Below, one piece after another: positions 1 through 64,000 of a DNA stretch of 64,000 nucleotides. The notes below the pieces were generated by a model. It had not been told where the DNA came from and ran no database searches. It saw only the letters and a program-made list of their open reading frames with translations. How positions within the stretch are numbered: position 1 is the first letter of the stretch; each line of letters opens with the position of its first letter. Made by a program: the position numbers and the translations under genes. The stretch is from Phaeodactylum tricornutum CCAP 1055/1. Lineage: Eukaryota > Bacillariophyta > Bacillariophyceae > Surirellales > Neidiaceae. The stretch covers positions 1,069,667 to 1,133,666 of the forward strand of contig NC_011669.1 of NCBI RefSeq assembly GCF_000150955.2. The letters are read 5' to 3'.

Positions 1-1
1 A

Positions 2-688
2 TACATGCAAGGGATTCGTGCAATCTGTGACAAGTACGGGATTCTTATGCACTTGGACGAGGTCATGGTTGGTTTTGGACGTACCGGCAAATTGTTTGGT
101 TTTCAAAATTACGACGGCGTCTTGCCCGATATCATATCGTGCGCCAAGGGAATTTCCGGAGCGGCCATTCCCTTGTCCATGACGGCCTGTACGGAGGAGA
201 TTATGAATTTTTTCGAAGACAAGCCGCTCGGATGGGGGTCCACCTACCAGGCACACCCAGTTGCTCTAGCGGTGGCGTACGAAAATGTCAAGTACCTGCT
301 ACAGAACGATATTGTTGGACGTGTGCAAACCATAGCGCCCATGTTCGAGTCACACATGAAGAGACTGGCCGACAAACACCCCTGCATCAAGCAGTACCGT
401 GCGATTGGATTGTTTGGTTGCTTGGATGTACAGGATGTTTCCGGAAACAACCCAAAACTACAACACGAAGCCGCACACGACGCCTTTTTACTCTACAAAA
501 AGGCCTACCACGACAACGGACTGGTCGGTTTGCACCGGTATCCGCACATTCACTGCGCGCCACCGCTGATCATTGAAGAAGAGGAACTCTCGGATGGTTT
601 TGATCGGCTGGATCGATCCTTAGATGTTTTGGACGACGCGTTAGGCTATCACGTTTCGGATTCCGAAGATGCGGTTGCCTCGTCATGA
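2..688 (+). CDS. class III PLP-dependent aminotransferase, C-terminal part
   Basis: The gene enters from the left edge, so its 5' end is missing; the frame is open from base 2 to the TGA at 686-688 (about 228 residues seen). The protein carries the class III (omega) aminotransferase signature: DEVMVGFGRTG near residue 20 holds the Asp that contacts the pyridine nitrogen of PLP, and the Lys in SCAKGISGA (about residue 48) is the expected Schiff-base lysine. The later GWGSTYQAHPVALA stretch fits the cofactor-binding loop of the same family. Such enzymes move an amino group from taurine, beta-alanine, GABA or similar omega-amines to pyruvate or 2-oxoglutarate. The substrate cannot be told from this fragment, and any targeting peptide lies outside the window. 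Confidence 0.9.
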   Translation, partial: YMQGIRAICDKYGILMHLDEVMVGFGRTGKLFGFQNYDGVLPDIISCAKGISGAAIPLSMTACTEEIMNFFEDKPLGWGSTYQAHPVALAVAYENVKYLLQNDIVGRVQTIAPMFESHMKRLADKHPCIKQYRAIGLFGCLDVQDVSGNNPKLQHEAAHDAFLLYKKAYHDNGLVGLHRYPHIHCAPPLIIEEEELSDGFDRLDRSLDVLDDALGYHVSDSEDAVASS

Positions 689-1474
689 CGCGCTTGGTTG
701 AAACAATCCGACGACGACAAGAATCGTAGGCTCATCTTCCAATATACACAACCTCCTGTCTAAAGTACAAGCCCCTCCTCCTGTTTGTTTCCAGAAGTCT
801 TTTCAGTGTCTCTCAATGTTTGTGAAATTGAATAAGTTGCAACTTGCAAAAACTATTGACAGACTTTTGTCTATTTACGTAGTAGGAACACTATGTTATA
901 CCTTGATTTTTCCAGTATGCACGGATTGTGTAGCCTAGCTGTGTGCAGTTTGATTGCTATGAAGAGTAACTCTGTCAAGAACATGCCTATATTTGCGGTT
1001 ATTGTAGAAAGTATTTACTGTTGTGTTTGTATCTGTTGCAGAAATGTACTACCATCTTTTGTCAAGCTCTGTTCCTATTAATTCTTGCTTCACCGTCAGA
1101 GGGCGGTATTCCAAGCACCGTCCAAAAACCGAAGGGACTTCGCAATCCCAATTGGGAACTTTGCGGGAGCTCGAACTCGAAAACGATGTCACCCCAGAAT
1201 TTAAAAAAAGTTCTTTCGTCATGGTTCCTGTAGAGGAATTCCTCACAATGCGAGACAAGCTCCATTATTCCAAATTCCAGGATATGGGACCAAGCTACCC
1301 ACGGGTGTCGTTGGTGTCGTCCTCACGATTGTGGCACGGTCAATGTGGAATGACAGACGCCCGAGCCGCATCGAGAGAACGGATGAGGCTTCGCTCGGCT
1401 CAGGATTGTTCCGACAATAAAAATCCGATCAAAGTGCTCTCTTCGTTTTTTTGTAATTAACTCTGACTGTGACC
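689..1474. other. intergenic gap, aminotransferase to SET gene
   Basis: No convincing gene. A 145-codon open frame (1023-1460) starts only at GTG, has no recognisable domain and biased composition, and is treated as noise or 5' leader of the next gene. The last bases hold an ACTGT motif directly before the next ATG. Confidence 0.5.
1464..1474 (+). promoter_or_regulatory. ACTGT-type motif abutting a start codon
   Basis: TGACTGTGACC ends at the base before the ATG of the SET gene. It is one of about thirty copies of a motif with core ACTGT found between genes in this window. Its role (initiator, 5' leader element or factor site) is not known from the sequence. Confidence 0.45.
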
Positions 1475-2277
1475 ATGGCTGCCCATCCCGATACCAAAAT
1501 TGACTGCTCTAAAGTCTACGTCAAAAAGTCGTCTTTCTCCAACGAACAGACGGGTGACTTTGATGGAGCCTTCGCCTTTGTTCCGTTTCAAAAAGGTATG
1601 CTGACGACCCAGCCCTCGACTAGTCGACGCCCAAGGAAGAGATGATACGACGCAAATGTCGGACTCGAATGACAATGCAAATTGTTATTTTGCGATGGGT
1701 GCTGGTGACATGTGTGAACTGTTAGCGGATTGTTAGTTTTGCCAAATGCCGATGACAAGGAACGATGGATTGGATTATTGGGCTAACCTGGCACTACATC
1801 ACTTGGGTATCTCGTCACTTACCACGTTTCTTGTTTTTGTTCCTTCCGCAGGTGATCTTGTAGAAAAGGGTGTTATGCGTCGTCTTCCCGATGGCTTTGA
1901 CGGAAACACGGTGAGTCGGATCGGAAGAAGGTTCTCGGATAGTCTGATCCCGCGACGGGAATTTCTTTCCTATTCGGAATGACTGACCAGCATCTCGACT
2001 TGTTTGTTTACGTCAGTGCCCTTACATTTTCACTTGGAGTGAGGAGCGCCCCAACAAGATCTGGGGCATGGGTTCGGGATGCTCACCCTTTTTCAACACG
2101 GATCGCGAAGGCAAGGCTAACACGCACATGGTCCGCTACTACGACGAAGATCGCTTCGAAATCTTTGCAACCCGGGACATTGAAAAAGACGAAGAGCTTA
2201 CGCACACGTACGTGTCGCTCAAATGGCGAACGTGTTTCGCGGATATCAACGAGATTGTGCACAAGGACGATCCCTAA
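1475..2277 (+). CDS. small single-domain SET protein (three exons)
   Basis: Exons 1475-1595, 1852-1910 and 2017-2277 join through GT-AG introns in consistent phase to give about 146 residues. The product is little more than one SET domain, the AdoMet-dependent lysine methyltransferase fold. The N-terminal half reads AFVPFQKGDLVEKGV, and the C-terminal half reads FATRDIEKDEELTHTYVSLKW, matching the GEEL...Y end of SET domains with the conserved Tyr. The usual NHxxxPN pseudoknot motif is altered: the equivalent stretch is FFNTDREGKANTHM, where the His is replaced by Thr. No post-SET cysteines or extra domains are present. It could methylate histone or non-histone lysines, or be a weak or inactive relative. 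Exon boundaries are inferred from splice signals and frame continuity. Confidence 0.75.
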
Positions 2278-2612
2278 ATTTTAAAAAGCGTTGACTATAG
2301 GAAAGGTTTTCTTGGTGGCTGGCGTTGTAGAAAATTGGGTTGCACCCGTTGCAATAGCTTCTTTAGTAGTACACGAGACTCGCAAAGTTTGACTGTGAGT
2401 CACAGTCTCCGCTTGTGCCACTACTGTTCAACCAGCTCGTGACAAACAAGACGTCTTCAGATTCCAACCAAACATCTACAAAGAATTGTACGCAAGTATT
2501 CCGCAATAAAATCTATGAACTGACATAGTTGTAAACAACAAAGAAGCAGGTACATGTAGCTAGTAGTCTTGTAAATGTTTTTATAGGAAATGGAACCAAT
2601 CACCAATAGTTT
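2278..2612. other. intergenic gap between convergent genes
   Basis: 3' flank of the SET gene (+) and of FtsH (-). Apart from the paired motif at 2388-2407 nothing is recognised. Confidence 0.5.
2388..2407. promoter_or_regulatory. back-to-back ACTGT/ACAGT motif, near palindrome
   Basis: TTTGACTGTGAG runs straight into TCACAGTC, so two copies of the window-wide motif face each other and GACTGTGAGTCACAGTC is palindromic but for its centre. It lies between convergent 3' ends, unlike most copies, which lie upstream of starts. Confidence 0.45.
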
Positions 2613-4735
2613 TTACACGCGTGCTGGCATGCCCTGGAAGGGCAGCTGTTCGCGGTTCTTTTCCTCTCCGATGATCTTGTAATCAATAGTCTTGGCCTTG
2701 AATTGTACCAGCATCATTTCGAATTCTTCGGCAGACACGACTTCTTGGTCCATCAAAGTCTGCGCCAAGTGCTCCAGCAAATCCCGGTTTTCGCTCAGAA
2801 TTTGCTTGGCCACCAAGTATGAGTTGTTGACGAGGCGTTCGACTTCTTCTTCGACAGTTCCCATGATGCGGTTGCCCCACTGGGTTGAGCGACGCATCAT
2901 TTGCATTCCCATAAACGGACCGGCACCTTGGGGTTCCGAAAGCGCAACGCGGCCCACCTTGTCGCTCATTCCCCATTCCTTGACCATGCGCTTGGCAATG
3001 TTGGCTACCTGCTGGATATCGTTGGAGGCACCGGTGGTAACCATGTCTTCACCATAGATGATTTCTTCCGCCAGACGTCCACCGAGAGCAACGGCCAACT
3101 GCGACTCCAAATACTGTTTGCTGTACATGCCGGATTCGAGGCGAGATTCTTGAGGAGCGAAGAAAGTCAAACCACCAGCGCCATTGGAGCGGGGAATGAT
3201 GGTTATCTTCTGGACTTGATCGTAGTCGGGTACGAGGGCACCCACAATGGCGTGTCCGGCTTCGTGGTAAGCCACAAGTTCTTTCTGCTTGAGCTGGGGG
3301 TTGCCACCCTTCTTTTCCAAACCAACCATAATACGGTCGACGGCACCATCGATCTGTTCCCAGCCAATGGTGGACTTTTCCGCACGCGCAGCAGAAATTG
3401 CAGCTTCGTTCATGAGATTCTCTAACTGGGCACCGGAGAAACCAGGGGTACGGCGGGAGATGGCTTCGAGGTCGACATCGGGTTCGAGAGGCTTGCCACG
3501 AGAATGAACACCCAAAATACGGGTGCGGCCCTTGAAATCGGGAAGATCAACGGTGACCTTACGATCAAAACGGCCCGGGCGCAGCAGGGCGGAATCAAGA
3601 ATGTCGACGCGATTGGTTGCGGCAATGGTAATGACACCCGGGTTGCCATCGAAACCGTCCATTTCAACGAGGATCTGATTGACCGTCTGTTCGCGCTCGT
3701 CGTTACCTCCGGCAAAACCGGCACCACGTTGGCGACCGACGGCATCAATCTCGTCAATAAAGATAATGCAGGGGGCGTTCTTTTTGGCCTGACTGAAAAT
3801 GTCGCGGACGCGAGACGCTCCCACACCGACAAACATTTCGACAAACTCAGAACCCGAAATACTGATGAAGGGAACACCAGCTTCACCGGCCACAGCCTTG
3901 GCGAGAAGGGTCTTTCCGGTACCGGGAGGTCCGTCCAGGATGACACCGCGTGGGATCTTGCACCCATTCTTGGTGTAGGCTTCGGGTTGCTTGAGGAAAT
4001 CTACGACTTCGGCGAGTTCGAGCTTGGCGCCGTCGCAGCCGGCCACATCGTCAAAGGTAACCCCGGTATCGGGGACCATTTGTACTTGGGCTTTGCTCTT
4101 GCCGAACCCCATGGGGTTTCCGGGCCCGCCCATGCCGCCTCCCATACCGCCACCAGCGCGGCGGGAAAGGAAAAAGAGACCGGCAAAGAGCGCGGCGGGG
4201 AAAATGAGACTCTGGGCGAGTTCACCGAGACCACTGGCTTCTTGAGCGGGAAGAACGGTGACATCAACCTGCGCGGGATTGAAATTACCATAAAAGTTGG
4301 TGAGACGGTGGTGTATCGATATTGATGGGGTTCGCTGGAAAGCCGTCCGCACGAATAAACGTAACGTACCTTGTGTGTGGTGAGAGACGTGAGCAGATCC
4401 GGATCATTGGGGAGTGCTTCAATCTTGACACGAGCGCCGTCTACATCGACTCCCAACAACTGCGTACCGTCAGCACTGAAGGTGACCTTCTCCACACGAT
4501 CCGCGTTGACGAGTCTCAAAAAGTCTGAATAACGCACGTCGGTGGGCTGGCCGTAGGAATTCTGCTGAATGACGGGCAAATCGTTATTGCTCGCCGGCGG
4601 AGGAGCGTCTACGGCCATGTATCGAGCCGAGTTGTTCGTTCGGCGCGATGTCCGGGACGGCAAGGCGTTTGGTGTAAAGGCAAGCGTCTTGTCAGCCACG
4701 AGGAGGGCGAATACGGTACCAACAGCAAATTTCAT
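2613..4735 (-). CDS. ftsH: plastid thylakoid FtsH metalloprotease
   Basis: Two exons, 4735-4370 and 4268-2613 (minus strand), joined by a 101-base GT-AG intron in phase 0, give about 673 residues. The N-terminus [22 protein letters not shown] is a signal peptide ending in the AF-type motif that sends diatom proteins into the plastid. A lumenal stretch follows, then a membrane segment ([18 protein letters not shown], about 135-155), the AAA+ module with Walker A GPPGTGKT (about 235) and Walker [10 protein letters not shown], a second-region arginine stretch (LLRPGRFDR), and the zinc-protease motif HEAGH (about 455). FtsH forms hexamers in the thylakoid membrane that degrade photodamaged PSII D1 and misassembled proteins. 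Only one clear membrane segment remains after the presequence, as in type-B (FtsH2/8) subunits. The nuclear location and targeting motif separate it from plastid-encoded FtsH. Confidence 0.95.
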
Positions 4736-5837
4736 GATTCCAGTGTTTCGATGAGAGAGAGAAATATGAAGCTAAGGAGCTGCAAGAATTAATATCAAAT
4801 GGGTAAGAGAGTCAAAGACTTTAAGAGAGTGACTCGTCCACGAACGTTTTACAGTTTCACTTCGGAAGTGTCAGAGAATAGTGAACTGTCGTGCAACAAG
4901 TCAGAGAGACGAAGGTCTTTTTTCGGTTGTCGTCCTTTTTCGATAGTCTCGGGTTTGCCGGTGGGGAAATCGCAAATACCGACATATTTTCACGCTGAGT
5001 AAGTGCTGGATGCGTGTGTACGTGTCTCTTTCGTGGGGCTGTGTGTGAGCCAAAGATACGCACTATTCGACACAGCAATAGAAACGAAGCTCGAGGAACT
5101 TAATCTCTCCTGAGCGTCTGAACCTACTTTTCCTTTCGAACCATACCATTGCAAGAAAGGATAAAGGGAGTATGTAAATGGGATAAGGAGTGCATGTATG
5201 AGAACGCAAACCTGAACAACACGTCAGCACAGGAATCCGTCGGGCGTCCGGGTCGTGCGGGGGGGCGGGGGCACGGTAGCGGTCAGTGACAGTGACTCCT
5301 GTTCTGCACGCGTACGCAAGAAGTACAGAGGACGTCGTAGCCACGATCGTACGACTGGGTCAGAGTCGTCCACGCTCACATCCCAACCACACCCTAACTA
5401 ACCCCCCTTCAAGCAAACACAGTGACCCTAGCCCTACATATATGGCGCTAACTCCCGGGGCGACCTCCACTAGGTATCTTCCACACTTCTACTACACCAT
5501 TGAACGCAAATATCGATTGCTTGACCTGCGCTGACATTGCAGTGCATCAACTAGCCCAGAATTACTAGCATATTCAGAAGAGTGACCGTGTGGAACCCAA
5601 TCGTTTTATAAAGCTAAGAGTATAGTATTTGCCAGGGTTGGGATTGCTCTCGATTCGAGGGGGGGGGGGGGCTGACAGTTTCGACGTCTCTGAAAACATA
5701 CCGTACGGAACCAGAGCATAGGGATAACACTGCGTCTCCAAGCAACGAATACACGGGTGCGACGAGTTCCGTATGATTGCATCACGAACGCCGAGCCCCA
5801 CCAAGCCATAATACATCCTTTGGACTATGAGTGTTTC
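4736..5837. other. intergenic gap upstream of FtsH
   Basis: About 1.1 kb without a gene. It holds the 5' flank of FtsH, a CAGTGACAGTGACTC motif pair at 5284-5298, and an unbroken run of 13 G at 5659-5671 followed by CTGACAGTT. Short open frames here are unsupported. Confidence 0.5.
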
Positions 5838-7040
5838 CTAATTTTGCTTCTTGTCCCGCTTCTTATTTGCGCTTGTAGAGCTCGACCCGGTTCCGGAGGC
5901 TGACTTGCTCGGTGGCTTGGAGGGTTGGTTCATAAGGCGATTGACCACGTACTGCACTAGAAGTAGCACGAGCAACAATGGGACAAAGATACAGACCCTG
6001 TCAAAATTTGCGTTGCCCTGCGGAACGCCAAACTGTTCCAGCATGGCGACGTGCAGTCGAACAACCAGGCTGGGCAGATTTCCCCCACCGGCTGCTACCA
6101 ACGACAGTGCTGGAAGCACCAGACGGCGGGCGGTACTGACGGGAGTGGCATAAATGTACTTGCGTGCAAGGTAATAGGCATCACCGTGCTCGGTAGACGC
6201 CGGAAGGACTCCCGTCACGGCGTTGGTATCGATCCGATGATGATCGTCCGTAACGTGATGGACGACGGCCAGGCCTTGCTGGGGACGAATTTTCAGTGGT
6301 TTTTGAGCCGCTGCGTTGGTGGGTACGGACGGATAGACAATGGCGGCGTCGCCGCCATCATCGTTCAAAAAGACGGTGAGGACGGCTATTGGGGCGGTTC
6401 CGTCGGCTGCCAAAATATTGTCCACGTGGGGACGGACGTAGGCACCAGCTTCGTAACGATCCACGATCCAATCGGAGTAATGAGTAGACGGGAATCCGGT
6501 AACTTGTTCGATGCGTTCTTCCACGGCCTTGGCGGCCTGACTTTGCCACAATCCTTGCCACAATACGACGCGTGATACGTCTCCGACATAGTACGGACCG
6601 CCACTTTTGTCTCCGCGCAACGAAGATGCGGTAGTGTACTGGAGTGGACTGCGTGTACCACCAGCCGTACTCGCAATCGCCTCTAGTGGCTGCAAACGAG
6701 TGGACGCCCGCGTTTGGAGGGCTTTGCATTCCTCGCGAGTCAAAACATTGTGAATGAGATACACGGCGGGGGATTCGGCCTGGGCGTCTTCGAAGAAGGG
6801 TCGATCCCCGCCGGCGTACAAACGGACTCGATCGGGCATTCCGTGATTGACTACGCGTCGCCGCGAGGAAGCGTTGGGATCCACCGTGGCGGTGGTAAGT
6901 ACGTTGGCGGCGTTCATGGAGATCATGACGGTGGGAATGTCAATAAGTGCGGCGAGTGCGGCGTGGTGGTGGCTGTTGTTTCGAAGGCTGTTTTCGTCGT
7001 CGTCGTCACTGTGTTCCGATCCGCCGCGAGTCGATATATA
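5838..7040 (-). CDS. prolyl 4-hydroxylase-type 2OG-Fe(II) oxygenase, 3' part of a PA-P4H gene
   Basis: The frame is open from 7040 to the stop at 5838; an internal ATG at 6926 gives 362 residues. The catalytic core resembles prolyl 4-hydroxylase: YLIHNVLTREECKAL opens the domain, RPHVDN supplies the HxD iron ligands, and TEHGDAYYLARKYIYA carries the distal His and a basic residue for 2-oxoglutarate. A C-terminal membrane segment (CIFVPLLLVLLLVQYVV) precedes a Lys/Ser-rich tail. Before the ATG the same frame reads IDIPTVMISMNAANVL, the end of a PA (protease-associated) domain, after an acidic DDDDEN loop. The start of that PA domain lies in the next entry in another frame, so this is the 3' half of one gene. 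It probably hydroxylates prolines of secretory-pathway proteins. Confidence 0.85.
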   Translation of the reverse strand, partial: YISTRGGSEHSDDDDENSLRNNSHHHAALAALIDIPTVMISMNAANVLTTATVDPNASSRRRVVNHGMPDRVRLYAGGDRPFFEDAQAESPAVYLIHNVLTREECKALQTRASTRLQPLEAIASTAGGTRSPLQYTTASSLRGDKSGGPYYVGDVSRVVLWQGLWQSQAAKAVEERIEQVTGFPSTHYSDWIVDRYEAGAYVRPHVDNILAADGTAPIAVLTVFLNDDGGDAAIVYPSVPTNAAAQKPLKIRPQQGLAVVHHVTDDHHRIDTNAVTGVLPASTEHGDAYYLARKYIYATPVSTARRLVLPALSLVAAGGGNLPSLVVRLHVAMLEQFGVPQGNANFDRVCIFVPLLLVLLLVQYVVNRLMNQPSKPPSKSASGTGSSSTSANKKRDKKQN

Positions 7041-7585
7041 TCATCGGGACGGTCTTCGTCAACGTTGACGACCAACAAGGCGGCCGCGCCACTGTTTTGG
7101 GCGAGCATGGCCATTTGGGGTCCCGACAAGTCTCCCGTATTCGTCATGACGACGACGTTGCCTTGGACTTCGTCGGCATTATCCAGGACGATTTTCCTCC
7201 AATTAGCGACCTGTTCGTTCGTCTCAACGTCGCTCGCTTGTTCTTCGAGGGCATCCAAAGCTTCTTGTACCGTATTGGATACGCCGTGTACGGGCGAGGC
7301 CAATACGGGTTGGGCTTCGACTTCAAGTAGAGCCGCCTGTGAGGTTTGGGGACCAAACCAGGCGACGGATGCGTCGAGTGCGGAAATAATGGCCGAGTGT
7401 CCCCATTCCAGCACCGCCGCTTCGTCGACGTGTCGTCGCGGAAAGACGGCGTAATCCAAACGCATCCAATCGTCCGTCGTCGACGCGGCGCCGAAGGGTA
7501 GTAAACCCAGTAGTAGTAGCACCGCAGTCCACGCAAGAGCATCTCGTAACTGCGGAAGCAGACGTTCCCTTCTCGTGGACGACAT
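6923..7585 (-). CDS. signal peptide plus PA domain, 5' part of a PA-P4H gene
   Basis: ATG at 7585; 220 residues in this frame. MSSTRRERLLPQLRD is followed by a hydrophobic secretion signal (AWTAVLLLLGLLPFGAAS). The region NVVVMTNTGDLSGPQ through GAAALLVVNVDED is the first two-thirds of a PA domain, a lumenal protein-interaction or substrate-capping module. After DDIYRL the frame runs into low-complexity Thr residues and ends at TGA (6925-6923), overlapping the ATG of the hydroxylase frame by four bases. The missing PA strand is in that other frame, so one gene is split by an apparent single-base frame difference near 7015-7041. No GT-AG intron of sensible size and phase was found there. Either the sequence has lost a base, the allele is damaged, or an unusual decoding or splicing event occurs. 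Confidence 0.75.
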   Translation of the reverse strand: MSSTRRERLLPQLRDALAWTAVLLLLGLLPFGAASTTDDWMRLDYAVFPRRHVDEAAVLEWGHSAIISALDASVAWFGPQTSQAALLEVEAQPVLASPVHGVSNTVQEALDALEEQASDVETNEQVANWRKIVLDNADEVQGNVVVMTNTGDLSGPQMAMLAQNSGAAALLVVNVDEDRPDDIYRLAADRNTVTTTTKTAFETTATTTPHSPHLLTFPPS

Positions 7586-8434
7586 GGATGCTATTGTCGT
7601 TGTGTTGGGGAAAGGTTATAGGTTGGACTCGCGACGCGACAGAGTGAAAGGAATGGATTGACTGCTTGGTTTGTTCCCAGTATGACAAACAGCGGTAGCA
7701 CCTCGGAGACTTTGTAATGAATGACGGTAGGGCAACTTTCTACCTAGAGTGATAGGTGCAGCGGACGAAAGGTGCGTCTGGATAGGGTGGGTTGAATGGG
7801 TGAGTGACAGTGATATGACGATCCAAGGGATACAAAGTCAGAGGACGGTTTGACGAGGAACGGATCCATCCAGCCGGGTCCTGGAGCAGGTACGACGTTG
7901 GAGGGTGCGGAACGGGGTGGAGAGACATACCTTCCACGCGGCACTTACCCTACCCCTGCCTGTATCGGATCGAGTGTTGGTTCCGACGAAACAGCCCGTC
8001 GTCGGACCACACCGAGAGGGGCAGGCGGGCGGGACTGACTGTGAGTCCACGCACGCACGACACTGGAACGTGTGTCACTGTCCATACCCGCCGATTCTCG
8101 GATACTAGTGTACGTGCATGTCCGTTGTTCGCTTCGCTGCGACATGCTCGTGCGCCTTTTCACCGCAGGCTCACGGCGGGGGTCAGTCATCCCGGGTAGA
8201 ATCGTTCATCCGTACTTCGCTCTCTACCATAGTAGTAGAACATAGTTTCACACCCTAACGGTCACTACTACCTCTCTCGTACGGTGGTTGAAGCTGTGAA
8301 TCATACACAGTGTGCTGGTAGAGTCGTGCCTTTCCGAGACCGTCTCGCCCCAGAAGTTAGGTTACATTCACAATCATTCAATCATTCGTAGGCATTATTG
8401 ACTGTGAGTCATTCATTCATACACTGACTGCATC
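7586..8434. other. divergent promoter region, PA-P4H (-) and ArfGAP (+)
   Basis: About 850 bases between divergent genes. Motif copies lie at 7802-7814 (GAGTGACAGTGAT), 8037-8047 (GACTGTGAGTC) and 8397-8411. Small open frames overlap on both strands and none is convincing. Confidence 0.5.
8397..8411 (+). promoter_or_regulatory. ACTGT-type motif 24 bases before the ArfGAP start
   Basis: ATTGACTGTGAGTCA lies just upstream of the ATG at 8435. The identical core GACTGTGAGTC occurs at 8037-8047 in the same gap. Confidence 0.45.
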
Positions 8435-11365
8435 ATGTTGCAACCTCCCGGAAGTCACAATGGTGCCGGATCCCGTAACGTTCGTCGCCAGAACCTAGGC
8501 CATTCGAAGAACACATCCACGTCGCCGGACGATCAAGTCCGCCTTCTCCAGCGATTGCCCCCGAACAAGCGCTGTTGCGATTGTCGCGCCAAGCTCCCGT
8601 CCTGCGTCAACTTGACCGTTGGTAGTTTCGTTTGCCCCGCCTGTGCCGGCATTCACCGCGAACTCAATCAACGCGTCAAGGGCGTGGGACATTCCAGCTT
8701 TACCGACAAGGAAGTCGAATTCTTGCAGAGCGTCGGTAACAACGATCTCATTAACGCTATCTATTTGGCGACCTACGACGACGCACAATCCTCAAGGGGA
8801 GGAAGAATCCAGGAACCGAAGGATAATACCGATCCGCAACATTTGAAGACTTGGATTCGCCGAAAATATGTGGATCGTGCCTGGTATCGTCCTTCTTCTT
8901 CCACGGCTGCGGCTCCGCATCCCACACAGCAGCCTCCACACGCGACTATTGTGGCGATTCCTCCGACGGCGCCTGGAACTGCAGGATCCACCGATTTTTG
9001 GAGCAACAACAACAACCACGCCTCTCCCGCACCGGCTTGGGACGCATTCGGGAGTAACAACACTACCGCCACGACGAATGCGGGATCATCGCAATCAGGA
9101 TTTGGACCAGCGCAGTCTCCTCCTCCTCAGGCACCAAACGTGGTAACGAACTTTGCTAATTTCAACACGGCGCCACCACCCACCCAGCACGGACCTCCCA
9201 ATCCTGGGCAGCAGCTGCAACAACAGCAACAGGCCGTCAACAGCTTTGCCAACTTTGAAGCTTCGGGATCGAATGGCAACGGAATCCAGCAACAGCCCAA
9301 CTCGGGCTTTGCCAACTTCAACTCTCCAGCGGCTACTATTGTGGGACAACAGCAGTTTTCAACAAACGCTGGTGCCCAACAGCAGCCGCCTTTGAACACC
9401 TTTGCAAATTTGAACGCTTCAACATCTACTGTAGCTGCTTCCGGAAGCCAGCAGCCGCAATTCCGTTCGAACACTGGTGCTCCCCAGCAACAGCAACCGG
9501 TCCCTCAGATAAGCGCATTCGGAGCCACATCGGCTACCACAGCACCACAGCCCCAACCAGGATTTGCCAATTTTAATTCTGGTGCTTATGCAGACCCTCA
9601 GCAATACTTTTCGACGAACAGCGGATCTCAGCAACCTCAATCGTCGCCACAACCAAGCGGGATTGCTAATTTGAACACGGGTCAGGCACCAGCTAAAATG
9701 AATAACGGAACACAGCTGCCTCAACCAGGATTCGCCAATTTCAATGCAACATCGGCTGGTGTTGCCGCGAGCCAACAATATTTCCCTCAGAATAACAATA
9801 ACAGCTCTCACCAAGCAAAGCTTCCGTCGGCACAGACGAGCGGATTTGCCACCATTCATTCGGGAGGTGTACATGGTACAAACAACGCTCCAAATCAGCC
9901 GCAACCTGCAGTTCCAAATTTCAATCCAAATGCGGCTGGAAGCGTTCCCGGAGGCCAACAGCAATTTTCGCCGAACGGGAACTCGCACCAAATACAGCAG
10001 CCGTCGCCACACTCGAGCGGATTCGCCAACTTTAATTCAGGAGGTCCACCTGCTGCCACGGATAACGCTGCACAGCAACCGCATTCTGGATTTCCGAATG
10101 TCGACGGAACATCAGTTGGTAAGGTTCACGGAGGCCAACAGCAAATTTCGTCGAACAGTAACTCCCACCGAATTCAGCAGCCGAGCGGAGTTGCCACCTT
10201 TAACTTGGGATCTGCGCCCGCTTCACCGAAGAACACAAGACAACAGCCTGGATTCAATCATTTCAACACTGCATCGGCCGCTCCTGGGGGGCAGCAGCAA
10301 TTTTCGAACGGTAGCTCACCGCGAATGCAGATGCCTTCGCCACAGCCGAACGGATTTGCCAATTCAAGTACAGGAGGTGAAGTAAATAAGGCAATGCAGC
10401 GGGCGCAATTTGCTTCGCCTGGCTCACAAAGCGTACAGGACAGCTCCATTCCAGGCAATGATGGACTGCACCACAGGGGAGTCAATAGTTCGATCACTCA
10501 AGGAGGTATACCTTTCGTGCAAGGACGTAACACAGAGCAACCGATATCAAGTGTCCAGCAACCTATGCACTTCCAAGGCGGTAGCATCAGTCTTTCTGAC
10601 GGTCTTAGAGAAAGTCACATCTCGTCCATTACACGAGGTATGGGGAACTTGGGTAATATTGCCTCCCAGGCAGGAAGCGTGCCGCATGCTATGAATCAAA
10701 CGTCGATTCATCAACAGCCAATCAGTGAATTATCCGAACAGCAAAAGTCACAGCATAATATTCATCATATCCACTCTTCCCCTGGTCCAGATCGACAAAC
10801 ACCTACGGAAGCTGCGAAAAATACATCTACGGACGGTGACTCCGCCCCAAATGATGGTAAAACAGCATCCGTATACATGGAAAACCATCCATCCAAATTC
10901 ACGGCTGGCCAAACTGTGTACTACAAGAGCTCCACTTACGTGGGAAAAGCGAAGATCATGAAGGTGCATTTGGACGATGATCTTGAACCATTCTATACTA
11001 TTCTTGTAGACGGCAAAGAGAAGCAAACAGATAATGGGCATTTGTCGGAAAGGAGTCCTTTGGAGGAAAAGGTGCAGGAATTGATTGGTTCTTTGACTGA
11101 GGATCAGCTCTTGCAAGTTCATCAGTTTATTATAAGGTTCCCATTGACTGTGACCAGTTCAGAAACAGATTCTGTTGTTCCTCCTGCTGCTTCTGCCACC
11201 ATAATTACTGGCAGTAGACAGCCACCGGTCTTAGCTTCGACTTCATCAATGTATCCTCCTGCTTCTTTGACTGCAAACGTCCCCATTCCTGGTTCGGGGC
11301 AACAACAAGCTGCAACAGGAGACGCGCCAATGTCTCCGAAAGGAAATCCATTTGATTTGTACTAA
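8435..11365 (+). CDS. ArfGAP protein with FANFN repeats and NPF tail (AGFG/Hrb-like)
   Basis: A single exon of 976 residues. Residues about 35-130 form an ArfGAP domain: the zinc finger CCDC...CVNLTVGSFVCPAC is followed by AGIHRELN, whose Arg is the catalytic arginine that stimulates GTP hydrolysis on Arf. Residues about 235-650 hold roughly 14 imperfect copies of a 25-35 residue unit centred on GFANFN, rich in Gln, Asn and Ser. Residues about 820-875 (FTAGQTVYYKSSTYVGKAKI onward) look like a small Tudor/SH3-like barrel. The extreme C-terminus is NPFDLY, and NPF binds EH domains of endocytic adaptors. The layout recalls AGFG/Hrb proteins, which combine an ArfGAP with NPF/FG repeats and act in vesicle trafficking. 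The Tudor-like piece is not standard for them. Confidence 0.88.
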   Translation: MLQPPGSHNGAGSRNVRRQNLGHSKNTSTSPDDQVRLLQRLPPNKRCCDCRAKLPSCVNLTVGSFVCPACAGIHRELNQRVKGVGHSSFTDKEVEFLQSVGNNDLINAIYLATYDDAQSSRGGRIQEPKDNTDPQHLKTWIRRKYVDRAWYRPSSSTAAAPHPTQQPPHATIVAIPPTAPGTAGSTDFWSNNNNHASPAPAWDAFGSNNTTATTNAGSSQSGFGPAQSPPPQAPNVVTNFANFNTAPPPTQHGPPNPGQQLQQQQQAVNSFANFEASGSNGNGIQQQPNSGFANFNSPAATIVGQQQFSTNAGAQQQPPLNTFANLNASTSTVAASGSQQPQFRSNTGAPQQQQPVPQISAFGATSATTAPQPQPGFANFNSGAYADPQQYFSTNSGSQQPQSSPQPSGIANLNTGQAPAKMNNGTQLPQPGFANFNATSAGVAASQQYFPQNNNNSSHQAKLPSAQTSGFATIHSGGVHGTNNAPNQPQPAVPNFNPNAAGSVPGGQQQFSPNGNSHQIQQPSPHSSGFANFNSGGPPAATDNAAQQPHSGFPNVDGTSVGKVHGGQQQISSNSNSHRIQQPSGVATFNLGSAPASPKNTRQQPGFNHFNTASAAPGGQQQFSNGSSPRMQMPSPQPNGFANSSTGGEVNKAMQRAQFASPGSQSVQDSSIPGNDGLHHRGVNSSITQGGIPFVQGRNTEQPISSVQQPMHFQGGSISLSDGLRESHISSITRGMGNLGNIASQAGSVPHAMNQTSIHQQPISELSEQQKSQHNIHHIHSSPGPDRQTPTEAAKNTSTDGDSAPNDGKTASVYMENHPSKFTAGQTVYYKSSTYVGKAKIMKVHLDDDLEPFYTILVDGKEKQTDNGHLSERSPLEEKVQELIGSLTEDQLLQVHQFIIRFPLTVTSSETDSVVPPAASATIITGSRQPPVLASTSSMYPPASLTANVPIPGSGQQQAATGDAPMSPKGNPFDLY

Positions 11366-11762
11366 TTAATAATAAATAACTTGGTTTCTTTTACAAGCAA
11401 GAAGGCATGTTTGGGTTCGTCAAAGGGTAAAATTGACCACAAAATATTTTCACGAGTAAAATAGAAATTGCGCATGCCAGCGAAACTTCGGAGTGCGATG
11501 GTGAAGCAGCTCATTTCTGTACCCAAGTAGAAAGTATTTCAAACCAGCCTTACAACACAGATACACATTTTTTAGATTGTTTTTATGCGTGGAAGAATTA
11601 TGGTTTTTTGGGGTGAAAGTGAAATCCGTTATAAATGCAGTTATAGTACGCACAACATCCACAACGTTTGCATGAACACCATCGATCGTTCTCAGTCATC
11701 AAGAAGAAAAATTCGACACGTTTTTGAATTCTTACGACCTGACTGGGGCTGCAAGGAAAGAT

Positions 11763-11914
11763 GGACGTCTTAAGTTGATGTAAAAAAATGCAGTCGATTG
11801 GGAGCTCACTTTATTCGGCAGAGTCCGAATTGACGCATTTTTCGGACGTCTTGAGTTAATGTAAAAATGCAGCCGAGAAAGCTCACTTTGTTCAGCAGAG
11901 TTCGAATTGACACA
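11763..11914. repeat. two-copy tandem repeat, about 81-base unit
   Basis: The unit begins GGACGTCTTAAGTT at 11763 and again GGACGTCTTGAGTT at 11844; both run through a GCTCACTTT stretch to GAATTGACRCAT. The copies differ by scattered substitutions and a small indel, so the duplication is old. Confidence 0.75.
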
Positions 11915-13400
11915 TATTCGTGATGGGAGCACCGCAGACAGTCGAGAAATAAAAACAGAAAGTGTGAACGAAATCGAAAACAGAGCACAGTAGCAAATAT
12001 GCATTTTACTGATGAATAAAAAGAGAGACCGAGAAAATGATCTCTACAACCAGACATATTGCAGTTGCAATAACAGTTTAGAAATAGAGGGAGATTAACA
12101 GCACGTATCGTCTACAGAGAAAATGGAACAACGGATAAATAAAAAGATCCTTACTACGTAACACAAACCAGACATCATTTTGAATATAAAAGAAGATTCA
12201 ACAAAAATTTATGATAGTTAAGCTTACGCATGTTTGATTCTTGTGTGTTTTCGATTCCTAGGCGGTTCGTCATGACAAATACAATTACACGAAACTCTGT
12301 ACTCATCTGGCAACAAATTTTCTCCCAGTTGCTTTTCTGATTGAAAATAGAGCAAGGGTTAATTTTTACTTTTCTACGGACACATCCGGTTCATTTTCAC
12401 AACAGATTGAAGAGTTGTATCGTACTCTTCTAGTAAAAAATTTTTCCTTTTGAATCGAGTTAATCGTCCTGAAAAAGGAGTATTTTTCAATTTATTAAAT
12501 ACCTTTGCCGACTAAGGCAATTAAAGCGTCGAGTTTTAATCTTCAGGAACTATAATTACATTCAGTTCATTCATTATGGCATCTATTGAATCTATTGCGA
12601 ATACGTTAACAAAGATTTCTGTATAACAAACTACAAATGTGGTCAACTCCACATTTATTGAGAAAAACAAATAAGTGCTATGTCGAATGCAGTTTTGGAT
12701 TTTCATTTTTTTTGGTTTCAGGTCGCTTTTTATCAGGCTCGCCACGGCTATCGCCTTTTAGAACATATTTGCGATTATGCAGACTAGACTTGTTCAATAA
12801 CACTGAATACGTGAACATTGGTAAAATCTCAAACGTTCAATAAAGAAACCGTCTGGCATCACATGAAACAACTGTAAATGTTTTTTTGTTTTTCGAGTTT
12901 TCTTGTCTGCAACTAATGGCTCTTTTAAAAAGGAAGGCTGTGTCGTTTACATATTTGATATCCGAATTGAATCGAAAAGTAGGATGAGAAAATAAGGGTA
13001 GAAATTTAATCTATCAAACTTTTTGGCACGACAGCAATTCCATTCGTGTGACAGAGCTGATAAGTGATTTAAAATCACAATATGAGCAACATCCAGATAA
13101 GTTACGTCCTTTTCAGGCATCACACAAGTCCTACAGTTTTTTATTCAACAATGAATCGATTTTACCATGTGATATAAAATTAACTTGGTTTTACCGTAAA
13201 CGATTTCATCTTTCCGTGAAGAGTGGCAAACCTTCGAACGGATTGATAATTCTAATGCCTACTTCATTACTTGAAATTCTGTTGCCACTAAACCAATACG
13301 CTGATCGCTTACAGTGATTTTTCTTCATCAAAGTGCTTCTTTTCACTGATTGCGTAGGACCTAATCCTTAATTTGGTAGCTCGAATCAATATTTTCAAAC

Positions 13401-13515
13401 ACATGCAGCTTTTTTTATAAGCCTATTTGAATACCGCACACATGGAGCTTTTTCAATTTATACGCTTATTACGAATGCTTTTTATGAACACGCAGCTTTT
13501 CATCCTCTATAAGAA
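13401..13515. repeat. three short degenerate repeats around ACAYGCAGCTTTT
   Basis: Related starts at 13401 (ACATGCAGCTTTT), 13440 (ACATGGAGCTTTT) and 13488 (ACACGCAGCTTTT), each followed by a TATAAG- or TACGC-like stretch, with spacings of 39 and 48 bases. Confidence 0.55.
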
Positions 13516-13760
13516 TCGTTGGTATTAAAATTGATTGCTTTCTCCACCCTAAATGAATGAAACAGATTTACTTTTCCACGATTAGGTGCAAATTTATGGA
13601 ATCGACAAAGCCTACTAAATTATTTGGTAGCTTTTCAAAACAGTTAGCCGCCGTTAGAGGATAATAAAAAGCTTGGTTGCTCGATTCAAATTCCCGTGAT
13701 GAAATCAAGCTGCCTCATTGCAGGGAGGACTTCACATGTAAGGAACAATCATAACCCTTC

Positions 13761-14068
13761 GACGTAACTGACATCCATGATCCATCCCAAATTGAGGACG
13801 TCGAATTATTCCTAAGAAATCAAGCCTCCTTGTACTCTCTTTCTTGACAGCGCGGGAAGATTTGAAGATTAGCCAATTATATATTTATCACGGACGCAAC
13901 CGACATCCATCCCAAATTGAGGACGTCGAATAATTCCTAAGAAATCATAACTCCCTGCTCCTAAGGCAGCATAACTCCTTGCACTCTTTCTTGTCAGCAC
14001 GGGAAGATTTGACAATTGAACCGACATTTTCACGCTTTTGACGCCACTGACATCCCAAATTGAGGGAA
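13761..14068. repeat. tandem repeat, about 131-base unit, two copies plus a partial third
   Basis: Copies start at 13761 (GACGTAACTGACATCC), 13892 (GACGCAACCGACATCC) and, shortened, 14040 (GACGCCACTGACATCC). Shared blocks include CCCAAATTGAGGACGTCGAA, CCTAAGAAATCA and CGGGAAGATTTGA. Divergence and indels indicate age. Confidence 0.75.
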
Positions 14069-14195
14069 GACGCGGAACAGACAATTTCTCAAAGAATCAA
14101 GCTCCGTGAATTAGCAGCAATCGAAACAGAATAGGCACAAAGTACGAAGGGAACAACAACAAATAAGCTGTGCGGGATTTATAAGTGATGAGGTT

Positions 14196-14337
14196 AGGTG
14201 GGAAGGATTAACAATGGTGCAGTTCCTTTGAGCCAGCAATGTAAACAAACTGTGGTTGAAGTGGGTGTGGAAGGAGTATCAATAGTGTATTTCCTCCTTT
14301 GAATCAGTAATGTAAACAAACTGTGTGGTTAAAGTAA
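14196..14337. repeat. two-copy tandem repeat, about 67-75-base unit
   Basis: Copies at 14196 (AGGTGGGAAGGATTAACAAT) and 14263 (GGGTGTGGAAGGAGTATCAA) both end in AATGTAAACAAACTGT followed by GGTT. Confidence 0.75.
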
Positions 14338-14349
14338 GTTCTAGCTGTG

Positions 14350-14499
14350 CGCAGAAATTACATTGACTACGTATGTGCAGAAACTATAGAGTAATGTTGA
14401 CAGTGAAGATATAGCCGCCGTACGCAGAAATTACAGAGTGATCGCGTCAGCCGGAAAGTGCAGAAACTTTTGCAGAGTAATCGCGTCAGCCGGAAAGTA
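14350..14499. repeat. GCAGAAA repeats with a duplicated CGCGTCAGCCGGAAAGT
   Basis: GCAGAAAYT occurs at about 14351, 14378, 14424 and 14460. A 22-base segment ending CGCGTCAGCCGGAAAGT occurs at 14438-14459 and 14477-14498 with one mismatch. This is the best-preserved repeat in the block and unusually GC-rich for it. Confidence 0.7.
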
Positions 14500-15003
14500 A
14501 GAATAGTAAAAAGGTTCTGTTTGTCACGGGATAGATAAATTATCATGTTCTTTATGTTTAGTACGAGTTCATGTTGTTATTTGCTTACTGATAAGTTTGT
14601 AACGCCAGTGTAACTAGATAGATAGAATTGATGTCATTATGTTGACCAGTTTATATTGCCAGTGGAGTCCAGTCGTTAACACAAGCTGCTTTTCAAAAGA
14701 ATTGCCACAAGCTGCCTTCAACAGACGTTCCAAGCTGTTGTGCTTTTCAATATGCAGCTATACTTTGTCTGTCCTGAGGGAAAGATGATTTCCAAAAAGT
14801 GAGTTGCTGTCTTTGGCAATCAATGCTTTCCGTCTGGCAAAAGCGGCCACGGCACGTTACGTATCTTCTCTAGACTAAAATGATTGATACTGCTATTTCA
14901 CTTACAAAATGTCTTCGTTAACATAAAGAAGCTAGCTTTGAAGGTGAACAATTGTCAGATAGGGGTGGCTCTCTTGCGTCGATCAACTCGCTGTAATAAG
15001 TGA

Positions 15004-15250
15004 TTTTACGTCATGAACAGCTATCCGCTGGGGACTTTGTTGTCTCAACTTAATTGTTACAGTGTAAGTCCCGGGATAGCTTACTAGGCGATTTGTATTG
15101 ACTGTGTGGTGAATTTGACTTTTTGACAGAAAACTTTCTGTTAATGTCATGGACTATATTTTATTTTCATGTGAGGCAGTGACAGACGTTTTTACGTGAT
15201 GAACTGCTGGACGCTGGGGTTTTCGCTATCTGAAGGCAACTTTTAGAGTG
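15004..15250. repeat. diverged direct repeat, offset about 186 bases
   Basis: TTTTACGTCATGAACAGCT at 15004 and TTTTACGTGATGAACTGCT at 15190, each followed by a GCTGGGG stretch and a related tail. Confidence 0.6.
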
Positions 15251-15471
15251 AGAGACTCAAGGGGGGGAGTCGAGTGCATTCCGAAATACCTGAGTATCTT
15301 CCCTGTCGAGCACAGCTTTCAGAAACGTCGTTACTGGCTTTGGGAACTTTAAACATAATCCCATTCCAGTCGTAAGAACGATCAAACACCATTTTCTCAA
15401 GCTACCTTCGAGGGGATCGAAGGCAGCGATTCTCTAGTGTGAAATCTTTCCAGCTATCTGGCGTTCCCACT

Positions 15472-17515
15472 ATGTCATCTCATCGTGCCTCTGCTAGAGG
15501 AGGTCTTATGTCCGTGTTTCTTACAGGAATGGTCATCAATACAGGCGCTTTCGCTCCTCGTTCGATTCCCATGAACCGGCAATCGTTTTGTAATGTTTAC
15601 CGAACAATTTTAAGAGCGACACATGATCAGGCCGGGAGAAAGAATCTGGATGGTTACGAATCTATGAATACTGACGATATGGTCGAACTATTGCCTCCTC
15701 TGCGAGGCGATAAGACTAACCTTTCCGGCAACGAGTCGTTACCTGAAGACTTCAGTAAGTTTAGTTGCAAGTTGCTGCCCTTAAAAGACTGCTTGCTACC
15801 GTGAGCCTTGTCAACTCATAAGTCGCACGCTTTCTCTTTCACCACCAGTGTGTCTACCAAGGCACTCTCACCGCGGCGTAAATCAGATACTTGAGAAGAC
15901 GGAAAGTATTTTACGTGGGCTACACAAGAATTCGAAAGGAGTGGAGATGCGTGCTGCTATTGCTGCGAAAGAGGCGGGCCGTAGTCACGAGCGAATATTT
16001 GCCAACAATTATGTGGACCTCGGCAAAGTTGACACGGTAGGATTTGATTATGACTATACCCTTGTTACGTACACGGAAAATCTTTTGGAGCTTCTTTACG
16101 AAATGGCTCTGGAACGATTGGTTGATGATAGACAGTACCCAACTGAAATGCTGAATGTCGGATTGAAGTTTGATCCTTTTTTCTCAATCCGAGGGTTGGC
16201 TGTGGATAAAGAGACGGGATGGATATGCCACTTATCGTATACACACAAGGTCGCCGTGGCATGGGAAGGCCGAGAAAAGCTCCCGACATCTCGCATTTAC
16301 AAAGAATACCGAGGCAAACGAGCTCTTACGCCTTCTGAGCGGCGAAAGCGTCTCAAACCATTGAATGATCTTTTCAGCATGGCAGAATGCTGTCTCATTG
16401 CAGACACAGTTCAATTTTTCAAGGAACGCCAAATTCCTTTCTGCCCACAAAATGTCGTTACCGATGTTTTGTCTGCCATTGGTGGAACCCATATTTCAGG
16501 CGACTTTCATCGTCTCGTTGCCCAAGATCCTGGTGAGTGAAGACATTGAATCCGGCTGATGTGAAACGATTGCTTTTCTCAAGTATCACATTTCTTAACA
16601 GAGCGGTACTTTGATCCCACGCCACATCTCAAACAAGTGCTTGATACGCTGAAAAATTCCGGTAAGCATCTCATTCTAGTTAGCAATTCGCCGTTTTGGT
16701 ACGTGGACGCCGGGATGCGATACGTCCTCGGAAATAACTGGAGGGACGAATGGGATGCCATTATTACCAGCGCTGGTAAGCCAATGTTTTATACAGATGA
16801 CTCCCGGCCGTTCCGAGAAATATGTCAAGAAACGCGCCGACTTATGTTTAAACGAGTAGAACGCTTTGAGAGAGGTAAAGTATACACTGAAGGATGTTTG
16901 AAAGAGCTGATGCGACTCATGGATTGGACCACGGTAGAAAATAAGATTGAAAGCAAAGATACATGGGGTATCTCTAGTGGGTCTCTAGATATGGCAACGG
17001 CGAACGTTCTTTACGTTGGTGACTCGCTTTTTGCTGATCTAGTTGACGCAAAACGAGAATTCAGCTGGACAACTGCAGCCGTGACTCCGGAAGTGGGGTA
17101 CGAAATGGAGCTGCAAACGGAAACTGATTTTGCCTTGGCACGACGGACCATTGACTTGCTACTTCATGCGCTCCGCCTGCTGCAAGACGAACTCGGCACT
17201 TCATTGCGAACGGCTGAAGATGTAAAGGTGCTCGACTGCCTGGAGCGACTAGTATCTGTGTGGCGGGACCGCGAATCTGATGTTTTGGGCAATCCGTTTG
17301 GTAGTGTCTTCCGGGCGAGATATCAACCGTCATTGTTTGCTCATTCACTCAGGCGTTATTGTGACCTTTACATGACTTCCGTTAGTAGCCTACGACACTA
17401 CAGCCCACAACATCGTTTTTACCCAGAGCAAAATCATCTGCTGCTTGCACACGAAATTGACGGAGCTGATCCCGAATGCTGGACAACTTCTCTTGACGAA
17501 ATATTGGAACAATAA
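15472..17515 (+). CDS. plastid-targeted HAD-IG 5'-nucleotidase
   Basis: Exons 15472-15754, 15849-16532 and 16602-17515 join in consistent phase to about 626 residues. The ATG at 15472 is preferred because MSSHRASARGGLMSVFLTGMV leads into NTGAFAP, a signal peptide with the AF-x-P plastid motif; the ATG at 15508 would also keep it. The catalytic core is that of the HAD-superfamily cytosolic-type purine 5'-nucleotidases (NT5C2/NT5DC group): FDYDYT (about 160) supplies the nucleophile and acid/base Asp pair, LVSNSPFWYVDAGM matches motif II with its cap neighbourhood, and VGDSLFADLVDAKR (about 463) supplies the Mg-binding acid. The family dephosphorylates IMP/GMP or related nucleotides, and NT5DC members often have unknown substrates. 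Plastid location is inferred from the presequence. Confidence 0.88.
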
Positions 17516-18665
17516 GATTGGACCGCGAGTATTTAGCGCTGATAAGGTTTTCATGTAACTTTTGCTAGTCGAATAGTAAGTCTTTCATCACAATTATTTA
17601 CCGATAGAGTCTCTTTGAGTAAGGCCTCCACTGTCGTCCGTAGACCTTTCCTGCACTAGAGCAGTTCGAAGCCAAGCAGATTTTCGACAAGAGAGGAAGT
17701 ATATAGCAAAGAATCGTTGGTCGGACGAAAGATGAAGCCATAATTTGTGGCGCCAGAATCTGGTATTCTATGTTGAGCTCTCGCGGACGTTGATGCGACG
17801 TCATAACCCTAGTAAAAATTAATAATGTGACGAGTCGAAAGAGGCAGAAAACCAATGGTCATTATTTTGATGGACTACCACCGGATCCTACAAAATTTCT
17901 ACGTCCTAGTTTTCCGTCATCGTAACCGTCCAGAGCGAAAAAATCCTTCAAAAAAGGGCAGAATAGTCAAACCATCAATCGTCGCAAAACGAAGTCATCA
18001 TCCATGGCTACACTGCTACCTATAGAGATACAGCAAGACTTCTATACTCCTCCCTACTAAGCGATGGAGACAAGAGCAGCAAATCATGTTGCTGCGGAGG
18101 AGCACAGGTGCGACTTGGCAAAAAGTTCGCGAATGAAAAAGGCAAGATCTGTCGATTTTGGACGATTTCTTCGGTCCAGTCTTCGGAATCCGGCTGATAG
18201 CTCCACCGTTGTAGCATCGGCCTTCAGCCAAAGAGCTGCAAGGGACAACTTTTCTAACTGGTAAGTCATTGCTGTAGAATCAGATATGGCTTTTGATCGC
18301 CCTGCCGTAAAGGACGAACTTGCGATCCGCTCTATTTCCGTGGTTGATGGTCTTGGTGTCACTGTCAGTGTGGAATAGTCGACTGAGTCAAAATGGTGTT
18401 TCACCATTTTTTTTCAAACCGGCCGGGCGGTGACGTGTTTTTCGTTACAATCGCCAGATCAAGCTCGTGCTCTGCAGAGACTAGCTTATGTTTCGACGGT
18501 GTCCGCCCAGTCAAGATAAAGGTTCTCTTTGTCTCTGGTCAACTTCGTAAATTTTGTGTCCCGGAGGCGTACACACAGGAACAGCGATACCACGCGCTTT
18601 TACCGCGCCCTGACAGTGAACACATATTGCATTTCTAACTCGTTTTCTTTGTAACTCTTACTTCA
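17516..18665. other. intergenic region upstream of the first GLTP gene
   Basis: About 1.15 kb. Motif copies lie at 18358-18370 (GTCACTGTCAGTG) and 18611-18620 (TGACAGTGAA). A possible short gene or leading exon at 18064-18264 is listed separately. A frame starting at 18287 reads about 30 residues with coding-like composition but is too short to call. Confidence 0.45.
18064..18264 (+). CDS. possible small ORF or 5' exon
   Basis: ATG-initiated, 66 codons, rich in Arg, Ser and Ala, with no recognised domain. A good splice donor (GTAAGT at 18261-18266) overlaps its stop codon, so it might be a leading exon rather than a complete gene. No matching acceptor could be assigned with confidence. Confidence 0.2.
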   Translation: METRAANHVAAEEHRCDLAKSSRMKKARSVDFGRFLRSSLRNPADSSTVVASAFSQRAARDNFSNW

Positions 18666-20513
18666 ATGCGGTTAAACCACAGTACCTCTGTTTTCGCGCC
18701 ATCCCTGTCAGAACAGTGCTCCGCAACAGCTACTACAGACAATTTGTTACTACGAAAAGGCTGGCCGAACGGAACCGCCATTTCCGCCGCTTCTTCATTT
18801 CCCCCGTCGGCGTCCAGCTTCCCCATCGGAACGTGGACTCTTGGCAAGCTTTCTGTCTTAGTTTTAGCGCTAGCATCTTTGACAGATTTAGCACTTTCTC
18901 ACATATACCGACTAGAATCACCAGCAGACTTCTATGACGCTCTGTCCGCCGATGTTATTCGACCGCCCTTTCGGTATAAGTCGAGTACATCCATTGCACG
19001 CACACGGTCTAGCCTTGGTTCTGCTGCGATTAGTTCTGTCACAGAATTTCTTTCCCCAATCCTTCCCTTTACTGGCGGGTTGGATCTGAGAAGGGAAGAT
19101 TATTGGACAACTTCAGGAAGCTGGCTAGAAACATTGGAGTCCTTGACGAGACAAATCCAAGAGGCGCTGTTTTCGTCGGACGATGACCGGACAAGTCTAC
19201 TCAGCAGTATATCGCTTATTCGTAGCGGAAGTCTCTCCAACAAGATGTCGCCGCGGGTCCACACTAAGGGAAGAAATACGGGCACTTTTACGAAGCATGT
19301 GTCATCTATTTCAGCTCAGAAACCGTTCTTCAGCGAAGATGAGATCGCTGAGCTTTCTCTCGGCGAGGTAGCGCAGGCCTTCCGATATGCGTCAGAAAGC
19401 TCGTCCACAGATTTCAACGAGGATAAGTTTTTGAACAGCTTGACCACCCGAGTGCGCAGAATGATTCTCTCCATCAGGGAAGCTGTCTCCGAGTCGCGCG
19501 GCATCGATGTCGAAGATGCCTGTGTTTTGACGAAGAATCATCGAGTGAATGGAAGCGTCGATGCGCTGAAATTTTCGGCCGCTATGAGAATATTTGCGGA
19601 ATGGCGTATCCTCCGGCAGGTTCCAGAAGGATACAAGGGATATGCTGTTGGAATGAATCTTGGTCATAAGGATGTCGTCCAAAACGTTGCAAAGATTGAA
19701 CAGGCAGTTCATTCTTGGCTAGACAATCAACGAGACTTGCGTTCGCTATCAGAAATCGAATCGCAAACCGGCTGCCCTATAATTGAATTGAGATCCTCGA
19801 ATCTTTGCTCGCCAACGATTCGAGAGCTAATGCAAGACGAAGTTGACATGGACATTCATCCAACAAATCGTCTACCTCGCCTGAAAGAAAAAACCGCGGC
19901 GATGGGCATTCTTTGGGTGAGACGACAGCTACATTACCAAACAGGTGTTTTTGGCAATCTGTTAGTCGTACCGGAAAGCTTTCCGACAACAGAGAGAGCA
20001 GTGGCGTCGGCCTATAAGGAGGTTTACGACAAGTATCATGGTTGGGCTGTACAAAAGATTTTCAGCTACTCTTTTCAATCAGCACCAAAGGCAGAAGAAA
20101 TCTACCAGCATATGAACCCAGAACGGCTGAAAGAAGTCAAGGCTGCCGCTGATGAATTGGTGTTGCATTTTGACTCTGAATCACGATGTTCAGCCAAAGG
20201 AATGAACATTTCGCCTAAGGGCAATCTGATTGATGTCATTTTACTGAACGCTAGTAGGGAATTCGAGAATCTTGTAGAGGCTTTTCTACAGCTTGTCAAT
20301 TCTGGCATGGCATCACCAGGTTCTGACGTTCGAGGTGGCGGCTGCAACATTCACAGCTCGGATGAAAATGACAGAGAATCGTTCATTGCCAAGGAAATGA
20401 TCAAGGATGCACACAAGCACATTGAGTTTTACCTAGAGGTTGTCCGTCCACTCTTGGATGACCTTGCCCTAGTTTTTGATGAGCTCAATATGGACGATCC
20501 CACCAAGGTTTAA
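18666..20513 (+). CDS. membrane-anchored GLTP-domain protein, copy 1
   Basis: Single exon, 615 residues. After a Ser-rich start there is one hydrophobic segment (LSVLVLALASLTDLAL, about 60-77), then a linker and a C-terminal region that fits the glycolipid transfer protein fold. Its key residues line up: D-VVQ-N-VA-K (about 337) matches the Asp-x3-Asn-x2-Lys that binds the sugar headgroup, GILWVRRQL (about 416) supplies the Trp and Arg, and KYHGW (about 458) supplies the His. GLTP-family proteins move glycolipids, ceramide-1-phosphate or related sphingolipids between membranes. A membrane-anchored, longer form suggests action at a contact site or within one organelle. The next gene downstream is a paralogue. 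Confidence 0.72.
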   Translation: MRLNHSTSVFAPSLSEQCSATATTDNLLLRKGWPNGTAISAASSFPPSASSFPIGTWTLGKLSVLVLALASLTDLALSHIYRLESPADFYDALSADVIRPPFRYKSSTSIARTRSSLGSAAISSVTEFLSPILPFTGGLDLRREDYWTTSGSWLETLESLTRQIQEALFSSDDDRTSLLSSISLIRSGSLSNKMSPRVHTKGRNTGTFTKHVSSISAQKPFFSEDEIAELSLGEVAQAFRYASESSSTDFNEDKFLNSLTTRVRRMILSIREAVSESRGIDVEDACVLTKNHRVNGSVDALKFSAAMRIFAEWRILRQVPEGYKGYAVGMNLGHKDVVQNVAKIEQAVHSWLDNQRDLRSLSEIESQTGCPIIELRSSNLCSPTIRELMQDEVDMDIHPTNRLPRLKEKTAAMGILWVRRQLHYQTGVFGNLLVVPESFPTTERAVASAYKEVYDKYHGWAVQKIFSYSFQSAPKAEEIYQHMNPERLKEVKAAADELVLHFDSESRCSAKGMNISPKGNLIDVILLNASREFENLVEAFLQLVNSGMASPGSDVRGGGCNIHSSDENDRESFIAKEMIKDAHKHIEFYLEVVRPLLDDLALVFDELNMDDPTKV

Positions 20514-21235
20514 GTCCACTTAATGTAAAATGACGAGAGATTCGACCTCGACATGTCATAGTAGTAGCATGTCAGTGGTCCAAAGTTATTGCAGCAGGTA
20601 CAAGAAATTCCAGGCTGGAGCGTTTTACGATTGCTGTTAGTTAGATCAATCCTATCTAATCACTCTCACAATTTAGCATAGTTTACGTGTGAAAGTCGCT
20701 GAAGCAGTCATATTGACTGTGAAAGCGACTCCACCATGGAACCTTACTGTAAGTTAGTTTCACTGCAATGTAAGGCAGAAATTCTACAGATTCCATGTGC
20801 TGCTCCACGTGGAAGTATTTCAAGCCCCTGATGGATGGAGTCCACCTCAAGTCTATATGGCTTACGAACGCGAGACCTCGCTGCCGCACAGTTGACACCA
20901 TCCAAATTTTGACTGTAATACGGAACATCACATGCCGTCAGATTTTCCGGAGGAGTCAACACCTATATACAGCCGATGACGTATTTGGGTCATTTATCGT
21001 TCATCGGCGTTCATTGGCGAGCAAGCGATCAACTTTTTATTCCAGGTACCATCAGGTGTTTTCGCGCCAGGCTAAATGTCAGTTTTTGACACCTTCGGTT
21101 CATCGCGTTCTGTGTCGATAGAGCCGTTCAAGATTGAGAGTATAGAAATCGGAAAGCCCCGCAAGAAATATCGCTTTTGCCTCCTATGAACTCACTCTTC
21201 TAACTTTGAAAGGATCTCATTGTGCTGACTGATAA
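20514..21235. other. gap between the two GLTP paralogues
   Basis: About 720 bases. Motif copies at 20712-20724 (ATTGACTGTGAAA) and 20908-20920 (TTTGACTGTAATA). No supported gene. Confidence 0.5.
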
Positions 21236-22801
21236 ATGTGTATTTCAGTCGAAAAACCTATGGTTGCCGACGGCAACAGAAGTTCCCGATCTTCGTTTTT
21301 TGAAACGCCGATTCTACGGCTTCGATACTCCGTGGTGGGACCGGCTTTGACGATCGACGCACAAGTCTTGTTGGCTCTTGTATTGATAGCAGCGTATCTT
21401 TCTAATTGCTTGCAGGAGGAGCGTGTTTCCTTTCTTAATAATTTCTGGACAATACGAACGATTCTGCAGCAGGAAAGTCTCAGGGCTGTAATTTTCGTAT
21501 TTTCAATGTTTGCTTTTGGGCGGAAATGGTTTGGTTCTTTGCTAGGAGCTCAAAAATTGGCTCAAACAGGTTCATCGGCTCTGAAGAGCGTTGCTTCAAA
21601 CGGAACCATCGTGAGAATCCGTAGTTCCATGTCGATGTCTGTCATATCGGACCGGCTAATGTCGATGAACGGCAAGTCGACCTCGCACAGGGCTTCTCTG
21701 TCACTGTCAGACAAAACGTGCTTTGCTCAATTGAAGGATATTGAGAAACTGTCGGTAAAGGATATGGGGAGCATTTTTCGCTACGCAATACAATACAATA
21801 TATGGACTGACGCTCAACTTAAAGCCTTTCTTTCAGAAATTCGGGTCCAGGCCTTGTCCGTTGTTACCGCAATTGATCACGCGCTTCCCCCCTTACATCG
21901 TGCGTCAATGGTGCAAGAACCAAACGCGCAGAGTAGCAGTCCTAGGAACTTTGGAGATATGGACGTACTCCTGTTTTCAGCAGCCGTTCGAGTATTTGCG
22001 GAATGGAGACTTCTTCGCCTTACCCCAGCAGGATATCGAAATTACGCACTTGGGATGGCGCTGACACGTCGCGATTTGGTGCAAAATATTGGAAAGATAG
22101 AAGCTGCTGTACATGAGCTATTGGAAAGCCAAACTTCTCACAACGGAGTCAATTCTATTAGACCTACAATTTGGCAATTGCTGGATTACGAAGTACAGCG
22201 TGGTGTGCACCCAAAGCTACCTTATTTGGTCGAGAAATCGGGTGCGTCGGGTATCCTTTGGATCATGCGGCAACTGAGTTTCCAGGTGAATTCATTTGAA
22301 TACATTTCTAAGGTACCAACAGCGTTTCCGTCATTCAAGATAGCCGTTCGCTCAGCATATGATCGAGTTTATGGCGACTATCATGGATTCTTCTTAAAGC
22401 AAATTTTTTGGAATTCGTTCAAATCGGCTCCGGAAGCTAGCGTAATTCTGAAGTTTATGGAGGAAACCGAAGAAATTATGTCCAGAGATCTGTCTCCATC
22501 GAATTCATCCGAAAAGGCCACTGTTCTAACAAGAGATGCTGTTTGTGATAACATACAATCTCCTCAAGAGCGGAATCATTTTATTGGCATGTTTCTCGAA
22601 GTGCAGCAGTTTCTTAAGCAGTGTCACGGGGGGCACCCAAAAGTAAGGCCACCAGCAGTCGACACATCACTTCATGGCCCTGAACATATTGGACAAAAGG
22701 GAGGGGATCTCACCGCTTTTCTTCTCGAAATGCACCCGCTAATATCAGGACTTGATGGCCTGATTGGACACTTCAATATGAAAGATCCCTCTAAAGTTTA
22801 G
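21236..22801 (+). CDS. membrane-anchored GLTP-domain protein, copy 2
   Basis: Single exon, 521 residues, same strand and next to copy 1. It shares the order hydrophobic anchor (DAQVLLALVLIAAYLS, about 42-60), linker, then GLTP-like region. The ligand residues are kept: RRDLVQNIGKIE (Asp about 280, Asn, Lys), SGILWIMRQL (Trp about 341) and DYHGF (His about 383). One difference is that the Trp following His in copy 1 (YHGW) is Phe here. Both proteins end with DDP/KDPxKV. Neighbouring blocks such as SAAMRIFAEWRILR versus SAAVRVFAEWRLLR show the tandem duplication, but the N-terminal halves have diverged widely. An alternative start is the ATG at 21260. Confidence 0.7.
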   Translation: MCISVEKPMVADGNRSSRSSFFETPILRLRYSVVGPALTIDAQVLLALVLIAAYLSNCLQEERVSFLNNFWTIRTILQQESLRAVIFVFSMFAFGRKWFGSLLGAQKLAQTGSSALKSVASNGTIVRIRSSMSMSVISDRLMSMNGKSTSHRASLSLSDKTCFAQLKDIEKLSVKDMGSIFRYAIQYNIWTDAQLKAFLSEIRVQALSVVTAIDHALPPLHRASMVQEPNAQSSSPRNFGDMDVLLFSAAVRVFAEWRLLRLTPAGYRNYALGMALTRRDLVQNIGKIEAAVHELLESQTSHNGVNSIRPTIWQLLDYEVQRGVHPKLPYLVEKSGASGILWIMRQLSFQVNSFEYISKVPTAFPSFKIAVRSAYDRVYGDYHGFFLKQIFWNSFKSAPEASVILKFMEETEEIMSRDLSPSNSSEKATVLTRDAVCDNIQSPQERNHFIGMFLEVQQFLKQCHGGHPKVRPPAVDTSLHGPEHIGQKGGDLTAFLLEMHPLISGLDGLIGHFNMKDPSKV

Positions 22802-23278
22802 CCGCCGGAGAGCCTGTACCTCCTCTAATCCCATTTATTTACTTGAAGCTAGCAGGGACATAGATACCGGCAACTTCATCCTTGTAAGATGATTTAGTAA
22901 AAGGCCAAATTGTTTACAGTCAGCAATTTGAAAGTGTGTTGGCCTACCGCATTTTCGGGGACACTAACAAAAACAGTTGTTGTAACACCGTATATCCAAT
23001 TGCGTATTAAATAGGCTACCTTACCGGTATATTGATTCAAATTACAATGGCACAAAACATAGTATTTGAAATTGACTGTAAAAAATCGCGTAGAATTTTT
23101 CATTCAAAAACCGCGCGTTACGAGACAGAACCAGGGCTGTTTCGCCTGTCACATCAATCGGAATGAAACCAACAGTATCGTAGCTCCAAACTTGGTTGAA
23201 CGGCCAATTCTTCGACATCACAAGGTTTGGGGGTCGGCTGCCTGGGTGTAGTACGTGTGAAAGATTTTCAGGTCTATC
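22802..23278. other. intergenic gap
   Basis: Motif copies at 22913-22922 (TTTACAGTCA) and 23071-23083 (ATTGACTGTAAAA). No supported gene. Confidence 0.5.
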
Positions 23279-24097
23279 ATGTCCACTGCAGGTCAACACT
23301 GTTCTGCTACAATCTCGATATTGCTGCTGTTCCTAACTCATGGCTTGGTCAACTCGGCCCTCCTAAGTTCACTCAACCCATTGAGATGCGTTTACATCAA
23401 CGTGTGGAAATGCACTGCCGATCAAACTTGGGCATTGAATTGGTTGTCACTTGGCCACTTTCATGTTCACGTGCTCATTGTAGCGCTCGCGAAAGCAGCA
23501 AATGGGCACGTGCTGCTCGAGTCGCGTTTGGTGATCCTGTCAGCGGCTGTCATTCTGACATACCTGGCAAGTGGCATTTTCATGCTGGAATATCTAAACC
23601 CGTCGATGGCCGTCTTTCAGAGTGTTATCTATATGGGCTTTCTCGCATATGCACTTTGGCAGATAGCGACGGCATTACCTGTCATTCCGTTGCCAATTCA
23701 GCTGCGAACTAACTCGTTTGATCGGCGTAGAAAGCTTCCAGTTTCCACAATAGCTGTCGCTGTGCATTGTGTGCTCTCTGCCGTACGCCTTGTTGATATA
23801 GTTTTTGGGGATGGCAACAATGCATACATAGGCGACTCCACTGGTCCAATTTTTCAGAACGTTTTGAAAGCTTTCTCGTTAGAAATGCTTTGGGTTACTG
23901 TTATTTTGGCCGCGTCAACAATACTCACATCAACAGAGCAACAAAAGTCGCTCTTAGTCGGGCATGCCGCAGTTCTCTTCCTCACCCAGATTATGTTAGC
24001 AGGGAAACAAGGAGAACAGATGGAAAAGAGCCAATTAGATGCCTGCGGGATTGGGAATTTCTTCAGTATCCTCATAGCCCTTTTCGGGGCCTTGTAA
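23279..24097 (+). CDS. multi-pass membrane protein of unknown function
   Basis: Single exon, 272 residues, ATG at 23279. Hydrophobic segments include ISILLLFLTHGLVNSALL, LVILSAAVILTYLASGIFML, VFQSVIYMGFLAYALWQIA, MLWVTVILAASTIL and a C-terminal IGNFFSILIALFGAL, so about five or six membrane spans. I do not recognise the family. It follows the two GLTP genes on the same strand, but spacing of several hundred bases and a separate upstream motif argue for its own transcription. Confidence 0.6.
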   Translation: MSTAGQHCSATISILLLFLTHGLVNSALLSSLNPLRCVYINVWKCTADQTWALNWLSLGHFHVHVLIVALAKAANGHVLLESRLVILSAAVILTYLASGIFMLEYLNPSMAVFQSVIYMGFLAYALWQIATALPVIPLPIQLRTNSFDRRRKLPVSTIAVAVHCVLSAVRLVDIVFGDGNNAYIGDSTGPIFQNVLKAFSLEMLWVTVILAASTILTSTEQQKSLLVGHAAVLFLTQIMLAGKQGEQMEKSQLDACGIGNFFSILIALFGAL

Positions 24098-24558
24098 CCA
24101 ACACAAGGTGGCCACGTTGAGATGATACTATGCTACATCCTTTCTATTACATCTTTCACCATCATCTGGAGAAGTATATTTGAAGAGGTAACGCAAAAAA
24201 CGCTTTTGCGAATGAGTATAGATAATCGCTATGTGCAACGCCTAATATCGGCGCTACCCTGGAAAATGCAACCCTACACGACGTCAATTTTTTCCCTGTT
24301 CTGTGGCTCCTTATAGTTTTACTGTTAGTAGTAACGTACAGTTAATACGAAAATTTCTGCGAATAGCTGTCAGTGACACAGACACGACGTGCTTTATTGC
24401 CTGATTCGACCTGCCTGACAGAATATTGACTTTGTTTGACATCGTGAGGGAATTTCCTGCTTTGCCAGGCATTTGCGATCAGCAGACAGAGGGTAGCCGA
24501 AAGCCGTTTTCTAATTTCTGCAATTTTCATTGTTGTGGCTTTGTTGGGCTACAACAAC
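24098..24558. other. intergenic gap
   Basis: Weak motif-like copies (TTTACTGTTAG near 24317; TACAGTTAA near 24338; CTGACAGAATATTGAC near 24416). A 64-codon frame at 24122-24316 is unsupported. Confidence 0.4.
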
Positions 24559-25113
24559 ATGAAGACTACAGCGGTGTTAATTTTTGCGATGCATATTCCA
24601 TGTTCAAGTGGGTTTTACTGCACATATATCAAACGTAAATCATTGCGTTTGCCAATCCTACGAAGTACACCAGAGGAAACAAGAAACATAGCTGTACAGG
24701 AATTTCTTCGAAGAACCGAGGAAGATAAATTGCAGGCAATCGAAGAGCTAAGCCGAAAAAAAGCAGAGGAGATAGCTGAATTGAAGAGGCAAGTCAAGGA
24801 AATTACTTTAGCGCAGGAAAAGGCATCGTCGACGGAAAAAAGTTTAGGAAATGATACCGGTGGAAAAATAACAGAACAATCAGAGGACGAAAAAGAGAAA
24901 CTGGAGCTCTTGGAGCAGCTCCTCCAAGCCCAAGAACGTATCGCACAGTTCCTGCTAGACCAAGAAATCCCTACACATTCAAAGAGCGTCCCAGTGAGAG
25001 CAAGAAAATCGCGTGGGGGAGGAGCCGTTCCCAATGGACCATTAGATTCCTCACGACTCTATCTTGGGAAGAATGCGTCGATTGCTAAAAAGCGTGCGCT
25101 CCCTGAGACATGA
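24559..25113 (+). CDS. small secreted or organelle-targeted coiled-coil protein
   Basis: ATG at 24559 gives 184 residues. MKTTAVLIFAMHIPCSSGF looks like a signal peptide and ends in SGF, which may be a variant of the plastid cleavage motif. The middle (about 40-140) is highly charged, rich in Glu and Lys, with heptad-like Leu/Ile spacing (EDKLQAIEELSRKKAEEIAEL), which suggests a coiled coil. The tail is basic and Gly/Pro-rich. I recognise no family. The frame stays open upstream to a GTG at 24535, but the ATG fits the signal peptide better. Confidence 0.6.
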   Translation: MKTTAVLIFAMHIPCSSGFYCTYIKRKSLRLPILRSTPEETRNIAVQEFLRRTEEDKLQAIEELSRKKAEEIAELKRQVKEITLAQEKASSTEKSLGNDTGGKITEQSEDEKEKLELLEQLLQAQERIAQFLLDQEIPTHSKSVPVRARKSRGGGAVPNGPLDSSRLYLGKNASIAKKRALPET

Positions 25114-25195
25114 GAATATAATTGCTTCTAAAGACACACGTTTTGAACCAAGAACCCATTCATTATAAAAGGGCGACGAATGAAACGTCTGAAAA

Positions 25196-26257
25196 TTATT
25201 TATCTTCCGGTTGACTTTCAGCCACTGCGTTCGAATCTTTTTCTTCTGCGATTCCCTTTTCCTCAGGCGAAGTAAATTTTACCTTCTTTTGGATATGGGC
25301 GCGGTCTTCGTCTTTGATTTCTCGCTTTCTGTCTTGTTCTGCATCAATGCTGGCAACCTCAACCCCGAGCTGAGTGGCAACCTGACTCCGCAGTTCGAGA
25401 AGTTCTTCCGTGTTCGGGCCACGTCCATTCTCTGATCGAAATTTTTTCAAAACTTCCCCCATTATTAAGTTTAACATTGCTTGGCGATCCTCATCACTAG
25501 CGTCCTCGTCGCTGGCATCCTCATCTTGAAGATCAAAGTCTTCGTCATCTTCACCCTCTTCATCTTCGCTTGCCGAAGAGTCGTCGTTATGCTGCGGTGT
25601 TTCCGGGGCAACGACGTCTGTACGGGAAGCGAAGGCGACCCACTGAGCTTTCGTATAATGCAAGAAGAAGTCTTCGTTTGACAGAATTGCAATGCTGGCT
25701 TCGCCGCTTGAGCGACCGTCCGCGTCCAAGAATTCGTCTGTTTCGGCAACTTTCATCAAGAGAATGTCACCACGAACTACGACACCATCAAAGGGTGGCT
25801 GTAGCGAATGTGGATTTACAGGCAGCTGGGAATCGATAAGGGCGCTCACAAGCTCTTGTTTTTCTACCATAGATTTTGTGTCAATATTTGTATCGAAACA
25901 AAGGTCGCGAAGCGTCTTTGTCGACTGCATCTCCAGGTCATCGGGAAGATCCTTTCGCACCATCAATATTATCCCTTCGTCGGGATATTGCCCGAGGAAC
26001 GTAAAAGGCCCCCCAAGAACCTTTTTGACTTCGCTCTTTGATGGGGTGGTATCAATTTCGATTTCCTCAATTAACTCAACGAGGACTTCTCGTTTATGCT
26101 CCTCCGCAGCTTTTGGACTAGCCGGGTGAGGCTTGACATCGCGCCCTGTTGGTCGCATATGCTTAAGAAGAACACACTTCACCACGGGACCTTTGCTCGA
26201 CAGAATACTCGCGATCTCCTCTCCGTTGGGCATTTGCATGCCGTCCATTGCGGACAT
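25196..26257 (-). CDS. acidic protein of unknown function (possible DUF5880-like N-terminal domain)
   Basis: Single exon, 353 residues, ATG at 26257. The N-terminal ~230 residues look globular, with a clear core LGGPFTFLGQYPDEGIILMV near residue 82. From memory this resembles DUF5880 proteins of algae and large DNA viruses, but I could not check. A strongly acidic stretch follows (SASEDEEGEDDEDFDLQDED, about 234-255), then a mixed-charge, probably helical C-terminus with KKVKF as a possible nuclear signal. No signal peptide is seen. The protein is likely nuclear or cytosolic; its function is unknown. Confidence 0.65.
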   Translation of the reverse strand: MSAMDGMQMPNGEEIASILSSKGPVVKCVLLKHMRPTGRDVKPHPASPKAAEEHKREVLVELIEEIEIDTTPSKSEVKKVLGGPFTFLGQYPDEGIILMVRKDLPDDLEMQSTKTLRDLCFDTNIDTKSMVEKQELVSALIDSQLPVNPHSLQPPFDGVVVRGDILLMKVAETDEFLDADGRSSGEASIAILSNEDFFLHYTKAQWVAFASRTDVVAPETPQHNDDSSASEDEEGEDDEDFDLQDEDASDEDASDEDRQAMLNLIMGEVLKKFRSENGRGPNTEELLELRSQVATQLGVEVASIDAEQDRKREIKDEDRAHIQKKVKFTSPEEKGIAEEKDSNAVAESQPEDK

Positions 26258-26856
26258 TTAATCTGCACCGGTTGAGTCTCGAAGTGTAAGCTAGATAGCT
26301 TAAGCTGGATCCTGAATTTAATGAAATTCACGGCTCGTGTGTTTCTCGCGGGTGTCCTGGTCCACTTACTTCTCGTGCTGGCTGTGAGTATTCTGGCTCC
26401 AAACAAGAGTTTTGATTCATATCAGCATTGAAAAACGGTTTGTCGTTGGGTGTTTTCGGCGAGAAAGCACACCCATGCTTTCCGGTTTCCTCTAGCTAGT
26501 AGAGCTCTAGAACCAATAGTAGCTTCAGACACAAAAGCCGACGCGGAACTTGACGACGGTGAACGCGAGTTTTGCCATACGGTGCCAGCAAAGACGTTGC
26601 GCTCATCCAATCAGCTGGTCACAAGTTCTCGTCAACTATCTCGTGCTGTTGCTCGAGTCATCTGACTCGAGCTCACATCTTACAAGTTAACCCTAAGGTG
26701 GATTTATCACATGGGGCAGCATTTTTTCCCGTTATTATATGATCCATGTTACAATAGCCAAACATAGAAGGTTGATTTGAGCCACCTCCTCTCTATTGGC
26801 TTCGTGAAAGAGCAACCACTCTACGTGATAAATAGATCTCCTTCATAATCACGTCT
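26258..26856. other. intergenic gap
   Basis: About 600 bases between two minus-strand genes. A frame at 26450-26665 opens only at GTG and is not supported. Nothing else recognised. Confidence 0.4.
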
Positions 26857-27492
26857 CTAAACAGATTTTATCTTCTTTTCTTTCTGTCCATACTGAACGT
26901 TGAAAAACTTTTTCCTTTGCCGCAAGAGCTGCTTCATCAGAGGATAAAAACCTAATGGCCAGAGTGCCGCAACTAAATAAAGAATCGGTCTTCCCCTCGA
27001 GGCTGCAGAAATAACCATGAGCATTTCGCTCGCTGCGCCAAATGGAAAAATGAGAGGACCAACAGTATAACGAACCGATTTGGCGAGGCGGCCACCTGGT
27101 ACCATAGTGTCCAAGACAAAGCATCCAAACCGGATAGTGTCTCCAACACTCCAGCAAAATACAGTCAGGATATGCTGCCAATCACTGCAAGATGGCAGCA
27201 TAGGGGAAATCAATAGTTCAGTCCCGTACCGAACAGCGGAAAACAAAAGCACCTGGCTTGGCTTCGACCTTGTGACTCCAATGAAAGCGTTCGCAAGCTC
27301 CAAGAACGAGGCAGCTAGCGCCAAGAGAAGGTCCGGTGTCATGTCTTGCAAGCAAACATCTTGATCAATGTCGCGCACAGAGTCAAACTTTCGAAAAATT
27401 ACTCGAAGCACTCTTGCCCATGCGATCATCATCGTCGCATTTGTAAACAGTAGCCAGAATCGAACGGTCGAGTTGCTTTCCTCTAATGCCAT
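26857..27492 (-). CDS. 3-hydroxyacyl-CoA dehydratase-like (HACD/PHS1) protein with altered active site
   Basis: ATG at 27492 gives 211 residues; the frame is open further upstream but only to a TTG. The order of membrane segments and motifs fits HACD/PHS1/PTPLA, the ER enzyme that dehydrates 3-hydroxyacyl-CoA in very-long-chain fatty acid elongation. STVRFWLLFTNATMMIAWARVL matches the first span, LELANAFIGVTRSKPSQVLLF the second, CWSVGDTIRFGCFVLD the WSxxExIRY region, and LIFPFGAASEMLMVI the catalytic region. In yeast Phs1 the last reads LYPxGxxSE, with Tyr149 and Glu156 catalytic. Here the Glu is kept but the Tyr is Phe, and the Glu of WSxxE is Asp. It may be a non-catalytic or changed paralogue. 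A missing 5' exon is possible because a CAG acceptor-like site lies upstream. Confidence 0.65.
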   Translation of the reverse strand: MALEESNSTVRFWLLFTNATMMIAWARVLRVIFRKFDSVRDIDQDVCLQDMTPDLLLALAASFLELANAFIGVTRSKPSQVLLFSAVRYGTELLISPMLPSCSDWQHILTVFCWSVGDTIRFGCFVLDTMVPGGRLAKSVRYTVGPLIFPFGAASEMLMVISAASRGRPILYLVAALWPLGFYPLMKQLLRQRKKFFNVQYGQKEKKIKSV

Positions 27493-28023
27493 GATTTCTT
27501 TTCGAACGCGAACGTGATCGATAGTCCTTTGTTTCTCTCGCTTTAGTTGTGCAAATATCTGGACAAAATTGGATTTACAGTCAGGTGTACGCAAACCAAT
27601 TTTGTTCTTTTTTGTTGTTTAAAAAGAGAAAAGTATTACAGTTGCAACGGGAAGCTTACCGTCTAGCTCGGAGGCAAAGTGCCGTTTCAAGAGTCAGTGA
27701 ACATAATAAAGGCTTCTTGGGCGCCCGCCCTGCCCTACTAGATTAGAGCTCTAACTCTGGAGCCATCGAGACGATTGACGGTGCAGCAATCAAAGATATC
27801 ATAGGGTTCTGCATCTAGGTTTATATATGACCGACGTGAAAAGCGTGATGTAAATTACACTGTCAACTGGCAGGTGAAACTGTAAATACCGAATTATGAG
27901 ATCTGACAGTGAATAAGATTTCGTGGCCATCCCCATTTCTAGATGGGTGGCTCTCTCCATGCGTTTCTGGAATCGGATTGGATTGAACGACACGCTTAAG
28001 CCCTTCGGATAAGGTTGTCGGTC
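27493..28023. promoter_or_regulatory. divergent promoter region with three ACTGT/ACAGT motifs
   Basis: Between the HACD-like gene (-) and the 28024 gene (+). Motif copies at 27574-27583 (TTTACAGTCA), 27857-27867 (ACACTGTCAAC) and 27903-27913 (CTGACAGTGAA). Confidence 0.4.
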
Positions 28024-28866
28024 ATGCAGAGCGAAGCAATCAACTCACAGTCAAGAAGTTTGTCATCAGTCGACACAATTCGCCGAACCGGCGAAGTGTC
28101 AGATTTGCCTATTTTTATTGATGTCGCCTGCTCAAGGGACCGTTCACAAAATAGGATTGACATCCCAGTGGAAACGGGTCCTAGAGACTCCGTAGAAACT
28201 GAAGCGGGCGTTACCATTCTTCCTTCCGTCTCTTCTGAGGACGAACAAGTTTTTCACAGTCAGCCAATACTACCATCACATTTCTCCTCTCATTTGACAG
28301 AATTGTACCCGGATCTTCCACTATGTGGCATGATGTCCGTTCCATCCGTGTACACAACATTTCCCTTGAATGGTGATGGATCCAACGAAGCCTCTTTGAC
28401 AGACTCTGGTTTCTTGTCTGTCCCTTCTTCCGTTCCTAGTTCACCTTCGCTGTTATTCCCTGAAAGCTGTGAAGACCCACGACTTGGCGGCCAGATCATT
28501 GCCCACGAGGAGATTCCTTTGTCACTTGCGACCTGCAACCCTGTGCCGTGCGATCATTGCATAGTGACACACCATTCGGGGACCTGGTATGATCAGTTGG
28601 AAAGTGAGCGGGATTGGGAAGCTTTTCGAGAAAATGCGGCTACTGTGCTTGCAGCAATGCAAGAAGACACCAACCTGCCGCCAGATACATTGATGGCATA
28701 TCTCATTCAAGCAGAAGAAGAATACTTCTGGAAGAATGATCATGGTGATGATCAGTTGCGTAAAGTGAGTGCCTTTGTCGAGGTCGCCTTAACGGTTGCA
28801 ACTGTTACCTTGCCCTTGATTGTAACGGCTCTACTGGCACGACGATGGCCGCCTTTCTCTACGTAA
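28024..28866 (+). CDS. tail-anchored protein of unknown function
   Basis: ATG at 28024 gives 280 residues; the frame extends three codons further up to a TTG. Most of the chain is polar, Ser/Pro/Thr-rich and probably disordered up to residue ~160. There follows a more ordered acidic segment with WYDQLESERDWEAFRENAATVL and QAEEEYFW. A single membrane segment sits near the C-terminus (FVEVALTVATVTLPLIVTALLA) before RRWPPFST, so it looks like a tail-anchored membrane protein facing the cytosol. I do not recognise a family. Confidence 0.55.
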   Translation: MQSEAINSQSRSLSSVDTIRRTGEVSDLPIFIDVACSRDRSQNRIDIPVETGPRDSVETEAGVTILPSVSSEDEQVFHSQPILPSHFSSHLTELYPDLPLCGMMSVPSVYTTFPLNGDGSNEASLTDSGFLSVPSSVPSSPSLLFPESCEDPRLGGQIIAHEEIPLSLATCNPVPCDHCIVTHHSGTWYDQLESERDWEAFRENAATVLAAMQEDTNLPPDTLMAYLIQAEEEYFWKNDHGDDQLRKVSAFVEVALTVATVTLPLIVTALLARRWPPFST

Positions 28867-28984
28867 TGCCTCATCACTGCTGTACGATACTGCTTTTTTT
28901 CGCGAGTATGAAGGAGTCTAGGAAGGAAAAAATCTGTTAACTATTGCTTTTTCTCGTCAGTGTGAGGGTGTATAGGGTTTAAAA

Positions 28985-29872
28985 TTATTTGCTGCTTGCT
29001 TCTTCCTCTTTCTTGACTTTCTTCTTTTTCTTGCGCTTTTTGATGCCACGTTCGTATGCTGTAATAGAAAGATCTGCGATCCGTTGCTTTTCCTCTTCCG
29101 ATTCTTTCTTTGCTCGCTCCGCAGAAGTCATGCCGGCTTCCATGCTTTTCACTGCCACTCCAGCAATATGGGGTGTAATGACAAGGTCCACATCATCGTA
29201 GCCTACTTCCGAGAAAATTGGAAAGCGCTCTTCCTCGTTTTCCGGGACCTCACCGGTGAGACTCATCAAATCTTCCACGTACGCCAGATACGATTCATTC
29301 CCAAACTCCGTTTGTTCCACGAACAAAAAGCGCCCACCCGGTTTTAGGACTCTCGCCGCTTCTCGGATACTCTTTTTCCAGTCCAGTCCATTTTCCTCCA
29401 TTTTGGCTGCCGCCTGCATACTGACAACCACATCGACCGATTCGTCCGGTGTTTCCCGCAAATCATCCGACGGTTGATCCACATAGTTAATAGTCGCTGA
29501 CCCGCCTCGTCGTTCCTGTTGCTGCTTGAGTTGACGCCGCGCCGAAACGGTGAGCTGGCCGTCTTTTTCCGAAGAGGACGTGATGATTTCCCGAATGGTC
29601 CGCGGCAAAAAAGTGACGACACGCCCGTCCTCACTACCGAGCTGCAAGGCAACGTCCGCGGAACGAGGGGTTTGGTTCGTGAAAAGGGACGCCGATACCC
29701 ATTCGGCTCGCAAGTAGGTAACGAGATCCAAACCCATCCGCAGCGACGTGGTACGACGCGGGGCTCGCCGGGCCCGGCCGAAATCCCCGCTGGTGGGAGC
29801 CACAAACGCATCCGACGCGGCGAGAAAGAAACACAGCGTTACGGAGAAACACAGAGAGAGTGAGGACTTCAT
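28985..29872 (-). CDS. plastid-targeted class I SAM methyltransferase-like protein
   Basis: Single exon, 295 residues, ATG at 29872. MKSSLSLCFSVTLCFFLAA then SDAFVAP is a signal peptide with the plastid AF-x-P motif, followed by an Arg-rich transit segment. The segment SVDVVVSMQAAAKMEENGLDW, then IREAARVLKPGGRFLFVEQ, matches motifs II and III of class I methyltransferases (the UbiE/Methyltransf_11 type). The AdoMet-binding glycine motif I is not obvious before it, so the N-terminal half may be shortened or divergent. The C-terminus is a long Lys/Glu-rich tail (KKRKKKKKVKKEEE). Substrate is unknown; small molecules such as quinones or lipids are plausible for this class. Confidence 0.65.
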   Translation of the reverse strand: MKSSLSLCFSVTLCFFLAASDAFVAPTSGDFGRARRAPRRTTSLRMGLDLVTYLRAEWVSASLFTNQTPRSADVALQLGSEDGRVVTFLPRTIREIITSSSEKDGQLTVSARRQLKQQQERRGGSATINYVDQPSDDLRETPDESVDVVVSMQAAAKMEENGLDWKKSIREAARVLKPGGRFLFVEQTEFGNESYLAYVEDLMSLTGEVPENEEERFPIFSEVGYDDVDLVITPHIAGVAVKSMEAGMTSAERAKKESEEEKQRIADLSITAYERGIKKRKKKKKVKKEEEASSK

Positions 29873-30756
29873 GATGATTTCGTCCGACCAAACGCACTGT
29901 GCGTTTATCGGTGTAAGTGTAGTTTTTCTCGCAACGTCCTTCCAGAGCCCAGCGAAGAAACGACAATCATCGTGAGTTGCACCCAGGGATGTCCCCCAGG
30001 GGTCCCCCAGTGGAAAGGGCTACTGCCCTCGAGGTTAGGAAGGGGTAGGGGCTTTCGTTTCGTCCAGAGCTGCTGTTGTTGGGTCCGAACGTATCAGGGA
30101 GAAAACCTCCACCGCGCGAAAGGGACTATTTCATGCGCGCCGATTGGCGTGAACGGTCCTTCCTTCAGACGTACAGAAATAGGTACAGACGGAGCAGGGA
30201 ACGAAAGTTGAAGGCCGATCCTGGAGGTTGACGTTCCCGGATTGCCCAACGTTGATGCGAAAGGTCGCTATCGTCATACGTAGGATTCTACGAGCCCTTC
30301 CACGAAGGAACGGAGCGACCTTCTCAGGGCCCCGTGTGGTCCGCAGTGGTCCCCAAATTTTACTCGGTAAGGTGCGTGTGGAACCATGAGAATTGTGGTC
30401 TGCGGGATCCGGTCGGTCAATAGTAGTCTCGGAAAGTATATATACAATAGACGAAACAATACGATTGCGATGTGGGACGTCCGCGGGATAAGAACAATCT
30501 CGATTTTCGGGTCATCAAAATTGGAAAGTGATTTTGCGCCCTGCCGGAAGATCTCGTCATTCGTAGAGAAGCCCTCGAGGCCTCGCACTGACGAGATTTG
30601 TTTCCGACGGTAGTTTTTTTGCGACGATGCTTGACGTACACGGAGTTCTTTGTGAAAATTGTATATTGATTTTGACTCTGGCCAGTGGTCACCATATTCT
30701 CACCCAAAATTTCTCTGCTCATTGCAATTTTTGCTGCAGTTGTCAAGTACAGAACC
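29873..30756. other. divergent promoter region
   Basis: About 880 bases between the methyltransferase (-) and the Rieske-like gene (+). Left part is GC-rich with a CCCCCAGGGGTCCCCCAG repeat near 29994; a TATATATA-like element lies near 30437-30446, about 310 bases before the ATG at 30757. No gene is supported. Confidence 0.4.
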
Positions 30757-31420
30757 ATGAAGCTCGCCATTGTTGTCGCTCTTATCTCCTCGGTTGCCGC
30801 CTTTACGGCTCCACTGAACACTGCGGTAAGTGGAATTTTAAACGTGGAGTTTTCCCGATTTCGAACAATCCATCCTTTTCTCACGGCCACGATTGAATCG
30901 TACTTCGACGCCTCTCGTTTTGTTTGCGTTGCAGTCCAAGAGCTCCACGGCTCTCAATATGGCTGGACTTTTCAAGCCTGCTTTGAAGTATGTTCCTTGC
31001 ATTCCTCTAAGTGAGCTTCCAAAGCCCGGAAGTGCAACTTCCGGAATTGCCGGTGGCCTTGCTATTTGCATCGCCGTCGACAAGAAAGGATCCGTCTACG
31101 CTCTCGGAGACAAGTGCCCTCCGGTCAACCAGCCCCTTTCGTTCGGTAAAGTCAACCCCGACGGAACTATCCAAGACCCCGTTCTGGGAACCAAGTTTTC
31201 GTTGAAGACTGGTGACGTTGTTGGAGCCTGGTGCCCATCCGGAATCGGCAAACTTCTCGGAGGAGCCTTCACTCCCAGTGGTGTCCCGACCTACCCGGTG
31301 CGTCAGCGAGGTGGAAGCCTCGAAGTGCAGGTCGACGTCAACTACAAAGCCAACTTTGAAAAGAGCTACTGGACCGGAGTTTTGGACGCCCAGGGAAAAT
31401 CGGATGGAACTTACTACTAA
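30757..31420 (+). CDS. plastid Rieske-fold protein lacking cluster ligands
   Basis: Exons 30757-30825 and 30935-31420 give about 184 residues. MKLAIVVALISSVAAFTAPLNTA is a signal peptide with an AAF-TAP plastid motif, followed by a short transit peptide resembling those of light-harvesting proteins. The mature part follows the Rieske [2Fe-2S] pattern: ICIAVDKKGSVYALGDKCPP, then LSFGKV, then LGTKFSLKTGDVVGAWCPS. In a true Rieske protein CPH and CPxHG hold the cluster. Here CPH is CPP and the second pair is DPVLG, so three of the four usual ligands are missing and a cluster is unlikely. Extrinsic photosystem subunits of unusual origin are known in diatoms, so a structural photosystem role is worth testing (for example against Psa28/PsaR), but this is inference. 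Confidence 0.75.
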
Positions 31421-31930
31421 ACTGCCGACCAGCCTGTGTGTTTTTCATACGACAAAAACGGCTAACCAGGGCATTCGGTGGGATGATGCCATTCTCAACT
31501 TTCGGATAAAGAATGATCTAATGTTTCAAAATGCGGATTGATTCTCCCATCCCTTGTAGCCGCCTACGGTTTACGTTTAGTAATAGAGAGAAGCTGGAGT
31601 GGCGTGTATGTAGCATTTCATTTCTCCTTCCGGGCGAGTAACGTCCCGGCCCTCCGTGCCACCAACGCAACGAGTGAAATTCTGTAAAGGTTTTGAGCAG
31701 CTCCCAAACGCCCCTGTCCACTTCTCCCGTGCAGTTATACATACGTACGCTCGTTTTCTTTCGAGCATGTCATGAGTTTCCGAAAATGATTCGCATCCAG
31801 AGAAACTAACAGTAAAGAGTAGGCTCGAACAAAGATGATTTTCCTTTAGTGTTAATTCTCTCGTTTTTCTGGCTTTCGCTAATCCATTCGTAGCGGCGCC
31901 CCCCGAACGTCCCCCCTGCACTGACGACAA
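31421..31930. other. gap between convergent genes
   Basis: 3' flanks of the Rieske-like gene (+) and the gelsolin-like gene (-). Nothing recognised. Confidence 0.4.
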
Positions 31931-33337
31931 CTACATGAGAACACAAGCGCAACCCGCGCTACCAGCTTCGTGAAATCGTTCCTGGAACAAATCCGTCTCC
32001 TGTCGTTCTTTGACAACCGTCAAAGGCAACAAGGGGCGTCGAAAAGACGAAAAGTACATGTGCGCTTGAGGCATAGCATTTGCCTTACAGATAGTAGGTG
32101 CCTGGCTGCCCAACCAAACGAAAATGTGAAAGCCTGTATCTAGCAAATAGCCGTGCTTGCTCTGCAACGTTGAACGCGGCAACAAATATTGCATGTCCCG
32201 GGTTGGCCCGACCGGTTGCTTCTTGGCGGTGGCCACTTTGCGAAGCTTGCCACCGGTTTGCTCCGGTATCTGAAAAAGGACCGGTACAAAAGCTCGGCTT
32301 TTATTGTCTTTCTCGTCGGCAGCCTGTACCCGAACCGACTTTTTGATTGGTCCTAAAACTGCAACTTTGCCCGGTAAGAAGGCCCAGAACTCGGTGGCCT
32401 CTTTTTCATTGTCGTTGACGCCCTGATTCAAGACAATCACGTTTCCTTTTTTGCAGAAGGCCTGTGCCACTTCCACACCTTTCGCTTGTTCGTCCTGATT
32501 CGATTCTTTGCCCACCCAAATCCAGACGGCCTCTTCCCCCGCCGTCAAAACGAAGACATCTCCAGTGTTAAGAGAATTGCGGCGTACAGGCTCTTGGGTT
32601 AGGCGCAGTGTGTCGGACTTGCGAGTTCCTTTGATCTTGTACAAATGAGGTTCCGCTGCACTGCACTCCACATGGTGAAAGCCAGACTCAACGCCACCTT
32701 CCAAATAGGTTAAGTGATTCCCAAAATATTTTTGAAACAGGGTAGATTCTTTGCCCTGAACTTCGCGGTGTTGGACAGCAGTACCGCCAAGCTTGTCATC
32801 GAGTTCCACCATTTTGTACGCTGCTGTTCCATATTCATCTTGGGAGCTATCGACGCATTGGTATACCGCGCAGTAAGCGAACATATAGACAGTATTCACT
32901 CTCCTACAATTTAGAAAGCTCATAATGAGCGTTTTCTTTGGAAACACAGCTTCTTACCTGTTGTCTCCGATCCAGATATGAATATCATGAGCAAGCTTTG
33001 GCTTGCTCGGCTCTGGCTTGTATGTGTTCAGGACGACGTAGGAATCTCCTTTGTGAAACTTGGAAGGAAACGACCAAGTTATACACTGTAAGGTCTCGCA
33101 ACTTGATAGGTGTTCCTAATGTCACGTCTGCATTTTTCATACCTTTCCGTGTTTGTTGCTTGGCCAAGGCTTGACCATAAACTGTTCGATACGCCAAATA
33201 TGCAACGCCACCGATGTACCAATGTTGCTCCATTGTGGTTCACTATCTGCAGCCGCCGCCTTGATTTTCTTTTCAAGGTCTGAACCGAACAAAGCAAGAT
33301 TGGTATCTTTCCAGTTCAATTTTTCACGAACGTTCAT
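31931..33337 (-). CDS. severin/fragmin-like gelsolin-family actin-binding protein
   Basis: Exons 33337-33143, 33058-32958 and 32846-31931 join through GT-AG introns of 84 and 111 bases to about 403 residues. The start MNVREKLNWKDTNLALFGSDLE leads into SVALHIWRIEQFMVKPWP, the opening of gelsolin repeat 1. The splice junctions restore the family's signature KGDSYVVLNTYK, then LAHDIHIWIGDNSSQDEYGTAAYK. Three gelsolin repeats are present (about 50-150, 170-270, 290-390), the size of severin, fragmin or CapG, and there is no villin headpiece. Such proteins sever and cap actin filaments in a Ca2+-dependent way; in a gliding pennate diatom this could serve raphe-associated actin or endocytosis. The Cys-rich end GCACVLM is odd and resembles a CaaX-type lipid signal (CVLM). 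Confidence 0.88.
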
Positions 33338-34055
33338 GCTTGTGAGTAAAATAGGGGATATGTTCACTTTGATTCTGGCGATGTGACCGGTCGAGTATAT
33401 ACCCAATGTATTGGCATTCAGAAAATTTTCAACTTCCGAATGCCAAGGATCGTGAGAATTGCAAACGTGACGGAACAACTGATAAGGGATAGTAGCGAGC
33501 GAGAGCTCTGAGAAACTCAACATCAACAAAACATGTCGTAGTACCTCATTTCATCGGAAAAGAGGGATTGCAGTTTTCCAAGACATATAAGTATGAAGCG
33601 ACGCCGGCGACAGTGTTTCCTTAAATGACAAACTAATTTTTGCTATGTCATTTTCATTTGCTCATGCTAGAGAAGAACCCACGATTGTAGTGTGTACAGT
33701 TCACAGCAAAAGTGAAAGTTTTGAGTGTTTCTGTTTGTGCGGATTGCTGGACTGTAAATTTGCACTCCTGTTAACTGTAACTGAGGGAGCCCATTTTTCT
33801 GGAGCCTTACACACTTGAAACTACTTCGACTTCTTTCGAGCAACTGGTATCGAACTACTAGCTTTACCACCACAGGTTCGGTGGCGACCGGCTGGAACTG
33901 AGATGTTTTCCGGTTTCCAACTGTGACGCCCTTTTTCTGGTCATGCAGTTACACATGTGACGACAATAATTTCTACTTTATTTCAAGCTTTCCATTGACG
34001 GAAATACAAAACAGGAAGAACGCAATCCCCTTTCTTTCAACCTCAAAGCTGGACT
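33338..34055. other. intergenic gap
   Basis: About 720 bases upstream of the gelsolin-like gene. Motif copy at 33770-33782 (GTTAACTGTAACT). No supported gene. Confidence 0.5.
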
Positions 34056-35423
34056 TTATTTATCCTTTTTTGATTCATTTTCATTGGCATTCTCTTTTGC
34101 TTGGTCATCGGCTTTTGCTTCCGCAACAGCTGCATTCGCAACTTCGCGATTATACGGCGGTCGCAAGTCGTCGCCTGGAACAATGCACGATGCCAGACCA
34201 ACACCCAGTGCCAACACCACCAGAACGAGTAGAATAACGCTCCAAGGGCGGTTCTCTGCAATAGCATAGTACAAACGCTGCAAAGCCCCTTCAATCCCAC
34301 TTTTGCCAGCAAGGCGAGACGATATACTTCCGCTTTTTACTGCGGCCATAAAATTTTCCACGTCCATACCATACGTTGCATTCTGCCAAAACACCTTTTT
34401 TGGGACATTGAGGAGGAAGACCTGTGGCAAGTCTTCCGGGAGAACCTCAAACTGTGTCAAAAACCGTTGCCACTGCTTGCCGTCAAAATAACCAAAGTAG
34501 TACTTGTCACGCACGTCTGAAGTGGTTGCAAAAGCAGTCAAACGCTGCTTGGCGTCTTCGATCTGTTCCGGCTTCGACGAGTCAACCACTCCAATCACCA
34601 AAGGACGCCCCTTCCGACCGATCTTGTGAAAGTTTTGAGGTCCAAGTGCAGTGACGGTGGCTACATTGGCCGCCTTAGCAAAGTCTAATAACGCAGAAGT
34701 CTGTATATCTTGAACATTTTCGACGCAGCGAGGTGCCACGTGCGCCTCCACACGGCAAATGAACGGAGCCTCGCCTTTCTGCTCCAGCGACGAGACATCT
34801 GCATGCGGTTGAAGCAAAAGAAAATGTCCTTCCGCTTGCATTTTTCGAGCAGCCTGAGAGAAAACTTGAGTCATCAATGTACTCTGCGTTTGTTCGTCAA
34901 TTGTATCGCCTTGAAGGGCCGGGTGGTGAGCCACAAAAACCACTCCTTCGTCTGATTCTTTGTAGAGATATTCCATAACGGAATCCATACTATCCATCAT
35001 CTGCACATGTGGACGGTTGATCTTGTTCGCGAACGCAATTATGTCTCCTTCTTTTCTTCCTCCGGGATAGTCAAAGAGATGTCCGTCGAGACTAAATTTG
35101 AGTGTGGGATAGCTCTTGACGTTGTGCTGGTTACATAGCTTCTTTTCCTGGGTGCAATCCACCTTGCCAATCGCCATTTTACCCGCGATTTCTGGGGCAA
35201 CTTGGTCCAAAATTGGTGCCAGTCGTTTGCAATGACCACACCAGGGAGCATAAAACTTAAGCAACCACTTGGGGTTGGCAGGATCGTCAATGGCTTTGGC
35301 AAAGTTTGCATTGGTCAAGGTCAAAACGGCCTCGTGAGGTTTGCCCGTTACAATCGATGATTCCTCCGCCGCAACACCGACCGTCAAGAATGTCAGGAAG
35401 AGGCTTAAGAAACGCCGCCACAT
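34056..35423 (-). CDS. membrane-anchored protein disulfide isomerase (TMX-like)
   Basis: ATG at 35423 gives 455 residues; the longer frame opens only at TTG. MWRRFLSLFLTFLTVGVAA is an ER signal peptide. A thioredoxin domain follows with active site APWCGHCKRLAP (about 60) and the cis-Pro SYPTLKF. The middle is two further thioredoxin-like regions without CxxC, as in PDI b and b' domains. Near the C-terminus is one membrane span (WSVILLVLVVLALGVGLASCIV), then a charged cytosolic tail ending KKDK. That fits the KKxx dilysine signal for COPI retrieval to the ER, instead of a lumenal KDEL. The layout matches TMX3-type PDIs, which oxidise or isomerise disulfides in the ER. Confidence 0.88.
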   Translation of the reverse strand: MWRRFLSLFLTFLTVGVAAEESSIVTGKPHEAVLTLTNANFAKAIDDPANPKWLLKFYAPWCGHCKRLAPILDQVAPEIAGKMAIGKVDCTQEKKLCNQHNVKSYPTLKFSLDGHLFDYPGGRKEGDIIAFANKINRPHVQMMDSMDSVMEYLYKESDEGVVFVAHHPALQGDTIDEQTQSTLMTQVFSQAARKMQAEGHFLLLQPHADVSSLEQKGEAPFICRVEAHVAPRCVENVQDIQTSALLDFAKAANVATVTALGPQNFHKIGRKGRPLVIGVVDSSKPEQIEDAKQRLTAFATTSDVRDKYYFGYFDGKQWQRFLTQFEVLPEDLPQVFLLNVPKKVFWQNATYGMDVENFMAAVKSGSISSRLAGKSGIEGALQRLYYAIAENRPWSVILLVLVVLALGVGLASCIVPGDDLRPPYNREVANAAVAEAKADDQAKENANENESKKDK

Positions 35424-35892
35424 AGTATTTTTTGTTTCTGCTCGTAGGAAAAACAAGTGGAAACGAAGAAAAAGCTTGTAGCGTCAAAAAAATATTGAAA
35501 GCAAGTGATCGTGCCCCGCACAGAACCGACAAAAGGCTCTGTTCGCAGCAGAAGAATCGAGATGGAATCCAAAAAATACAGCTGGGTAGCTGGACGAGAA
35601 AGGAATACGACAAGGAATACGACAAGGAATGGACAGTACTTGGATAGCCATATCTAACAGTAAATTCGAAAATAAGCTGTGCCACACTCTGTGATTCGTC
35701 GAGAGCCAACAGACCCCCCCCCCCCCGTCCCCTGCGTCTACCGAGGTTGCCAATTCTAGGGTTGTAAAGCTTGATGCCCAACAATTATTACATTGACTGT
35801 AACATAAAACAAAACGTGTCTGAAAAGTAATTTCTCTATTGCCTAGCATACCATCACCTGATCTAATGTAAATGAAATCCGGTTTCAGCTTT
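35424..35892. other. intergenic gap with C13 run and short direct repeats
   Basis: Contains a 13-C run at 35712-35724, a three-fold AAGGAATACGAC-type repeat near 35600-35632, and ATTGACTGTAAC at 35792-35803. No supported gene. Confidence 0.55.
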
Positions 35893-37239
35893 CTAAGGAA
35901 GGACAAACACATGGACAGATTGGTCTTTGTCAAAGCAACGAAAATCCTGTTTTCCTTTGCTCTTCATTTTATCTGATACAGCCAAGATCATATCATCGCC
36001 GATCCAGTGAACTCCTTCGATGTTGCAATAAACGGTTGCGCACTGATCATTTTTAGGAAAGTCGAAAAGCTTGTCTTTATGGTCGGGATCGAACGCGATA
36101 TTTAAAATGTCCCATAGTCCAGCATCGTTTTGGCCAAGCAATTTTCCAACCCAAAGCTGGCTCTCCTCTTGAGACGAAATAGCGACCTTGCCCTTCTTGT
36201 CCATTGTCATAGCTGAATAGTCTGCGAAAAACGCTGTCTTGGGAATAGAGATGGTCGTAACCGTCTTCCACTCGCAAGAGCCGTCGTCCGATACACCTTT
36301 CTGCATCGCCACCACCATCCCATGTCCCTTGTCGTCTTTTTTTGACTCGGAGCAATAGTTGCCTTCGCAGAGACCGAGGACTGTCAAAGTTCCATTCAAG
36401 TCATGCACTGCAATAGCACCCTCGAAGCCTTTCGAGTCACCTGGAGTTATTGAATAGGATAGGAGAGCAAAAGTAAGATATCTTCGATAGAGAGGCAGTT
36501 TTTAGACAATGGACGACAAACGAGCCGCACCTTCAAATTCAAACTCAGCAGGGCATTGCTCAACAACCTCGTAAGCTTCTTCTCCTAAAGACAATTCCTC
36601 AATAATAGCATGGTAGGTCTTGTCAGTAGATTGGATGGACTCCCGAACAACATAGAAAATATCGTTGTCAATAAACAGAGCTTCGTAGCCGGAGTCTTCT
36701 TCTTCTCGACTAGGATCTCCGATTTGAACATTTTTCTCTCCGAAGGGTTGCAACTCGTCTCCAAATTTTGAAATGGACCAAGAAGAATCACAGATTGCAT
36801 ACGCAAACCCGTCTTTGACGGTCACCGAGGACGCTTCAAATTTCTTCTGTCCTTTCGTATCTTTAAACAACGAATGGAATGGCAGTTCATACGCCATTTT
36901 CAAAGTGCGCTTCGAATACATTCCATCTTCACAGGTACTAAGCTGATTCTTCTCTTTTGACTTTCCATGCGATTTTCCTTCCAACTCGACGATTGTGTGT
37001 GCTTCACTGCTTTCGATCGGAGTTCCTGCAAGCGAGCTTTCAGTGTTTTCTTTCACATCTAAAAGCCACGCCGAGTATCCGACGCCAACAGCTCCAGCAG
37101 CAAGTAGACAGAACCCAGCGATCTTGGCGAAAGAAAACCTGGAGGGTGACTGGGGTGGTGGTTCCATAGTTTCGGTCGAAAACGCCGTGGCAACGTTTGT
37201 TGGTAGTAACGAGCTTGCTTCGGAGGCGCCCGTCGTCAT
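35893..37239 (-). CDS. single-pass (type II) membrane protein of unknown function
   Basis: Exons 37239-36531 and 36440-35893 join across a 90-base GT-AG intron through a split Gly codon, giving about 418 residues. Residues 1-35 are cytosolic-type, followed by one membrane span (IAGFCLLAAGAVGVGYSAWLL, about 38-59) and a large ectodomain. The ectodomain has recurring strand-like units (EASSVTVKDGFAYAICDSS, YEALFIDNDIFYVV, GAIAVHDLNGTLTVLGLCEGNYC, EGVHWIGDDMILAVSDK), which suggests a beta-propeller. I do not recognise a named family. Similar repeat-rich secreted or membrane diatom proteins exist, but the role is open. Confidence 0.65.
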
Positions 37240-37909
37240 GTTCGTGGTGTGAACAATTCACACCGGCAGATCGGGTTTCGATGGGGAATTTACCTATCTG
37301 CTAACTGTAGGCAGAGATTCTGTGAAGAGACGGCAACGGAAAGCGAGGCAATTATTTTCAATTTGGTTTTGCTCGAAGAATTTATGCCAAGCAGGTTAGC
37401 TATGATTCGGAGGATGAAAGGTTGAGGAACAGGTTTTGCCTGGGATCGCAACCTTTTGGTACTCCGACGGTAGATGGCACGTGACCCTGTCCAGCAAGAT
37501 TGGGGCAATAAGTAACTTTAAAAACAGTTTCGGTTCTCGACTTTTCCCGACTGCAAACGGGATTGGTTCCAAAATGGCTGCAACTATCTTCTATCCAGCG
37601 CATGCTAAACAGCACAAGAGAAAGCTAGGCTTCGCAATGTGGGATCTATGTCACTGTCAAAAGCCATTTTCGCAGCTAAAAAAGCTTTGGTAAAGCGCCT
37701 ATGACTTCGCTAATGTAGACGCTCCTGTAAATGAATGATATAGTTCAATCTAATGCAAAAGAAAGATAGAGACAGGGCCACTCGGTGTACAAGCCCCTTT
37801 GAAGCCATATCAATGGAAAAGTTCCGTTCGAAATGGCGGATACATATAAGAACAAACCAAAGTAGGATCAAGCTCTGGTTGTAAGATTCCGAACTATTCA
37901 GCCGTTCTC
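37240..37909. other. intergenic gap
   Basis: About 670 bases. One motif-like CTAACTGTAGG near 37301. A frame at 37436-37693 is unsupported. Confidence 0.4.
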
Positions 37910-38839
37910 CTAGAAAAAGAAGGAGCCAGTGGCAACAGCAGCACATAGGGTAGATCCTGCCATGCACAAAGTCCGCTGAACCATCATACCCTTTTGCAGA
38001 GGGGTCTTTGTCTCACGCTGTTTCATTCCGTTCGCACAAGCCGCTAACGCCCAGGCGATTGTCAAACCGTAGACAGGTGATCCTTGCGTCAATGTGACAC
38101 CCACACCCAACGCTGTTGCTGCCAGGGCTGACGCATGACCCGTCGCGATCACGAAAGTATCGGAAACGTCAGACATTGCTACGCAACCGTTCAGGTTAAC
38201 CAATGTTGCAGCGGTTGCCCAGCCGAAGTGCATTGTCAATGGAACAAAATAGCCAGCAAGTCCGGGAGGCACGGCAGCATGAACTTGGGAAAGAGCGACG
38301 GCTGTCCCTCCCAACATAGCCGCACTGACGTATTTGGCCCAGCCCTTGTTGTACGAAGGCCTGAAAGAAGCACACCACAGACTCTGACAGAGATTGGCAG
38401 CGATAAACGGAGCCGAAATTTGTGGTAGCACAGTCTGCAATGGCTGCACAGAAAACTGACCCAGACAGAACGCCGCTTCGCCTAGGTAGATTGGGCCCCA
38501 GATTGCGAACGCCCACCCAGCTGGGGAAACGAGAGTGCGACCCCGCGACGCCGAGTAAACATCTGAAAAGGTTGAACAACTCTCATTGTCTTTCGAAGAG
38601 GTATTTCCGGATCCAGGTTCAGCGGGATTCAATACTTCTTTACGCATTTCGGCATCTTGCTGACCATCGATCCTTCCTGGCACAGAAACAGCTGCGACGT
38701 TCGTAGCGAACGCGGCAGCGTTGAGCAGCTGCAAAGATCCAAGAGAAAAGCCAACCGCCTGAAGCGATGGAATTGCGGACAGCACCGCTGCTCCAGCCAC
38801 AGCGATAAGCGGTGGCGAATTTAAAGCCTGTAAGCTCAT
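37910..38839 (-). CDS. multi-pass membrane protein, TspO/MBR-like class
   Basis: Single exon, 309 residues, ATG at 38839. Many hydrophobic spans: an N-terminal pair (AVAGAAVLSAIPSLQAVGFSL), LVSPAGWAFAIWGPIYLGEAAFCL, and at least four more towards the C-terminus, which ends GSFFF. PAGWAFAIWGPIYLGE recalls the PAGxxFxIWGxIY signature of a broad family of plant, algal and cyanobacterial membrane proteins often annotated as TspO/MBR-related. The hydrophilic loop at about 65-95 is Ser-rich. Function in this class is poorly known, and the relation to true TspO porphyrin/sterol-binding proteins is uncertain. Confidence 0.55.
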   Translation of the reverse strand: MSLQALNSPPLIAVAGAAVLSAIPSLQAVGFSLGSLQLLNAAAFATNVAAVSVPGRIDGQQDAEMRKEVLNPAEPGSGNTSSKDNESCSTFSDVYSASRGRTLVSPAGWAFAIWGPIYLGEAAFCLGQFSVQPLQTVLPQISAPFIAANLCQSLWCASFRPSYNKGWAKYVSAAMLGGTAVALSQVHAAVPPGLAGYFVPLTMHFGWATAATLVNLNGCVAMSDVSDTFVIATGHASALAATALGVGVTLTQGSPVYGLTIAWALAACANGMKQRETKTPLQKGMMVQRTLCMAGSTLCAAVATGSFFF

Positions 38840-39200
38840 ACTCTAAATTTTTGAGCTGTGCAGACTCGCTTACAGTCAATGGAATCGTCTTTCTTCTGTT
38901 GAACAATGGGACGAAGCGGATCTTGGCAAATGCTATGTAACTGCAAGTTCGAAATATGACAATGGGGGACTACCGCCCCTCTAACCCTATCTTGAAGCCA
39001 TCGTGGGTTTCCAGTTGTTTTTGGTTTCACTTACAGTTACTGCTACGAATTGACTATGATACTTACAGTTAGTGAGAGTGCTCCACATCAATGAGCAGCA
39101 AATACAAGGTACACAATATGGGTAGACTTGATGTGCCTCCGTTTTTAGATGATTGTTGTATGAACCGCTTTCTTTCAAAGCCAAGCGCCCGCTGGCAACT
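38840..39200. promoter_or_regulatory. divergent promoter region with three ACAGT motifs
   Basis: Only 361 bases separate two divergent genes. CTTACAGTCAAT lies at 38869-38880, 30 bases before the minus-strand ATG. CTTACAGTTA occurs at 39030-39039 and again at about 39062-39071. Confidence 0.5.
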
Positions 39201-40451
39201 ATGAGGATTGCCGTCGGAGATTTCTTTCAACGATGCCGACGCATACCGAGTGGAATCTTCGACAATCTACACAAGGAAATTGAGTTCACGGGGCAGAGCC
39301 CCCTAGAATTGCTAGATCGACATTGGAACTGGGGAAATGTCATGAGCTTGATGGAAAACACTATTGTATGGATAGGAGCTGGGGCTTTTCTCGCCCGGAC
39401 GACCCCCGACTTCGCTCCCCAGAACGTGCCACCTAGAGGACAAAATTGGCATATGCTCGTGTCAACCTTTGCTGATGATACAGAAGACGTGTTTCGGGCA
39501 ACTGTGCTTATTTACGGAACCACGAGAGAGCAAGCGGTTGATGCCTTCCGGTTTGTGTTTGAGCTCTTGATCTTTGATAGTCAATTGACAAGAGTCCACT
39601 TTCAAACTAATGGTGCCGTCCCTTTCCGCTTTCCTGTCACACCATTTCAGATCCAGTCGCTTCTGATCAACCACCGCTCGTTTGAAAGAATTGCGCTCTG
39701 GAACGTCGATTTGGACGTTGAGCAGTGTCAGAAAATTGGCACTTTTGTCGATCAGAAAACTCTTATATACTTGAGCGGATGCAGCTATACCGAATCAGCT
39801 TTTGCGGCTTTATTTTCTTGTGATGGGACCTCTGGCCTTCGCAAGCTGAAGCTCATGGAAACTGTAAGCTCTTCCACCGTGGCAGCCATTTTTTGTAAAA
39901 AGTGCCGTCTGCGCGAATTAGCGTTGGTGAACAACCATCTCGACAAAAATTGCAAACAACAAATAACGGAGGGAATAAGAAACAACAAGACGCTGGTCCG
40001 ATTCGACTTGCAACAGAACGAAATGACCGACTTTGAATGGATCTCCCTATTCCAGGCAGTCCGAGACCATCCTACTCTGGAAAGCTTAGACGTGTCCAGG
40101 TCTGTACCTTTTCGTGTTCCATTGCTTGATAGTCAAAAGGAAACGCGTATGCGGGCTGTTGTTGACACGCTAAAGACCAACCGAAAGATTCTCGCTATCC
40201 GTTTTTCTATGCAAGAGTTACACATACCGACAATGCCGACAATCTACTCTCATCTCGCAATTAATAATTTGCGTCATTTTCAAGCGGAATTGGTGTCCAT
40301 GGAATCGTTGTCTCGGCGAGAAAACCTTTCGGCTGCATTAGTAGCCAGGTCGTTGAACCTTAGCGCCATTTTCTTTCTGGTCCGCTGTAATGCTGACATC
40401 CTAGCTCCCACCATTTTCTTGTTGAGGAAACGAAAAGAACCCGATCGGTAG
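39201..40451 (+). CDS. leucine-rich-repeat-like (RNI-type) protein
   Basis: ATG at 39201 gives 416 residues; upstream the frame opens only at TTG. Residues about 230-330 hold leucine-rich units of the ribonuclease-inhibitor type: LRKLKLMETVSSSTVAAIF, LRELALVNNHLDKNCKQQI, LVRFDLQQNEMTDFEWISLF and LESLDVSRS. The N-terminal half is not recognised; it has FQRCRRIPSGIFDNL and a conserved-looking WNWGNVMSLMENTIVW. No signal peptide or membrane span is clear. Diatom genomes carry many such LRR proteins of unknown role. Confidence 0.55.
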   Translation: MRIAVGDFFQRCRRIPSGIFDNLHKEIEFTGQSPLELLDRHWNWGNVMSLMENTIVWIGAGAFLARTTPDFAPQNVPPRGQNWHMLVSTFADDTEDVFRATVLIYGTTREQAVDAFRFVFELLIFDSQLTRVHFQTNGAVPFRFPVTPFQIQSLLINHRSFERIALWNVDLDVEQCQKIGTFVDQKTLIYLSGCSYTESAFAALFSCDGTSGLRKLKLMETVSSSTVAAIFCKKCRLRELALVNNHLDKNCKQQITEGIRNNKTLVRFDLQQNEMTDFEWISLFQAVRDHPTLESLDVSRSVPFRVPLLDSQKETRMRAVVDTLKTNRKILAIRFSMQELHIPTMPTIYSHLAINNLRHFQAELVSMESLSRRENLSAALVARSLNLSAIFFLVRCNADILAPTIFLLRKRKEPDR

Positions 40452-40545
40452 AAAAAACCTTGTCGAAAAAAGAAACAAGCATCTGACTATCAAGCTGTTG
40501 AACCCTCATAAAACACAAGAACAGAGATGGACCTAGATATCGTTT

Positions 40546-43500
40546 TTACGCTACGCTCCAAATGGGGCTCTTACCTGGCTCAAAATCCGTTTTGAAGTTG
40601 ACAACACGCCCAGTTCCTCTGGGTTGATCGTCCCGGAGAACTGTGTGTAGTTTAGGGTCTTCCGCCCCAAACTGCAACACGAATGTATCCGCAACTTCAA
40701 CGCTTTCAATGAATGTAAACAAGTTAAGATCGACGTGTTTTCTGCCATCCCAGAGGGCAACTATGTTTCCCTCTGCCCAGAGAGCAACAAATACACAACC
40801 GTCGCCCATTTCCGTGAACATTTCAATCTTCACCTCAGGAGTGTTTTCAGGCACGATAGACCGGATTGCCGAATTAAGAGACTCTTTAATCGTGGTCAAT
40901 GACATTGATGTTTCACTTCCTTCCGTTTCGAGCTGAAACACTGTTTGGTGACCCAGCGGTTTCTGTGAATTCCATTGCTCAAGCGATGACGATTGATCGT
41001 AAGCGTCGGGTTCAAACAGTTGAGAAGGTCGATAGTTATCAAAGAATTTGAACTCTAGTGCTCCACGGACGCTTCGTACTTCCGAAACAACCTCGGCCGA
41101 TTGCTCTGCCTTTGTCGCGAAGTCAACCAAGTGGCGCACGAAGTGCTCGTCGCCAGCGGAAGTGATCGATAGCTTTAAGCTGCTTGCTGTCGTGTTGAAA
41201 TAAACTTCCGCGGTGTAGACTGGTTCCTTTTTGAAAATTTCTCTACGGAACTCATCAACAAAAACACTACGCCAGGATTCCGAGTGATCGACCGTTGGCG
41301 CCTGAACTAAGATGTCTTCCGCTAGCCATCTTTTGGCGTTTCTTGAGCTTCTGAAGATTCGGAACAAAATTCGAGCCATCGTAGAAGATGCGCCTTCATC
41401 AATGACAATTGCACGCAGCTTCTTCCCGCGCGCTGACAAAGATCCACTCAGCAGCTTCCACACTTCTTTCTCACAAGTTTCCATTTGGGCAAGTCCGTCA
41501 GCTGCAAATTCAGCACCAGGTGCAAGATTGAGACAAGTCGCGAGAGTCACCACCTCCTCGATCTTGTCTTGTTTCTTGAGTATCTCGGCACTCTTGCATG
41601 CCTGACCGCTCTGGCCGCAAAGTACGCCAATAATGAAGCTTTCGTCTTGAACGAGGCTCATGCTTTCATTCAGGACAGTCTCCACGATTTTGTCATCAAT
41701 GGGTATATTCCGGATTTGTTCCACGGGGTCTAGGCATAAATTGTTCATATGAGGACCTATACTCTTTGCATCGCTTTTCCACTTTTCGGCGCCAAACATT
41801 CCTCCTGAGACAATTCTGTATGCGGACGACGACGCACCGACGCTGTCGCTTCCAACGGCTGCAATAACGGCCTTTCTGATGCTATCCTGTTTCTCAAAGC
41901 TACTCCAGAGTTGGATGTCAAACGCGCAATAAGCATCCTGGGACATGCTTCGAGCAACAACGTAGCCCTCGGCGAATATGAGCACAATAGAGTTACCGGC
42001 CTCTTCTGAAAGTACAGTAGAGAGAACTATCAGTCCTTCTTGTTTTAGAGCAGAGGTGAGACTTCTTTCAAGCGACTGTAGGTCGAGGGCGGCCGTTGCT
42101 TTCTCTACTTCAACAATCATAAGGATACCCGGACTGCGCTCTTGAACGCCTAGCTCCTCTTCATCATCCTTCTGGCAAGAGATCTGGCGGTGCACGCTAG
42201 TATAGTTGCGTTGATAGTCATGGGCATTGTCAAGCGAGTCATTGGAATCAAGTAAGTTGTACACGTAGTCGACTTTATGATCCGTTGTAGGCGTTCGAAG
42301 AAAATCAACTTTGTCGCTACCCAGCATCAAAGATTGAGAGCAAACGAACGGAACATCGTGATAGAAAACATGCACGGTATGCTCAAAGATTTCGGACATC
42401 TCTTTGAAATAATTGTACTCATTCTTCACAAAAATTCCGTCCGGCTTGACGAGAAGTGAAAGAGCTTCCATGACATCCAGATCCCGGGTAACTGGAAAGG
42501 ACATGACAGTCTCGGAAAGATCAACCAATACCATGTCAAAGGACCCGAAGTATTCCTTAGGTATCATCAGCAAGCTCTTGGTTGCGTCGCCGTACCACCA
42601 TTCAACTTTTTCATTGTCCCAATGAGGCTGGGCTCCGTAGTACTTGAAGGCCCCTCGCGTCACCTTCTGGTCTAGCTCCAGACCAACCACAAGTTCCAGA
42701 GAAGGATATTTGATGATATCATGAAGTAGCATGGAATCCCCTCCACCAACGAACAGCACTCGCTGGATTTTGTCCAAAAAGCGTGCCGTATAGTGAACCG
42801 CCATTTCATGATAGTGAGGACGATAACTTGTACAAATCTGAACAATCGCATCCAGTTCAAAACACGTGTCTTTCATGGTAGGGTCTGAAAAGAACGCAAT
42901 TTTCTGATAGGGAGACTTGATTTCTTCCGTAACAGACCATGTATCGAACTTGAAGAGATCCTTGAATTTGCATGTTTCGGGGCGGTAAGCCGCCCAAGCC
43001 TCCACCTCTTCTTGTTCCAACGAATCATAGATTGTGGAGGTAAGCGCGCAGGGCCCTTCACCGTCGCTACAAGTTGTTTTGACTCCAGTCTTAGACTGAG
43101 AGGCAAGATGGCGGGCTGCTTCCTTCATCGCTATCGAAAGTGCCTGGTGATATTGATTAATCGTATCCCATTCATAGTCCAGGACCTCAACATCACGCGA
43201 CCGGAGCTCCGTTTCGGCAAAAAAGTCTAGTCGACGAATCTGTTTCTCGAGAAAGTCCAGAGTAGTAGCAGTAAGCCCGTTCCAGTGTATAATCATTTCT
43301 CCCGTAGGCTTTCCTTCCTCGTTCAATTTCTCATCGATATCAAACGAGATTTTTTGGTCAGGAAAGAGCCATCTTTGAGGATACAATTCCACGAATCCGT
43401 AGTCCCGAAGAATCTCTCCGGTTCCGTACCAATGCGCTCGGGCATCGCAGTCGGTACAAAAATTATAGGTCGAGTAGAGTTCCTCTCCCGCTTGGATTTT

Positions 43501-44358
43501 TCGAGATGCCGTGACGCTCACCGGACCCCCATCTTGAACGGAGTTACTTTGCGTATTCAACCAACGGCCATTTCGGTGGCTCACCATGTCGTAAATAGGA
43601 ATAAGGAGTTCGTCCCAGCAACGTTGCACCACCATCATGGCCGCGTTTTCTGCGAACGGGTCCGTACTGCCGCGACATAGATTGTGCCATCCCGATGTAA
43701 GCCAATCCAAGGCCTCAAAGGGCGGCAGAGTCTGCTTGCCGCTCAAGTCTTGACCGAGCATTTCCAAAAGGAGAGATTTGCCCGCCACGGACCAGGCACT
43801 GGGAAGCTGTCCGTAAGGTTGTTCGCGTAGGTAATTGGTAAAGGGAGCGTAATCGGACTCCTCGCCCAAATCAAACTCTCGAAGAAGACTGCGGACCGTT
43901 CCGCAATTCATGGCACTTGATGGCCATTGGATGGATGAGCGCGGCACGCGGCTCTCAAAGTCGCCGTCGTCGTAGGCAACATCGAACGTGTCGTCTTCGG
44001 GGTAAAAGGCCGCGACTGTCGCCGGATGCCATTCCTTATTAACAAAGAAGCCCTCAATCTTGTCTCCTACTTTGTAGTCGTTGATTGCGTCGAGTAAGCA
44101 AGATCGGGGGACTTCGAACAGGAGTTCCTTATCCGAAATATCCTCGTTGGCAAAGACCCCGTACGGGGACGTAGGATCATTGGCGTCGAATCTTCGTAAC
44201 TCGATTTTGGAATGGAAAAATCCTCCCTTGGAGCGGATCCAATCAACGAGTGCCTTTCCATGGTCGATAGTCACCGAACTCGCACCGTTTTCCGAAGCGC
44301 AGACGATCGGAAGATGGAGGAGTAACAGCCACGAAATAGGCTTGAAAAGAGGCTTCAT
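40546..44358 (-). CDS. mosaic protein: Tudor-like, SET, spermidine-synthase-like and two AdoMetDC-like regions
   Basis: Single exon, 1270 residues, ATG at 44358. Order: a signal peptide (WLLLLHLPIVCAS); a SET domain split by an insert (about 30-330); inside it a Tudor-like barrel (about 93-150, VGDKIEGFFVNKEWHPATV and VAYDDGDFE); SET end at AGEELYSTYNFCTDCDARA; then a Rossmann region (about 530-680) like spermidine synthase with VLFVGGGDSMLLHDI, GLELDQ, WYGDA and MVLVDLSE. GGGDS and the acidic pair keep the AdoMet/dcAdoMet-binding pattern, but the DSSDP polyamine loop is changed to DLSET. The last ~520 residues contain two stretches (about 750-850 and 1150-1265) resembling the fold of prokaryotic-type AdoMet decarboxylase (for example FVALWAEGNIVALWDGRKHVDLNLFTF), without the Ser-His cleavage site. 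The signal peptide suggests secretory-pathway entry. Confidence 0.7.
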   Translation of the reverse strand: MKPLFKPISWLLLLHLPIVCASENGASSVTIDHGKALVDWIRSKGGFFHSKIELRRFDANDPTSPYGVFANEDISDKELLFEVPRSCLLDAINDYKVGDKIEGFFVNKEWHPATVAAFYPEDDTFDVAYDDGDFESRVPRSSIQWPSSAMNCGTVRSLLREFDLGEESDYAPFTNYLREQPYGQLPSAWSVAGKSLLLEMLGQDLSGKQTLPPFEALDWLTSGWHNLCRGSTDPFAENAAMMVVQRCWDELLIPIYDMVSHRNGRWLNTQSNSVQDGGPVSVTASRKIQAGEELYSTYNFCTDCDARAHWYGTGEILRDYGFVELYPQRWLFPDQKISFDIDEKLNEEGKPTGEMIIHWNGLTATTLDFLEKQIRRLDFFAETELRSRDVEVLDYEWDTINQYHQALSIAMKEAARHLASQSKTGVKTTCSDGEGPCALTSTIYDSLEQEEVEAWAAYRPETCKFKDLFKFDTWSVTEEIKSPYQKIAFFSDPTMKDTCFELDAIVQICTSYRPHYHEMAVHYTARFLDKIQRVLFVGGGDSMLLHDIIKYPSLELVVGLELDQKVTRGAFKYYGAQPHWDNEKVEWWYGDATKSLLMIPKEYFGSFDMVLVDLSETVMSFPVTRDLDVMEALSLLVKPDGIFVKNEYNYFKEMSEIFEHTVHVFYHDVPFVCSQSLMLGSDKVDFLRTPTTDHKVDYVYNLLDSNDSLDNAHDYQRNYTSVHRQISCQKDDEEELGVQERSPGILMIVEVEKATAALDLQSLERSLTSALKQEGLIVLSTVLSEEAGNSIVLIFAEGYVVARSMSQDAYCAFDIQLWSSFEKQDSIRKAVIAAVGSDSVGASSSAYRIVSGGMFGAEKWKSDAKSIGPHMNNLCLDPVEQIRNIPIDDKIVETVLNESMSLVQDESFIIGVLCGQSGQACKSAEILKKQDKIEEVVTLATCLNLAPGAEFAADGLAQMETCEKEVWKLLSGSLSARGKKLRAIVIDEGASSTMARILFRIFRSSRNAKRWLAEDILVQAPTVDHSESWRSVFVDEFRREIFKKEPVYTAEVYFNTTASSLKLSITSAGDEHFVRHLVDFATKAEQSAEVVSEVRSVRGALEFKFFDNYRPSQLFEPDAYDQSSSLEQWNSQKPLGHQTVFQLETEGSETSMSLTTIKESLNSAIRSIVPENTPEVKIEMFTEMGDGCVFVALWAEGNIVALWDGRKHVDLNLFTFIESVEVADTFVLQFGAEDPKLHTVLRDDQPRGTGRVVNFKTDFEPGKSPIWSVA

Positions 44359-45610
44359 GGTCCAAGGTTACAGCATATGCGCGAAGCAGCACCTCGGATG
44401 GGGACGGATTTCCCCGGCGCAGGTTAGGCATTCTTGTTACGTCAACGGTCATATTTATCCATCCCTCCAAGCAAGCACGCGCTCAGGAGATATTCAAACT
44501 CACGGTTTATGATAGATTTTGTTAAACAGAAGGGTACATAGAGAGAGTGACACATCCTGTTTTTGTCACTTCCATATTTTTACAGTTAATTATTCTTCCC
44601 TCGTTTGTTTTCTCTGCCCATAAAATTCGCTCACTGTCAACTAACCGCAGCGTCGAGCGTATGAATGTCGGACGCTCGTGTGGTGCTGCCGAAATTCCCT
44701 GGTTTTCGACAAAGCGTGTTTTAACACTGTGAGAACATCTACCTAATTTCTCTGACGTTCTGAATTATTTTAATTCCGCTGACTATTTTGGTTGTAGTGG
44801 AGAGCTGTATTGCTATGTCGAAATAGAGTTTGAAATTACTACACAAGTGCCTTTACATCAAGAATGTGCAGGTTGCATCTGAAACTCGACTTTCGGCACG
44901 CCCTACCAGACAAGTACAAATTTTTCGAAACGACGCCGCATCAATTGACGGTAAACGCTTATTAATGGCTGTAGCACCAACTTCACTACTGTTACTCCAA
45001 GACATGGTGTGACACCCCTGTTAACAGTAAACCCAATTAAGGACTCTCCTTTGCTGGTGGACGTTTTTAGATTATGTGAAGCAGGCGCCGGAAATCTTGA
45101 ACTTGCGCAGAGCCTAGCATCACATTCCTTATACTCCTGTCAGTCGCTTTGCATGATCAAGAGATAGACTGCCAGTAATCATTAATTTGGAGAGTTTCGC
45201 CTCGGTCCACATCGTCTTTTGCATTGAACTTCTTTACATTTGATTTTTAGATGTATTGACAATCAATAGTATAGACGGAGACAAGGTAGTTGGTACCTAT
45301 GTAATTCCGGGTAGGCCTCGGTATATATGAGCCGGAGACAGCCAGACCATTTCAAAAGCGCTCTTACTATTACATCAAAGAAATCCGTACCAAGGACGGA
45401 CCCCCTTACGGACAGTGAAAGGGCTGCGGAAAAGAGGACCATGGCCGACGCAAGCAAAAAAACCATTTTGCATTGATGTGATGGCCATTGCTTTCCTTTT
45501 ATGCTACAGTCATAAAGATACGACTTCAACCGTAGAACTGTTGTTCGGAACGTTTCGTCTCGGTCGAAGATTCTCGTCACAGATCTGTCGAATTGCATTC
45601 GAGCAAGGGA
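44359..45610. promoter_or_regulatory. long divergent promoter region
   Basis: About 1.25 kb between the SET mosaic gene (-) and Cdc27 (+). Motif copies at 44579-44590 (TTTACAGTTAAT), 44630-44641 (CTCACTGTCAAC), about 45019 (GTTAACAGTAAAC) and about 45411 (ACGGACAGTGAAA). Small open frames on both strands lack support. Confidence 0.4.
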
Positions 45611-47807
45611 ATGGGCGTGCCACCGTCTCACAAAATGCCGCCAGTACACAATGACGCGACAACTCTTTCGACGTATCTGTCCCTCATTCAACAGTACCTT
45701 TCCGTCTTCATGTTCGACAACGCTATTTGGTTAGCGGAGCGTTGCGTTGCGGAGCATCCGACCGACTCTGAGGCGGTCTATTTGCTAGCGCTTTCCCACT
45801 ACCGCTCCGGTGCAGCGAAAGCGGCTCGTGTGGTTCTGGAACGTACCAACAGTATTACCACTCCAACTATGCAGTTCCTTGCTGCACAGTGTGCCTTTGA
45901 AATCAAAGATTACATACGCGCTGAAACGTTGCTTCTGAAGAGCTGCAGAGCTACATACGAGCAAATTAAACTAAGCTTGGACCGTAACGGAAACATGGAC
46001 GATTGGATTGTGGAGACCTCGGTAAGACAATTTGTAGAACCTATGGGTTCCTGTCTCTCCATTGACTAACAGCGGTGCTTATTCTTAGCCTTGTCCTGTT
46101 CCCAACGGGGCAGCTGGAATCGCCTTGCTCGGAAAAATTTGTCGTCACACAAACCGTAAAGAACGTGCTACAAAGTACTTTGAAATGTCGTTGAGGCTCG
46201 ATCCTTTTTTGTGGACCAGCTTCGAGGCAATTGCTGAATTAGGGGTGAGTGATGTGGAGACCTCGGAGCTTTTTGGTATCACAATACCGTACACCACAAA
46301 ATCCAGTATATGTGACGTCAAAACGCCACTCCAACCCATCGAAACACCAGCATCGGCGACACACCCGAAAACACATCTGTTCCCACCTTCCACAGCATTC
46401 CGCAATCGCACTGTTCACTTTGAAACTCCAGGACTCACACCCATTGCGGTAAATGCTAGTCTGATGCCGGCGGAAACCCCAAAATCGGCATCAAACGCTC
46501 AACGCCAGGATGTTCCGAACGTTCTGAAACGGGCCCGGGAAGTTGCTTCAAGACAATACTACCCACCCTCCCCCGAGACGCCAATTACGACAGTAGCACG
46601 GTCGATGCGATATCTCAGAGGGCTAGGGAAAGACGATGGCTCGACTCCGTCCAGAAGCAAGAATCTAAATGATACATTTGGGCGTTCTCTGTTTTCTTTA
46701 GAAAACCAAGCATCCAATGCAACAACTGTCAAACAACGAGTGTTGAATGGTGAACAACTTGAAAAACCTGCTGCGACAGAGACCGTAGACGGCAATGTCA
46801 GGCACATCCTCGAACTACTCTGTAGCATGGGCAAAGCTTACCAGTGCCTTCGTAGCTATAACTGCAAGGAAGCGCTGCAAATTCTTCAAACGCTACCCTT
46901 GCGACAGCAGGCAACGGCATGGGTGCTGCATCAGGAAGGACGTGCTTATTTGGAGCTCAATGAGTTTGCATCAGCCGAACGGTGCTTGGAGCAAATGCAA
47001 ATCGTAGACCCGGGCCGAATGAAAGGATTGGAACTTCTGAGTACTGTGTATTGGCAAGTAAAGAAGGAGGTTGAACTAGCCCACTTGGCGCAGCGTGTTA
47101 CAGATTGGGATCGTGAATCGCCCGAGGCCTGGTGTGTTGTTGGTAACTGTTTTTCATTGCAGAAAGATCACGAAACCGCATTGACGTTCTTCTCTCGTTC
47201 CTTGCAACTTAACCCTAACTTCACCTACACCCATACTCTTTCTGGCTACGAATACATGGCGAACGAAGATTTCGTGAAGGCAATAGCTTGCTTCCGTCAG
47301 GCTTTGCGGACCGACGACAAACACTACAATGCCTGGTATGGTCTAGGAGCCATTTACCAACGCCAAGAAAAGTTTGATCTGGCTGAGTATCATTTTGGAA
47401 AGGCTGTCGCGCTTCATCCAACTAGCAGCGCTCTTCGATGCAACCTTGGCATTGCTCAATTTTCCAATGGAAAAGCGTATCAAGCTCTCGATACCTTGTC
47501 AGAAGCCTTTCACCTGGACCCACGAAATCCCCAGGCCCGCTTTCAAAGAGCTTCCATCTATATGGCGCTGCATCGCCCGGAAGAAGCGCTTTCAGAATTA
47601 TGCAAGGTACGAGATGTTGCACCTCGCGAAGCAACTGTACATTTCTCGCTGGGGAAAGTATATAAGAAGTTGGGGCGGACGAAAGAGGCTATGAAATGCT
47701 TTTTAACAGCTATGGATCTTGATCCTAAAGGGAGCCAAACCATCAAGTCTGCTTTGGAAAAGTTGGAGGAGCCTGACATCGACGAGGGCACAGGCGTTGG
47801 GTTCTGA
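45611..47807 (+). CDS. CDC27: anaphase-promoting complex subunit Cdc27/APC3
   Basis: Exons 45611-46021 and 46089-47807 give about 709 residues. The ATG at 45611 is the first in frame; a second at 45638 is possible. The N-terminus (ATTLSTYLSLIQQYLSVFMFDNAIWLAERC, then YLLALSHYRSGAAKAA) is the TPR-like dimerisation region of APC3. A variable linker rich in TP sites (ETPGLTP, PETPITT) lies at about 190-330 and fits the CDK-phosphorylated loop of Cdc27. The C-terminal ~360 residues are a run of TPRs (NAWYGLGAIYQRQEKFDLAE, ALRCNLGIAQFSNGKAYQAL, TVHFSLGKVYKKLGRTKEA), which bind the IR tails of Cdc20/Cdh1. The APC/C ubiquitinates cyclins and securin at mitosis. Confidence 0.93.
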
Positions 47808-48304
47808 TGCTGGCAAGACTAAGCAGATTATAAGGACATATGCCTTTTAGCGAACAAATGTATTCCTTAGCGCAAAGCGTCTTATGGATTACTGGTAAGG
47901 TATACTGTAGCTTCAACAGAGCATTTCGAAGGCGGACATTCATTTTATCTTCCAATGTAATATATCTAATGTTAACTTTCAGTAAATCTAAGAAAATCGC
48001 GTACATACGTCTTCCAAGGAGCTCATTGCAAACTGTAAAACCAATAGTAAATCTATGGAGGAAGTTGTATCAGATTTCGTTTGCTGTGCTGAACATAGGA
48101 AGCACCTTTTGTCATGGTCGACACCTGTCTGACGTAGCTGATAGTGTGAACATGGTATCCAGGATCTTGGTCTCACTGTCAGCAGCACATTCACTGTCAG
48201 ACTCCTGCACTCGTCCAGACAGCTTGACGAAAAGGTCATCTCGCTGCGCTCCGAAGCGTTTCGTTCATCAGCATATACCTAGTTGTTTGAAACGCTTATT
48301 TAAA
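47808..48304. promoter_or_regulatory. intergenic gap with twin TCACTGTCAG boxes
   Basis: Two exact TCACTGTCAG copies at 48173-48182 and 48191-48200, 18 bases apart and about 105-130 bases before the ATG at 48305. Confidence 0.5.
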
Positions 48305-48953
48305 ATGAAGTTCTTGGTCCTGTTTTATGCCGTTATCTCCGTCGCCTTTAGTGTGGACGGATTCGCACCCAGTAAGTTGATCAAAGGGCGGTCGATCTGG
48401 GCGAAAAATTGTGTGATTTATAATGATCTCACAGTATTCTGGCACCATTCCCTGTAGGGACTCCAAAGACCATCAGTCCTGTTGTGGACCTACAAAAAGC
48501 CGCCGCTGGAGCATTTGCGGCCTTCACTATTGCCACTTCATCCCTGAGCGCTCCTGCCGCCGATGCACTGACTCCGGTTTTTTCCTCCAGCAACGTTGTA
48601 GCGGAAAAGGTGACACGTGAGGGAATGTACGGAGAATATACCACTGATCTAGTTCAAACGTACGATGATGCGCGCTCGACTTTTAAGGACGCCAAGGAAA
48701 CCAAATCGAAAAAGGGTAAGTCGTTAGAGGACACTGTTTGCCTATAGAAACACTTCACCAGTTCGTCTCATTATACCTCCCTTAAATTATAGGTAAATAC
48801 ACCGCTTTGCTAGCTGTCTTGATTGTTGGAAGTTTTATTATTCCGATGGCGCAGTACTTCTGGTATGTTCGGGACGACGACTCTACTGATAAATTTTTCG
48901 GCCAAAAAGCTCCAGAACCGGAAGAGCCCCCGAAGAAGAAAAAATGGTTCTAA
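48305..48953 (+). CDS. small thylakoid-targeted membrane protein, unknown
   Basis: Exons 48305-48371, 48458-48715 and 48793-48953 give about 161 residues. MKFLVLFYAVISVAFSVDGFAP is a signal peptide with the plastid F-A-P motif. After a transit stretch comes a second hydrophobic segment ending in a signal-peptidase-like site (AAAGAFAAFTIATSSLSAPAADAL), which is the layout of a thylakoid-lumen signal. The mature protein then has EGMYGEYTTDLVQTYDDARSTFKDAKETK, one membrane span (YTALLAVLIVGSFIIPMAQYFWY) and a stromal-type tail PEPEEPPKKKKWF. This is a plausible small photosystem or thylakoid-complex subunit, but I cannot name it. The splice sites keep the frame and the order of targeting signals. 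Confidence 0.7.
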
Positions 48954-49598
48954 GCAGTCTTACCGACAAACACCGCGTAGCTACTTCTAATCGATGCTTT
49001 AGAGACACCTTTTCTTTCTTATCGGAAATTAACTTGATTACTTTTATATGTAGTTTTGGGAGACGTACAGTGAGCTCGCTAAACGTTACTGCAGGGTCTG
49101 TCACAGTAAAGACATGCTCAACAGGCTTTGCCATGTATTCCGACTGAGAGTTTCGGACATTCTCCGCTCATATTTGTGGAGAAGAAATTTACTCTTTCGG
49201 CCCTCGAAGATTTTCTAACTCTTTGATAACTGCAGGAGAAAATCTTCAGGGAGTTGAGCCTTCCACAGTCATACACCAACTAAACTTCCGCATAGCCCTT
49301 ACTGAAAGGGTTCATTTCAACCACTGCGTCACACCTTGGAAATCACAAATGAGTTGACTCCGAAGCCCAGAGTAGAAAATCCAATAGAAGTTTTACTGAA
49401 CGCTGGAGAGTAGAGTCATGAATCGACAGTGACTACTGGGAGACAGAAAGAACGAAGATGACATGATTGAAAGGTTCTGTCGTTTTGCAATTATTTGTTG
49501 TTTCAGACGACAACAAAGAAACAGCCAGGATAATCCCTTTTTCAGTTCAAAATCAGCCGGGCCTATGGTAAAATATTGAACTACACTCCAAATCTAGT
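48954..49598. other. intergenic gap
   Basis: About 645 bases. Motif copies near 49099 (TGTCACAGTAAAG) and 49423 (TCGACAGTGACTA). No supported gene. Confidence 0.5.
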
Positions 49599-51485
49599 AT
49601 GAGCCACTTAATTTCTGGCGATGTGGAAGCATCCCAGCAGGAACCACTTTTGAATTTAGAAATTGCTCCTCCTCCCGAGAGCAATCGCCAAATCTATGTT
49701 GGTAGTGGGGCTGAGGGCGGCGACGGTTGCGATGAAGTTGGCCAGTATATCCATGGCCCGCATTCCCTCATTCTTCCTGAACTTTCCGGCGTGTCATCCG
49801 CCTTGATGTCCTCCCCGGGACAGACCAAACCTCTGGCTTTTGCAACGACAACACCTCTGCTCATCAAGCTTGTGCTCCCGATACTAATTTTGTCGACACA
49901 TGGTTTGTTCTTGTACGGCCAGATAAAGCCCATGTGGCGACTAACACAAAGAGTTCATGTCGATGTTTGGGCCAACGCGACGAGCACTGAAGCGCGCGTC
50001 GCAGTAGACACCCTAAAAATTCCCCACGAGAATGAATATAATTTACATCAGGTAAAGAACATACGCACGTTTACCTATGCCTACGCGATTCAAGAACTTT
50101 GGAAGGCGAAGCATATGCCAGGCAAGCTACTACCTCGAATTGCGGCCGTTCTGTTGGGGATATTTTCCGGACTTTGGCCGCATCTAAAACTCGTGCTTCT
50201 CATGTTGACTTGGTTCTTGGCTAAGCAGCCCATCAGGCGCAAAAGAATTTTGAATGCTCTATCTGTTTTAGGAAAGTGGAGCCTGGTCGATGTGTTGGTG
50301 GTGTGTGTCATGGTTGGTGTTCTAAATCTACAATGGGAGATTCGTGCAGAGACCATCCAGCAAGGTGTATTAGACAATCTACCCATTGTCGCTCAAGGAA
50401 TATCAACCTTGTATAATTCTCAGGATATCTGTTCTCAAGCCCTTCATTATTCTTGTCAAAATCCTTCAAAGCTCAAACACAAAATACAATGTCATGCCTG
50501 TCTGACAACAGTAGAGACTTTCTTCAAATATCCTCTTTCCTCGGGCAAACCCATCTTAAAAGGGTTTTCAACGTCGGGAGGAGGAGAAGCTGAGCTCTTT
50601 GTTGCCGGTTTGAATGGCATCTACTCCTTCTGTGGGGCCGTTATTCTTTCTATCCTGCTAAGCCTGGTTGTGGATTGGTATGATCATAGAGCTCGAGATC
50701 ACGAATTCAATAACACTGCTTTTGGACCAGGACGTGGCCGCCTCAACACCGAAGAGCATGACTCAATAGCTCCCGAAGTTTCTGGGACTCTTTCCCAAGA
50801 CCATGAATTGCTTTTAAGTTTGACCGTTCCTTGCGGTGTTGATCACAGATCCGATGCCGATAGAGAACTGGACCGCCAAATCTTGGAATCTTCGCGTTCG
50901 AGATCTCGCTGGATTAGTACCACAGCATCTACGCTGACTGCATTTTTTATCTTGGCGGCAGTTACATCAACAACGATGCAGCGCATGGTTAATGGTGCGC
51001 TTCCTAGCCTCTTGCACGATATCCTCGGTGTGGAATGGACAAGATCATACAGCTTCCTACAGCTTGCAAAAACGTTAGGAGCTGCCGGTGGCTGGGATTG
51101 GCTTCTCATGGGTACTTTTGCCCTCTTCATCGTGGTCGGTCCTTTGATCCGTTCGCTTTTGTGTTTCATGGTTTTCAACAAGAAGCATGAAGAGGGGAGC
51201 TCTATTCGGAGAAGAGTCGGACGCAAAACCTTGGCAGCCGTTGAGTTTATTGGTGCATTTTGCGCATGGGAGGTCTTTGTTGTAGCAGTGCTCATGGTCG
51301 ACCTACTCATGCCTGCTATTACTTCAACAATTATTTTGGATCAGCGATGCTCTGAGTTGACCAATGACTCGACATGTTTGGAAGTCAAGTTTGAAATGCT
51401 CTACACATTTGGGTGGGTAGTAATGGGTGGTGTCTTCCTTGTGTTGGTGAGTCAACGCATAAGACTCGCTCATTCGGTACATTAG
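49599..51485 (+). CDS. PqiA-like multi-pass membrane protein
   Basis: Single exon, 628 residues, ATG at 49599. An ~85-residue polar N-terminus is followed by a span (LIKLVLPILILSTHGLFLY). A pair of spans then contains LLGIFSGLWPHLKLVLLMLTWF and GKWSLVDVLVVCVMVGVL. The phrase GxWPhxKL plus WSLVDV is the hallmark of the paraquat-inducible protein A (PqiA) domain, whose bacterial members are inner-membrane partners of MCE lipid-transport proteins. A lumenal loop with paired cysteines (ICSQALHYSCQ, IQCHACLTT) and later a second membrane half (GIYSFCGAVILSILLSLVVDW, then four more spans) complete it. In eukaryotes the role is unknown; lipid handling is inferred from the bacterial family. Confidence 0.72.
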   Translation: MSHLISGDVEASQQEPLLNLEIAPPPESNRQIYVGSGAEGGDGCDEVGQYIHGPHSLILPELSGVSSALMSSPGQTKPLAFATTTPLLIKLVLPILILSTHGLFLYGQIKPMWRLTQRVHVDVWANATSTEARVAVDTLKIPHENEYNLHQVKNIRTFTYAYAIQELWKAKHMPGKLLPRIAAVLLGIFSGLWPHLKLVLLMLTWFLAKQPIRRKRILNALSVLGKWSLVDVLVVCVMVGVLNLQWEIRAETIQQGVLDNLPIVAQGISTLYNSQDICSQALHYSCQNPSKLKHKIQCHACLTTVETFFKYPLSSGKPILKGFSTSGGGEAELFVAGLNGIYSFCGAVILSILLSLVVDWYDHRARDHEFNNTAFGPGRGRLNTEEHDSIAPEVSGTLSQDHELLLSLTVPCGVDHRSDADRELDRQILESSRSRSRWISTTASTLTAFFILAAVTSTTMQRMVNGALPSLLHDILGVEWTRSYSFLQLAKTLGAAGGWDWLLMGTFALFIVVGPLIRSLLCFMVFNKKHEEGSSIRRRVGRKTLAAVEFIGAFCAWEVFVVAVLMVDLLMPAITSTIILDQRCSELTNDSTCLEVKFEMLYTFGWVVMGGVFLVLVSQRIRLAHSVH

Positions 51486-51683
51486 GACATACGCTGTAAC
51501 CTACTTCTCCCACACGAAAATACATAAAGATACTGTGCGGCCACCTGGTTGATTAATATACTATGAACATCGTTTCTCACAAACCAAATGAGCAATACGT
51601 AGCAAACTGTCAGATGCGGACAACCCCATTGAATGGCTACGTTCAAAGTATAACTCAACTTCTCCTTCTGCGCCTATTTACAG

Positions 51684-52103
51684 TTAACTCCCAATTCTCC
51701 TAGGCAGACCCATATCTTGCGCGTAGTCCAGGGTTGATTCGTCTTGCTCTTCCAACTCCGGTATCTGCATACCGAGGCCCACGTCTTGTAGGGAATCGTC
51801 AAACGTTACGACCGCCTTCTTAAAATTCTTGTATTTAAAGTATGCGATACCTGAATTACTGATGAGGCGCTTGCGTTTGCCCTCATAATTCATTGTGTTG
51901 ACCTTCTTGACGGGTAAATCATAGATTTTCGTCAAATATTCCTTAATTTCGTGTTTCGTCATTCGGGGAACGGTTCGAAAAATAGCAAAAGCAGGCCCGT
52001 TCGCGGTAGCGCTACGGGCCGATACCATTGTCAGTGGCATACTCGGCATCCACATACGGAATTGTTTAGCAGCGCGGGCTGCCAGTATAAGTGTGGATTT
52101 CAT
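51684..52103 (-). CDS. MRPL23: mitochondrial ribosomal protein uL23m
   Basis: ATG at 52103 gives 139 residues; the frame stays open upstream for 48 more codons, but these look like leader sequence and the ATG at 52103 opens a good mitochondrial presequence (MKSTLILAARAAKQFRMWMP). The core PRMTKHEIKEYLTKIYDLPVKKVNTMNYEGKRKR is the L23 fold, with the helix that docks at the polypeptide exit tunnel and the KVNTMNYEGK strand. A short acidic tail follows. The presequence and the L23 subtype point to the mitoribosome large subunit rather than the plastid one. Confidence 0.88.
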   Translation of the reverse strand: MKSTLILAARAAKQFRMWMPSMPLTMVSARSATANGPAFAIFRTVPRMTKHEIKEYLTKIYDLPVKKVNTMNYEGKRKRLISNSGIAYFKYKNFKKAVVTFDDSLQDVGLGMQIPELEEQDESTLDYAQDMGLPRRIGS

Positions 52104-52815
52104 CGTTGTCAAGCCCGGGCGATTCGGAAATTCGGAAACTGTTCTTGCGTCTGTCAAGTAAAAATCCCTTGCTCCAGAGTATTGTAAGAAACAAACAAAG
52201 CTGTAAATCAGCGCTATCTCGCTTGCTCGATCGATTACCAGAAGCAAAAGGATGCGGTTCGACTAATTGACAGTAAGTCAAAGTATTACCGAAATAGTAG
52301 TTCACACCACCACCCGACATATCCGAGCTGGTAACTCCCGAGCTTTGCGGCAGCCCCCTCCCCTAGTCTGCCCCCATGAGATTTCCCGTTGGTGGAACAA
52401 AGAGATGTCACAGCAAACCCGCTTCTGGATTTGCGGGTGTAGAGTCAGACCCTTGATTGGCGTGAATCGCTTGACTGTGAATCACCAGTTCAACCTTTGA
52501 ATTTAAATATTAAATGCTCATTGACAGTGTGTTATCGGCTTGTACATTAGAAGATATTCCGAAAATCTCGTTGACCAAACCATACATGCTGTAGAAATCG
52601 AGGGTGGATTACACGACATCGACCACCGACCAAAGTGCTTTTAAACTGCCTCGGATGATTCTGTTTCTTCTACTAGTTCTCGCATCCGTATTAACGGCAC
52701 TTTTCGGCCTCGATTTGAAGAAAAATCGAGGAACTTGATACTTCATAAAACAAAAGACCCTGGCCTGTTTGATTAGCTGGTTTCCTTCCTAGTCGCTTGG
52801 GGAAACATCGCAACA
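52104..52815. promoter_or_regulatory. divergent promoter region with three motifs
   Basis: Between uL23m (-) and the SET-like/P4H gene (+). Motif copies at 52266-52280 (ATTGACAGTAAGTCA), 52471-52485 (TTGACTGTGAATCAC) and 52520-52531 (ATTGACAGTGTG). Confidence 0.5.
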
Positions 52816-53121
52816 ATGAGAGTGCAGTGTTTTTGTCTGCAATGCCTCCTGATTTTGATTCTATGCATCTTTTCCTGTGGAGCGTTGTCTCGGGCGTCCC
52901 CACAAGCAGTATCTCCTCAAAAGGCTGTTAAAAATTTACTTGCGATCTGCACGCATCTCCAAAACCCCGAGTTGTATGCTGCAGAATGGGCCAACGCATG
53001 CTTTGTCAACAAAAAAGGAATATTGGTGTCGTCGCGGAAAATCGAATCGGGTGAAATATGCTCCTTTTTCCAGTTCATGCAATTGGATTCAAAGAACTTG
53101 GAGTTGCAAATGACTTCGTAG
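52816..53121 (+). CDS. 5' part of a SET-like/prolyl-4-hydroxylase gene
   Basis: ATG at 52816; 101 residues in this frame. MRVQCFCLQCLLILILCIFSCGA is a secretion signal. KKGILVSSRKIESGEI is the opening of a SET-like fold (the GxGxxA...I..GE pattern). Right after this the frame leaves the expected sequence; the continuation LFPVHAIGFKELG is in the next frame (following entry). The switch lies within about 53050-53070, beside a short T run. No intron of suitable size and phase is visible, so this looks like one missing base (assembly error or damaged allele) rather than a separate gene. Confidence 0.65.
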   Translation: MRVQCFCLQCLLILILCIFSCGALSRASPQAVSPQKAVKNLLAICTHLQNPELYAAEWANACFVNKKGILVSSRKIESGEICSFFQFMQLDSKNLELQMTS

Positions 53122-54317
53122 CATTTACTGCATCAACGAGTGGTTCCCACGTGTCCCAATCTAAACCAAGCGAGACGAAATATAGATTTTCAATTCCCCT
53201 CTTGGAAAACAGCATTCCAACTTTTTCCAATATCGACAGTGATTTGTTTATCGATATTCAGCCAGATCGAGAAAGCCTCGATGGTTGGTTAGGCCATCTA
53301 TCTAGTACGGGCGGGAGCAGTAAAGAACCTGATGTCAGAACGAACTGCATTGTGGTCCCTTTACCAGGTGCTACGCCACTTTGTGCCTTGGTTGCTACCA
53401 TTGATGTCCCCGAAAATACACCACTTGTTCGACCTTTCTCTTCGCAGTCGACAAAATATCGCCACAGACTTTCCACATTTGCTAGAAAAGTCGAAAGGCG
53501 ATATTCGGCCGAAATTCTAGAGAATTGGCGTCCTATCTTCAGATGGCTTACACTCAGCCCGTTTTACCTTTGCCTGAACCAGTCAGTCAGCCCACTAGAT
53601 TTAGGTGAGGAAAGCAATTCTGATAATTTGGACAACGACAACAGAGACTTTGAGCATCCATTTCATCGCACCAACGAAGGTTACCTTGGGATCCAACGCG
53701 CCAACACAGATCCTGTCGTTTGGATTGTCCCGGGCTTTTTATCAGAATCAGAGTGTGATGCACTTCAAAGAAAAGCCAGTCGTAGGATGACTTCTTGTGT
53801 TACTAAGAATGCGGACACCAGTAGGGTTTACAAAGATCTCTCGCGAACATCCACTAACACAAATGTCCCTCGTCGAGAAGTTCCAACAGTCGTCTCAAAG
53901 CTGAAGAATCTTACTTTGTGTGACGACGAGGCTCGATTTGAAATTCTCCAAGTTCTGCGATATCAAGCTGGGCAACACTTTAGTCCCCATACTGATGGCT
54001 TTTCTGGCCCAATCACGGCTTGTGGTTTTTGGGACTCGGGCCGGCTTGTAACGGTATTTTGTTACCTCAACGATGTGGAGAAAGGTGGAACCACGCGATT
54101 CAACAAAATTCCATTGGAGATTCGGCCTCAGAAGGGGACTGCTGTACTTCACTTTCCGAGTACTGTTGGGTTGGAAGAAGACAGACGAACAATGCACGAA
54201 GGCTCCATAGCTGCTGATGAAAAGTGGCTTCTCGTCACATGGTTGTGGAGAGATTCCTCGCATATTTCTGCGTATGACGAGGTCAATTTGCCCGGCCTCT
54301 CTGAAGAAATTGTCTGA
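53058..54317 (+). CDS. prolyl 4-hydroxylase-type 2OG-Fe(II) oxygenase, 3' part of the gene
   Basis: The frame runs from ATG 53058 to the stop at 54317 (419 residues) and continues the preceding entry. The first ~150 residues finish the SET-like region (NCIVVPLPGATPLCALVATIDVPENTPLV), which lacks a clear NHxxxPN and so is probably not catalytic. From about residue 225 (VVWIVPGFLSESECDALQRKA) a prolyl 4-hydroxylase domain follows, with iron ligands in SPHTDG (HxD, about 310) and the distal pair in MHEGSIAADEKWLLVTWLW (His and Lys). Proteins of this type act on secretory-pathway substrates, which agrees with the signal peptide upstream. It is not a close copy of the PA-P4H near 6 kb. Confidence 0.82.
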   Translation: MLLFPVHAIGFKELGVANDFVAFTASTSGSHVSQSKPSETKYRFSIPLLENSIPTFSNIDSDLFIDIQPDRESLDGWLGHLSSTGGSSKEPDVRTNCIVVPLPGATPLCALVATIDVPENTPLVRPFSSQSTKYRHRLSTFARKVERRYSAEILENWRPIFRWLTLSPFYLCLNQSVSPLDLGEESNSDNLDNDNRDFEHPFHRTNEGYLGIQRANTDPVVWIVPGFLSESECDALQRKASRRMTSCVTKNADTSRVYKDLSRTSTNTNVPRREVPTVVSKLKNLTLCDDEARFEILQVLRYQAGQHFSPHTDGFSGPITACGFWDSGRLVTVFCYLNDVEKGGTTRFNKIPLEIRPQKGTAVLHFPSTVGLEEDRRTMHEGSIAADEKWLLVTWLWRDSSHISAYDEVNLPGLSEEIV

Positions 54318-54489
54318 CGAATACCTTTTGCATTTTCGTTAACTACAGGAGACAGAGGATTGTCTAATTGTAGCGGCTTATCTGCATACGGTATATTCAA
54401 CAGTTTTCTTTAGCAATCTGACAGTAAATGACTGGTCCCAATCCATCCCTGGAATCACCGTCAAGTTGTATAGGCAAAAGTTGACGTGA

Positions 54490-57400
54490 TCATACAGCAA
54501 ACCTTGTGCCAACTTGCAACGACACTCCGAGATTTTTCGCATTCATTTGGTGGGAGGTGCTTTCGACAATCCTGCGTATGTCCTTGCTTATAGGCTCAAA
54601 GCAAGCCTGAGAAGATGCGCTGGCGGCAAGGTTCGTAAAGTGAGTAAGGCTATCATTTCCACTCGTGGTCCAGCTTACTAATCGCACGATACAACCGAGA
54701 CGGGATAAGCTCTCCACCACCTCTTCGAAATGATAAGCATCAGGAATGAGTGTGCATTCCTTCGGTTGCAGTTCGCTGCTCATGGCACCAATCAATGACG
54801 AAAGAGCTGCAAGAAACGAAGGATCTTGAACGAATGGAAGCTCGTCGCCAGCTCCATTGTAATTTGAAGTAAGTTCCAGAGCGTGTAGCAACGTGCGTGG
54901 CAGCTGCAGTCGGTTCATTTCGTTTAAAAGCATCGTCACAAAAGCGTTGTCAGTACTTTCTGCTTTGAGACACATTTCCAAGAGAAGCAGTAAAAGTCGC
55001 CCTTTGTACCCCTTCATCTCTCCGCCACGGTGGTGGCGCCAAAGCGACCGCGCATAAGATAAAAAGTGCATAGTGCTCAATTGTCTCAGGTCTGAATGAG
55101 GAAGTGATAACCCCATCTCTTCGATCTCCTTAGCGACGTATGATCCGAAAGCACAGTCCTTGAGCAAGCATTCCTTAGCTAATGCGGATTTAGATGCGAA
55201 TTCCGACATAACAGATTCGTTAATGACACGCTCCAATATTTCTTGGGGACACAAGATAGCAGCTGCTCTTAAAGCTCTGTGACGCATCGCGAAAGTTATC
55301 GACTTTGGGGTTGTAGATTGCTCGTTGAGTGCAACGCCTCCGTCGAACGAGCTATTGGCACCAAAGAGAGTAATAGCAGAATCAGAAGCCCCAAATACGA
55401 CTCGAAGAAGTTCGCGAGAAAGTTGAATTATGCTGCTCTCGTTTCTTGATTCGCGCTTAGTCTCAATACGCGACAAAAGTCCAAGACGGCCCTTTGCCTT
55501 GGTCTTTTGCAAATTTAATGCCCCGGAGCCAGCATTTTCGTCCACTATCTCAACAGCTCTTGCTCCAAGGCTCTTGTATTCATCAGCAACAACGAGGACA
55601 AACGCAATGCGAAGAGACGCCCGATGGCTTCCCACTTCTGAAAGTTCCCGCATTGATATAGGTAACAATGATGAGCGTTCTTCTTCAGACGTGAACTGGT
55701 TAAGAGAATGTTGCTTAGGCAAAGCTATCCCGTCATCCCAGTCGTCTTTGGCTTGTAGATCGGCAATATCCATTATGAATTCCGATTCATCGTCGTCCTT
55801 TGCCTTTTCATTTGAAACGTCAGTACTCCGTGCACCAGACATAGTAGCGACGCTCTGGAATCCGATCAAGCTGTGATCCTTTTCACCAAAGAGAAGCCAT
55901 CTCCTCGCGAGCTGTTTACAGTGTTCATCGGGTTGGATATGGGAGTAGCGCTCGGCAATCGATGAACAAGCATCTTTTACTTTCAGAGAAAATTGTCGGA
56001 ATTGCTCCGTTGTGCAGGCCACCTTGTCATCTAGAGATGCCAAGGCAGTAAGACGGGATCCGGACCGCAAAAGAAAATCCACTATATCTTCTGGCATCAT
56101 ATTCGGATTGCTTTTCGTTTCGGCATCTAAAAGTTGAGCAAGACTGCATGACAACCTAGACACAGAGTCTCGATGAGACCCGTTGCAAGTGGTCAGGATT
56201 GCTTTTACTTTCAATCGGTCTGTAAGAGCGTCTCTCTTCAGAGAAATTGTTCTCAATTTCTCAAGGGCAAATTGTTCCAGCATCATTATCTCCTTGTCAT
56301 CTCCGTTGCTGTGTTGCATTCGGCGTTCGGCCTCATTCGAAGCCTCTATAGCAGATTGTAAGGCGAGATCGATACACGCGAGGTTTTCATTATCGGTGTC
56401 ATTGTTCGTGAAATACGAGGCACACCAATCGGCAAGTGTGTATTTGTCCGTGTGTGACCGCAAGCGATTGAGAACAGGAACTACATCATTCTCAAGAGAG
56501 GGGTATGCACTCTCTCGGTTTGCTGCGGCTTTAAAACGAACAACGAGTGAACGTGCATGGATGTACCCTTGGGGCAAGCCAAGGGGCAAGCAAAGCGGAG
56601 CCAGGGCGGTAACATTTTCTTGTGATTCCGAAAGCAATTTATCCAAACAATGTAAAGGATCAAAATGTTCACCAGAAACGGTCGAAGTTCCAAACATACT
56701 GCACTTGTTCAACGAGGGAAGGGGCTTTGCATTGAGAGAGAGAGACCGGAGAGGAGGAAAGAAGTTGGAAAGACCGGGTCTTTTGATAAGTCTAGGCCCT
56801 TGGAAAAAGTCAGAAAGAATGGCGAGCGCGTCCCGTCGCCGGTCGACACTTTCAAGTTCGTCTTCAAGCTGATTAAGGCTGAGTCCTTGTACCGCGGTAT
56901 CATTGTCTAAAACAAATGTCAATGAGTCATGGTATAAGGAAAAGAGCATTGAATAGCGTTCATAGTCTGTTTCTGACGTCGACGAGTCTTGTAATGCCAA
57001 AATACAGCGGCGAACGATCTCGCATCGCCTTACTGGAGGTTCTATTTCCAGTAGCGAAGCCTGAGCAATCCGTCTACATTGGTGTAGATCAGACCGTGGG
57101 TCACGATCGATTCCGACACAATGGCCGCTTTTTGCCTTTGTAATTTGGGCAGATAGGAGGTATTCGACATGCTTCTGAAGGACTAGCACACGAGGTAAGT
57201 CAAAAGATGCGGCAAAACGACCGCATAATCGAAGAACGATAGGACTCTCTAGGATCTTTGATGTCTTCCAAAGGAGGGCCTCTAATATAGAAATGGTATA
57301 CGTCGGGTCGCATCGAGCAAGGTCGCTTGAGGCTGTACCGGTGCCCGCAATGTGGGTTTCTCCGACATCGAAACGCTGCGGGTCAAACTCAATACCAAAG

Positions 57401-60400
57401 CCTTCCAGGATTTTCCACCACGAGGCCTTCAGAGCAAGACGTTCGCATTGGCGAGCAAACGCTGTTTGCTTGGCCCACCCGACGGCAGAAAATGCCTGGA
57501 AGTCGACAGGTGTTCCTTCGGTGCAAGCGACTCTGCCGACATTAGCAAGACTCAGAACACGATCAAATGCTCTTGTTTTGATTCCCGAGGGAAGTGCTGA
57601 TTTGTAGACGTTGAATGCAGATTTCATAGGAAGACTGAGAAGAAACGTCACCGCTAGCTCGGAATCGACAGATCCACTCGTAATTCCCGATGAGGAACCC
57701 CCAAGACTTCGTTCGGCCAGAAAATTCATTGTGTCACGAACTGCGCAATAACAATTGTTTTCAGCCGTGGCTTCTATCCCGCTGGCTAAAGGAGGTCCCC
57801 GGTAGCAAGACTGAACCACGGATGACCAGCACAAAATCCGAAGACTGAGAAAGTGGGCGCCTCTTTCACCCAGAAATCGATGAATTTTCAATGCTCTGTC
57901 CGATAGGAAACAGTCATTCCGGACTCCTTGAAGGCAAAAGTCCATACTGACATCTAGCGCTTCCTGGGGGGGAAGCAAAAGACCATCACCTACGTACCAA
58001 GAAGGATGAAATTTCGGACTAGGCAATTGTGCGAGCAGAGGCCGACTGTGCTTGATAGACGAGTCCACTCCGCGTCTAAGAATCTCGCTTTTCAAGTCAC
58101 ATTGCATTTGTTCGATCTGTTCACCGACGCCTTCGTCCGCCTGAAGGAACACGTGTATAGCTGTATCCAGGAAGCATCGCAAAGAAACAACAACTGGCAG
58201 GAGCTGCGCTCCGCACATTGGGAGGACTTGGTTCCGTAGGAGTGAATCTGCCACTGTGACCAATTTCATTCCTTCCACGGGCACACTTTTCTGACCTCGC
58301 CGACACAACTCCACCACAGTCGTTAACTGTGTATACGTGGAAATTGGACTGTGGAATGGGGCGTCCAAGTCTGCCGTTTGGAGCAAAATCAAGGTTTTCT
58401 CCTTCGGGTTCTCACGGATGCTCCTTACCAATACCTGTCTCGCGGCAACGGACCACAGTTCCTTTCCCCATACTGTCGACGACGATTCTAAAAGAGAGAC
58501 CCCGCGCCTCGCTTTCTTGATCAAAGGCCGCAACACAGCTTCCTCGCACTCCAGATGGTCCTCCGTGGCGGCCAACACCAGATCGCTTGCGATCGAAACA
58601 ATCTGCGATGTACAAGTCCAATGATCCAGGCATGTGTACACGCCACTCTCTGACTGGAGTGAGCAGATGCGTTCCACGGAAGCTTTCAAAATAGGAAGAG
58701 AACCCAAAACTGTCCAACAATCAATCTCTGCGGCATTTTCCGAATTCAGCCGGACCGTGTGCTCCATGACGGACTGGATGAGTGCACTGATACCTATGGC
58801 CATGCGTCTCGCGTTCTGCTTCACGAGCTCTGTCTCGTGGTTCAACACTTGTACTGGGTTCCGGTCGAAGGCACTACTTTCGTGCAGAATTTCTTCCGCA
58901 AAAGAAACTGTACTAGCTAGCGTGCTTTCTGCCAGAGACGGGTTGCGGTCCCATAGTTGCGCCAGCACCGCCGCCGCCAAGTCAACCTTGTCCTGCAGCA
59001 AGGCCCGCTGTATCAGCGAGCCAAAGGCGTGCTTCGGCGACAAATGCGTAAAGGCGTCACACAGAGAAGAGATGTCGTCTACGACAGATTCCCGATCCAG
59101 GTGCTTCGTGACAAAGTCCAATAGTCGAACCGCGTGGCGTGGGTTGTCAACGCGGAACAGATCCTTGGCGCCGGATCCACAGTACTTCCGAACGATACTG
59201 TCAATCAGTAAAAGGCGTGAGGCTTCAATCAGTTCCGACTGTAGCTTGGAATCGGCCGAGGCCCAGGCAACGGCGTTTTTGGAAATGTGAGTCAACCAAT
59301 CTGCCGAGCATCCACAGAGTAGCGCGGCACGGAGAGCCGCAAGAATTCCGTGGCACTTGACGGAAACAGATTCGCAACAGCAAGCGATCGATGTGGCTTC
59401 CCGTATTTGATCTTCACCAATATGCTTGCCGCGACACAACGATTCCGAACATTGCAGCACAATCGTATCGTAGTCGACACCAAACCGCGAGCAAAAAGGC
59501 TTGACCTGCTCGGCAAGATTCTTGGCTCGAACGTCGTGACTTTCCGACCCGCGAGAGCAGAGCTGTACCAGCTGTTGCGCACAAAAGGTTTCTCCTCCGT
59601 TTGGGCCAAAGGTCCGTAGAGTAGCCGCATCTCGTGTAAACCCAAGCCCACGTGCCTCTGCCAAACAGGCGGCTTCGTGTAACTTGTCTTCCACACACTG
59701 TTCGTTGTCCTTCGTAGATGCAGTCATCATCGTCGTCGCCGTGAACCATCGCTAGCAAAGTATTGGGTTGGCGTCGCTTGACGGCTCCGATTTCGAGATG
59801 ACCCAGCTTGAGCACGGTGGGCGCTGTACGCTGGACCGACGATTCCGGTAACGTTGTCGGGGTTGGTGCCGTGGTGGACGACGGTTCCTCCGCACCACTC
59901 GTATGCCGAGACGACAGAGTGCCACTAGTCATGGATTGTGAATCGTGCGATACCTCTTCGCTACCAACTCCGCCACGGGCGCGCGGAGACCGGCGCGTCA
60001 GGGTGAGTTTCCTACCGGTACTTTCGTTCAGACCCGTCACGAACGGGGAGTATGTCGCGAACGATTGATGAATCCGGAGTTGCAGATCCTTGGTACCTCG
60101 ATCCACTACTTCCAATAGTTGAATGGCCGCTGCCAGGCCTTTTTCCTCCGACCAGTGGTGGTCCAAAGCGTCCGCGGTCCGACATGCCCATGCCCGTAAC
60201 GTGGGCAGAAGCTCGTGATTGATTGCGAGACTCGGCAGCACCACGTCCCGGAGCAGAGGAATGTACGCGGACGGATCCACCTCGTGCGTAATATTGAGCA
60301 CGGACGCGACCAATACCTCGTCGGATAAGGAGGAACGCAAGTGGGAATACCACAACGCCTCGGCCATCCCGTAACATCCTTCCCGTACCAACGTGGCAAA

Positions 60401-62344
60401 GAGGTGGGACGGAGTCCGGGCGGATCGGATCGCGACGGACCGGGACGACGGCAACTCGACTGTCTCTAAATAGCGCACCGTGTCGAGACGATCTTGTAGC
60501 TCTCGTTGCTTGGCGACCAACGCGGTGTGTAACTGGCGGGTGGATTCCGGAAACGTTGTTTGCACCACGGTATCAATGACAGTGTTCATGGCCAACAGGG
60601 CATCACGGACCGGACACTCTAGGACCAGATCCACGGCTTGGAGCAACGACCGTACTCCGAATCGGTTTCCCGTCCGGGCACCGCGAGCCAAATTGTGCAA
60701 GCATCGTTGCGCGACATCCGTCTCTACCCAAGGGTGATGATCCAGTAGTGACGCGAGACGTTTCAGAGCAATTTGGGAAGGATGGAAGGATACGTGGCCG
60801 TTGTCGTGGTCGAGTTGGGCCAGATTGTATTGCCCAACCACGGCTTCGGCGGCATCCAAATCTCCACGTTGCAGCAATTGACAGACGTGACCCACACGGG
60901 CGGCCGTGGCGTCGGGTAGAAAGAATCGGTAGCGGCCGGTACCGCGGTGGGACGTTTCGAGTGCGGTTTGCACGAAAAATCCAAACGGTTGTGGGTGTGA
61001 ATTCGGTGGCGTGGGGGACAACGACAACACTGCCAACGGCACCCGCGTTTCAAGGGGAATGGTAAAGACGACGTGTGGGTTGGCGAGTACGGTCAATCCC
61101 ATGGTTTCGTCCAGCAAGACTTGCAGGACCTGAAGACAGGCCCCGGTCGAGGTACGGTAGGCCACGGCCAAGGCCAGAGTGTCGTCGGAATACGCCTGGA
61201 TCGGGGTCAGATCCAGAACATTGGGGACGCTTGCTTTACTGTGAAACGGCACGGGACCACCGTGGCGCATGTTGTAGTGACAGACAACCCGGACACTATC
61301 CGGATCCCACCAAAAGACGCCCGACGCCCGAGAAGCTTCCGTCCCCGAGTAACTGCCGACGAAAAAGAAGGGGTCCGAGTCTTGGTCGCGGCCGGGTTTC
61401 CCGAAGGAACGTGAGGCCACGGACAATCCTTGTTCCGCATCTAGAATACGGTGTGGGTGTTCGTCCACGGCCCCGGGAGTTTCCGGCACCAGTTCGGCGG
61501 CCTCGTGAGCCGTAGTGGGGACCAACACTGTGCGGTAGACCCCCAGAGCCCGACCGTGCGCGTACATTCCCACGAAACGGGGTGTCTCGGGATCGCCACG
61601 GGTTCGGTATTCCCGTACCGACCGTAGATCGTCGGGCAACGTGAGGGTATGAATCCGCCAACGAGCCACGGCGTGTGCGAGGCTCGTCGTAGTAGTGGTG
61701 ACGTCGGCGTCGTCCATTCGTCCATCCAACGCGAGCGTTGGCAGAGTAGATCCGTCCATGTGCGAAACGACCACGAGCTGACCACCATGAGTGGTAGTAT
61801 TGGAAGTAGGATCGCGATCGCGTGTGAGTATTTCGATGCACAAGGTATCGTGCCCGTTGGCGTGGACCCCGAAGGACAGCCGAACATCGGACCGTGTGGG
61901 GAGGGACCGCGTGACGAGTACGGCCCCATCGAGGGCACGGAGCACGGCTACGGTACCCCCCGCAATGGCCACGGCCACAATAGTACCGGTAGTATTGGTC
62001 ACTACCTGCGTGACGACGGCGTGATCGGAACCTAAGGAGACTTGCCAAGCCGGCGTCAGGAATGGTACGGTTGTCGTATCGTCGGTGGTAGTGTTGGTGC
62101 TGCTTGTGCTGGTTGTTGTTGTGTTGGTGCTTCTTGTGCTGGTAGTGGTGTGCGGTTGTTGTTGTTGCGAAACGAATCCGTACACGCTCGAGCCACGGGC
62201 CAGAGCATACCGACCGACGGTACAATCGGTCGACTCGGATGTGGAGCATAATCCGTGGGCGATTGTGGACTCTTCCGGCACCGGCCATTCCCAGTCGACG
62301 AGTCGCACCGACGACAGCCAAGGACGGTGGGATGTCGTCGTCAT
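54490..62344 (-). CDS. NBAS/MIP2 (Sec39-domain) Golgi-to-ER tethering subunit
   Basis: Two open frames, 62344-59747 and 59697-54490, overlap in different frames. A 49-base GT-AG intron (59746-59698) joins them exactly in phase, giving about 2601 residues (human NBAS is about 2371). MTTTSHRPWLSSVRLVDWEWP starts the N-terminal beta-propeller (about 1-420), which contains a Thr/Asn low-complexity insert near residue 60-80. Alpha-solenoid sequence follows. WYVGDGLLLPPQEALDVSM (about 1430) resembles the best conserved stretch of the Sec39 region of NBAS and plant MIP2. NBAS is part of the syntaxin-18/Dsl1-type complex that tethers COPI vesicles at the ER, and in animals it also acts in nonsense-mediated decay. 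Assignment rests on remembered motifs and architecture. Confidence 0.75.
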
Positions 62345-63190
62345 GGTCAACGTTGGAATAATATTGGAATAACGAGTGATGCACGACGAAAATGGGTAGA
62401 GGAAGGAAAGGGAGGACAACAACAGTGCCGTGCCGTGCAAGAATGCAGGAATGTCTACCTGCATTGCAGTGTCGTACCGGACTTCGCGACACGAGTCCAC
62501 CAACGGGAGATTCGAGAGCCGATTTCCGACAATGTCGTAGACAACGGAATTTCGTCCGCGTCGAAGAAACGAGCGCACTCGTCCGTCGCACACCCCCCAT
62601 CGCCACGCGCGACCATTTTTTGAATTCGAGTCGGGGATCCAATCCCGTTTCGTGGGCTTCCGTCCCACTGTCCCCCCGGAAGTGACGGTAGCGATCCGTG
62701 GCGCGCCCGGAACATTCCTCTTTATTTAGACTCGTAGACATTGACAAATATTTTTAAAATTTCAATTCACGCCGTGGCCATCGGTGGGACGTCGAGGAAA
62801 TGTGCGATCTTGTTCTTCTACGTGTTCCCCCGTAGCAGTGGTACCGAAGTCATTCCAAATTCGAAGACGTGCCGGCGTCGCAAATTCAAGTGGTGCGGCG
62901 TACGAAGGTGTGTGTGGGGATTTGCGCGAAACACTTACTCTAGAGTTCGTAGGCAACTCCTCTCCGTATCTCTTTTCTCTCTACCCACACGTCGTAGCGA
63001 ATGGAACACGCAGCGGGGTCCATTCTAGAATCTACCAACCACAAGTGGTGGGTGTTTCTTGTTGGTCGTCGTCGTCCCTCCTCTTTCTCCATTGGAACGA
63101 CTCTAGTCGTCGTTGGGTATCACACACACATCCACACAGACACATATCGTTCGATTGAAGCGAGTCATCGGATTGCTTTGTTCGACAGGT
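62345..63190. promoter_or_regulatory. divergent promoter region, NBAS (-) and CXC factor (+)
   Basis: About 850 bases. The NBAS frame stays open upstream of the chosen ATG for 108 codons, but that stretch is Arg-rich and unlike the family. The central part near 62718-62768 is AT-rich; no clear motif copy was seen. Confidence 0.4.
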
Positions 63191-64000
63191 ATGAGTGGCA
63201 CCAACCATTCCGCTCCGCACGGGTCGCCGAACCACACCAGTACTACTGCTACCACTACCACCACGACGACGACAGCTCCACCCACGTACTACACTGCGTA
63301 CGGAGGAGGTGCCGGGAATCCACCCCCATCCTTTGCTGACGGATTCCCCCACAGCCACACGGGACCGCCACCTTCCCGAGTCTACCACGGCACGGGATCG
63401 CCCGAAACAGGATCACCCGCGCCGCACCAGCCACCACCATCACAACCACCATCGTATCACCACCACCACCGTTCGCCTTGGAAAGGATATCCCTGGGGAG
63501 GATCATCTGCGGAATCCGTACCGGTCAACGCATCTTCCGCTACTACTACCAATAGTACTACCAATACTACCACGGGGGCTCCACCGCCGTACGCCATTGG
63601 AAGTGGTGGAAGTGGAAACCACACCCACCACAACGCGACTACGGCGGGATCGACCGGATACCGTCACTCGTACGTGGGACCACCACTACCACCCGCCCAC
63701 GCAAGTTACTGGGGACCACCACGGTCCACCAGTGATCTCCTAGCCGGAGGAGCATCCGTCGCCAACGATGGACGTGAAGGCGCCACGTCGCCCTCGCAAA
63801 TTGAAACGGATCATCTCGAATTCGTTCAAGCCGTGGGTTGTACCTGCAAGAAAACACGCTGTTTGAAACTATACTGTCAATGTTTCGGAGTCAAGATCTA
63901 TTGTGGTCCCAACTGCCGTTGTTTGGACTGTCACAATGTTCCCGCACAAGAAGATGCCCGGCAGAATGCCATGAAGGTTATACTCTCACGCAATCCCCAC
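63191..64000 (+). CDS. tesmin/TSO1-like CXC-domain (LIN54-type) protein, 5' part
   Basis: ATG at 63191; the frame is open for 270 codons to the window edge, so the 3' end is missing. Residues 1-200 are low complexity, rich in Thr, Pro, His, Gly and Ser (His-rich runs near 95-100). Then IETDHLEFVQAV leads into the CXC/CRC motif: GCTCKKTRCLKLYCQCF, then YCGPNCRC and CHNV, with Cys spacing typical of tesmin/TSO1 proteins. These factors bind TTYRAA-type sites; LIN54 is the DNA-binding subunit of the DREAM/MuvB cell-cycle complex. A second CXC repeat is expected downstream, outside the window. Confidence 0.88.
   Translation, partial: MSGTNHSAPHGSPNHTSTTATTTTTTTTAPPTYYTAYGGGAGNPPPSFADGFPHSHTGPPPSRVYHGTGSPETGSPAPHQPPPSQPPSYHHHHRSPWKGYPWGGSSAESVPVNASSATTTNSTTNTTTGAPPPYAIGSGGSGNHTHHNATTAGSTGYRHSYVGPPLPPAHASYWGPPRSTSDLLAGGASVANDGREGATSPSQIETDHLEFVQAVGCTCKKTRCLKLYCQCFGVKIYCGPNCRCLDCHNVPAQEDARQNAMKVILSRNPH

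Follow-up and report, generated by a model that had tools for sequence, protein, structure and literature searches.

A predicted SET, aminopropyltransferase, and dead AdoMetDC-like fusion protein in the diatom Phaeodactylum tricornutum

Results

One reading frame combines three domain types

The window analyzed here, a stretch of 64,000 nucleotides from Phaeodactylum tricornutum, holds a gene whose single frame is predicted to encode a SET domain, an aminopropyltransferase (APT) domain, and one or more dead AdoMetDC-like domains, in the order SET-APT-AdoMetDC′. A second dead AdoMetDC-like copy is probably present in the same chain. The single ORF (40546..44358, reverse strand, on which all features below lie) encodes 1270 amino acids from ATG to stop. 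A sequence-only reading of this DNA had proposed such a frame, and its coordinates, strand, and length were reproduced, with one stop codon, the terminal one, in the gene's own frame and 32, 42, 57, 64, and 78 in the other five. The open frame spans 1273 codons, so the ATG of the gene is close to its top. That two adjacent genes have been read here as one is very improbable, as the frame is uninterrupted, the span contains no N, and the GC content along its parts stays at 0.45 to 0.54. The whole 1270-residue protein was searched against Pfam with curated cut-offs, and own-genome comparisons refer to the 27.45-Mb P. tricornutum genome.

The N-terminal SET region follows an apparent signal peptide

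Residues 1 to 22 (44293..44358), with the sequence MKPLFKPISWLLLLHLPIVCAS, form a putative signal peptide. The signal peptide proposed earlier coincides with the highest 19-residue hydropathy of the entire protein (1.59, starting at residue 4), while the call itself was made by eye.

The region that follows, residues 34 to 466 (42961..44259), resembles SETD6 and bears out the lysine methyltransferase proposed from the sequence. Pfam SET (PF00856) matched residues 66 to 299 with E = 1.8e-6 and 28.8 bits, above the cut-off of 22.4, and the region searched alone gave E = 2.9e-7 and 31.3 bits. SETD6 was the only PDB sequence listed for this region, a weak match (E = 0.061) with no individual stretch passing. 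Among the 14 SET loci fetched from the same genome, the nearest was L031, with a Smith-Waterman score of 151 that none of 300 shuffles reached. In SET domains, the NH motif binds AdoMet and a conserved tyrosine is catalytic. The window protein reads YDMVSH (43576..43593) at the motif position, with serine replacing the asparagine to give SH, and retains the tyrosine in STYNF; L031 reads QH at the same position. The window SET weakly matches the motif pattern of SETD6-type methyltransferases, including the tyrosine and the YGFVE-YP end, but differs from them in SH for NH, the apparent signal peptide, the fusion to an APT, and a Tudor-like insert that scores below threshold. This insert (residues 107 to 135; 43954..44040) matched PTM_DIR17_Tudor (PF21743) with E = 0.0054 and 16.9 bits in the whole protein and E = 0.0018 and 18.5 bits in the SET region alone, both below the cut-off of 27.2. 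The assignment of the Tudor-like barrel proposed earlier depends on 29 subthreshold residues.

The APT domain retains cofactor residues and differs at the acceptor site

The spermidine-synthase-like domain occupies residues 474 to 713 (42220..42939). Pfam Spermine_synth (PF01564) matched residues 515 to 657 with E = 4.3e-15 and 56.2 bits, well over the cut-off of 22.9, in agreement with the earlier proposal. The GGGD loop, the ribose-binding glutamate, and the first aspartate of the acceptor loop are functional residues of aminopropyltransferases. A motif alignment against enzymes from human, plant, worm, bacteria, and the same genome places GGGDS, the glycine loop with the spermidine-synthase aspartate, at residues 538 to 542 (42733..42747), LELD, at the position of the ribose-binding glutamate, at residues 560 to 563, and VDLSET, at the position of the DSSDP loop, at residues 612 to 617 (42508..42525). 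Overall, YQ, LD..(I/V)Q, YHEM, GGGD, E(I/L)D, the aspartate of GDA, and the first loop aspartate are all retained.

The change from DSSDP to DLSET noted in the sequence-only reading was found at residues 613 to 617, where the first aspartate (Asp613) is kept, the second is replaced by glutamate, and the proline is gone, placing the loop outside the strict spermidine-synthase pattern D-x-x-(D/E)-P. In addition, asparagine replaces the glutamine after the loop, and the PTYPSG acceptor segment is absent. The window APT shares the cofactor residues and first loop aspartate of SpeE/SpdSyn enzymes but differs from them in the acceptor loop, the glutamine, and PTYPSG, and it falls far below the cut-offs of NCBIfam PRK00811 (81.5 bits versus 260) and TIGR00417 (56.6 bits versus 249.55). 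Because a Priestia SpeE carries DSTEP at the loop position, with the same aspartate-to-glutamate change, the altered loop is weak evidence for lost activity. In a tree of 13 sequences, the window APT fell tentatively beside eukaryotic spermidine synthases, at a support of 0.658 and on a branch measuring 2.37 substitutions per site. In plasmids, the APT matched six records, of which four have an annotated speE gene under the match and two have no annotation there.

Two AdoMetDC-like regions carry AEG at the processing site

The first AdoMetDC-like domain (residues 744 to 833; 41860..42129), which reads AEG for ESH, is well supported. Pfam AdoMet_dc (PF02675) matched residues 758 to 840 with E = 0.014 and 16.1 bits, below the cut-off of 25. 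A profile built from seven AdoMetDC sequences, compared with 5000 shuffles made per region, gave 9.6 bits for region 736 to 870 alone, a score reached by none of 4126 scored shuffles (maximum, 6.6), and in the whole protein it found a single stretch, residues 744 to 815, at 3.6 bits.

The second region (residues 1131 to 1270; 40549..40968) is less well supported and is identified by being a repeat of the first. The profile gave it 1.5 bits, reached by 133 of 3902 scored shuffles (maximum, 14.2). The two regions align with each other at a Smith-Waterman score of 52, reached by none of 1000 shuffles, and with other gap costs at 56, reached by none of 400; among ten region pairs, only this one beats all shuffles. 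Of the two decarboxylase-like regions proposed earlier, the first is thus upheld, and the second is weak except as a repeat.

The processing serine and the active-site histidine and cysteine are the key residues of class 1b AdoMet decarboxylases. In the alignment, the first copy has glycine for the processing serine and arginine for the histidine, and the position of the cysteine, just past the alignment end, was judged by eye. The second copy, also by eye, reads AEGNIVALWDG and LNLFTF. With AEG at both processing-serine positions, the processing site is absent as the sequence-only reading had it, and the window protein does not carry the residue set of a class 1b decarboxylase.

Other searches returned no AdoMetDC for these regions. 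The PDB sequence search gave one row for residues 735 to 870, a ribosomal protein (E = 0.97), and 16 rows for residues 1131 to 1270, none of them an AdoMetDC; no AdoMetDC family was among the NCBIfam matches of the protein, and the own-genome PF02675 search did not list the window locus. Single-sequence AlphaFold models had a pLDDT of 39.1 for residues 718 to 1270 and 59.0 for residues 875 to 1110, and Foldseek found no match at E ≤ 0.001 for either. No AdoMetDC was among the best 50 matches listed for residues 718 to 1270, which is uninformative because the AdoMetDC-like parts were modeled at pLDDT <50.

Between the two copies, residues 871 to 1130 (40969..41748) have no family match and show an alpha/beta layout in a low-confidence model. 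A class I methyltransferase fold was considered for residues 875 to 1110, whose model drew no Foldseek match at that threshold. A duplicated APT-AdoMetDC unit was rejected at the sequence level for its APT half, as the APT and residues 871 to 1130 score 31 against a shuffle mean of 35.8, a score reached by 322 of 400 shuffles. The score of the first AdoMetDC-like region with residues 871 to 1130 was reached by 13 of 400.

Since the SET, APT, and AdoMetDC-like parts all have imperfect motifs, they would fit a decayed fusion without enzyme activity, retained as a structural or matrix protein. We consider this quite improbable, as 1270 codons have stayed open and the APT still has its cofactor residues, which points to selection for binding at least. 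A stronger contender, though still unlikely, is a sensor of polyamines or decarboxylated AdoMet, in which the APT and AdoMetDC-like domains would bind without catalysis and regulate a SETD6-type lysine methyltransferase of the secretory pathway. The lost processing serine and the altered acceptor residues of the APT are in line with such a role, as are diatom-specific SET methyltransferases thought to target wall proteins and polyamines, which passages in PMC11151724 and PMC11554505 credit to Nemoto 2020. However, the APT retains cofactor residues and catalytic aspartates that a pure sensor could dispense with, and the SET motif is imperfect too.

Comparison with other AdoMetDC-APT fusions

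The same genome encodes three AdoMetDC-APT fusions (L012, L013, and L014), each with a further C-terminal part in which Pfam SET is over the cut-off in one, subthreshold in one, and undetected in one. Their AdoMetDC domains have an intact site, ESH(I/V)SFHTWP, and their N-terminal hydrophobic stretches reach 19-residue maxima of 1.93, 2.11, and 1.55. As in diatom fusions of this kind, the AdoMetDC-type, APT, and SET-type domains of the window protein sit on a single polypeptide. However, its order is SET-APT-AdoMetDC′ rather than AdoMetDC-APT-SET, its AdoMetDC is dead and apparently doubled whereas theirs is intact, its APT has GGGD instead of GGGE, and it has an apparent signal peptide where theirs is probably an anchor. 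It thus lies outside the AdoMetDC-APT-SET class as defined by that order and an intact site.

A shared origin of the window SET and the C-terminal parts of the fusions was not upheld, as the scores were reached by 134, 32, and 211 of 300 shuffles. PTYPSG is missing from the APTs of the window protein, L012, and L013, so these APTs may have a common origin. If the APT is not shared by descent, the differing order and the SET sequence suggest that the domains were joined more than once; the window fusion was perhaps assembled separately from the AdoMetDC-APT fusions.

Scans of viral and prokaryote collections found no fusion relatives outside the genome. The whole window protein gave 11 pattern matches in IMG/VR, none confirmed. 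The prokaryote query aligned the AdoMetDC and APT of L012 with the first frame of L014 and, from L013, just the AdoMetDC part. Both of its patterns derived from the AdoMetDC part, and it gave 93 pattern matches in prokaryote genomes, again none confirmed.

The SET methyltransferases of Nemoto 2020 are reportedly ER-targeted. Human spermine synthase has a single dead domain and is not known to carry a SET domain or to be secreted. As the sequence-only reading had noted, its dead AdoMetDC-like domain serves dimer formation, according to a passage in PMC12803844; the window protein likewise has an APT fused to a dead AdoMetDC-like domain, but in the human enzyme the dead domain is N-terminal. The same reading had called the joining to SET behind a signal peptide unfamiliar; the fusion type is less so given the three own-genome fusions and the diatom fusions that later papers credit to Michael 2011 (FEBS Lett 585:2627) as AdoMetDC-APT proteins for silica polyamines, some with a histone-methyltransferase domain. 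Polyamine transfer onto silaffins is also credited to Michael 2011 (in a passage of PMC4483651), and excerpts of other papers name diatom APT fusions as needing study (PMC12803844) or their functions as still to be characterized (PMC6356823). The window gene is named nowhere in the portions of the open literature searched. It is probably a variant, with a differing order, of the diatom fusions already proposed for silica polyamines.

Discussion

Our preferred reading, held tentatively and at a little less than an even chance, is that the window protein is an amine-modifying enzyme of the diatom secretory pathway, as its domain sequences suggest. The signal peptide would direct the protein into the ER, where the APT would move aminopropyl groups from decarboxylated AdoMet to an amine acceptor, which may be a long-chain polyamine or else the side chain of a lysine in a silaffin-like protein, and the SET domain would N-methylate this same acceptor. 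Together, the two pseudo-AdoMetDC domains may form an internal dimer-like scaffold, comparable to that of human spermine synthase, and decarboxylated AdoMet would be supplied from elsewhere, for example, by the three intact-site AdoMetDC-APT fusions. Against such an enzyme stand the predicted SET domain without the asparagine of its AdoMet motif and the APT without the glutamine and PTYPSG.

SETD6-type SETs are protein lysine methyltransferases, which argues against the protein being a long-chain polyamine synthase that acts on free polyamines beside the three fusions, with a SET domain methylating the polyamine and no protein target. That function has already been proposed in print for diatom fusions, and the retained GGGD core and the PTYPSG loss in common with L012 and L013 are consistent with it; we nonetheless regard it as rather unlikely.

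A more specific form of the amine-modifying enzyme, to which we give only a modest chance, is a second machine for silica polyamines, assembled separately, in which a soluble lumenal enzyme would build polyamine chains right on lysines of silaffin-like proteins and, within one polypeptide, also methylate them, using decarboxylated AdoMet made by the presumably membrane-anchored AdoMetDC-APT fusions. If true, a single lineage would have combined these three domain types on two occasions, with their order reversed, and the source of the polyamine and methyl groups on silaffin lysines would be explained. A protein that carries SET and APT domains behind an apparent signal peptide offers a concrete candidate for making or attaching silica polyamines, for which enzymes have so far only been proposed.

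The window protein (residues 24 to 1270) is acidic, with a pI of 4.77, which is weakly compatible with a basic partner.

A SET-aminopropyltransferase fusion in one open frame

The gene at 40546-44358 on the minus strand is real and unusual. As the sequence-only reading had claimed, residues 1-1270 are encoded by a single unbroken frame, with a GC content of 0.45-0.54 across its parts, in a genome of 27,450,724 bases and 88 contigs, where the window covers G000:C1:1069667-1133666. No polyamine link was seen among the three neighbors examined: a 309-codon frame (37910-38839, minus strand) and a 432-codon frame (39153-40451, plus strand), neither of which Pfam matched, and a TPR protein that Pfam matches to ANAPC3 (46125-47807, plus strand).

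The proposed lysine methyltransferase was recovered as a Pfam SET match at residues 66-299, a span that exceeds the 105-position profile because of inserts. SETD6 was the sole PDB sequence listed for this part (E 0.061, no single stretch passing alone), and the pattern common to both, which has YG..A close to the beginning and also D..(N/S)H, TY(G/N), and YGFVE.YP, suggests a SET domain of the SETD6/Rubisco-LSMT kind. The genome holds 51 SET matches; among 14 stretches compared, the majority picked for long match spans, the nearest was the separate SET locus L031 (G000:C6:784600-786500), a 367-codon frame with a hydrophobic N terminus, whose Smith-Waterman score of 151 was reached by none of 300 shuffles (maximum 81). 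As L031 carries QH at the NH place of the motif, the Asn is not fixed in this SET group. A second SET match inside the window (1975-2211, G000:C1:1071641-1071877; E 4.4e-6) contains one TGA, reflecting an intron or a decayed gene. Elsewhere, G000:C4:499842-501923 has three SET matches, each within a 1230-codon open frame.

The spermidine-synthase-like assignment of the aminopropyltransferase (APT) part also held; spermidine synthases are its best solved relatives by sequence (best E 1.2e-11). The alignment shows that YQ, LD..(I/V)Q, YHEM, GGGD, E(I/L)D, the GDA Asp, and the first loop Asp are kept. The polyamine loop is indeed altered: the second Asp is Glu, as in Priestia SpeE (DSTEP), the Pro after it and the following GP are gone, and the next-strand Gln is Asn. 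The PTYPSG segment is absent, a loss common to the APT and the AdoMetDC-APT fusions L012 and L013 of the same genome. Residue roles are those of the spermidine synthase literature. With cofactor motifs kept and acceptor residues altered, the domain would seem to have preserved its cofactor binding, with a change in how it binds the acceptor.

Two AdoMetDC-like regions

The reading of two decarboxylase-like regions without the processing site fared better for the first (residues 744-833) than for the second (1131-1270). The first fell under the Pfam cut-off both in the whole protein (E 0.014) and alone (E 0.016). Against a seven-sequence AdoMetDC profile, it scored 9.6 bits alone, which none of 4126 scored shuffles (5000 made) reached; when the whole protein was scanned, this region gave the one stretch reported, at 3.6 bits. 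AEGYVVARSMS replaces the processing site ESHxxxHTWPE, and by eye DIQLWSS stands at the expected DLFTC place. The second region, which reads AEGNIVALWDG and LNLFTF, had no Pfam match alone, and its score of 1.5 bits was matched or exceeded by 133 shuffles out of 5000 made, 3902 of which received a score. Its match to the first region exceeds all 1000 and all 400 shuffles in two tests, and a low-confidence structure model gives both a strand, a helix, and three strands. No AdoMetDC was found among PDB sequences for either region, no AdoMetDC family was listed in the NCBIfam scan of the protein, and the locus was not listed among PF02675 matches of its genome. Because this second region and the Tudor insert are weak, the observation as a whole is only partly confirmed.

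Relation to other AdoMetDC-APT fusions

Michael 2011 is cited by five papers, among them PMC4483651, PMC12029483, PMC6356823, and PMC12803844. Of these, PMC6356823 names AdoMetDC-APT fusions, PMC12029483 likewise a methyltransferase domain in diatom fusions, and PMC12803844 puts the fusion proteins that contain an APT at 32 in Nitzschia inconspicua and calls for study; according to PMC4483651, the T. pseudonana and P. tricornutum genomes revealed machines dimethylating and transferring polyamines onto silaffins. Passages of PMC11151724 and PMC11554505 attribute to Nemoto 2020 SET methyltransferases specific to diatoms, with wall proteins and polyamines as their presumed targets. The idea attached to this gene is mostly in print for its cousin fusions. 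The gene differs from these fusions in a different order, a different SET, a dead and apparently doubled AdoMetDC, and an apparent signal peptide, which appear new relative to the passages of the papers above and point to a variant that perhaps arose by a separate assembly. Its activity, substrate, and cellular place are ones that we infer.

PF01564 has eight matches in the genome, or seven loci if both on C28 are one gene, this locus included. Three of the four PF02675 matches adjoin an APT (L012 on C19, L013 on C1 at 1.598 Mb, and L014 on C6), and a passage of PMC10968388 gives three AdoMetDC-APT loci for Phaeodactylum tricornutum. All three retain ESH(I/V)SFHTWP in AdoMetDC, and their APT has GGGEG in place of the GGGDG of spermidine synthases. 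GGGEG is shared by the thermospermine synthase of known structure (6bq2), which may hint at acceptor or product. In a SET scan, the C-terminal part of L012 passes alone (23.1 versus a cut-off of 22.4) and falls below in the whole protein (18.4); that of L013 is below (19), and that of L014 has no Pfam SET match. The L014 part is 29% identical to that of L012 (E 3.0e-16), with that of L013 not listed in the same search. L013 and L014 are each spread over two frames, perhaps because of introns, and these frames were read separately. The remaining PF02675 match (L020, E 0.0648) belongs to a frame of 500 codons and by eye looks like the ordinary eukaryotic AdoMetDC.
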